Source of the DNA: a virus
IMG/VR virus record: IMGVR_UViG_3300025759_000384
Location: 1 to 32,475 of that record
DNA length: 32,475 nt
Reading direction: 5' to 3' (one strand)
In this document: in pieces, positions 1-32,475 of the stretch
How the letters are laid out: the number at the start of each line of letters is the position of its first letter
Numbering within the stretch: the first letter of the stretch is position 1
The notes under the pieces: generated by a model
Told to the model about the DNA's origin: nothing
Databases searched by the model: none
The model's input: the letters and a program-made list of their open reading frames with translations, nothing else
Program-made: the position numbers and the translations under genes

Positions 1-1272
1 AGATTCTACTACGTATTTCTTAGCATTAACTACTTGTAGTTGAGCTTGTAAAGGTTTTATTTCTTTTTCATATATATTCTGTATATTATTACCTGTACTT
101 ACTAATTCTGTTTGTGTTTGAAGTAGCGCAGTTCTTCTTGCTTCAATCTCTTGTGGCGTTAAATTACCGTTTTTAATTTCATCTTCTAATAAAGCAACAT
201 CTTTTTTATAAGTATTAACAGCAGCTTGATTTTCAGCCATCTGCTTATTTATACTTATTAAACTATTATTTAGTTTTTGAGATTCTTCTTTAACTACATC
301 TTCATCGTAAGCAGCGTCAAATTTTCTTATAGTTTCAGCTGAAAGCTTATCTTCTTTATACCAGTTTTTTAACCAGTCCCATTCACCTTCTCCAGCTTTA
401 TCTTTTGCTATTTTTTCTATAGCGGCGGCATCTAGATCACCATCTATTATAGTAGCTATTTCTTTTAAGTTTTTAGGCTTATATTCTCCTTTGTTTAAAT
501 CTAGAAAACTTTTTAACTTACTTGCTTGCTCTTTGTCTCCAGCGTTAGTCCAGTTGTCTAAAGATATTTCAGTTGCCTGACCATTAGGTGCATATACTTT
601 TATATTGTCACCTAGTCCAGTTTCTTCAAACTCAAAACCAAAACTACCATAAAGTTTGTTTAAAGTTTTATATACTTGCTCTTCTTCATGCCCTACTATT
701 TTAGCACCTAAATCTCCATCTAATATGTTTGTAGGTATTTCACCTTCTTTTACATTAAGTAAAGCGTTATTAAGATCTTGATTATATTTATTTAATTTAG
801 AGTCATATTCAGATGATTCATCTAATCCAAAAGTTTCTTTAGCTTGTTTATTAACTTCTATAAAACCATTAAAATCTTTATTACCTGTCCATCCACTTGG
901 AAAAGTATAGTCTGTTAATATAATTCTTTTACCTTGATCGCTTATGTTTTGCAAATTACCTGTAGCAGCTATTTTAGCATCTTTATCAGTTAACTTCATC
1001 CTAGTTTCAGTAGGTAAATCTTCATAAGTTTTAACTAATATTTCTTTTACTGGATCATAACCAGATAAATCTTTTTGTAATTTATCTCTATACTTTTTAT
1101 TAGGATCTGAGTCTATTTCAATTGGTGGTTGCTCTAATTGTACAGGCTCGTCATCTTCAACGCTTACTGTTGTAGCTTCAGGATAGTCCTGCATAAACTG
1201 CGGTAATAAATCTTCATTAATGTTATTCCACAGTTGACCTGTAGAATCCATCATTGTGTATATTTTTGGCAT
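1..1272 (-). CDS. Large virion/ejection-type protein, N-terminal part (runs off left edge)
   Basis: The frame is open without a stop from an ATG at 1272 to the first base of the window, giving 424 codons of a longer protein. It starts MPKIYTMMDSTGQLWNNINE, has an acidic, proline-containing stretch at about residues 40-60, and is mostly hydrophilic and predicted helical. The last ~110 residues are rich in K, E, Q and N with heptad-like spacing, suggesting a coiled coil. No enzymatic motif is visible in this part. It follows the 548-residue gene by 8 bases, third in a run of ejection-type proteins downstream of the muzzle genes. By position it could correspond to the giant internal protein that T7-like and crAss-like phages carry inside the head (T7 gp16 or crAss cargo protein). 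That role is inferred; the reading frame itself is secure. Confidence 0.8.
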   Translation of the reverse strand, partial: MPKIYTMMDSTGQLWNNINEDLLPQFMQDYPEATTVSVEDDEPVQLEQPPIEIDSDPNKKYRDKLQKDLSGYDPVKEILVKTYEDLPTETRMKLTDKDAKIAATGNLQNISDQGKRIILTDYTFPSGWTGNKDFNGFIEVNKQAKETFGLDESSEYDSKLNKYNQDLNNALLNVKEGEIPTNILDGDLGAKIVGHEEEQVYKTLNKLYGSFGFEFEETGLGDNIKVYAPNGQATEISLDNWTNAGDKEQASKLKSFLDLNKGEYKPKNLKEIATIIDGDLDAAAIEKIAKDKAGEGEWDWLKNWYKEDKLSAETIRKFDAAYDEDVVKEESQKLNNSLISINKQMAENQAAVNTYKKDVALLEDEIKNGNLTPQEIEARRTALLQTQTELVSTGNNIQNIYEKEIKPLQAQLQVVNAKKYVVES

Positions 1273-1280
1273 AATTTAAT

Positions 1281-2927
1281 TTACTTTAAACCTGGTGAAG
1301 GGAATCTAGAAGTATCAGATGTAGCTCCTGTTGCTTTTTTAGTTTCATCTTCAGTTGTAGTGGTTTTGCTAGCTACTTCAGCCGCATAATCTTTAGGTGC
1401 TTCGTTATTTGGTTGTACTACTCTTTTTTTAACTGGATACTTCTTTTTTAATTGTTGTATGGCAGCATCATTTAAACCTTTACCTATTGCGAATATTTCA
1501 ACTACGTCTTGAAGATTAGAAGTTTCTTTATAAACATTTGGATTTATATTGCCCTCCTCATCTACTACAAAGTATATTCTATCATTTTTTAGTTTGTCAG
1601 CATCTTTAAAATCTGGGTCTTCTTCTAGTATTTCTTCTTTAGTTTTATAATCTTTCAATCCTCCGCTATAGAACTCGTATCTATCAATAACAGCTCGTGG
1701 GTTACCTACATAACTGTCAGCTTCTAGAGTCATAGCCTCATAATCATCTCCATAAGTTGCTATTTGCTCTTTAGTTTCTAGTCTTAAAACATTTTCTTTA
1801 GAAGTGCCAGATGTTTGAGGTTTAGGAGCTTCATATTTTTTTCTACCTACTATAGTTTCTACACCATCTGCAGCAGCATTATCATCTAAAGATTTATTAG
1901 CTAAAAATAAAGCAGCTTCATCTCTCTGTTTTTGAGTCATTGCCTTGATTTGATCAGCAGTTGCATTAGGCGGAAATACCATCCAATCCGTGTCTTTACC
2001 CATCATATCAGCCCAAACACTCTTCATACGAGTATCATCATCTAGTATTCCTTTAAACTGATTAGATTTTACCATTGATTGTGCAGCTTTTTGTCTTTGC
2101 TCAGGCGTCATATATTTAACTGTAACTTCTTGATCTCCTACTCTTTTAGTTTCAAACATTACTAAATCAGCATTATCTTTACCTCCAGGCTTTACAGTAT
2201 TATCATAAACGCTTTTTAATGATTCAGATAAATCAGGTACTGTTTCAAAATACTTTATACCACTATTTTCTAGTTGTAATAATTCATTTACATTTACCAT
2301 AGCTGGTTCTTTGCCATCACCACCTGGTCTAAATAAAACTAACTCTCCGTCATTATCAACTAACTTCACATTACCTCCTTGCTGTAGCTCTAATAATACT
2401 TCTTGCTGAGCAGTTGGCACTCTAGAACTAATAGCACCTGGTTGCCCTGGCGGTATTTTTAATGCCTCAGCTAAAGCTTTTGTTTGTGCCATTATAGGTA
2501 TAACAGCATCTTTAAATTGAGTTACTTGATTATTTAAATATGATAAAGCTCTATTACCCTCCATCTGAGGAACTGTACCATCTTTAATGCCTTGTTTTAT
2601 TTTAAAATATTTTTCAGTTTGAGCATCAAAAAACTCATTCATGCTTTTGTCAAAATTACCATAGCCAGTTTCTTTTATACCAGCTACTTTATCAAACATA
2701 GTTTTTTGCTCTAAATTTTGTTCTGCAAATAATTTCTCTTGTTTAGCTCTTTCTAATTTGTTATTAGCAACTACAGATGCTACCATTTGGTCCATCTCTT
2801 GTGCTACACTAGGTCTACTAGATAAATAAGCATCGAACTGCTGGTTAGTTATTAATTGTGGATTTTCATATGAACCACCTCTGCCTCTACTACCGCCGTA
2901 TTTAACTCCTGAATATCTTTTTGCCAT
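1281..2927 (-). CDS. Putative internal virion (ejection/cargo) protein, 548 aa
   Basis: The protein starts with a basic glycine-rich segment (MAKRYSGVKYGGSRGRGGSY), followed by a helical, K/E/Q-rich region at about residues 30-150. A mixed domain follows, and the C-terminus is low-complexity, rich in T, K and E, ending in SRFPSPGLK. No catalytic motif, signal peptide or membrane segment is evident. It sits between a 228-residue Ala/Gln-rich coiled-coil protein and the large partial gene, 10 bases after the former. Position and helical character fit a protein packaged in the capsid and injected with the DNA, comparable in place to T7 gp15. I do not recognise a named family, so the function is inferred from context only. 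The leader before the ATG is A/T-rich with no Shine-Dalgarno match. Confidence 0.75.
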   Translation of the reverse strand: MAKRYSGVKYGGSRGRGGSYENPQLITNQQFDAYLSSRPSVAQEMDQMVASVVANNKLERAKQEKLFAEQNLEQKTMFDKVAGIKETGYGNFDKSMNEFFDAQTEKYFKIKQGIKDGTVPQMEGNRALSYLNNQVTQFKDAVIPIMAQTKALAEALKIPPGQPGAISSRVPTAQQEVLLELQQGGNVKLVDNDGELVLFRPGGDGKEPAMVNVNELLQLENSGIKYFETVPDLSESLKSVYDNTVKPGGKDNADLVMFETKRVGDQEVTVKYMTPEQRQKAAQSMVKSNQFKGILDDDTRMKSVWADMMGKDTDWMVFPPNATADQIKAMTQKQRDEAALFLANKSLDDNAAADGVETIVGRKKYEAPKPQTSGTSKENVLRLETKEQIATYGDDYEAMTLEADSYVGNPRAVIDRYEFYSGGLKDYKTKEEILEEDPDFKDADKLKNDRIYFVVDEEGNINPNVYKETSNLQDVVEIFAIGKGLNDAAIQQLKKKYPVKKRVVQPNNEAPKDYAAEVASKTTTTEDETKKATGATSDTSRFPSPGLK

Positions 2928-2937
2928 AATTTATATT

Positions 2938-3624
2938 TTAACCGAATATTTTACCTGCTGTTAAGTCTTGACCAAAGGTTTTACCACCTCTAACCATGCT
3001 TGATGGATCAAACATACCGCCTACAGCACCTCCAACAGCACCTAACATGTCTTGATTAGCAGCCACTTTAACATTTCTAGCTTGTTGCTCTAAATACTGT
3101 GCTTGATCTTGTTGAGCTTGTAATCTATTTAACTGAGCATTATCTCTAGCTTCTTGTGATTCAAACTTATAAGCTTCGCCTTGAGCTTTTAATTGAGCAA
3201 CTTGATTAGCGCCTTCAGCTCTTGCTTGGTTATTAGCTTGTTCTTGTTTTTGTATATCAGCAGATATACCACGCTTAGATTCTAAAGCAGCTCTTGCTAA
3301 AGCAGTAGCACCACCAGCGCCTCCACCTGTTTGCATTATAGTATCTAAAGTATTAGCTAAAGCAATGTCAGCTTCTTCAGCTTGAAACTTAGAAGCTTGT
3401 GTAGCAACTCCTATATTTTCAAATTCATTAGCCATATTTTCATACGGATTAATAACTTCTTGCCTATTTTTTTCTAGCTCTTCTATAGCTAATTTTTTAT
3501 CATTAGCTATTGTTGCTTGCTGTTCTTGTTGTTCTTTAGCTGCATTTTTCTGCATCTGTGCATTTACTAATTTAGTAGTTGCCGCTACACCTGCTGCTAT
3601 TGCTAAACTTGTTGTTACTGCCAT
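2938..3624 (-). CDS. Putative internal virion protein, Ala/Gln-rich coiled coil, 228 aa
   Basis: A hydrophobic alanine/valine N-terminus (residues 1-25) is followed by a long helical region rich in A, Q, E and K (about 25-190). It is interrupted by a glycine-rich hinge (TGGGAGGATALA, near residue 100). A second glycine/alanine hydrophobic patch (LGAVGGAVGGMF) lies near residues 193-204. This pattern of coiled coil with Gly/Ala-rich, possibly membrane-active ends is typical of phage ejection proteins such as T7 gp14, and similar proteins are common in marine podoviruses. The gene begins one base after the GNAT gene ends and precedes the 548-residue gene. A role in forming the DNA-ejection conduit is plausible but unproven. 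Confidence 0.75.
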   Translation of the reverse strand: MAVTTSLAIAAGVAATTKLVNAQMQKNAAKEQQEQQATIANDKKLAIEELEKNRQEVINPYENMANEFENIGVATQASKFQAEEADIALANTLDTIMQTGGGAGGATALARAALESKRGISADIQKQEQANNQARAEGANQVAQLKAQGEAYKFESQEARDNAQLNRLQAQQDQAQYLEQQARNVKVAANQDMLGAVGGAVGGMFDPSSMVRGGKTFGQDLTAGKIFG

Positions 3625-3625
3625 A

Positions 3626-4027
3626 TTACAATACTTTAGTTAATTCATATGAGGGTTTTGGATCTTTATTCCACCCTAGTTTCTCGTGTGTTTCAATTAG
3701 TCCTTTATGTTGCATTACCGCAAATAAATATTTATATTCAAGTGATTTAACAAGATTTTCAGCTCCTGTTATAAGAAGCTCTATAGCTTGTTTTCTGTCA
3801 GTTTCTCTATATTTAGGATTAGATACTATCCATTCTAATAAAGCTGTCTTAGAATTAGTTAAATAGATAAATCCAGCCACTATAGGCTTATTATCTTTTT
3901 CAACTATTAAACCACCCTTACCATCTTCTGGTAAAAAATCTTTTACTGGAGCTTGCCATTTAGGCCAATTACTCCACCAAGATACTAACGTATCCCAGTC
4001 TTTGTCTGTAAGTCTACGTATATTCAA
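3626..4027 (-). CDS. GNAT-fold (acetyltransferase-like) phage protein, T7 gp13-like position
   Basis: The 133-residue protein opens MNIRRLTDKDWDTLVSWW, contains a hydrophobic beta-strand pair (GGLIVEKDNKPIVAGFIYLT, about residues 38-57) and ends with a helix and strand around EKLGWNKDPKPSYELTK. This is the shape of small GNAT N-acetyltransferase folds. The usual R/Q-x-x-G-x-G/A acetyl-CoA loop is poorly formed, so activity is uncertain. The start is a TTG at 4027, six bases after the stop of the upstream gene; no in-frame ATG gives a sensible protein. It is the first gene after the muzzle genes and precedes the Ala/Gln-rich protein, the same order as T7 gp13 then gp14. It may be a virion or assembly protein rather than a free enzyme. 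Confidence 0.75.
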   Translation of the reverse strand: MNIRRLTDKDWDTLVSWWSNWPKWQAPVKDFLPEDGKGGLIVEKDNKPIVAGFIYLTNSKTALLEWIVSNPKYRETDRKQAIELLITGAENLVKSLEYKYLFAVMQHKGLIETHEKLGWNKDPKPSYELTKVL

Positions 4028-4033
4028 TTTAAT

Positions 4034-5827
4034 TTAATTAGACGATGTTACTTGATTAGTGAAGGCTGCGAATATTTGTTTTTGTCCACCTGGATTAGTA
4101 CTAGCGTCTGTAGATAATTTAACCGTAGCCACATATCCTTTAATACCACTTGTTGGATAACCACCATAAGCATCAGGGCCAAACACAACTTCACCAGCTC
4201 TAGTAGAGCTATTACTTTTTAAGTTAGCTACGTACTTACCTTCTTTTAAATGGAAACCAGCTCTAAATATAGGCTCTGTTAATGCTGCAGGATATTCATT
4301 TCCTTGGCTATCGTAAGCACCTTCATAGTAACTATTTACTATTACACTACTATCATTATAATTTACATATGATGGATTAGCTGTATTAGGATTAACATAG
4401 TTGCTAGGCACCTCTTGTAATCCTTGTAAGTCAGATATAAAACTTTCAGCTTGCCAACCATTGCTACCTTCATAACCTACCGTTAAGAAGTTTTTGCTAA
4501 TATTAGGCGCTGGATTAAAAACAAATGTTATTGAAGACTTAGAAGTGACACCATAAAATGTATTTCTATTATTGCTACTACCTTCAAAATAATGCTGATA
4601 TATTTCACCTGAGTTAGTTGAGAAAAAAGTATTTTTCAAGCTAAACATTTCACCAGGTCTATAAGTATAAAAAGTTGGCCAACCTAAAACACTTTCATCA
4701 AAAGATAAAGTATGATAATCACTTTGAGATTCTTGCTGTAAAGACACAACATAATTTCTATCATATATATCCCAAGCACCTTGTATTTTATCTTTTATAT
4801 AAGTTCTAAAAGTAATAACAGTTCCGTTTGTTATAGGATTATTAGCATTGTCATTATAGTGACTAGTTAAATAAACATAGTCAGCTTCCACAGCTGTAAC
4901 GTATGTTGGGTATTCAATTCCAGCTACTATTAAAGCAGCGCCTGTAGGTACATCACTAGACGATGTGGTTAATCTAACCCATTTAGGATCAGGTAAACCA
5001 CCACTTGGCGTAGAAAACTGCCCATTAGAAGTTTTAACAAAATCAACAGGCTGCTGTATCTCACTTATATTTTTTAATTGATCTCTAAAAAAGTTAGACA
5101 TACCATACTCAGATATTTCTGTCATACCATCATATGATAATCTCATTATAGAACCTCTATCTTTATCTGCAAAATATTTTCTAAATCCATATACAGCAAA
5201 TGACTCTGGGTTTTTACTAATACCAAATTCACCTTTATATGGAGTTAATTGACCTATAACAACACCTTGAGGCAATGTCTGTGTACCACCTTCAGAAGTA
5301 TATAAAGTATCTTTATCAATTAAAGCTCTATTTACTTTATCTTCTTGAAACACTATTAAGTTAGTATCTTCTGCATAAAGTTTTTGAACACTACCTTGAT
5401 GAGGATCAACAGCTCTAGTTATCGCTTCACCTACAGAAAATACATTAGTGTCGTTTAATCCAGTTCTAGAATTATAAACACCTGAGTATATCAAAGCATT
5501 TGGCCTATACTCTTGAGAGTTATTATCTTCTTTTAAGTAAGCTTTCGCACCATAATCAGTAGAAACATCGTTAAATCCACCTTGATACCTTGATTCTTCT
5601 ATAAACCAGTTTTCTACTTCATCATAGTTACTATTTTGACTATCGCCTGCGCCAGATGGAAACGTTGGAAAGTCTGTTGGATTCCATGGCAGCCCTGGAA
5701 AATTAGAACCATAACCTCCTCTATTTGGATCAGGCTGGCCTGCTGTTGGATTAGGCAAGCTACCTACATATATAGTTTTCTTTAACCAAAAAGAGTTGTA
5801 ATATTTAACATTTAATCTATACCCCAT
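4034..5827 (-). CDS. Muzzle/tail-nozzle-like structural protein, C-terminal half-type, 597 aa
   Basis: The protein is beta-rich with repeated Y, G, N, S and T strands. The segment ESFAVYGFRKYFADKDRG (about residues 208-225) is followed by a strand and EISEYGM. Near residues 370-410 a run contains LSFDESVLGWPTFYTYRPGE and then a short segment ending GEIYQHY. This spacing (D-E, G-W-x-x-F-x-x-Y, then G-x-x-Y-x-H) is what I recall from the portal-distal muzzle proteins of crAss-like phages. The N-terminal 60 residues are proline/glycine-rich. The ATG overlaps a second in-frame stop of the 1162-residue gene (TAATAATG), so the two are translationally close. It is likely part of the short-tail nozzle; the exact role is inferred. 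Confidence 0.75.
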   Translation of the reverse strand: MGYRLNVKYYNSFWLKKTIYVGSLPNPTAGQPDPNRGGYGSNFPGLPWNPTDFPTFPSGAGDSQNSNYDEVENWFIEESRYQGGFNDVSTDYGAKAYLKEDNNSQEYRPNALIYSGVYNSRTGLNDTNVFSVGEAITRAVDPHQGSVQKLYAEDTNLIVFQEDKVNRALIDKDTLYTSEGGTQTLPQGVVIGQLTPYKGEFGISKNPESFAVYGFRKYFADKDRGSIMRLSYDGMTEISEYGMSNFFRDQLKNISEIQQPVDFVKTSNGQFSTPSGGLPDPKWVRLTTSSSDVPTGAALIVAGIEYPTYVTAVEADYVYLTSHYNDNANNPITNGTVITFRTYIKDKIQGAWDIYDRNYVVSLQQESQSDYHTLSFDESVLGWPTFYTYRPGEMFSLKNTFFSTNSGEIYQHYFEGSSNNRNTFYGVTSKSSITFVFNPAPNISKNFLTVGYEGSNGWQAESFISDLQGLQEVPSNYVNPNTANPSYVNYNDSSVIVNSYYEGAYDSQGNEYPAALTEPIFRAGFHLKEGKYVANLKSNSSTRAGEVVFGPDAYGGYPTSGIKGYVATVKLSTDASTNPGGQKQIFAAFTNQVTSSN

Positions 5828-5829
5828 TA

Positions 5830-8800
5830 TTATTGTATTTGAAAATATGCAGAATAAAATGTTTTAATACCTATAGGATTAGCATCAACAGCATAAACTT
5901 TTAATAAATATATACCCACGCCTGGTGCTCCTGTATCGTCATTTCTACTACCGTAATATTGCAAGTCATTCAAACTTGAAGTAACTTTTATAGTAGTTAT
6001 TGGTGTTACTGTAGATAATTGAAACAAAACTCTAGAAGCTACAGAGCCATCTTGAACTAAAACTGTTTCCTCTGTGTTAACGTTTCCTACAGTACTTCCA
6101 CTACCATTAACTATATCAGTGAACATATTAAAACTACCTAGTGATGATCCAGGTTGAGGATTACTAGCTGAAGGATTAAAAGTAAATATAGGAAATGGAT
6201 TGTCAATAGCTCCTTGTTGTCCTGATGGAAAGCCGCTTTCACCTGGATATAAATATGCTTTTGTACCAACACCATTTGTAGGTATGGTAAAAGTAGGAGC
6301 AACATTGCTCAGTAGCATTTCATGATTAGAAACATTTATAGCACCACTTGAATTAGTTGATGTTATTTTAAAATTAAAAGTTCTAAAATTAGCATCAGAA
6401 CCATAATAAATACTAGCATCAGTAGGATTATATCTAATTCTATAAGAAGGAGCGGCTGGGCTTTCTTCTAGTTCAAATATGTTTACAACAGAGTTATTAC
6501 CGTTAGTTACTTCCATGGTAGCTGTAGCACCCGCTATAGCACTACCAGTATCGTCAATTATATCAAATGTATTTGAAACCCAAGCACTTACACCTGGAGT
6601 TAAAGATTCTAACATGTTAAAGTTAGGTTCACTTATACCTACAGGTAGTCCAGCTGTACCACTTTCTATTTCGCTATTTAAATCAGATATAAGTCCAGCA
6701 GAACTACTTTCCCAAAATATATCTATTTTAGACACTACAGGATCTGTTTCAAAAACATTTAAATTTTTAGAAAAACTAGGTGGTAATTGAGTATTGCCTT
6801 GTTGTATTCCTTCTTGAGTTGCTGGTGCAAAACCTACTAAAAAATTAGTAGCTAATTGAGCAACAAATGGGTTATGTGAACCTTCTAAATATAATGGATC
6901 TATGTAGTTTGTTCCATCGTGAGGATATGAAGAACCACTTGGAGCTTTATTTCTATCACCAACCCAAGCGCCTAAGTCATTAAAAGACATTATTGAACTT
7001 ACAGTGAATTCATTAAGTTCTCTTATTTGAGAAGATTCAGAACTTGATAAAGCTGGTTTGTAAGCTGTAGGATTGTTACTAGCGTTTACTATATATCTAG
7101 TAGCTACTCTAGGATAAAGTAAAGTTTCACTACCATATATTTCTTCAGTTGGACCAACATCAGCTAGTTCTTTTGGAACTTTGTTTATATTATCTCCGTA
7201 TAATACTATATTTGTAGTGGTATTAGCTCTTGGGTATGTTGGAAAATTAGTTTGTGTTCCAGCTTCACCTTTAAAAGTTATTTTTCCAGAACATGCACCA
7301 GGCACGTATACATTATAATACTCTTGTTCTTTTTGTTGTACAACTACTTTATAACTATAATACCCTAAAGGGTTATTTATTGAAAAAATACCTGGATAAG
7401 TACTTGTTTTATTTACTGGTATTGTGTTGTTAAATAATATATTTAAATTATTACCCGGCCAGTTTAAAGTGCCATTAGTTAAGTTTTCATATGGAGCATA
7501 TATAGAAGATGATTCACCACCAATAGACACAGAAGAATTAGGCTTTCTTAATATAACGTTAGAAGACCTACCATATCTATCAACTAATACTACACCAACT
7601 TTATAAGATCTATTTTGCTTTAAAGTGTGGTTAGGATATTCTTTTTGATCAAACACAGTAGCTGTATTATCAGGTTTATCCGTTACACTTATATCAAATT
7701 GTAAGAAGTCAGGTGATTCGTTTTTCTCTATAAAATTACCATATATAACTCTATTACCACTAACAGCTTGAGCTAAAGCTCTTATAGGTACTTTATCATG
7801 AACTCTAGTAGCGTCTGCATCTGGTAAAACTTTAAACGGTTTTTCAGATTTATAATCATACTCATAAAACTTATCAGTGCCGTTTACATCATTCACATCT
7901 ATCTCGTCTACTACTTTGATGGCTAAACCATCAGATTCTTTTAATAAAATTTGTATAGTTTTTACTTTAAAAAACTTTTTAAAAACTGATTTTTGAGCTT
8001 GAACTCCAGTTACTAAATTAGGCATTGGCAACCTTAGCTTTATCGATGTAACTTGGTTTTCCATTAATCTATTTATTCCACTTTCAGCTATGTCTTTTTC
8101 ATCTCTTTTCATTTGGTTAGGCCCACTAGCTTGGTATGGACTGTCTAGTATATAACCAAATTGTTTAGGTATAAAAGCGTGTTGAGTAAATGGCGCCATC
8201 AAAGAGTATTCACCATCGTCATATTTAAACCTATAGCTAAATCTTACAAATTTATTTCTTAAATATTCTTTATCACCTGAATAAGAAGCATCATACAAAG
8301 GGTTTTGTCTTTCAAACTGTAACACATCACCGGCGGCAAACGGATATCTTTTGGGATTATTGCTATTGTCATACCCAGAAAAACTTTTTGCAGCCTCTAT
8401 AGCTGCAGCATAAGATTGAGCAGCTGTATTATTAGAATTAATAGGGTATTTATAAGTAAAAGTAGCAGGTGAATTACTAGTAAAATTTGTCATTAAGAAA
8501 TAACCTAATTCAGGAAAATTTAAATTTTTAAATCTAACAGTGTTATTTAAAGAAGAAGCTAGCTGAGGTATATTAGCACTACATATAATTTGACCAGGTG
8601 TTCCAGCTGAACTAAATATACCTGTAGAATTAGCAGGTAAATACTCGCTTGTTTCATCTATTAAACCAGATACCCAAGCTCCACCTACTTTATGTATAAA
8701 GTTTATAGGCTCTACAGGAGCAAATTTAGCTACAGATATATGATCTTCAGTTGTATAATAAGGCTCTGGACTAGTAGCAGAAGCTCCTATTGCTGTTTGT

Positions 8801-9318
8801 ACATTTATTTTTCTTGGTTGATTTCTATTATCAGTAAAAAATAACAAATCTTCTATCATATCTATACCAAGCATAGGGTGCGTTTTAGAAAAATTTAAAA
8901 ACACTCCTTCAACTAGTTTATCAAATTTAGGCACATTGCCGTTAGAAGATGTAGGTCCTTCTATATATGCTATAACACAAACAGCACTTTTTGTAAATCT
9001 TCCTGATACTGTATCTACATTACCAACTGCTCTAGCATCTAATTGAGTTGGCGAACCGTCAGAATGATTAGTGGCAAATATAAATATTCTATCTCTATCA
9101 GTATCGACATATGCACCTATTATTTCTACGTCTGCACCAAAGTTAAAATTAGAATATAGATTATTACCTATAATATTTTCAACAACACCTTCATCAGGAC
9201 CTTCACTTTTATTAACAGATATATTTCTGCCATCTCTGTATTCACCAGGAGGTAAAAGTCTTTCATCTAAGTCTTTATTCATTTTAGACTTGACAAATAC
9301 ATTTCTTACTTCTGCCAT
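5830..9318 (-). CDS. Muzzle/tail-nozzle-like structural protein, N-terminal half-type, 1162 aa
   Basis: It opens with MAEVRNVFVKSKMNKDLDER and then LLPPGEYRDGRNISVNKSEG, a start I recognise from large structural proteins of marine podoviruses and crAss-like muzzle proteins. Beta-rich repeats continue through the first ~600 residues, including FVRFSYRFKYDDGEYS (near 355) and SYKVGVVLVDRYGRSSNVIL (near 570). The last ~250 residues look like immunoglobulin/cadherin-like domains (SNVAPTFTIPTNG and a final AVDANPIG strand). No enzyme motif, signal peptide or membrane segment is visible. It begins one base after the 395-residue ring-like protein and is followed directly by the 597-residue gene. Probable role: the portal-proximal body of the short tail that closes the DNA channel. 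Confidence 0.78.
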   Translation of the reverse strand: MAEVRNVFVKSKMNKDLDERLLPPGEYRDGRNISVNKSEGPDEGVVENIIGNNLYSNFNFGADVEIIGAYVDTDRDRIFIFATNHSDGSPTQLDARAVGNVDTVSGRFTKSAVCVIAYIEGPTSSNGNVPKFDKLVEGVFLNFSKTHPMLGIDMIEDLLFFTDNRNQPRKINVQTAIGASATSPEPYYTTEDHISVAKFAPVEPINFIHKVGGAWVSGLIDETSEYLPANSTGIFSSAGTPGQIICSANIPQLASSLNNTVRFKNLNFPELGYFLMTNFTSNSPATFTYKYPINSNNTAAQSYAAAIEAAKSFSGYDNSNNPKRYPFAAGDVLQFERQNPLYDASYSGDKEYLRNKFVRFSYRFKYDDGEYSLMAPFTQHAFIPKQFGYILDSPYQASGPNQMKRDEKDIAESGINRLMENQVTSIKLRLPMPNLVTGVQAQKSVFKKFFKVKTIQILLKESDGLAIKVVDEIDVNDVNGTDKFYEYDYKSEKPFKVLPDADATRVHDKVPIRALAQAVSGNRVIYGNFIEKNESPDFLQFDISVTDKPDNTATVFDQKEYPNHTLKQNRSYKVGVVLVDRYGRSSNVILRKPNSSVSIGGESSSIYAPYENLTNGTLNWPGNNLNILFNNTIPVNKTSTYPGIFSINNPLGYYSYKVVVQQKEQEYYNVYVPGACSGKITFKGEAGTQTNFPTYPRANTTTNIVLYGDNINKVPKELADVGPTEEIYGSETLLYPRVATRYIVNASNNPTAYKPALSSSESSQIRELNEFTVSSIMSFNDLGAWVGDRNKAPSGSSYPHDGTNYIDPLYLEGSHNPFVAQLATNFLVGFAPATQEGIQQGNTQLPPSFSKNLNVFETDPVVSKIDIFWESSSAGLISDLNSEIESGTAGLPVGISEPNFNMLESLTPGVSAWVSNTFDIIDDTGSAIAGATATMEVTNGNNSVVNIFELEESPAAPSYRIRYNPTDASIYYGSDANFRTFNFKITSTNSSGAINVSNHEMLLSNVAPTFTIPTNGVGTKAYLYPGESGFPSGQQGAIDNPFPIFTFNPSASNPQPGSSLGSFNMFTDIVNGSGSTVGNVNTEETVLVQDGSVASRVLFQLSTVTPITTIKVTSSLNDLQYYGSRNDDTGAPGVGIYLLKVYAVDANPIGIKTFYSAYFQIQ

Positions 9319-9319
9319 C

Positions 9320-10507
9320 TTAATGCTTTATCCATTTTGATTTGCCTCTCATGTTTTGTATCATTTCACCTAGCTTCATATTACTTAAACGTATTTTAGC
9401 ATTTCTAAGTTGAGCTGATCTATCTCTTTTAAACCTTTGAACTACATATTCTGGCACTCCAGCTCTACCAGCTAATATAGAATAAGCTATATGCATATAC
9501 ATAGCTTCTTCAGCCATTTTAGGTAATTTAGTATCAAGATCTGAAGATAAACCATCTGATATATATTCTAATATTATAAGTCTATCCTTTAAGTCGCTAG
9601 AAAAAGATATTATATTTTTTCTTTTATCTATGTTAAACCAACCATTGCTTTGAGAAGTTACTGGATCTAAGCCATATCTTCTTCCATAAGACTCTTTTCT
9701 CCAACTCCAGTTATAAACGTTAGCATTATAGTAATATTCTTGATAAGCGCCATTTATTAACCTGTCGTTAGCATCTTTCCATCTAGTTCTAGTTATAGAT
9801 TGATCAGCTTCAGTATTTGATCCATATTGATCTTGAATAAATGTACCGTCACCATTTTGTAAAGGTACAGACGTTGGGTCAGTAGTTAAATTATTAGCTG
9901 GATATATAGGGTGCAATACGCCTAGTTCGTCTACAAAAGACATCCTAACATAATTAACATAGTCTTGAGGTATTATTATAGACATACTTGGAGGCAAGTC
10001 TAGCTCCATAGCTTTTATACTATTTAAAGTATCATAACTAAATTCTTGTAAACCTCTTTTAGCGTGAAATATAACATCAGTTCTTTTAACCAATGGTATT
10101 AATTTACCAACACCAGTGTAAGCTATTAAAAAGTTATTTACTATATCATTAAGTTTTATATATTCATAACTTCCATAGTTATTCCAAAGAGCTGTAGCTT
10201 TTAAACCTATTCTAACTAGTGTATCGGCAGTAGCTGGAACAGCTGGATTAACAGTTATAGTTTGAGTATTATAAGGTGGTGTTACTGTATTATTATTAAC
10301 GACAGATACTATAGTACCTGTATAATCATTAAATGTATTTCCACCATCCGTACTTACTTTTAAATCAAAATTAGCCGGTGCTGTAGTTGATTCTGTTTGT
10401 AATTTAACTTCAAATGTAGATGTAAACACACTTTGAGGTGTAGTTGTTACAGCTACTATTTTTTCACCAGCGTAGTACTCTTCGTTAGTTTGATTAATTA
10501 AACTCAT
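9320..10507 (-). CDS. Ring/adaptor-like (tail-tubular) structural protein, 395 aa
   Basis: The N-terminal ~110 residues form a Thr/Val-rich beta domain (about residues 14-105). The following helical/beta core contains DLPPSMSIIIPQDYVNYVRM (near 169-188). The C-terminal helix region includes KMAEEAMYMHIAYSILAG and the basic tail RNAKIRLSNMKLGEMIQNMR followed by GKSKWIKH. This C-terminal basic helix ending in GKSKWIK is a signature I recall from ring/stabilisation proteins of crAss-like and related marine phages. The gene is preceded at three bases by the 256-residue-type ring protein and followed by the muzzle genes, which is the order expected for proteins stacked below the portal. A dedicated N-terminal beta domain may face outward. 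Confidence 0.75.
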   Translation of the reverse strand: MSLINQTNEEYYAGEKIVAVTTTPQSVFTSTFEVKLQTESTTAPANFDLKVSTDGGNTFNDYTGTIVSVVNNNTVTPPYNTQTITVNPAVPATADTLVRIGLKATALWNNYGSYEYIKLNDIVNNFLIAYTGVGKLIPLVKRTDVIFHAKRGLQEFSYDTLNSIKAMELDLPPSMSIIIPQDYVNYVRMSFVDELGVLHPIYPANNLTTDPTSVPLQNGDGTFIQDQYGSNTEADQSITRTRWKDANDRLINGAYQEYYYNANVYNWSWRKESYGRRYGLDPVTSQSNGWFNIDKRKNIISFSSDLKDRLIILEYISDGLSSDLDTKLPKMAEEAMYMHIAYSILAGRAGVPEYVVQRFKRDRSAQLRNAKIRLSNMKLGEMIQNMRGKSKWIKH

Positions 10508-10510
10508 CTA

Positions 10511-11245
10511 TTATTGTTTTTGATTTACTCTATCAGCTTGTAATTGTCCTGATGCAGCTTGCACTATTTGAGGATCTCTTATAACTATACCAGCATATAG
10601 TAATATAGATAATACTACTTCTGTAAATTCAGAGTTATGTAATTCAAAGTCAACAGTAGGTGGAGTACTTGAGTTGTATATAAATTGACCTAAGTTACCT
10701 ACCGTATAAGCCCAGTTGACATCTTCTGGAACTTTAATATGTTGAACAGCTACATTTGCAGTACCTGCGTTTGCTTTTGTATTTATAATATCTGGATATA
10801 CTTTTAATTTATTTTCTTCTAATAAGTATATTGGAAATTGTTCGCTTGGAGTTACTAGTGGAGATAATCTTAAATTGTAAAACTCTCCTCTATCTACTCT
10901 TTGCATTTCAACTGGTAGTCTGTTATTTTCTTCATATGTAACAGATCCTATTATGTGAGTACCAGTTGGTAGTGTAAAGTTATTGTCACCAGACACATAA
11001 GCTGCATTGCCATCACGTTTAAATATATTCATTTTTTCGTTTAGGTTCATTAGCCTATTGCCATAGTCTATATCACTTTGAGGCGATCTAGCGTATTGAT
11101 TTAAGTCTTCAAAATATTTTTCAAATATTTCTCTTTGCACTTGCGTACCTATTTTATTAAATTCCTCAGGCGTCATATAACCTCTTTGCTCTTTATTTAA
11201 AATAAGTAATACAGTTTGATATACTTTATTTACGCTTATTGCCAT
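10511..11245 (-). CDS. Ring/adaptor-like (head-tail connector) protein, 244 aa
   Basis: I place the start at the ATG at 11245 (MAISVNKVYQTVLLILNKEQ) rather than the longer form from 11281. The longer N-terminus would be translated through the hairpin terminator at 11258-11283, whereas the A/T-rich spacer before 11245 is a normal leader here. The N-terminal helical region (about residues 1-70) contains GYMTPEEFNKIGTQVQREIF; the centre is a beta domain, and the C-terminus is a helix (FTEVVLSILLYAGIVIRDPQ) ending NQKQ. This resembles the gp4/gp11-type adaptor proteins that bind below the portal. It precedes the 395-residue protein, which in turn precedes the muzzle. Its membership of a specific family is inferred. 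Confidence 0.75.
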   Translation of the reverse strand: MAISVNKVYQTVLLILNKEQRGYMTPEEFNKIGTQVQREIFEKYFEDLNQYARSPQSDIDYGNRLMNLNEKMNIFKRDGNAAYVSGDNNFTLPTGTHIIGSVTYEENNRLPVEMQRVDRGEFYNLRLSPLVTPSEQFPIYLLEENKLKVYPDIINTKANAGTANVAVQHIKVPEDVNWAYTVGNLGQFIYNSSTPPTVDFELHNSEFTEVVLSILLYAGIVIRDPQIVQAASGQLQADRVNQKQ

Positions 11246-11257
11246 TTTAATATTTTT

Positions 11258-11283
11258 AAAAAAAAGGGTGGCGTGAACCACCC
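11258..11283 (-). terminator. Rho-independent terminator after the 266-aa gene
   Basis: On the minus strand the hairpin GGGTGG-ttcacg-CCACCC (stem bases 11278-11283 and 11266-11271) is followed immediately by eight T residues (11265-11258). It begins 17 bases after the stop of the 266-residue gene and ends before the ring-protein ATG. The stem is perfect, stands out from an A/T-rich background, and has a T-tract only in the minus direction, so it should act on the gene strand. Confidence 0.85.
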
Positions 11284-11300
11284 TAAATTATAATCACTTG

Positions 11301-12101
11301 TTATTTAAGTTTTTTCTCTATTGATCTATAAACTTCTATACCTTCATCAGTTTTAAACCAAGCAGCCATAGCTGAATATGGATTTTCGTCAAAAGGTACT
11401 GTCATTAATTTTCTTTGGTTACTACCCCACAAGAAAGTTCTTTGATCTTGTGATAAAGTTAATAAACCTACTTCAGTAGCGTTTATTGCAAAGTTTCTTA
11501 ATACAACATTCTCATCATTAGCTAAATCTAAAAATAAAGAAGGGTTTTTCTTAGCGAACATTAAACCATCTCTTTTCAGTTCTTTTGAGCTAAGATCATT
11601 TACTGATGATCCTTGTTCTACTCTTAATATAGCTTCTAGATGATCTATGTCCATACTCATAGCAGTTGTCATTGCTTCTAACTCTATTTCTAAATTTTCA
11701 TATTCATCTTCAGCTTGTACAACTGGATCAAACTCTTTAAACAATATATTGTTGTGAGGATGTTTACTTAAAAACTCTTGTAAGTTTCTTTTTTCTTTAG
11801 GAACATGTAAGTGGCCTTTATCAAATACAACATGTTTTAATGTTGATTCTCCTTTTTGTTCGTCTACAAAAACAGATTTTTGATTTGTAGCATATCTTAA
11901 CTCTCTTTCATAACCTTTTTCTGGATCAAACCATACTAAAGGATAACGACTAGAATGTCTACTAGGTATAGTGTGAGTTAAAGGCGTTTTGTTTCCTATT
12001 AGATAATAATTTCTATCTTTATATTCCCAGGTATCAACTGGCTTTTTTTCTACAGGCGCAGCTTTTTTAACTGTAGCCTTTTTTGATTTTGTTTCTTCCA
12101 T
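11301..12101 (-). CDS. Capsid-associated protein of unknown function, 266 aa, probable single-gene transcript
   Basis: The N-terminus is lysine/alanine-rich (MEETKSKKATVKKAAPVEKK). A compact domain follows with aromatic and charged strands (DTWEYKDRNYYLIGNKTPLT, residues 23-42), an acidic helix near residues 125-150, and a C-terminal region with SMAMSID-like and AWFKTDEGIEVYRSIEKKL segments. No known motif is recognised. It lies between the major capsid gene and the ring proteins, where crAss-like phages place head-fibre, decoration or completion proteins. A hairpin terminator precedes it at 12130-12149 and another follows at 11258-11283, so its dosage could be set separately from both neighbours. 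Function is unassigned. Confidence 0.75.
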   Translation of the reverse strand: MEETKSKKATVKKAAPVEKKPVDTWEYKDRNYYLIGNKTPLTHTIPSRHSSRYPLVWFDPEKGYERELRYATNQKSVFVDEQKGESTLKHVVFDKGHLHVPKEKRNLQEFLSKHPHNNILFKEFDPVVQAEDEYENLEIELEAMTTAMSMDIDHLEAILRVEQGSSVNDLSSKELKRDGLMFAKKNPSLFLDLANDENVVLRNFAINATEVGLLTLSQDQRTFLWGSNQRKLMTVPFDENPYSAMAAWFKTDEGIEVYRSIEKKLK

Positions 12102-12129
12102 AATATAATATAATATAATAATTAATAAA
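12102..12129 (-). promoter_or_regulatory. A/T-only leader of the 266-aa gene, shared with the scaffold gene
   Basis: On the minus strand the 28 bases before the ATG consist only of A and T, with tandem ATATT units leading into the start codon. The first part, TTTATTAATTATTATATTAT, is nearly identical to the leader of the scaffold-like gene at 14872-14895. There is no Shine-Dalgarno sequence. It probably acts as an unstructured ribosome entry region; a promoter role is possible, since a terminator lies just upstream. Confidence 0.5.
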
Positions 12130-12149
12130 GACCCCGCCGAAGCGGGATC
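12130..12149 (-). terminator. UUCG-tetraloop terminator after the major capsid gene
   Basis: On the minus strand GATCCCGC-TTCG-GCGGGGTC forms an 8-bp stem with one G-T pair and a C(UUCG)G tetraloop, one of the most stable RNA loops known. It is followed by TTTATTAAT. It begins 18 bases after the major capsid stop codon. On the plus strand it is also followed by TTTTATTTT, so it could work in both directions, though no plus-strand genes are seen nearby. It may also stabilise the 3' end of the capsid mRNA. Confidence 0.85.
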
Positions 12150-12167
12150 TTTTATTTTAAACAGCTA

Positions 12168-13649
12168 TTAAGCTCCTTTGAATAATACAAAGTTGTTAGC
12201 AGCTTGAGTTACTAAGCATCTTTCAGATAAGAAGTTAACTCTCATTGTATCTAAATCAGAAGTATAAGCACCTCCAACAGATCCAGTGATCCAAGTTTTG
12301 TATCTTCTATCTTCTGTTTCAGAAGCTCTATATCTTACGTGTAAGAAAGGACGTCTAATGTTAATACCTAACATTTGATCGTATACTGTAGTAGTTCCAG
12401 CTGGTACCATTACACCATCAATCTCTTTAGATAATCCTCTAGTAGTAGCATCATTTAAGTATTTCCAGTCAGTTTTGTAGAAGTCATAAGAACCTCTTCT
12501 AAATCCTGAAAAACCAAAATTTAATGCCATATCTTCTTCATTGTCAAATAGACCGTAAGAAGCGCCAGTAGCATAACCGCCATTGACAGCAGCAATCATA
12601 TCATCAAAATCAAGAGCAGTTTGTCTTGATAAGAATAACATGTTTTCTTCAATAGCACCTTGCTTGTCTAGTTGTTGAAGTATAGTGTCGAAATCAGCTA
12701 AAGCACCAGAACCACCAGAAGTAGGAGCAGAAAATCCAGAGTATACATTACCTCTAGCTTCTACAGCAGCAAATAGACCTTCAGATCCTTTAATAGCTTG
12801 TGAACTTCCAGGAGTAAACTGAGCAGCGCCAGTTGGGAAGTTAGCAGCATTAGCATTTTTCTCAGACTCAACCATACTCATTTCTAAGTAATCATCAAAT
12901 CTTAGTCTTGTTTCAGACTCAGCTTTTAAATACCACATATATCCTGAAGTACCTTCTTCTGTAGCCACTTCTATCCAACCTATTTGAGCAGCATCAGATC
13001 CAGCTATTTCAAAATTATCTTTTAAAATAATTGGGCTGTTTTCATAAGTTGTAGGTACAGGAGTAAGAGCTTGCTTCATTCCGTCACTTCCTTTTGGAAA
13101 TTCAGAACCATATACAAACAAGTTACAAGCTTCTGATCCTAACAACCCTGCGGCTAAAGCAGAACCTTCATAAGCGTGACATTCTAAAGTGTAACCATCA
13201 GTAGTAGAGTTAGCAGTATTGCTAAGTACTAAAGCTTTTAAAGTTACTAAACCAGTAGAATTGTCAGAGATTAAAATAGTATTACCAACTCTAATACCAG
13301 ATGAAGCTGGGTTACCAGTGCTAGTAATAACAACTCTAAACTTAGGGAAAGTACCTACTTGTGATACAGTTACTTTGTCATAAGCAATGTGTAATCTATT
13401 TTGTTCAGTCCAAATTACTTGGTCTGATGTCATTGGCATTTCAGCGCCAACCATTCTCAAGAAACCACCTAAAGTTCGGTTTCCGTATCTTTCTACTTCT
13501 TGCTCATAAAGCTCAGGTAGATATTGTTGTGTCCAAGTTGAAAAGCTAGAGTCATGAAAATCAATATAATTATCTTGAACTACCTGCTTTTTCGGCATTG
13601 GCTTTAATGAGGGAGGAAATGCTCCCCCAGATAAATTTGAAATAGGCAT
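12168..13649 (-). CDS. Major capsid protein
   Basis: The 493-residue protein follows the scaffold-like gene and carries a typical capsid-protein pattern: an N-terminal arm (residues 1-45), then a helix containing QQYLPELYEQEVERYGNRTL, a beta-rich domain, and a C-terminal domain with FLHVRYRASETEDRRYKTWI and a final hydrophobic strand. Length and position after terminase and portal match HK97-fold major capsid proteins of crAss-like and other marine podoviruses. There are no membrane segments or enzyme motifs. The leader is an AAATAAATAAATAAAAAC-type A-rich stretch, and a very stable terminator follows, both consistent with high expression. The assignment rests on synteny and overall features. 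Confidence 0.8.
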   Translation of the reverse strand: MPISNLSGGAFPPSLKPMPKKQVVQDNYIDFHDSSFSTWTQQYLPELYEQEVERYGNRTLGGFLRMVGAEMPMTSDQVIWTEQNRLHIAYDKVTVSQVGTFPKFRVVITSTGNPASSGIRVGNTILISDNSTGLVTLKALVLSNTANSTTDGYTLECHAYEGSALAAGLLGSEACNLFVYGSEFPKGSDGMKQALTPVPTTYENSPIILKDNFEIAGSDAAQIGWIEVATEEGTSGYMWYLKAESETRLRFDDYLEMSMVESEKNANAANFPTGAAQFTPGSSQAIKGSEGLFAAVEARGNVYSGFSAPTSGGSGALADFDTILQQLDKQGAIEENMLFLSRQTALDFDDMIAAVNGGYATGASYGLFDNEEDMALNFGFSGFRRGSYDFYKTDWKYLNDATTRGLSKEIDGVMVPAGTTTVYDQMLGINIRRPFLHVRYRASETEDRRYKTWITGSVGGAYTSDLDTMRVNFLSERCLVTQAANNFVLFKGA

Positions 13650-13659
13650 GTTGTTGTTT

Positions 13660-14871
13660 TTATTTATTTATTTTTATTTTGCGTTGTATTTTTAACTTAG
13701 AACTATCAACACCAGATATTGCTTTTACTTTTAATCCCCCAAGCATTATATCTCCTCCAGCAGGCGTCTGCGAAGTCAAATTAATGTTTTTAGATTTTGC
13801 GTTTATATCTCTAACAGCATCGGCCTTGCCTTGCTCATAGAAATGATTAGCAATAGTATCAGCATTTTCTGCTGCATAAATAGCTTTATGATAACCAACA
13901 TGATCTTTTACACTTCCATCTTCGTTTAAGAACTTCTTAACAAAATGAGAGAGGTTCGATTGGCTTTTAGCAACTTCTTGAGGATTAGCAACTCCGTATC
14001 TAAAACGTTTTTCTCCAACATTAAATTCAAAACCTTTGAAATCGTTAGAGAACATTTTATTAGTTCTTTGCTGAAACTCTTGATGTTGTTTATTAGCTAT
14101 GTCTTGCTCTTTGTTATATCTATTGAAAAAGTCCATTGCTTTCTGTTGCTCTTGAGTTACGCCGGGTCTCAACTTGATTTCGTCGTAGTATTTACTCTTT
14201 GTTTGCTCCAGAAAATTACGAGCTTTAGCAATTTCTTCTTTATAAGCGAGTTTCTTTTTCTTTATACCTCGCTCATCATCCACATCTTCATCCCAAGAAA
14301 AGTTATCTTCTAATATGAAGTCAACTTCTTCTCTGTCTAAATGTGGTTTAGTTTGTTTATAATATTCTCTTAGTAAAACATCTTCATTTATATTAGAATA
14401 ATCAGCATTAAGTCTAACATAATCTTCTACACTACCACCTGTTTCTTCCATAAAAGAAACTAGTTTTTCGATGTTTTCAGGTAATGGCTTACCCATTACT
14501 TTTTCATCTCTTACTGCTTCTTTTAGTTCTTGTGTTACTTCTTTAGTCTCTTCTTTTACTTCTTCTTCTGTTATTTCAGATATAGGTGATACTATTTCTT
14601 GTTTAACTTCTTCGGTAGGTTTTTCTTCTTCGTGTGCTTTTCCCACTTCTTGCAATCCCACGACTTGTTCTTCTTTCTTCTCATCAGACTGTAACACAAC
14701 TTTCGTTGTTTCTGGCTCTTGAACGGCATCTTCTTCTTTTTTAGTTAAGTCTAGTTTTACTACTTCAGGCGTTTTTTCACCTATTTTTCTAGGTCTACCT
14801 GGTTTCTTTTTTACTTTTAAACCTTCCTTTTTTTCGTCTACAGGTAGGTCTACTTTTTCTTTTTTTGACAT
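13660..14871 (-). CDS. Scaffold-like/head-assembly protein with N-terminal AT-hook-like motif
   Basis: The first ~125 residues are highly charged and low-complexity (K/E-rich). They contain KKPGRPRK at residues 22-29, which matches the GRP core of AT-hook DNA-binding motifs. Residues ~130-340 look helical (for example VDFILEDNFSW and KEEIAKARNFLEQTKSKYYD), and the C-terminus is basic (KIQRKIKINK). Position between portal and major capsid genes, helical content and charge are typical of phage scaffolding proteins. The gene precedes the capsid gene by 10 bases and shares its A/T leader with the 266-residue gene. The scaffold role is inferred; the protein could instead be a packaged, DNA-contacting head component. 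Confidence 0.65.
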   Translation of the reverse strand: MSKKEKVDLPVDEKKEGLKVKKKPGRPRKIGEKTPEVVKLDLTKKEEDAVQEPETTKVVLQSDEKKEEQVVGLQEVGKAHEEEKPTEEVKQEIVSPISEITEEEVKEETKEVTQELKEAVRDEKVMGKPLPENIEKLVSFMEETGGSVEDYVRLNADYSNINEDVLLREYYKQTKPHLDREEVDFILEDNFSWDEDVDDERGIKKKKLAYKEEIAKARNFLEQTKSKYYDEIKLRPGVTQEQQKAMDFFNRYNKEQDIANKQHQEFQQRTNKMFSNDFKGFEFNVGEKRFRYGVANPQEVAKSQSNLSHFVKKFLNEDGSVKDHVGYHKAIYAAENADTIANHFYEQGKADAVRDINAKSKNINLTSQTPAGGDIMLGGLKVKAISGVDSSKLKIQRKIKINK

Positions 14872-14895
14872 AATATAATATAATAGTTAATAAAA
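14872..14895 (-). promoter_or_regulatory. A/T-rich leader of the scaffold gene, twin of 12102-12129
   Basis: On the minus strand the leader reads TTTATTAACTATTATATTAT and then ATT before the ATG. It differs from the leader of the 266-residue gene by one base and by one fewer ATATT unit. It lacks a Shine-Dalgarno sequence. The duplication of a specific leader before two head genes suggests a conserved expression signal. Confidence 0.45.
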
Positions 14896-14897
14896 AA

Positions 14898-17309
14898 TTA
14901 TTGTGGAGCAAATTGCTCTAGTCCAAATCCACTTAAGTTGTCATTACCAGCGGATTCAAAGTTTGTTGGTAATAAATCATTTTTCTTTTGATCTATCATT
15001 TGGCTTTGCTGAGTACCTATAATCTTAGCTCTTTTATCTTTACGATCTTCAATAAAAGTTTCTTTTTGCCTTTCAGCTTCACCTTTAGCTTTAGTTAACT
15101 GTATATTAAAGTCAAACTCAATTTGCATGAGTTGTCTTTTAATTTCAGCTTCTCTTTCCATACGTTGTATTTCAAACTGAGATTTACCTTGCTCAATTTG
15201 TAGAGTAGTTTGCGCTAATGCTTCTTGTTTTTGTACTTCTGCCATAGCAGTTCTTTCTGCTGTCTCTGCTTGAGCAGCTGCCTGAGCTTGTATGTTAGCT
15301 TGTTGAGCTTGTTGGTCTTGCTGTTGTTTCTGTTTTCTTCTTTGTTTTAATAATTGATTAGCAAGTTTTAAATTATTAACCTGTCTAATATCAATAGCAT
15401 CTTCTAAGAATATTTGACCACTTTGTAAAGCTACTTGAATATTTTGTTCTAACTGAGCTTTTTCTTCTTCATCAGGTACTAGTTCTAAAAATACTCCAAA
15501 GTCATATAGATGCAAACTAAATATATCCTCGAGCGTGCCTACGTTATAAGCGCTAATGCTAGAACGTAAAGCTTCTCTAGTTAAATCAAATTCTAAACAG
15601 TCAGCTACTCTTAATGCTATATTTTCACAAGTTTTAAGTGTTAAATATAAACTAGCTTGTACTATATGTCTTGTAGCAGTGTTAGAGTTTGCTATAGCTA
15701 ATTTTTGTAAACCTACTAATGAATCACTAGATGGAGTACTTCCATCTCTAGCTTCATTAAGCCCGGTTACGTCCCTAATCATTTTTAAGTAATATTCATA
15801 AGTCTGTATAAGACCTTGAATTTTACCCATACCATTTGATGTAGAAAGCTCTTGTATTGGAACTTTACCTGGATTAGCACCACCATCTTGAGTCATAGAT
15901 CTACCTATAATACTACCAGTTTGGAAGTACATATTTAAAGCTTCTTGAGGATTATAGTTAGTTCCATTTCCAAGATCTACTTCTGCTAAACCGTCTGCAT
16001 CTAAGAAAACACCATCAGGTACTATTCTAGACATTACCTGTTGTAACTTTAAATGAGTAAGCTGTATCATATCAGCAAAACCAGTAACTCTACTAACTAA
16101 ACTTTCAATACGACCTTTATACATGCGAGGTGCACATATATTATAATTCATATTTACTTTAACTAAATTAGAAGATGGTCTTGTCATGTTTTCAGCCATT
16201 TTCCACTCTAATAAAGTTTCATGTCCTAATATTTTAGCCCCTGAATATAATACTTCTATAGCTCTTGATACTCTATCAAACTTGTCATTAACTGGAGGAT
16301 TAAAAGTATCTGGCTTTTCTAATGCTTTTTCAAGTCCTGTAGCTGTTTGTTTTATTTTAAAAACTTGATCACTATAAGTTTTGTATTCAAAGTAAAGAAC
16401 ATAAACACTGTTATTATCATCTCTACCTTGCCAGTCAAACATATAGTTGCTATTTCCTGGATACTTCTGTATACGCTCTAGTTCTTCTGGTGTTAAGTTT
16501 GGAAATTGTCTTTTTAAATCTGCTAGACTAATCCTTTTTACTTCACCTACATACCATATGTCTTCAAAGTTAGGATCTTCAGTATATGAATAAACTAATC
16601 TAGCTGGATCAACATATTCAACTGTTATGCCTTCTGCTTTATTAAAACTAGTTTTGGTAGCTGCAATACCTAATACTACTAGATCTTGATTTATTCTACG
16701 TCTAGTTAGTTCATATCTGTTTCTATCTAAAGTATTATTTATTAATTCTTCTTCAGCTATTTCTACAGACTGTTTATAGTCTAACTGCATGTGAAGCTCT
16801 AACTCCTCTTGATTTTGAGGCATGTCTTCTGGATTTTCAGTAGAATATAAATTTAATCCTAGAGTTTCTTGTACGTTATTTAAATATTCTTGAGTTTCAA
16901 TATCTCTTAATATTCTATTAGCATATTCTGTTCTAGACTGCAAAGATTGAGGATCTTGTGCGTAAGCTTTTATTTCATAAAGCTTTTCAGACATTCCATT
17001 AACAACAATATCTACAAACTTAGGTATAACAGGAACTGGCTTCCAGTCTAAATTAAGATAAGATAAATCACCATTAATAGCTAGTTCATCTTTATATTTT
17101 TGAACTGCTTGTTCACCTCTAGCATATAGCCTTAAGTTTCTAAAATTATTAAGGTTAGTAGAGTATCTATTACCCATGCCAGTTCTAGTTCCGCTAAACC
17201 ACTCTCCCTCTATGGCTTTGCCAACTTGCATACCATAATCATAGCTTGACTTTACTTCATCAGGAACAACTTGATCTGGAAAAATACTATTACTATCAGT
17301 TACAACCAT
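14898..17309 (-). CDS. Portal protein
   Basis: The 803-residue protein lies directly after the large terminase (terminase TAA followed at once by this ATG). The N-terminal part has NNFRNLRLYARGEQAVQKYK (about residues 53-72) and VPVIPKFVDIVVNGMSEKLY (about 92-111). These aromatic and basic helices with a P-x-x-x-x-x-V-D-x-x-V-N pattern are typical of large podovirus portals. A crown/barrel-like C-terminal region from about residue 650 to 775 is a Gln/Ala/Glu-rich coiled coil. Portals form the dodecameric ring through which DNA is pumped in and ejected. Length (about 800) and place match crAss-like portals. There are no membrane segments. The assignment is well supported by position and size. 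Confidence 0.85.
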   Translation of the reverse strand: MVVTDSNSIFPDQVVPDEVKSSYDYGMQVGKAIEGEWFSGTRTGMGNRYSTNLNNFRNLRLYARGEQAVQKYKDELAINGDLSYLNLDWKPVPVIPKFVDIVVNGMSEKLYEIKAYAQDPQSLQSRTEYANRILRDIETQEYLNNVQETLGLNLYSTENPEDMPQNQEELELHMQLDYKQSVEIAEEELINNTLDRNRYELTRRRINQDLVVLGIAATKTSFNKAEGITVEYVDPARLVYSYTEDPNFEDIWYVGEVKRISLADLKRQFPNLTPEELERIQKYPGNSNYMFDWQGRDDNNSVYVLYFEYKTYSDQVFKIKQTATGLEKALEKPDTFNPPVNDKFDRVSRAIEVLYSGAKILGHETLLEWKMAENMTRPSSNLVKVNMNYNICAPRMYKGRIESLVSRVTGFADMIQLTHLKLQQVMSRIVPDGVFLDADGLAEVDLGNGTNYNPQEALNMYFQTGSIIGRSMTQDGGANPGKVPIQELSTSNGMGKIQGLIQTYEYYLKMIRDVTGLNEARDGSTPSSDSLVGLQKLAIANSNTATRHIVQASLYLTLKTCENIALRVADCLEFDLTREALRSSISAYNVGTLEDIFSLHLYDFGVFLELVPDEEEKAQLEQNIQVALQSGQIFLEDAIDIRQVNNLKLANQLLKQRRKQKQQQDQQAQQANIQAQAAAQAETAERTAMAEVQKQEALAQTTLQIEQGKSQFEIQRMEREAEIKRQLMQIEFDFNIQLTKAKGEAERQKETFIEDRKDKRAKIIGTQQSQMIDQKKNDLLPTNFESAGNDNLSGFGLEQFAPQ

Positions 17310-19535
17310 TTATTTAATTATTTGTGAAAAAATTCCTTCGTTATTATATCTTTTAATACCTAAATTAATATTTTTTTTAGCTCTTTCAGCGACCGGCTTA
17401 TATAGGTTTTTATTACAAGCCATAATAGCTAAACCAGAGCTAATTGAAGCATCGTGCTTTGTTCTATTGTTAATGTTAAACTTAGCCCAGTCTTCTAATG
17501 TTTTTTGAAAATACATATCACCATATCCTTCTTCGTTTCTACCTACGTGGTTTTCTATATAACTTTCAATAGCAGCAGCATGTGCTTGTTTTATATCTTC
17601 ACTTGAATTAGGTATTCCACCTATTTCTTTTTCTGCTGGAGATAATTTATTCCATATTTTGTCAGGCCTATTCATACTAAAACCTCTATAACCTCTACGT
17701 TTTAAATAATACAACAATCTTGGTTTATTATTTTCTGCAAGTATTGGCATACCATAAAACACTAATGACATTAATATATCTTCAAAAAATATTTCAGCCG
17801 TTTGCGGTCTTGATATATATTCTAAAAAGAAATGATTAGGAGGTACATCTTCCATAGAAAACTTTGTTAATCCGTGTAAAGACCCATTAGAGCCTTTACC
17901 ATCAACAGTACCGCTAATGTCGTAACTGTCACAGCCAAAAGCTCCAACGTGTTCATTACCAGGACATCTTGTTCCATTCTTTAATATCACTCTATTTTGA
18001 AGATTTTTAGGTGGTATCCAAGAAATTAAAAATCTTCCATTATTATTTGGTACAAATATAACTGATGTATCTTTAATACCATTTTGCCACTGAAAATTAC
18101 CTTTTGTTACAGTGGTATTATTATTCATTTCTTCGTTATAGTCTATTTGCTCGTATATTTTAGTTAAGTTAAATAAACTATCTTTTGTTTCGTCTCTAAA
18201 AGCATGTTGTTCTGTTCTTGGAAATTGCCTATAGTATTCATTTAAACTATCACTATCTCCTTTTAATCCTTCAACTTCGTTTTCCCAGTGTTCAATAACT
18301 CCTGTTGTAATTTCATAACCGTCAACTCCTTTGATTGGAGCTTCGCCTCTAACGAAGACAGGTAGTCCATGAGTATCGATGAATCCCTCATAGTTCCATT
18401 CCATAGGAATGAACAAGCTATAGAGCCCAGAAGCTGTTTGTCCGTTTCTATTTCTTTTAGTAACGTCTGAAGCGTAGTATAATTTTTTAAAGTTGTCTCC
18501 ACCTTTGTCTAACGCGTTTGATGTTGAGCCCATCATACATTTACCTACAATTCTAGATCCTAGACGTAATGTAGTTTTTGTAACCCTCCAGTTGTTTAAT
18601 ATGTTATCAGGTCTTTCCCATTTACCACTTTCATCATGAGCTAATAGTTTTAACTTTTCACCATCATAAGAGTTGTCACCTGTATTTTTCCAGTCAATAG
18701 TTGTATCAAGTCCGTCTAATTCTCTAAGTTGTTCATTAGTCTCCAACTTTCTTCTAGTAAGTTTGGATGCCGGAACCCTATATGCCAACTCAGTTTTTGG
18801 CCGATCCATACCGTCTTGAATTGGTTTGAAGAAAAACGGATAATTAACGGATATTGGGACAACTTTATCTGTAAACATTTTTTTGGCATCAGCTCCAGAT
18901 TTGGAAAGTATGCCGAATCTAGCATCGGAAGATATTGTAGCTTGGTTGACAAGTTCCGCGCTTGACATAAAAGAGAATCCAGATCGTCTGTTTTTAAGGT
19001 AGCACATTCCGTAACATCTTGTATCTGCTTTACATGCTTCCCAAAATATAAAGAAGAGTCTGTTTGAATCTCTATAGTCTGGTGCTCCAACATCGATTTT
19101 TGACCATTGCAAGTACATGTAATGAGTACCAGTAATATATACAGGACTGCCGTTATTGTAGAAACTAAAACCTTCCTCTCTACGCTTAAATTCCTCATCG
19201 ATGTAATCATACCATTTTTCTTTAAATTCAGCTGGATATTCTTCCCAGTCAAATCTACTTTTAATTTTTTTTAATTCTTTCGGATATTCTTGCTTTTCCC
19301 AATACTGTTCCGCTTTTTCTTTACTTCGTTTAAACGGTTCATCTGTTGCTGGTAAAGCAATCCTGAGATTTTGTATTTCAATGATTTGTCCAATTTTACC
19401 TGTTTTACTTATTACTATAAAATCATAATCAGAATTATAACCATAATCCCATTTTTTAAATCTATTGTTTTTAGCTAATATCTTAGGATTTACAACGTCC
19501 TTAATTTCTTTCCAAAGGGTTTGTTCGTAACTCAC
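17310..19535 (-). CDS. terL: Terminase large subunit (packaging ATPase/nuclease)
   Basis: Motifs in order: a P-loop-like KNRRSGFSF at residues 181-189 (no Lys before the Ser, a deviant Walker A), a Walker B LKLLAHDE at 295-302, a coupling motif GSTSNALDKGG at 336-346, and RNase H-type nuclease motifs. The nuclease acidic residues are D536 (GAFGCDSYD), E601 (ILAENNKPRLLYYLKRRG) and D695 (RTKHDASISSGLAI). This is the motor that packages DNA through the portal and cuts concatemers. The start is GTG at 19535, overlapping the TGA of the previous gene (GTGA). The upstream stretch AAGGGAGAAG is Shine-Dalgarno-like but lies inside that gene. At 741 residues it is long for the family, with an extra N-terminal ~170 residues. 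A same-strand overlapping frame inside it is a shadow. Confidence 0.95.
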   Translation of the reverse strand: MSYEQTLWKEIKDVVNPKILAKNNRFKKWDYGYNSDYDFIVISKTGKIGQIIEIQNLRIALPATDEPFKRSKEKAEQYWEKQEYPKELKKIKSRFDWEEYPAEFKEKWYDYIDEEFKRREEGFSFYNNGSPVYITGTHYMYLQWSKIDVGAPDYRDSNRLFFIFWEACKADTRCYGMCYLKNRRSGFSFMSSAELVNQATISSDARFGILSKSGADAKKMFTDKVVPISVNYPFFFKPIQDGMDRPKTELAYRVPASKLTRRKLETNEQLRELDGLDTTIDWKNTGDNSYDGEKLKLLAHDESGKWERPDNILNNWRVTKTTLRLGSRIVGKCMMGSTSNALDKGGDNFKKLYYASDVTKRNRNGQTASGLYSLFIPMEWNYEGFIDTHGLPVFVRGEAPIKGVDGYEITTGVIEHWENEVEGLKGDSDSLNEYYRQFPRTEQHAFRDETKDSLFNLTKIYEQIDYNEEMNNNTTVTKGNFQWQNGIKDTSVIFVPNNNGRFLISWIPPKNLQNRVILKNGTRCPGNEHVGAFGCDSYDISGTVDGKGSNGSLHGLTKFSMEDVPPNHFFLEYISRPQTAEIFFEDILMSLVFYGMPILAENNKPRLLYYLKRRGYRGFSMNRPDKIWNKLSPAEKEIGGIPNSSEDIKQAHAAAIESYIENHVGRNEEGYGDMYFQKTLEDWAKFNINNRTKHDASISSGLAIMACNKNLYKPVAERAKKNINLGIKRYNNEGIFSQIIK

Positions 19536-19807
19536 TTACTTCTCCCTTCTGCAAAACCTTTAAAAGTTTTTTGTTCTTTTACTTCTTTAGGTTTTTCATT
19601 TAGCATATCTTCTTCTTGTTGAATACGTTGTAGTATTTCAAAAGCATCAAATATAGCTAGCTTTTTCGTAGCGGCAGCATTTTTAAGTCTGTCAGCGCTT
19701 ACATCATCGTCTGAGTCAACAATCTTTTCTTTTGCTACCTTAATAAGTTCCTCAACTGCTTTTTGCCCAGCTTGGATTATTTTCTTCTTCGTTTCCTTGG
19801 TATTCAT
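19532..19807 (-). CDS. Small terminase candidate, 91-aa helical protein
   Basis: The protein is short, alpha-helical and charged (MNTKETKKKIIQAGQKAVEE; then SADRLKNAAATKKLAIFDAF). It ends immediately at the terminase start (GTGA overlap) and begins inside the 3' end of the GroES-like gene, overlapping it by 56 bases. Position directly before the large terminase and the small helical form are what a small terminase subunit would show, but no helix-turn-helix is obvious and the length is low. The ATG at 19807 is the only sensible start. Coding status is well supported; function is tentative. Confidence 0.65.
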   Translation of the reverse strand: MNTKETKKKIIQAGQKAVEELIKVAKEKIVDSDDDVSADRLKNAAATKKLAIFDAFEILQRIQQEEDMLNEKPKEVKEQKTFKGFAEGRSK

Positions 19808-20345
19808 GAGTTAAAGCTATATTATTAGATTTCATACAATAAAGTCGTTCACCTTCTATAATAAACTCAAACTCAGAGTTAGGTGTAAACGTAATAAGTG
19901 TCCCAGGTGTTATTTTAAGAGCTTCTAAGGACTTGTTAGAATATTTTACTATTCCAACATTAGGTTGTTCTTTTCTGTTCTCTAAAACACTTTGGTTTTT
20001 GAGCGGTTTTACAAAGCAATAATCTAAATGTGTTTTTAAGTTATACATATAGATTTGCTCAGGAGCAACAAAATAAAGATCATCTTTAAAATAAGTTGAA
20101 CTATTTCGTTCATTTCCTTTTTGATCATACCATCTTCTAAATATATTATGATGAATATATAATTCATCTCCTATATTTATTTTAGTATTATAAGCTGCAG
20201 GAGTTGAAACTACTACAGCTTTTTTACTAACAAATCTATGATCTTCAATGCTAGTGTTGATAATAAGGTTATTACCATCAACTTGTCGTATATTGTCATA
20301 CCTTTCATTTATTGGTTTAACAATAAAATAGTATAAGCTTTTCAC
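19752..20345 (-). CDS. Tandem GroES-like co-chaperonin candidate, 197 aa
   Basis: Two GroES-like halves can be aligned by eye. Half one (about residues 4-100): YYFIVKP matches the GroES RVIVKR strand, NNLIINTSIEDHRFVSK takes the mobile-loop place, AVVVSTP the next strand, INIGDELYIHHN the VGDIVIF strand, and DDLYFVAPEQIYM the final EVLIMSESDILAI. Half two (about 107-185): YCFVKPL, GIVKYSN, ITPGTLITF, then EGERLYCMKSNNIALTHE. GroES-type phage proteins (such as T4 gp31) cap the host GroEL chamber to fold capsid protein. The start is GTG at 20345, overlapping the upstream TAG. It lies just before terminase and head genes, a sensible place for a capsid-folding helper. The similarity is from memory and has not been searched. 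Confidence 0.7.
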   Translation of the reverse strand: MKSLYYFIVKPINERYDNIRQVDGNNLIINTSIEDHRFVSKKAVVVSTPAAYNTKINIGDELYIHHNIFRRWYDQKGNERNSSTYFKDDLYFVAPEQIYMYNLKTHLDYCFVKPLKNQSVLENRKEQPNVGIVKYSNKSLEALKITPGTLITFTPNSEFEFIIEGERLYCMKSNNIALTHEYQGNEEENNPSWAKSS

Positions 20346-20569
20346 TAGTACTTAAGATCATACTCAACTGATATAGCCATATTAGCATTAAACTTTTTCC
20401 AAGGTAAAACTTCATCATTTTTACTTATATAAATATTATATGATTGGTCTTTATCTTCAAAAAGAATATCACTAATAGTGTGTCCGCCATATACTTCTTG
20501 ACCAGTTGAATAATGCATCGCATCATTCTTGTAATCAGAGCCTATACTAATCTTTCTTATCTTCGACAT
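20345..20569 (-). CDS. Small conserved-type phage protein, 74 aa, unknown function
   Basis: I choose the ATG at 20569 (MSKIRKISIGSDYKNDAMHY) over the upstream in-frame ATGs. The shorter form has the DYK-x(3)-AMHY-x(2)-GQEV opening that I recall in marine phage proteins, and it shortens the overlap with the upstream gene to 23 bases. A beta pattern and a C-terminal segment VLPWKKFNANMAISVEYDL follow. There is no known domain, membrane segment or catalytic motif. It is followed at once by the GroES-like gene, whose GTG overlaps its TAG stop. Confidence 0.65.
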   Translation of the reverse strand: MSKIRKISIGSDYKNDAMHYSTGQEVYGGHTISDILFEDKDQSYNIYISKNDEVLPWKKFNANMAISVEYDLKY

Positions 20570-20786
20570 CGATCTTAGTATAAGTTCCATCTTCAAGACT
20601 AATGTTTATAGCGCCATATTCAGCTTCTAAAATTTCCTTATAGTCTTCAATATCTTTATTAACACCAGCTATATCATGCAATAAACCATGCTTCTGACTT
20701 TCTAATAAGCCGATGTTGTGAACTAATTCGTTAAGCTGCTTTTGCTGCTCTTGAATTAATTTTAATTCTTCTTCTTTAATTTTCAT
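20547..20786 (-). CDS. Small coiled-coil protein, 79 aa
   Basis: The first ~58 residues form a near-continuous heptad-patterned helix (MKIKEEELKLIQEQQKQLNE and onward to DYKEILEAEYG), followed by a short acidic beta tail ending DVEDKKD. The layout, a coiled coil followed by Y-G-x-x-N-I-x-L, recurs in small proteins of marine phages near terminase or tail genes. The partner is unknown. Its 3' end overlaps the 74-residue gene by 23 bases. Confidence 0.7.
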   Translation of the reverse strand: MKIKEEELKLIQEQQKQLNELVHNIGLLESQKHGLLHDIAGVNKDIEDYKEILEAEYGAINISLEDGTYTKIDVEDKKD

Positions 20787-20812
20787 TTGATTTAATTTAA
20801 TTGTATTTTGTT

Positions 20813-21043
20813 TTATTCTTCGCCTTGCTCTTCTTCTTCAGGCTGATTTGGATCAATACCGTGTGAAGCTAATTCAGCTATCCACTCTGCCTCATCTATT
20901 GTTTCGTCTATGAACCATTTAGATAAAAGCTTTTGATGAGGATCTACAAATCCATAACCTCTAACGTCTTGTTCTGATGAATTACCATAAGCTATCCAAT
21001 ATGTTCTTACAATAGGGTTATCTATAGGAATATTACCAGTCAT
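20813..21043 (-). CDS. Small acidic protein of unknown function, 76 aa
   Basis: It starts MTGNIPIDNPIVRTYWIAYG and ends in a run of glutamates (PEEEEQGEE). No motif is recognised. The gene follows the LamG fibre and an 83-residue gene with short A/T-rich gaps of 16 and 26 bases. It could encode a small tail- or fibre-associated protein, but only its coding nature (start, leader, tight packing) is supported. Confidence 0.65.
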   Translation of the reverse strand: MTGNIPIDNPIVRTYWIAYGNSSEQDVRGYGFVDPHQKLLSKWFIDETIDEAEWIAELASHGIDPNQPEEEEQGEE

Positions 21044-21059
21044 ATCAATTTTTTACTTA

Positions 21060-21311
21060 TTATTCACCTGTATCAACATTAGGATCAGTCCAAGCTGGAG
21101 TAGCTAATAATGCTAAAGCTTCTTCGTGATTTAAAGTTTGCAAAGGCACTACAGAGCCATTTGTTATAAAACTAGGAGTCACTTGATAAGCAATCATAGC
21201 TTCTGTATTTGCTAAATTTCTTCTCATAGTTTGAGAGCTAGTTGTGTTAACTTGGCTAAAATCTATTAACCTAGTTTGTGTTTCTATATTTATTACTATA
21301 TATGTTGTCAT
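21060..21311 (-). CDS. Small protein of unknown function, 83 aa
   Basis: It begins MTTYIVINIETQTRLIDFSQ and ends TDPNVDTGE, with no motif, signal peptide or membrane segment. It lies 11 bases after the stop of the five-LamG fibre gene. Small genes just after a fibre often encode fibre chaperones or caps, so that role is possible but unsupported by sequence. The leader before the ATG is TTAATTAAAAATAAA, typical of this genome. Confidence 0.65.
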   Translation of the reverse strand: MTTYIVINIETQTRLIDFSQVNTTSSQTMRRNLANTEAMIAYQVTPSFITNGSVVPLQTLNHEEALALLATPAWTDPNVDTGE

Positions 21312-21322
21312 TTTATTTTTAA

Positions 21323-24300
21323 TTAACTAGGTGTATCTGTTGATCTACCTGAATTTGCTGGATTAGTTACGCCATCAGCATAATCAGCCATATTAATACT
21401 ATATGCATTTTTATCACTATTTTTCATATCACCTTTTAAATCATCTAACCCTACGTTTTGCCCAGTTCCACTAGTGTCTGAGCCCGGTGCATTACCATGA
21501 ATATCGCTTTGTACTAAATTAACTCCAGTGCCATCTCTTCCGCTAATAGTGTCTCTTGCTACTAAAACAGACCCATTAAAGTATGTACTATTTTCATCTA
21601 GTGGCCACCAATGATCTGGCGTGATTCTAAAATTATTTAAATCTTGAGTTATTCCATTATTATAAAGATTTATAGCATCATCATCTGATATTTCTGATTC
21701 CCAGACGGCACAATTAGAAATATGTCCTTCAAGTTCCCAAGAATTACTACCTGAAAGACCACCTATACTTGGCTCAACAGCGGAAGTGCTTTTTACACCA
21801 GTAGAAACCGCAGTTACTGGAGTTTGAGCTTGTTGGCCATCAACATATATTCTAAGTCCACCAGCATTTGTAGTACCATCAAAAGTTCCAACTACATGTT
21901 GCCAAAGTCCATTATTAGGTGTTATTCCTGTTGTAGAAATACTAGAAACAGTGCCATCTGTATGCCACACAGCAAAAGCAAATACAAGATAAGGCCCTCC
22001 TCGCCAATTTAAAGCCCAATTTCTATTTGAACTACTAGTAGTGTCTTGACATATAATTTCTTGTATATGGGGAGATGCTCCACCTGTATTTGTTGTTGGT
22101 ATTTTAACCCAAGCTGAAACAGTTATTGCACTTGTTATTCCAAGAGATGTTGTTCCTACTTCATACCTATTAGCTGTTCCTAAAAAACTAGTACTATAGC
22201 TACTATAAGGAACTTTTCTAGTTAAATTACTTTGAACTATATTTGTTGTGTTCATACCTGAACTTTCGCCATCTCTTGCGGAAACACTAAAATCTGTAAG
22301 TTCGTTACCACTCATATAATAACCAGCTATAGCATTTTGCACATCGCCATTTATAATAACAGGTCTTAAATTAATAGCTGCATCATAGTCATAAGGCCCT
22401 GTTGCATTGTTGTTATTTGAACTAGAGTCAGTGATAGAAAGAGCAGTAGATTTAGGACCTGTAGTTCCAAAAGTAGTATCTGTACTATCTAATTTATACC
22501 ATATGCTAGGATTTAAAGACGATATATCGCCAGGTGTTCCACGGTTAAATATCGTATCTATTACAGAATCACTAGGTGTAACGTTTTCAAATAAAGCCCA
22601 GTTGCTCCATTGTGTGCCTGTGCCAGTAAGACCACCATTTCTATTCATGCCTTCTATTTCTGTAAAAGCATCCCAAGTAGTTGATCCTACGATAGATGGT
22701 TTACCTAATTCAACGCCGTCTAGCCACATGTTAATACCATTCGCATCGTAGGTTGGCGATCCATTTGGTATATATATAATTAGATTATGCCAATTGTAAT
22801 CTCCTAAATTAGTATTATTTCTAGAAAAATAGTTACTTGCATTTGGACTATAAAAGTATATATAACTATTACCTTGCATCTTAAGTTTACCAGCGTTTGC
22901 ATTTCCACTTCCATCATTGTTAAACGTCCAAGTATAAATATTATTACCAGTTGTTTTATACCAAAAACTAAGTAGCAAACTTCCACTTATACTTTTGTTA
23001 GTTACTTCCCAGCCTTCATAATCTCCATCTTGTTGTTGTCCACTAAATCCTAATGACTCTGTTGGAGGCGTAGTTGTTATTGCATAATTTTTACTATTCC
23101 ACTTATTTACAAGAACATTATTCCAATAAGTGTAATTTGTCCAAGTACTATCTTGGTTTAACTTGTACCAAGCTAAAAGATTTGTTTGAGCTGGTTGAGT
23201 TCCTTGTAGTGGATGTCCACCATTATAAAGTGTTTCAACTTGACTAGATGATAAGTCAGTATTCCATATTTGAGCATTGCTAATTCTACCATTTAATGGA
23301 GAATGTCTATTAGGGTATACTCCAGCTCCTAAATATATTTTATTACCACCATTGTGAGCAAGACTAGTACTAAAGGTGCTCCACCATCTGTAAGACCCTA
23401 AAGATAGAGAGCTACTTACTTCATCTCCGTTTATGTACATTTTTATATTAGTACCATCTCCAACAGCTACTACGTGATACCACTTGCCTGCTTCAAATGG
23501 AGTTGTAGATGCAGTAGTCCACCTCATTCTAGTGCTCCAACTCCTCATTTCCATTTGCAAAGCGTTATTGCTTTCAATTTTTAAATTTAAAAATTCTCTA
23601 GAAGCAAAACCATTAACATCCATAAAAGATTGAGAACCAGCTACAGAATTTAAATTAATCCAACAAGAATAAGTACCAACATTAGTTGTCATACCTCTTG
23701 GCCCAGCATTTGTATTAAAATAGTCAGCTGGAGAATTAGTACTATCAAGAGCGAAGCTTTTAGTATAAGGACTGCTATTATCTTCCATCACCCATTTTGA
23801 ATTTCCACCTATATTCCAATGAGATTCATATTGATTTAGCTTGTACCAAGCTTTTAGATTAGCTTCTTGTGGTTGCGTACCTGTCATTATTGGTTGGCCG
23901 TTGTTGTAAAGAGTTTCAGCATCAGATAATTGTAAGTCTGTATCCCATATTTGAATATTAGACAACTCACCATCCCATCTTCTACCTCCAACACCATCAT
24001 AACCGTCATAACCACCAATAATAACGTCTTGAGAAGGTAAATTATTTATAGAAGCTGGAACACTTGTAGTATCTTCGCCATCGGCTACTCCATCTATATA
24101 TAGTTTTACATAATTACTTGGTTCATAAACTCCCAAGACGTGATGCCACTTTCCATCATCATAAACTCCTGAACTTACAGCAATAGCCGTTACTCCATTG
24201 ATACCAAATCTTATTACACCTGAACTATGCATATATAACTGCCAAGCTCTACTTGTGCTTCCATTATCTTTGGTAGCAATCATTATTGTATCAGAGTTGT

Positions 24301-25066
24301 TTAACGTTTTAAACCACGCTGAAACACTTAAAGAACTTGTAATATTTAAACCACTGCTATTGCCTAAATTAATTAATGCACCACCTATAGCACCATCAAA
24401 ATCAAAAACACTATCTGCTCCAACTGAAATGTTAGGATAACCAGCATTTGCATTTGGATTGGAGTTGTCACCTAATGAGTAGTACGCTACAGGTTCTGCA
24501 CCTGATATAGCCATTGGGTTATTTAGACCATATAGATAGTTTATTTGATCTTGATTTAACGAATAATCAAATATACACACTTGAGATATTTCTCCTAGAA
24601 AATAACTTTGATTTAATCTTCTTCCTATATACATAGGTTGATTGCTTTGGTAAGAAGTTGCTGCTGCTACACTTGTTGCTACTTCAGTTCCATCTATATA
24701 AAGTTTAATATTACTGCCATCAAACGTGCCAACTGCATGATACCATTGACCAGCGTTTATACCATAACTTACTGTAGATCTTCCTGCTCTCCATCTTATT
24801 TCACCACTTAATAAATCAAAGAAGTACTGAGCATAATTTTGTGATGTATGTGCGTTATTTTTACATACTATACCTCTAGCATTACCTACACTGTCCGAGT
24901 TAAACCAAACCGATATACTTATAGGTCCAGTTATATTAACATCATCACCAGTGCCACAATTTATTTCATGACTACTACCATCAAAGTATAAACTATAATT
25001 ACTTAACTTGTCTTTGTTAGTGTTTCTTGGCATTCGCCACATTGGCGCAATATAATTTGTTCCCAT
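21323..25066 (-). CDS. Adsorption/tail-fibre protein with five LamG-type domains, 1247 aa
   Basis: I place the start at the ATG at 25066 (MGTNYIAPMWRMPRNTNKDK), two bases after the previous stop, rather than at an upstream in-frame codon. Five concanavalin-A/LamG-like domains are visible (residues from the chosen start): about 22-182, 217-392, 432-617, 669-842 and 957-1138. Each opens with x-L-x-F-D-G-like strands, then S-x-S-x-W, then W-H/Y-H-x-V, then I/L-Y-I/V-D/N-G, and ends near L-Y-N/G. Linkers repeat an A-W-Y-K-L-N pattern. The C-terminus carries KGDMKNSDKNAYSINMADYA and a short polar tail. LamG domains bind glycans, so it probably recognises host surface polysaccharide. Confidence 0.85.
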   Translation of the reverse strand: MGTNYIAPMWRMPRNTNKDKLSNYSLYFDGSSHEINCGTGDDVNITGPISISVWFNSDSVGNARGIVCKNNAHTSQNYAQYFFDLLSGEIRWRAGRSTVSYGINAGQWYHAVGTFDGSNIKLYIDGTEVATSVAAATSYQSNQPMYIGRRLNQSYFLGEISQVCIFDYSLNQDQINYLYGLNNPMAISGAEPVAYYSLGDNSNPNANAGYPNISVGADSVFDFDGAIGGALINLGNSSGLNITSSLSVSAWFKTLNNSDTIMIATKDNGSTSRAWQLYMHSSGVIRFGINGVTAIAVSSGVYDDGKWHHVLGVYEPSNYVKLYIDGVADGEDTTSVPASINNLPSQDVIIGGYDGYDGVGGRRWDGELSNIQIWDTDLQLSDAETLYNNGQPIMTGTQPQEANLKAWYKLNQYESHWNIGGNSKWVMEDNSSPYTKSFALDSTNSPADYFNTNAGPRGMTTNVGTYSCWINLNSVAGSQSFMDVNGFASREFLNLKIESNNALQMEMRSWSTRMRWTTASTTPFEAGKWYHVVAVGDGTNIKMYINGDEVSSSLSLGSYRWWSTFSTSLAHNGGNKIYLGAGVYPNRHSPLNGRISNAQIWNTDLSSSQVETLYNGGHPLQGTQPAQTNLLAWYKLNQDSTWTNYTYWNNVLVNKWNSKNYAITTTPPTESLGFSGQQQDGDYEGWEVTNKSISGSLLLSFWYKTTGNNIYTWTFNNDGSGNANAGKLKMQGNSYIYFYSPNASNYFSRNNTNLGDYNWHNLIIYIPNGSPTYDANGINMWLDGVELGKPSIVGSTTWDAFTEIEGMNRNGGLTGTGTQWSNWALFENVTPSDSVIDTIFNRGTPGDISSLNPSIWYKLDSTDTTFGTTGPKSTALSITDSSSNNNNATGPYDYDAAINLRPVIINGDVQNAIAGYYMSGNELTDFSVSARDGESSGMNTTNIVQSNLTRKVPYSSYSTSFLGTANRYEVGTTSLGITSAITVSAWVKIPTTNTGGASPHIQEIICQDTTSSSNRNWALNWRGGPYLVFAFAVWHTDGTVSSISTTGITPNNGLWQHVVGTFDGTTNAGGLRIYVDGQQAQTPVTAVSTGVKSTSAVEPSIGGLSGSNSWELEGHISNCAVWESEISDDDAINLYNNGITQDLNNFRITPDHWWPLDENSTYFNGSVLVARDTISGRDGTGVNLVQSDIHGNAPGSDTSGTGQNVGLDDLKGDMKNSDKNAYSINMADYADGVTNPANSGRSTDTPS

Positions 25067-25068
25067 AA

Positions 25069-27675
25069 TTAATCTCCCATTCTGTACCAAGCTACTGGAG
25101 CGCCTCCTGGTAAGCTTGATAATTTAATTGATTTATTAGTACTATTTGCGTCATATATTAATTTTATTTGAGCTGGAGTAAGCTCCCTACTGAACACAGC
25201 TACCTCGTCTATTTTGCCATTTGCATAGTCATTTCCTTGATGACCAATTAAAACTGGTTGTGTTGAGTTTTCCATTGCTACATAACCACCTGAACTATTA
25301 TCAGTTTCACCTAATCGTGAGCCATTTAAATATAACTTAACACCATCTACACTTGAACTACCATCATAACTACAAGCTAAGTGTATCCATTGTCCTTCAT
25401 AACTTGTTAAAGTTGATGCAGATTTTTTACCAATATAGTTTTGGTTGCTATTATCATATAAATTCAATCTTAATGTATTATCACCACCTACTGCAAATAA
25501 CCACTCTTTAGGATTATTTATATTATATTTATTTATTATTCTAAATCTTGTAGCAACATCCATGTTTACCCAAACTGAAATACTAAAAGGACTATCATTT
25601 GTGCCATCTCCAAAACTAAAACTATCACTATCTCCACAATCTATGTACGAGCTTGTACCATCAAATTCCATAGAGTAATTATTATCTACTGTTACAAGCA
25701 TTGACATTTGAACTTCGTTATAACAACCGTCTGCATATGTACATCTAATTACAGGAGTACCCATAAAACCATTAGCCCATGAAACAACTCCAGTATTTTG
25801 ATCTACAGTTGCACCTGGGTCTGTGCTACTAAATTGACCACCAGCTGGCACTGTAGTAGGTGTTACTGATTGAGTAACCTCTGAGTCAAAAACATATGAT
25901 GGATAAGCAAATGGTAGAGTAGCATCTGTTGCATTTTCAGTAATGGTCCAGCCATTAGATACAAGTTCTGCCTCTAAAGTTCTAACCACGGAAGGTGCTT
26001 CTGTTATTTGACCGTTATAAAAGTTTACATTTAATGCACTGTTATAAGCAGTGGCTCTAAATCTTCTTATTAGATTATCAATTTGACAAGTTGTTAATGG
26101 ACCTGTTGTAGGTCCAACTAAACCTGCAAACCAATTACCAGTACTAGTTAAAGAACTAAAATCTGCATTAGTTGGAAATTTAACTTCTATAGGTGTTCCA
26201 GGGAAATAGAACATGTTTGTTACAGTAGTCAAACCTGAAAAATCTACGTTATTTCCAAATGTTACTTTATCTATGTGTGCACTACTAAACATTTGCGCAG
26301 CATTAGAAATTTTAACAGCTGTGTTTGAAAAATCAACATGTGAATCCGCGTCGGATATACGCATGCCAGAAAATGTATTTGGCATCAAAATAGTATTTGT
26401 CGAGCTAAACGTAGCTGAAGCTAAATCTGGAACATTAGTAAATCTAGCGTTGCTAAATAATTGACTAGTAGTAGTACAATTTGATAAATCAATATTTGAA
26501 ATATTTGGTGCTACGCCATTTGAAGAAGAAGATCCTACATTCATAAAAGTTTGATCCATTCTAGTAGGAGTTAAACTTTCTATAAATGTATTACTAAAGT
26601 TATCATTATCTGAAAAACTTAAATGATCTGAACCAAAAAATGTCCTAAACATATTAACACCACCAGCGGTGGCTCCCCAAGTATTTAATCCTATTATTTT
26701 TGAAATATCCGTATAATAAAAACTATTATCCATGCTGTTTACATTAGACATACCAAAATTAGTAAGGTTTATTTTAGCACCAGTATTTCCTAGTCCACCA
26801 TTAAAACTTGAGAAACTAGGGAATAGAGTACCTGAATAAGTTGTCCAATTGGACACGTTTAAAACAGCGTCAGTACCTATTATTTTAGCGCCATTAAACA
26901 TACCTGTTCCAGCCCAACCAGAGCTAGGGAAATTCCACCCTGATAAATCAGATGTGTTTTTAAACCTAACCGAAGTAAACCAATACACAGTGTAAATACC
27001 ATTTGATGCAGTAGTAGACCAGTCTATATTAGACATTAATAACTCACAACCATCTGTAGTCGCACTTCCTATGTTTGAAAAAGCATTATCAGATCTTGCG
27101 GTTAGCTTAATGACCATCCCTGTCATGTCTAGTTTTTGTAAATTAACTAAACCACTAAAAGGAGAACCACCATACCAATTAACGCCAGCTGTTAAATCCC
27201 AATTTTTTATATCTGCTTCTAATAATGATGTACAGCCAGCAAACATTTTTACTATATTAGCACCTGCGCTAGCAATAAATTTAGTAGTACTTATGTCTGA
27301 CAAAGAAGTGCAATCTTTAAAACAATTAGACATAAGACTCCAAGGATTAGCACCCCAAGATAAAACTTTACTTACGTTGGTTTGACCACCTACAACTGCA
27401 AATTTATCAGCATAAGTAGTATCAGTTGTCTTATTTATAGAAACAACACCAGCTGTACCATCAGGAGCTGCTATAGAATTACTACCAGCCGTAGTTACCT
27501 CAGTACCATTTGGCCATTTTATAGTAAATGTTCCAGTTGCTGCAGGTTGTGCTTTTATTGTTACAGCACCTGTTACTTGAAATTGAAAATCATAGGTACC
27601 CGCTGACCAACCTGGTCTACCCGGCCCTGGCTTATTTGACAAATCGGGGATCGGCATCCCCAGTCCCATAAACAT
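25069..27675 (-). CDS. Adsorption/tail protein: DUF285/BspA-like repeats plus LamG domain, 868 aa
   Basis: The N-terminus is MFMGLGMPIPDLSNKPGPGR (a start at the third residue, 27669, is equally possible). A beta domain (about residues 25-115) precedes roughly fifteen 20-30 residue repeats of the type M-F-x-x-C-T-S-L or N-T-F-S-G-M with W-D/S-x-S-x-V, as in DUF285/BspA-like surface repeats (about 115-560). An Ig-like segment lies near 600-664 and one LamG-like domain at about 666-845. It ends abruptly with PGGAPVAWYRMGD, a linker that in the next gene follows LamG domains. It likely binds a surface carbohydrate or acts as a spike. It is followed at two bases by the five-LamG protein. Confidence 0.8.
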   Translation of the reverse strand: MFMGLGMPIPDLSNKPGPGRPGWSAGTYDFQFQVTGAVTIKAQPAATGTFTIKWPNGTEVTTAGSNSIAAPDGTAGVVSINKTTDTTYADKFAVVGGQTNVSKVLSWGANPWSLMSNCFKDCTSLSDISTTKFIASAGANIVKMFAGCTSLLEADIKNWDLTAGVNWYGGSPFSGLVNLQKLDMTGMVIKLTARSDNAFSNIGSATTDGCELLMSNIDWSTTASNGIYTVYWFTSVRFKNTSDLSGWNFPSSGWAGTGMFNGAKIIGTDAVLNVSNWTTYSGTLFPSFSSFNGGLGNTGAKINLTNFGMSNVNSMDNSFYYTDISKIIGLNTWGATAGGVNMFRTFFGSDHLSFSDNDNFSNTFIESLTPTRMDQTFMNVGSSSSNGVAPNISNIDLSNCTTTSQLFSNARFTNVPDLASATFSSTNTILMPNTFSGMRISDADSHVDFSNTAVKISNAAQMFSSAHIDKVTFGNNVDFSGLTTVTNMFYFPGTPIEVKFPTNADFSSLTSTGNWFAGLVGPTTGPLTTCQIDNLIRRFRATAYNSALNVNFYNGQITEAPSVVRTLEAELVSNGWTITENATDATLPFAYPSYVFDSEVTQSVTPTTVPAGGQFSSTDPGATVDQNTGVVSWANGFMGTPVIRCTYADGCYNEVQMSMLVTVDNNYSMEFDGTSSYIDCGDSDSFSFGDGTNDSPFSISVWVNMDVATRFRIINKYNINNPKEWLFAVGGDNTLRLNLYDNSNQNYIGKKSASTLTSYEGQWIHLACSYDGSSSVDGVKLYLNGSRLGETDNSSGGYVAMENSTQPVLIGHQGNDYANGKIDEVAVFSRELTPAQIKLIYDANSTNKSIKLSSLPGGAPVAWYRMGD
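27646..27661 (-). other. GC-rich hairpin at the 5' end of the BspA-like fibre gene
   Basis: GGGGAT-GCCG-ATCCCC (minus strand) is a perfect 6-bp stem with a tetraloop, lying 7 bases into the gene from 27669 (13 from 27675). It is inside a GC-rich island (about 27605-27666) that contrasts with the A/T-rich surroundings and encodes the Pro/Gly-rich MGLGMPIPDLSNKPGPGRPG segment. It could affect translation initiation or mark a recombination anchor. Confidence 0.4.
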
Positions 27676-27681
27676 ACTATC

Positions 27682-27981
27682 TTAATATAAAGCTATTATT
27701 TCTCCTCCACCTGCATCTAATGTAACACTAGAAGCTGTAACGTGCGTGACTAACATTGGTAAAAATGAACCAGCAGTAACTCCTTTAAATAGTACGGTGC
27801 TACCACCTTCTAAAGTAACTGTAATGTCCATACCTACTCCAATATATAATGCACATCCTATAGTGTCTGTATTAGCTATTCTATCACCTAACGTGTAGTT
27901 GGCAGGTTTTAAATCTAATGCATCATGAGCAAAAACTCTTGGTTGAGCATTTTGATTTCCTGATAATCCTCTTATTGCCAT
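27682..27981 (-). CDS. Small beta-rich virion-type protein, 99 aa
   Basis: The protein starts MAIRGLSGNQNAQPRVFAHD and has a beta-rich core: ALYIGVGMDITVTLEGGST (residues 44-62) then VLFKGVTAGSFLPMLVTHVT (63-82), ending in GEIIALY. The pattern C-x-L-Y-I/V-G-x-G, then F-K-x-V-x-x-G-x-F-L-P, is familiar to me from small structural proteins near the tail genes of marine phages. It might be a decoration, spike or head-completion protein. The gene precedes the BspA-like fibre by six bases, and its leader is AAAATAAATAAATAAATAAA. Confidence 0.7.
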   Translation of the reverse strand: MAIRGLSGNQNAQPRVFAHDALDLKPANYTLGDRIANTDTIGCALYIGVGMDITVTLEGGSTVLFKGVTAGSFLPMLVTHVTASSVTLDAGGGEIIALY

Positions 27982-27986
27982 TTTAT

Positions 27987-28436
27987 TTATTTATTTATTT
28001 TTGTAATTTTTTCAGCACCTCTTGATCCAAAGTATGCTACGTATACTGTAACCAGCAACGTTTTTAATAAGTTTATCCAAGCATCATCTACGTCAAATTG
28101 TAAATGAAATGAATCTACAGCCATCATAAACACTGAAGATGCAGTTAAAAATACTAAAGCTAATGGTCTAGTATTTTTGCTAAGCCATGAATCAGATTTC
28201 ATATCAGCTCTCCATCTACTTGAAACTTCTTTTAATTCTTGTAAGTCTTGTTCAATAAGCTTCATTGCTTGTTCTTTGTCAACAGCTTTAATCTTAGTAT
28301 CACTTGCTATAAGATTTTTTACTACACCTAGTGTTCCTTGATTAGGTAACACGTCACCTAATGCAGATAAAACCTTAGGAGCTTTACTAGCTAAAAAAGC
28401 GCCTACCTTAGTTTCTTTAAATGTTTTGTTTTTCAT
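27987..28436 (-). CDS. Holin-like membrane protein (GTA-type 3TM holin resemblance), 149 aa
   Basis: The N-terminal half is soluble and helical (MKNKTFKETKVGAFLASKAP to about residue 75). Then comes SSRWRADMKSDSWLSKNTRP, followed by membrane segments at about residues 93-110 (LALVFLTASSVFMMAVD) and 122-140 (INLLKTLLVTVYVAYFGS). It ends in a basic tail. The R-W-x-x-D-x-x-S-D-S-W-L-S-K-x-x-R-P motif before a membrane pair is what I recall from the holin family of gene-transfer agents. A role in letting lysin through the inner membrane is plausible, though such proteins are also annotated as structural. It overlaps the HExxH gene by four bases (ATGA), so the two are probably co-translated. Confidence 0.7.
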   Translation of the reverse strand: MKNKTFKETKVGAFLASKAPKVLSALGDVLPNQGTLGVVKNLIASDTKIKAVDKEQAMKLIEQDLQELKEVSSRWRADMKSDSWLSKNTRPLALVFLTASSVFMMAVDSFHLQFDVDDAWINLLKTLLVTVYVAYFGSRGAEKITKINK

Positions 28437-29257
28437 TGCACAAATGTATTTCTATCTGAAAAATATTTTTTTAATTGTTTTTTAGTACCTTTAGGAGTAG
28501 CTGCATGACCTGAAAAATGCGTAGCTTTTGAGTCGTGATATAGATTATCTCCACCTGTTCTCACTAAACTACTTTTAGCTAATTCATCTCCTTTTTTATT
28601 AAAATACTTTCTTCCTTTTTGTACGCCTTTACGATCTTCTACATATATAGGATTTAACTCTTTGTATTCGTTTTTAGGAATCATTAGCTTGTGCTTTGTT
28701 ATTTTGTTACCTCCAGATTTATAAGTATTTGATTTTGAAGTTCTTTTTTTAGCATAATCACTTATTCCAGGAAACCTATCACCTTCATCTGTATACACGT
28801 TAACTTTTTTGTGCTGTAATCTGTTTTTAATTTTATCTCCAGCCTTTTTAATTAATCCTCTATTAGCTAATACAGAACCTGGTTCCATTTTGCCTCTATG
28901 TCCTTTTAGTTTAAAATTTTTATTCATACCTTCTGTTTGATCATATACTTCTTTTTCCCATGGTAAATCCTTAGCACCTTCATCCATGCTAGATCTAGAA
29001 TAAGTTTTACCTTTCCAATAAACGTTTTTATCATCATAATCTAGTTTAGGAACACCATTTTTATCAAGATCATTCATTTGCTCTTGATGTAATTTTTCAT
29101 GTTTTACTACTTCTCTAAACTGCACAGGATCTGTTACTTCTTTATTAATATCTATAGTACCGTCGTTATTAGCTTTACCTAAAACGCCATTTTCCATATC
29201 AACCCTTCTTATAGGTGAGAAGTTTTTTAATAAATCATTTTTTAATTTAAAAGCCAT
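28433..29257 (-). CDS. HExxH zinc-metallopeptidase-like protein, 274 aa
   Basis: The N-terminus is MAFKLKNDLLKNFSPIRRVD. Residues 53-60 read HEKLHQEQ, an HExxHxxQ motif like that of DUF4157-type (gluzincin-like) zinc peptidases; a WEKE segment at 100-103 could supply the third Glu ligand. The rest (about 110-274) is very rich in lysine, glycine and asparagine, with a GHRGKMEPGSV segment and a KYFSDRNTFV end. No signal peptide or membrane segment is seen. Its small catalytic part may be packaged or act in the host; the substrate is unknown. The MAFKLK start is shared with the 204-residue gene. It overlaps the holin-like gene by four bases. Confidence 0.7.
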   Translation of the reverse strand: MAFKLKNDLLKNFSPIRRVDMENGVLGKANNDGTIDINKEVTDPVQFREVVKHEKLHQEQMNDLDKNGVPKLDYDDKNVYWKGKTYSRSSMDEGAKDLPWEKEVYDQTEGMNKNFKLKGHRGKMEPGSVLANRGLIKKAGDKIKNRLQHKKVNVYTDEGDRFPGISDYAKKRTSKSNTYKSGGNKITKHKLMIPKNEYKELNPIYVEDRKGVQKGRKYFNKKGDELAKSSLVRTGGDNLYHDSKATHFSGHAATPKGTKKQLKKYFSDRNTFVQ

Positions 29258-29258
29258 A

Positions 29259-29405
29259 TTATTTATTGTTATAAGGAAAATAATGATTTAATATATTTTT
29301 TCTTTTGTGGCAGCCACAACCTCCAGGTATTGAGTCTGCTAATTTTTTTATACCTGTTGCTTTTGTAAATTTTTCTATAGTATCGCCTAATCCTTTTGAT
29401 TTCAT
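29259..29405 (-). CDS. 48-aa phage protein with GLGDTIEKFTKATG and CGC motif
   Basis: This short gene was found by reading the minus strand between two larger genes. It runs from ATG at 29405 to TAA at 29259, one base before the next ATG. It starts MKSKGLGDTIEKFTKATGIK, then KLADSIPGG, a C-G-C motif at residues 30-32, HKRKNILN, and ends YFPYNNK. The layout (G-L-G-D-T-I/V-E-K, then C-G-C-x-x-R-x-x-x-L-N, then F-P-Y) is one I associate with small proteins near lysis genes of Bacteroidota phages and prophages. The cysteines may bind a metal; function is unknown. Confidence 0.7.
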   Translation of the reverse strand: MKSKGLGDTIEKFTKATGIKKLADSIPGGCGCHKRKNILNHYFPYNNK

Positions 29406-29414
29406 AATATTAAT

Positions 29415-29732
29415 TTAACAGTTCCACCTACGTCTAGCAGCTTTACCTCTTTCACCAGTCCAACCTTTTGATCTAGCACAAAATGATTTTCTTCTTTTCC
29501 AAGCTTTACTACCTTTTTTCAATTTTTTAGGATCTGTAGTTACAGCTGTTTTAAGTTTACTTCCAGGGTTTTTACGTCTATATTCTTTAACACCTTTTTC
29601 AGTCATACCACCGCCAGCTGCTCCGCCTGTAGCGCTTTTATCTTTTGACACTTTGTTAAAGTTTTTACCTCTACCAATAGTTCTTCTAGGTTCACCTGTT
29701 TTTAAAAATGGGTTATTATGTTGAATATACAT
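29415..29732 (-). CDS. Small basic protein with C-terminal Cys/Arg domain, 105 aa
   Basis: The N-terminus is MYIQHNNPFLKTGEPRRTIG; a Gly/Ala/Ser-rich middle (SATGGAAGGGMTEKG) is followed by a strongly basic domain ending KSFCARSKGWTGERGKAARR and WNC. Nearly a third of the residues are K or R. The G-S-K-A-x-K-R-R-K-S-F-C-A-R ... R-R-R-W-N-C pattern is recurrent in phage and giant-virus small proteins of unknown function. It may bind DNA or be packaged. It precedes the CGC protein and follows another basic small protein, in a run of three. Confidence 0.7.
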   Translation of the reverse strand: MYIQHNNPFLKTGEPRRTIGRGKNFNKVSKDKSATGGAAGGGMTEKGVKEYRRKNPGSKLKTAVTTDPKKLKKGSKAWKRRKSFCARSKGWTGERGKAARRRWNC

Positions 29733-29741
29733 ATCTATCTT

Positions 29742-30071
29742 TTATTCTCCACATTTTTTACTTGGATCATCGACTCTTCTCCAGTCTTCTTTTTCAAACC
29801 AGTCTCTAAGTGTAGCTCCTTTTTTACGAGCTCCTTTTACATTAGTCTTAGATGATCTTTTATATTTACCTTTAGCACCTGCAGATTTTTTAGCACTAAC
29901 AAGTTCTTTTCTTTTTTCAGCAGATAAACTTTTTATTTTAGCAGCAGGTAAACAAGTTTTAGTTGTTCCTCCACCTTTTTGTTTGTTTAATGGAGATTTT
30001 TTACAACTGCCTTTACTTCCTTTTTTGTTTAAAGGAGATGGTACGTTTTTATATCTTAAACTAAAAGACAT
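29742..30071 (-). CDS. Small basic protein with duplicated SPLNK motif, 109 aa
   Basis: The start MSFSLRYKNVPSPLNKKGSK contains SPLNK, repeated as KSPLNKQKG at about residues 24-32. A lysine-rich centre (SAEKRKELVSAKKSAGAKGK) leads to a conserved-looking end: ARKKGATLRDWFEKEDWRRV then DDPSKKCGE. It overlaps the previous stop by one base (TAATG), so translation is probably coupled. The final domain resembles short viral domains with L-R-D-W-F and C-G-x motifs, but I cannot name the family. A DNA-contacting or minor virion role is possible. Confidence 0.7.
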   Translation of the reverse strand: MSFSLRYKNVPSPLNKKGSKGSCKKSPLNKQKGGGTTKTCLPAAKIKSLSAEKRKELVSAKKSAGAKGKYKRSSKTNVKGARKKGATLRDWFEKEDWRRVDDPSKKCGE

Positions 30072-30247
30072 TATTTTTTTCTATTTCTATTACCTTTACC
30101 CATCTTACTTGGTCCACCAGCTTTAGTACATCTTACGCCCCATCCACTAGCATAAGCACTTGGCCATACTTTAAATTTCTTTTTTGCTGCTGCTTTACAA
30201 GCTGCTGATATTTTAGTTCTTTTTATACCACTTCTTTTAGTTGCCAT
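30071..30247 (-). CDS. Small basic protein with KVWPSAYASGWGVRC motif, 58 aa
   Basis: The start at 30247 (MATKRSGIKRTKISAACKAA) gives TAATG coupling with the upstream coiled-coil gene; a GTG two codons upstream is less likely. The protein is very basic, with KKKFKVWPSAYASGWGVRC at about residues 23-41 and a K/R-rich tail. The pattern F-K-x-W-P-S-A-Y-A-S-G is one I recall in small phage and giant-virus proteins. It is the first of three basic small genes and may bind nucleic acid; function is unproven. Confidence 0.7.
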   Translation of the reverse strand: MATKRSGIKRTKISAACKAAAKKKFKVWPSAYASGWGVRCTKAGGPSKMGKGNRNRKK

Positions 30248-30660
30248 TACCACTTTTTCTTTTTGCTAGGAACTTCAACTTTTTTTACTATTACAGTTGT
30301 TTTAGGTTTTCTATTTTGTAGTTCTACTAGTTTAGCGTTTAATTCATCTAGCATAGCATCAGCTTCAGTACCATCTTGTATCATAGCTGATGTTATTTTA
30401 ATTTCTTCTTTTAATATATCTTGAGTTTGCTCTAGCATCTCTACTTGATCACTCAATTGCATGATCATTTTTTCGTTCCACTCTTCTTTTAACTCATACT
30501 CTAAACGAGTTACTTCTACAGGTGGTAGCTTTTTAGCTTCTTCAATATCTGCCTGTAATGTGTAGTACATACCTACGAAAGAGGCTGTAACCATTATTAT
30601 TGCTACTACAGTTTTTAAGTCAAGTTGTATATTTGTATTTTCAGAGATCTTTGTACTCAT
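30247..30660 (-). CDS. Membrane-anchored coiled-coil protein (spanin-like position), 137 aa
   Basis: I prefer the ATG at 30660 (MSTKISENTNIQLDLKTVVA); the longer form would overlap most of the end of the amidase with an unlikely extension, while this one overlaps it by 20 bases. One membrane segment lies at about residues 17-34 (TVVAIIMVTASFVGMYYTL). It is followed by a long coiled coil (about 37-115, rich in E, K, L, Q and D) and a basic C-terminus (VKKVEVPSKKKKW). This is the shape of an inner-membrane spanin or of a membrane-tethered assembly factor. Location just after the amidase suggests a lysis role; no outer-membrane lipoprotein partner was found here. Confidence 0.7.
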   Translation of the reverse strand: MSTKISENTNIQLDLKTVVAIIMVTASFVGMYYTLQADIEEAKKLPPVEVTRLEYELKEEWNEKMIMQLSDQVEMLEQTQDILKEEIKITSAMIQDGTEADAMLDELNAKLVELQNRKPKTTVIVKKVEVPSKKKKW

Positions 30661-31054
30661 TAGTTGCATCGAATGACGGGCATGCTTTATTAGCAAACTC
30701 GTTGTGTGAATATATAGTAGCAAGCGGATACATCGCCATTAGTGTTTTAAGGACGTGTAACAAGCTTTCTTTTTGTTCTGGTGTTCTAGTATCCTTCGGC
30801 GTCTTACCATCACTCTCTACGCCTCCGCAATAACAAATTCCTATTGAATTACGATTGTGATTTTTACAATGAGCCCCGGTTTTATCTATATCTCTTCCTT
30901 TTTTAATAGTGCCATCGAGTTCGATGTAAAAATGATAGCCTATGTCTGTCCAACCTCTACCTTCAACGTGCCACTTCTTAATAGTTTCAACAGGTATATG
31001 TTGTCCTTCTCTTGTAGCAGAGCAATGTACTATAATCTCATTTATACTTCTCAT
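30641..31054 (-). CDS. Endolysin: N-acetylmuramoyl-L-alanine amidase (T7 lysozyme type)
   Basis: The 137-residue protein is a single Amidase_2 domain. Zinc ligands by alignment with T7 lysozyme are H10 (IIVHCSATR), H117 (IYSHNEFAN) and C125 (KACPSFD); the catalytic Y40 (GYHFYIE) and K123 are present. It cleaves the bond between N-acetylmuramic acid and L-alanine in peptidoglycan. No signal peptide is seen, so it needs a holin; a holin-like 53-residue gene sits directly upstream and overlaps its start (ATGA). In T7 the same protein also inhibits RNA polymerase, which cannot be judged here. The length and residues look intact, so it should be active. Confidence 0.93.
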   Translation of the reverse strand: MRSINEIIVHCSATREGQHIPVETIKKWHVEGRGWTDIGYHFYIELDGTIKKGRDIDKTGAHCKNHNRNSIGICYCGGVESDGKTPKDTRTPEQKESLLHVLKTLMAMYPLATIYSHNEFANKACPSFDATNEYKDL

Positions 31055-31212
31055 TTCTTATTCTTATGTAATAATAACCATTTGTGGACTGTGTATCCTA
31101 TAGTTAAAGCTAATAATAATATTTCTAATGCTGGTTCTATCCAGTTTAAACTAGCTAAAGCAAATGAAGATGCATTTAACAAATACAGCTTCAAATCTTC
31201 TGCACCTATCAC
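31051..31212 (-). CDS. Small holin-like membrane protein, 53 aa
   Basis: This short gene was found by reading the gap upstream of the amidase. It starts at GTG 31212, overlapping the TGA of the previous small gene (GTGA), and ends with TGA overlapping the amidase ATG (ATGA). It opens MIGAEDLKLYLLNASSFALA, followed by a short turn and a strong hydrophobic segment (PALEILLLALTIGYTVHKWL, residues 27-46), ending LLHKNKK. That gives one clear and one weak membrane segment with a positive C-terminus, a typical class II-like holin shape. Tight coupling to the amidase supports a holin role; the start choice rests on the overlap. Confidence 0.7.
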   Translation of the reverse strand: MIGAEDLKLYLLNASSFALASLNWIEPALEILLLALTIGYTVHKWLLLHKNKK

Positions 31213-31376
31213 TTGTTAGCGTTGAGCACTGGATTTCCTTTATACGTACAATTATCTATCTCTAGTGTAGATTTTATTGTAGTATTTCTAGAAACCATTA
31301 CTCTTTTACCTAATGGTTTTTGAGCTGGGCTTATATCCACTCCAGCTGGCTTTTGATATTCTCCTATACTTGGCAT
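31209..31376 (-). CDS. Short ORF upstream of the lysis genes, 55 aa
   Basis: It runs from ATG 31376, two bases after the stop of the 145-residue gene, to TGA 31209, and overlaps the holin-like gene by four bases (GTGA). It starts MPSIGEYQKPAGVDISPAQK and ends YKGNPVLNANK with one cysteine. No motif or membrane segment is seen. The gene is supported by the tight junctions on both sides and the full use of the space; function is unknown. Confidence 0.6.
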   Translation of the reverse strand: MPSIGEYQKPAGVDISPAQKPLGKRVMVSRNTTIKSTLEIDNCTYKGNPVLNANK

Positions 31377-31378
31377 AG

Positions 31379-31816
31379 TTAATTTTTTAATTGTTTGTTA
31401 AATAGTGATCCTTTAGTTTCTATTTCAGGATCTGCTACTGACATAGGTCTAGTATCACTGAAATTTGGTCTAGCACTACCAGTTCCATTTGTAGCTGGAT
31501 CTTGCACTGTGCTTGTCATAAATTCTTTAAAGTTTAATGGAGTAGCTGGAGCAAAAGGTGCTGGGGCAACAAGTGATGGATCTTGATTTACATCTTGAGG
31601 TTGCTCTTCCATTGCGCCAACTAGCGTATCTAGTTTTTCGTTTATAGAGTCAAGTTTGTTATCTTCGTGCTCGCCAGACATCTGAGCTCCAGTAGCTTTA
31701 GCTAATCCTTTTATGCCTCCTCCATATTCTTTTCTATTTACAAAACCTTTTGCAAGGTTTTTAGCTAAGCCTAAGCCTCCCATGCCTAAAACTCCTATAT
31801 TCAATGGACTACTCAT
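31379..31816 (-). CDS. Low-complexity protein of unknown function, 145 aa
   Basis: It starts MSSPLNIGVLGMGGLGLAKN, a glycine-rich hydrophobic N-terminus carrying SPLN, then an acidic linker and a proline/alanine-rich middle (VAPAPFAPATPLNFKEFMTS, about residues 83-102). It ends KGSLFNKQLKN. No enzymatic motif is visible. It overlaps the 204-residue gene by eight bases. The SPLN start resembles the openings of neighbouring small proteins. It could be a minor structural or membrane-associated protein; coding nature is likely but function is not known. Confidence 0.65.
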   Translation of the reverse strand: MSSPLNIGVLGMGGLGLAKNLAKGFVNRKEYGGGIKGLAKATGAQMSGEHEDNKLDSINEKLDTLVGAMEEQPQDVNQDPSLVAPAPFAPATPLNFKEFMTSTVQDPATNGTGSARPNFSDTRPMSVADPEIETKGSLFNKQLKN

Positions 31817-32423
31817 AAGGCTGACCTTTCTTTGCTAAAGTTGACATTAAATTTTCTTTAGCTGCTTTTTTAACAGACTTGTATTTAGCCGGAGTATTAT
31901 CCTCCATAGACTTTAACATTTTCATTGGCCCGCCGGCTCTGTTTGGCTTTCCTTTCATATCTAATAAACTTAATTTTTCATTTAATTTCTTCTCTTGAGC
32001 ACCTATATCTTCTAATTTTTTAGATTGATCTTCGTATATATCTAATCTTTTTTCAGCCAAGTCCATATTAGTCATACCAAACTTATTACCAAAATATCTT
32101 TCAGACATCTTCTCTGCTTTTTTAGTTTGTCTTTCTTCTCTTTGAACTTGTCTTAACTTTGATTTATCTTTTGCTATTTTAAGTCTCATTTCCTGTTTAG
32201 GATTTAAACCTAATGGAATACCTTCGTCAGCTTTTTTATATGCTTCTTCTACTTGTTCTTTTGGATTAGTTTCTGTTTTTACTTCTTGATTACCTTCAGC
32301 CATAGGAACTATTAAGCCTTGCTGCATGCCGCTAACACCTGTTTCTCTTTTAACACTAGTAGGTTTGTTTAGTGTTTGCTCTACTGTTACTATATTAAAT
32401 GGTGATTTTAATTTAAAAGCCAT
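31809..32423 (-). CDS. Lysine-rich coiled-coil protein with MAFKLKSPFN start, 204 aa
   Basis: I place the start at the ATG at 32423 (MAFKLKSPFNIVTVEQTLNK); the longer frame from 32456 would overlap the end of an upstream gene and lacks the shared MAFKLK opening. Residues ~50-150 are helical and highly charged, rich in K, E, Q and R (KLRQVQREERQTKKAEKMSE), with a GNKFGMTNMDLAEKRLDIYE segment; the end is basic. No motif is recognised. The MAFKLK start recurs in the HExxH protein. It may be packaged or DNA-contacting, but function is unknown. Confidence 0.65.
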   Translation of the reverse strand: MAFKLKSPFNIVTVEQTLNKPTSVKRETGVSGMQQGLIVPMAEGNQEVKTETNPKEQVEEAYKKADEGIPLGLNPKQEMRLKIAKDKSKLRQVQREERQTKKAEKMSERYFGNKFGMTNMDLAEKRLDIYEDQSKKLEDIGAQEKKLNEKLSLLDMKGKPNRAGGPMKMLKSMEDNTPAKYKSVKKAAKENLMSTLAKKGQPYE

Positions 32424-32424
32424 A

Positions 32425-32475
32425 TTATCTTGTTTTGTCTTTGTTAACGTAATCAATAGCTTTAGCTGTTACTTT
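32425..32475 (-). CDS. C-terminal end of an upstream gene (runs off right edge)
   Basis: On the minus strand the frame reads KVTAKAIDYVNKDKTR then TAA, with the stop one base before the ATG of the 204-residue gene (TAATATG). Only 16 codons and the stop are visible, so nothing can be said about function. The gene is inferred from the tight packing seen throughout and from the clean frame. Confidence 0.45.
   Translation of the reverse strand, partial: KVTAKAIDYVNKDKTR

Follow-up and report, generated by a model that had tools for sequence, protein, structure and literature searches.

What does a protein with a zinc-peptidase motif do in the late region of an uncultivated virus, and why does it begin with the same residues as a second late protein whose body is unrelated to it? 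The gene lies in a 32.5-kb virus record (IMGVR_UViG_3300025759_000384), the whole of which was analyzed and which we call the window. The original prediction placed it at 28433-29257; these coordinates are right, and the gene is on the minus strand, as are the main genes of the window. Compared with the window's terminase, that of the podovirus record MW202828 has 65% identity, and the Flavobacterium, Cellulophaga and Tenacibaculum phage terminases among the matches listed have 31-45%; from these identities we infer that the host is likely to belong to the Bacteroidota. Our preferred reading, which is tentative, is that the protein is a late, tag-bearing minimal zinc peptidase that would be sent wherever the small basic late proteins go, probably to the virion, in a manner resembling that of T4.

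In the order of transcription, the region begins with tag-bearing proteins, an amidase (Amidase_2 in Pfam) and small basic proteins that include a DUF6321 member; then come a 48-aa peptide with a CGC motif, the 274-aa peptidase ORF and a holin-like gene, followed by fiber-like genes, terminase, portal and virion structural genes. This is a late position, with the lysis and small-protein block on one side and the fiber, terminase, portal and capsid genes on the other. The relevant features are:

31809..32423, minus strand: late protein with the tag MAFKLKSPFN and a body unrelated to the peptidase (ATG at 32423)
31379..31816, minus strand: late protein starting with MSSPLN
29742..30071, minus strand: basic protein with the tag-like MSFSLRYKNVPSPLNKKG
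29415..29732, minus strand: DUF6321 protein (E 2.8e-11) with the tag-like MYIQHNNPFLK
29259..29405, minus strand: 48-aa CGC-motif peptide directly upstream of the peptidase, a conserved neighbor (PHROG matches without function, E 2.5e-6 and 0.0014)
28433..29257, minus strand: 274-aa ORF with an N-terminal tag, a minimal gluzincin-like domain and a basic C-terminal extension (from the ORF translation, relatives and AF2)
29231..29257, minus strand: N-terminal tag region MAFKLKNDL, residues 1-9 (a degenerate form of the pattern MAFK-x-x-S/N/P-P-F/Y/L; predicted to be disordered)
28922..29224, minus strand: minimal gluzincin-like domain, residues 12-112 (from AF2 pLDDT and dN/dS)
29078..29101, minus strand: HEKLHQEQ, residues 53-60, with two predicted His ligands and the predicted catalytic Glu (from conservation)
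28955..28957, minus strand: E101 of WEKE, predicted third zinc ligand (from conservation)
28436..28921, minus strand: basic C-terminal extension, residues 113-274, missing in most relatives (from composition, lengths and dN/dS)
27987..28436, minus strand: holin-like gene (phrog_3427, E 2.4e-19) that overlaps the stop codon of the peptidase gene

The ATGA overlap with the holin-like gene and the MAFKLK start common to a second protein, both pointed out in the original prediction, are evident from this list. Elsewhere on the minus strand of the window (19752-20345), a 197-aa protein matches the PHROG co-chaperonin GroES (phrog_13932, E 3.4e-21); in related contigs a groEL-groES pair lies upstream of the module.

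The case for a peptidase starts with HEKLHQEQ (residues 53-60) and WEKE (residues 100-103). In 200,000 shuffles of the window protein, HExxH arose by chance in 1.1% and HExxHxxQ in 0.03%. A scan of viral contigs found 194 relatives, and all of the best 80, which were kept, have HExxHxxQ, which is therefore not there by chance. The peptides used for retrieval (YDDKNVYW and WEKEVYDQ, for example) did not include HExxH, so that the conservation of YDDKNVYW and WEKE is partly selected by them but that of HExxH is not. Across the 59 distinct rows of these relatives, H53, E54, H57, Q60, W100, E101 and E103 are invariant. For a less biased sample, 80 terminase loci were gathered and the peptidase was then sought with a domain profile. 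It was recognized in 23 of them, many of the others being too short to reach the gene; HExxH and W-E101 were present in all 23 and Q60 in 18, whereas E103 was replaced in several. In a 19-row alignment, H53, E54, H57, Q60, G83 and E101 are also common to the relatives from the cultured phages XacN1, Melnitz, P-SSM2, vB_OspM_OC, pT24 and phiM12, and E101 is invariant in all 19 rows, these six distant relatives having been found through a similarity that includes HExxH.

The motif pointed out earlier at HEKLHQEQ is thus confirmed, and homologues keep it, most fully in its HExxH part. A third ligand had been proposed within WEKE, and we can narrow this to E101, which is likely to be that ligand because it is kept in all sampled relatives while E103 varies; E103, varying among the terminase-sampled relatives, was rejected. 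The domain is under purifying selection (dN/dS 0.04-0.25 in 11 pairs). One could imagine an inactive binding protein that merely keeps the zincin fold, and the drift of E103 and Q60 in some relatives would fit, but HExxH and E101 are kept in 23/23 terminase-sampled relatives, including a catalytic Glu for which a mere binder would have no need, and we consider this explanation very improbable. Four loci whose terminases are 77-87% identical to the window's (L103, L107, L111 and L127) encode peptidases of 390-470 aa with long C-terminal parts, in which HExxHLxD/E/A replaces HExxHxxQ.

AF2 models the domain with a mean pLDDT of 81.7 and a pTM of 0.72 (pLDDT 79-92 by blocks over residues 11-110); pLDDT is below 50 for residues 1-11, with a mean of 41 over residues 1-10. 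The model has strands at 16-19, 27-29 and 35-38 and a helix at 44-62 that carries HExxH, then strands at 72-74, 78-81 and 84-87 and a helix at 99-113 that carries WExE, so that the gluzincin hallmark, HExxH in one helix and a Glu in the following one, is present. In such a site zinc would be bound by H53, H57 and E101, with E54 as the residue that activates the water molecule.

Structure comparison with VIA-align, in which a Z below 8 may mean only a common arrangement, placed IrrE (3dte; Z 5.8 over 91 residues) and selecase (4qhf; Z 5.5 over 72 residues) at the top, with further matches to a DPC-repair protease (6mdx, which we take to be SprT-type; Z 5.4), ArdC (5.0), abylysin (4.5), jannalysin (4.1) and Wss1 (4.0); the list also has toxin rows. 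In a fold search CapP matched with a Z of 3.9, and Foldseek against the PDB weakly returned selecase and jannalysin first (E 0.2-0.5, best 0.23). The leading fold matches are zincins by title, with modest scores. When PDB sequences were searched with the profile (E up to 10), the one chain listed was an aspartyl/asparaginyl beta-hydroxylase (E 7.4).

The closest structural parallel may be with the minigluzincins (selecase; abylysin, 4jiu; jannalysin, 4jix), which likewise consist of a single catalytic domain of ~100 aa with an HExxH helix and to which the predicted fold appears similar at the modest Z values given above. In the archaeal minigluzincins the Glu ligand lies in a later helix. The phage family differs in its conserved YDDKNVYWKG between the two helices and its N-terminal tag, and the profile search listed no sequence-level match to the PDB chains of these enzymes; moreover, the minigluzincins are archaeal and two are titled zymogens, whereas this is a phage late protein. 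For IrrE/PprI and ImmA (Peptidase_M78), the likeness consists of the top VIA-align match and the annotation of two relatives in cultured phages as such, but Pfam matches to M78 are only weak, and the stand-alone phage members are too short to hold the extra domains that IrrE has beyond its peptidase domain.

In the family libraries, PHROG 10499 and 16532 match two stand-alone members (4e-8 to 4e-10). Among the Pfam matches listed, which are weak, the putative metallopeptidase DUF6782 matches 38 of 53 members (best E 2.7e-4), followed by M91, M76, M78 and SprT; where bits are shown for members, they are under the cut-off. Peptidase_M78 (PF06114) stayed below its gathering score, with 9/53 members at E up to 1 (best 0.057; 11.7 of the required 22 bits for the L062 member), and SprT-like (PF10263) was weakly matched by 7/53 (best E 0.0038; 22.4 of 25.6 bits for the Melnitz relative). 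The original prediction had labeled the domain as DUF4157-type, but Pfam eCIS_core (PF13699), which we take to be DUF4157, was weakly matched by 1 of 53 members (E 0.17), and the window protein has no listed match to PF06114, PF10263 or PF13699. We have dropped that label, since both the fold comparison and the profile searches favor gluzincins of the minigluzincin/IrrE/SprT-like kind, together with PHROG 10499/16532. The six cultured-phage relatives, which we group with PHROG 10499, 16532, 25728 and 87, have WKG and PWExEA in varied forms but are 140-191 aa long and lack the MAFK start; PHROG 87 is called a metallo-protease and the other three have no function in the library. From the conserved residues and the modeled core, we file the protein as a putative gluzincin-like minimal peptidase related to PHROG 10499/16532, resembling the minigluzincins but with no claim of membership. 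Both its sequence and its predicted fold support well the metallopeptidase-like nature first proposed; taken alone, the peptidase adds a new lineage to a kind already known.

The window protein is longer than most of its kind: 75 of the best 80 of the 194 relatives are at most 110 aa long, and the core is therefore a stand-alone domain of ~100 aa. Longer C-terminal parts, differing in sequence, are found in the window, L001-L003, L005/L006 and five terminase-sampled relatives. The basic tail described in the original prediction is real: residues 113-274 have a pI of 10.2 and 19% Lys, compared with a pI of 5.2 for residues 1-112. Model confidence for the extension is mostly low, somewhat better for residues 149-201, and its dN/dS is 0.51-0.90 between distant members and 0.16 in the close pair L001/L002. 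In the reading that we prefer, the extension would be a lineage-specific addition, perhaps another cargo-like, DNA-binding segment. We also considered that it might be a fused copy of a downstream tagged gene (c41/c50), but the likeness seen by eye between FKLKGHRGKMEPG and FKMKPGRGNMPKTG failed a shuffle test, the alignment scores of four extensions being equaled by 103, 75, 150 and 60 of 300 shuffles.

The pI of the extension, the structure matches to Wss1 and to a DPC-repair protease, and the weak SprT matches in relatives would all suit a SprT/Wss1-type protease linked to DNA. In this scheme the basic extension or the basic neighbors would attach to DNA, and proteins sitting on the phage DNA would be cleared or trimmed by the enzyme; passages of PMC4559962 also group Wss1/Spartan with the minigluzincins. 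Such a role is nonetheless improbable, given that 75/80 relatives lack the extension, that the family searches named no DNA-binding domain, and that members with bits shown fall below the SprT Pfam cut-off.

Where relatives have the peptidase gene, it is in most cases at a conserved place. The CGC peptide (type GLGD..EKFTKATGIK...CGCxKRK, also encoded by MW202828, L087) directly precedes the peptidase gene in 54 of 77 loci. On the downstream side, a holin-like gene is the very next one in 32 of 79 loci and lies no more than three genes away in 57; 18 of the 32 adjacent pairs overlap by 1, 4 or 8 bases. The ATGA overlap noted in the original prediction is there in the window, but immediate adjacency to a holin-like gene is limited to those 32 loci. 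Where the next gene is not holin-like, it often encodes a small late protein with SP motifs.

These neighbors, together with the amidase gene near the peptidase in the window, could point to a protease of the lysis module that acts with the holin-like protein and the CGC peptide, for example by cutting an envelope protein or a lysis regulator. What speaks for a lysis factor, however, is entirely this neighborhood. Against it, the adjacency is not universal, the genes being often separated by other small late ones; inspection by eye showed neither a signal peptide nor a membrane helix; and the module is made up mostly of small basic proteins rather than lysis genes. We regard a lysis role as unlikely.

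The gene is common but not universal among relatives. It is present in 15 of the 17 terminase-sampled loci that span the module (upstream conserved gene and terminase both present) and, by another count restricted to terminase loci whose sequence extends 3 kb or more beyond the holin-like gene on its upstream side, in 11 of 17. The loci without it by the latter count are L129, L132, L137, L140, L153 and L175, and in L132, L137 and L140 long fiber-like genes fill the side upstream of the holin-like gene. It was not found in three cultured relatives, each read in part (MW202828, elemoF_6-3D and phi38:1). A tblastn search of 50,697 phage records with the window protein gave no match at E up to 1; with a stand-alone relative as query, 25 records matched (best E 6e-6), six of which were examined. 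In bacterial genomes we found five loci, all in metagenome-assembled genomes of mixed taxa, and we read these as binned phage contigs.

Absence from some relatives (6/17 by one count) is what one might expect of a protease for host takeover or counter-defense, of the IrrE/ImmA, ArdC or MPTase kind, that cuts a host regulator or defense protein in the infected cell. The fold matches include IrrE, ArdC and CapP, and passages of PMC5512222 and PMC7824862 discuss phage zincin domains as conflict effectors or processing enzymes. Set against this are the late structural region and the conserved place of the gene in most relatives that have it, as well as the lack of a PADLOC match for the two proteins tried, on which basis membership in a defense system was dropped. 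Such a protease seems to us a rather unlikely explanation, if a slightly better one than a lysis role.

The remaining evidence, that for a tagged late peptidase, comes from the N-terminal residues. F3 and K4 are found in 55/59 rows of relatives, and in 80 loci plus the window MAFK also starts 7 unique non-peptidase proteins in 5 clusters, compared with 0.22 expected. Of 160 cluster representatives, 32 have a loose SP motif within their first 40 residues, against 5.8 expected and 3 for the reversed motif, but this motif was selected after reading the sequences, and a scan for MAFKxKSP with a swapped control is the fairer test. For that scan, viral contigs were searched for DNA encoding M-A-F-K-x-K-S/T/R-P, a tag that these same phages had brought to notice; four or more of the contigs found had already been met in the scan for peptidase relatives. 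It gave 98 matches in 93 stretches; 96 of them open into ORFs of at least 30 aa, and 76 lie within 15 codons of the preceding stop. When residues 2 and 3 were exchanged as a control, there were 18 matches, 3 of them at ORF starts, all of one family.

The 98 matches correspond to 67 distinct proteins longer than 45 aa (23 of them peptidases) plus shorter ones; clusters, codon bases and basicity were taken from all 93 stretches, and the counts of loci lacking the peptidase or the clade markers, as well as the comparison of bodies by eye, from 80 of them. Past residue 12, the bodies form up to 20 BLAST clusters, an upper bound for unrelated families given BLASTP at 1e-4 on short proteins, and the largest is the peptidase (37/91, confirmed by profile). 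Nearly all of the non-peptidase tagged proteins longer than 45 aa are net basic (51/54). The third bases of the Ala and Pro codons of the tag vary, which argues for selection on the protein. The tag is also a separable module, because it is missing from the starts of the three homologues that we read in other phages, of Pelagibacter, Methylophilales and Synechococcus; these belong to two tagged families (one DUF6321 protein, the Pelagibacter one, and two of c35 type). Nor does it need the peptidase or serve solely as its partner, since 29/80 tag loci have no peptidase in the stretch examined; 24/80 have no marker of this phage clade. In the small terminase-sampled set, tag-like neighbors accompany the peptidase in 8/15 loci and are found in 0/5 loci that lack it, which is only suggestive (P = 0.055). 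The start codons of the 23 terminase-sampled relatives were chosen partly by an M-x-FK pattern, so that the start positions, but not the presence of FK, lean toward the tag. A full-text search of 5.39 million papers turned up no description of the tag, the one paper listed being about calmodulin.

This pattern suggests that the tagged proteins have the same destination, possibly the virus particle, and so lends indirect support to the packaged protease raised in the original prediction. The first ~9-12 residues form a modular tag, predicted to be disordered, that the enzyme shares with unrelated late proteins, small and for the most part basic, both in its own phage and in others. In the reading that we prefer, this tag would most likely bring all its bearers to a common site as the particle is assembled, probably within the virion (the assembling head). 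There the peptidase would remove the tags, cleave the proteins that bear them, or enter the next host along with them at ejection. Of the 30 window ORFs scanned, which exclude the terminase and one small ORF, PHROG named none as a prohead protease, several structural ORFs having no named function and the window being a fragment.

There are precedents for the elements of this proposal. According to passages of PMC9026906, the first 10 residues of divergent T4 internal proteins direct them into the head, and the propeptides of gp21 are suspected to target that protease. The likeness is to a short N-terminal sequence on divergent basic late proteins, of which the protease may carry a similar one; it is drawn at the sequence level, packaging and cleavage here being proposals. 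The tag sequence is different, and T4 gp21 is a serine peptidase (passages of PMC7824862) whereas this family is of the HExxH type. Other passages of PMC7824862 propose that a zincin of some jumbo phages acts in maturation, and passages of PMC5512222 propose that the MPTase/zincin domains found in polyvalent proteins of phages, whose genes lie close to those for late virion proteins, process co-delivered proteins. Those MPTases are described there as parts of multidomain proteins. Here the peptidase is mostly separate (stand-alone in 75/80 relatives, and joined in the window to an extension with no named domain), and the candidate cargo consists of separate small proteins. A broader proposal, which we hold with more doubt, is that in these marine phages, apparently of Bacteroidota, the tag loads small basic proteins along with the phage's own tagged zinc protease, which would mature them or act with them after ejection, as an independently evolved metalloprotease counterpart of the T4 targeting sequence and gp21.

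Should the tag prove to address cargo to the virion, one could read from it which unknown small proteins are carried together by uncultivated marine phages, and it might serve for loading proteins into particles. If the proposal is true, the peptidase would also be a natural zinc protease of very small size whose substrates could be guessed. Even otherwise, a phage metallopeptidase family left unnamed by the libraries is now tied to a defined genomic module.

The tag has looser forms (MAYxQxNNP, MSSPLN and MKSPF; window 29415-32456 and loci L182-L274) beside its main form, MAFK[LM]KSP[FL]. By eye, the body of the window protein at 29742..30071 resembles a body (LPAAK...KGATLRDWF) that follows MAFKLKSPL in other contigs. 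Three stretches with no marker of this clade (L219, L228 and L258) have runs of two to four consecutive small tagged genes, with four tag-like starts in a row in L219, and possibly represent a second phage group that uses the same tag. A small SPF-tagged domain, NKGKFTAWAKKNGFKDACSAASAVM (cluster c17; L004, L025 and others), has homologues inside larger Crassvirales proteins (L180 4001-4183, where it adjoins a stabilization-protein gene, and L181 3001-3162) and is possibly a cargo-protein domain. Passages of PMC10172136 describe Crassvirales gp45 as cargo; a possible link of the c17 domain to gp45 is kept as a lead only. Finally, the short proteins of cluster c0 (for example, L034 192-581 and L047 4940-5380) are strikingly repetitive, with repeats of SPAKM, DSAMKM and MGH.
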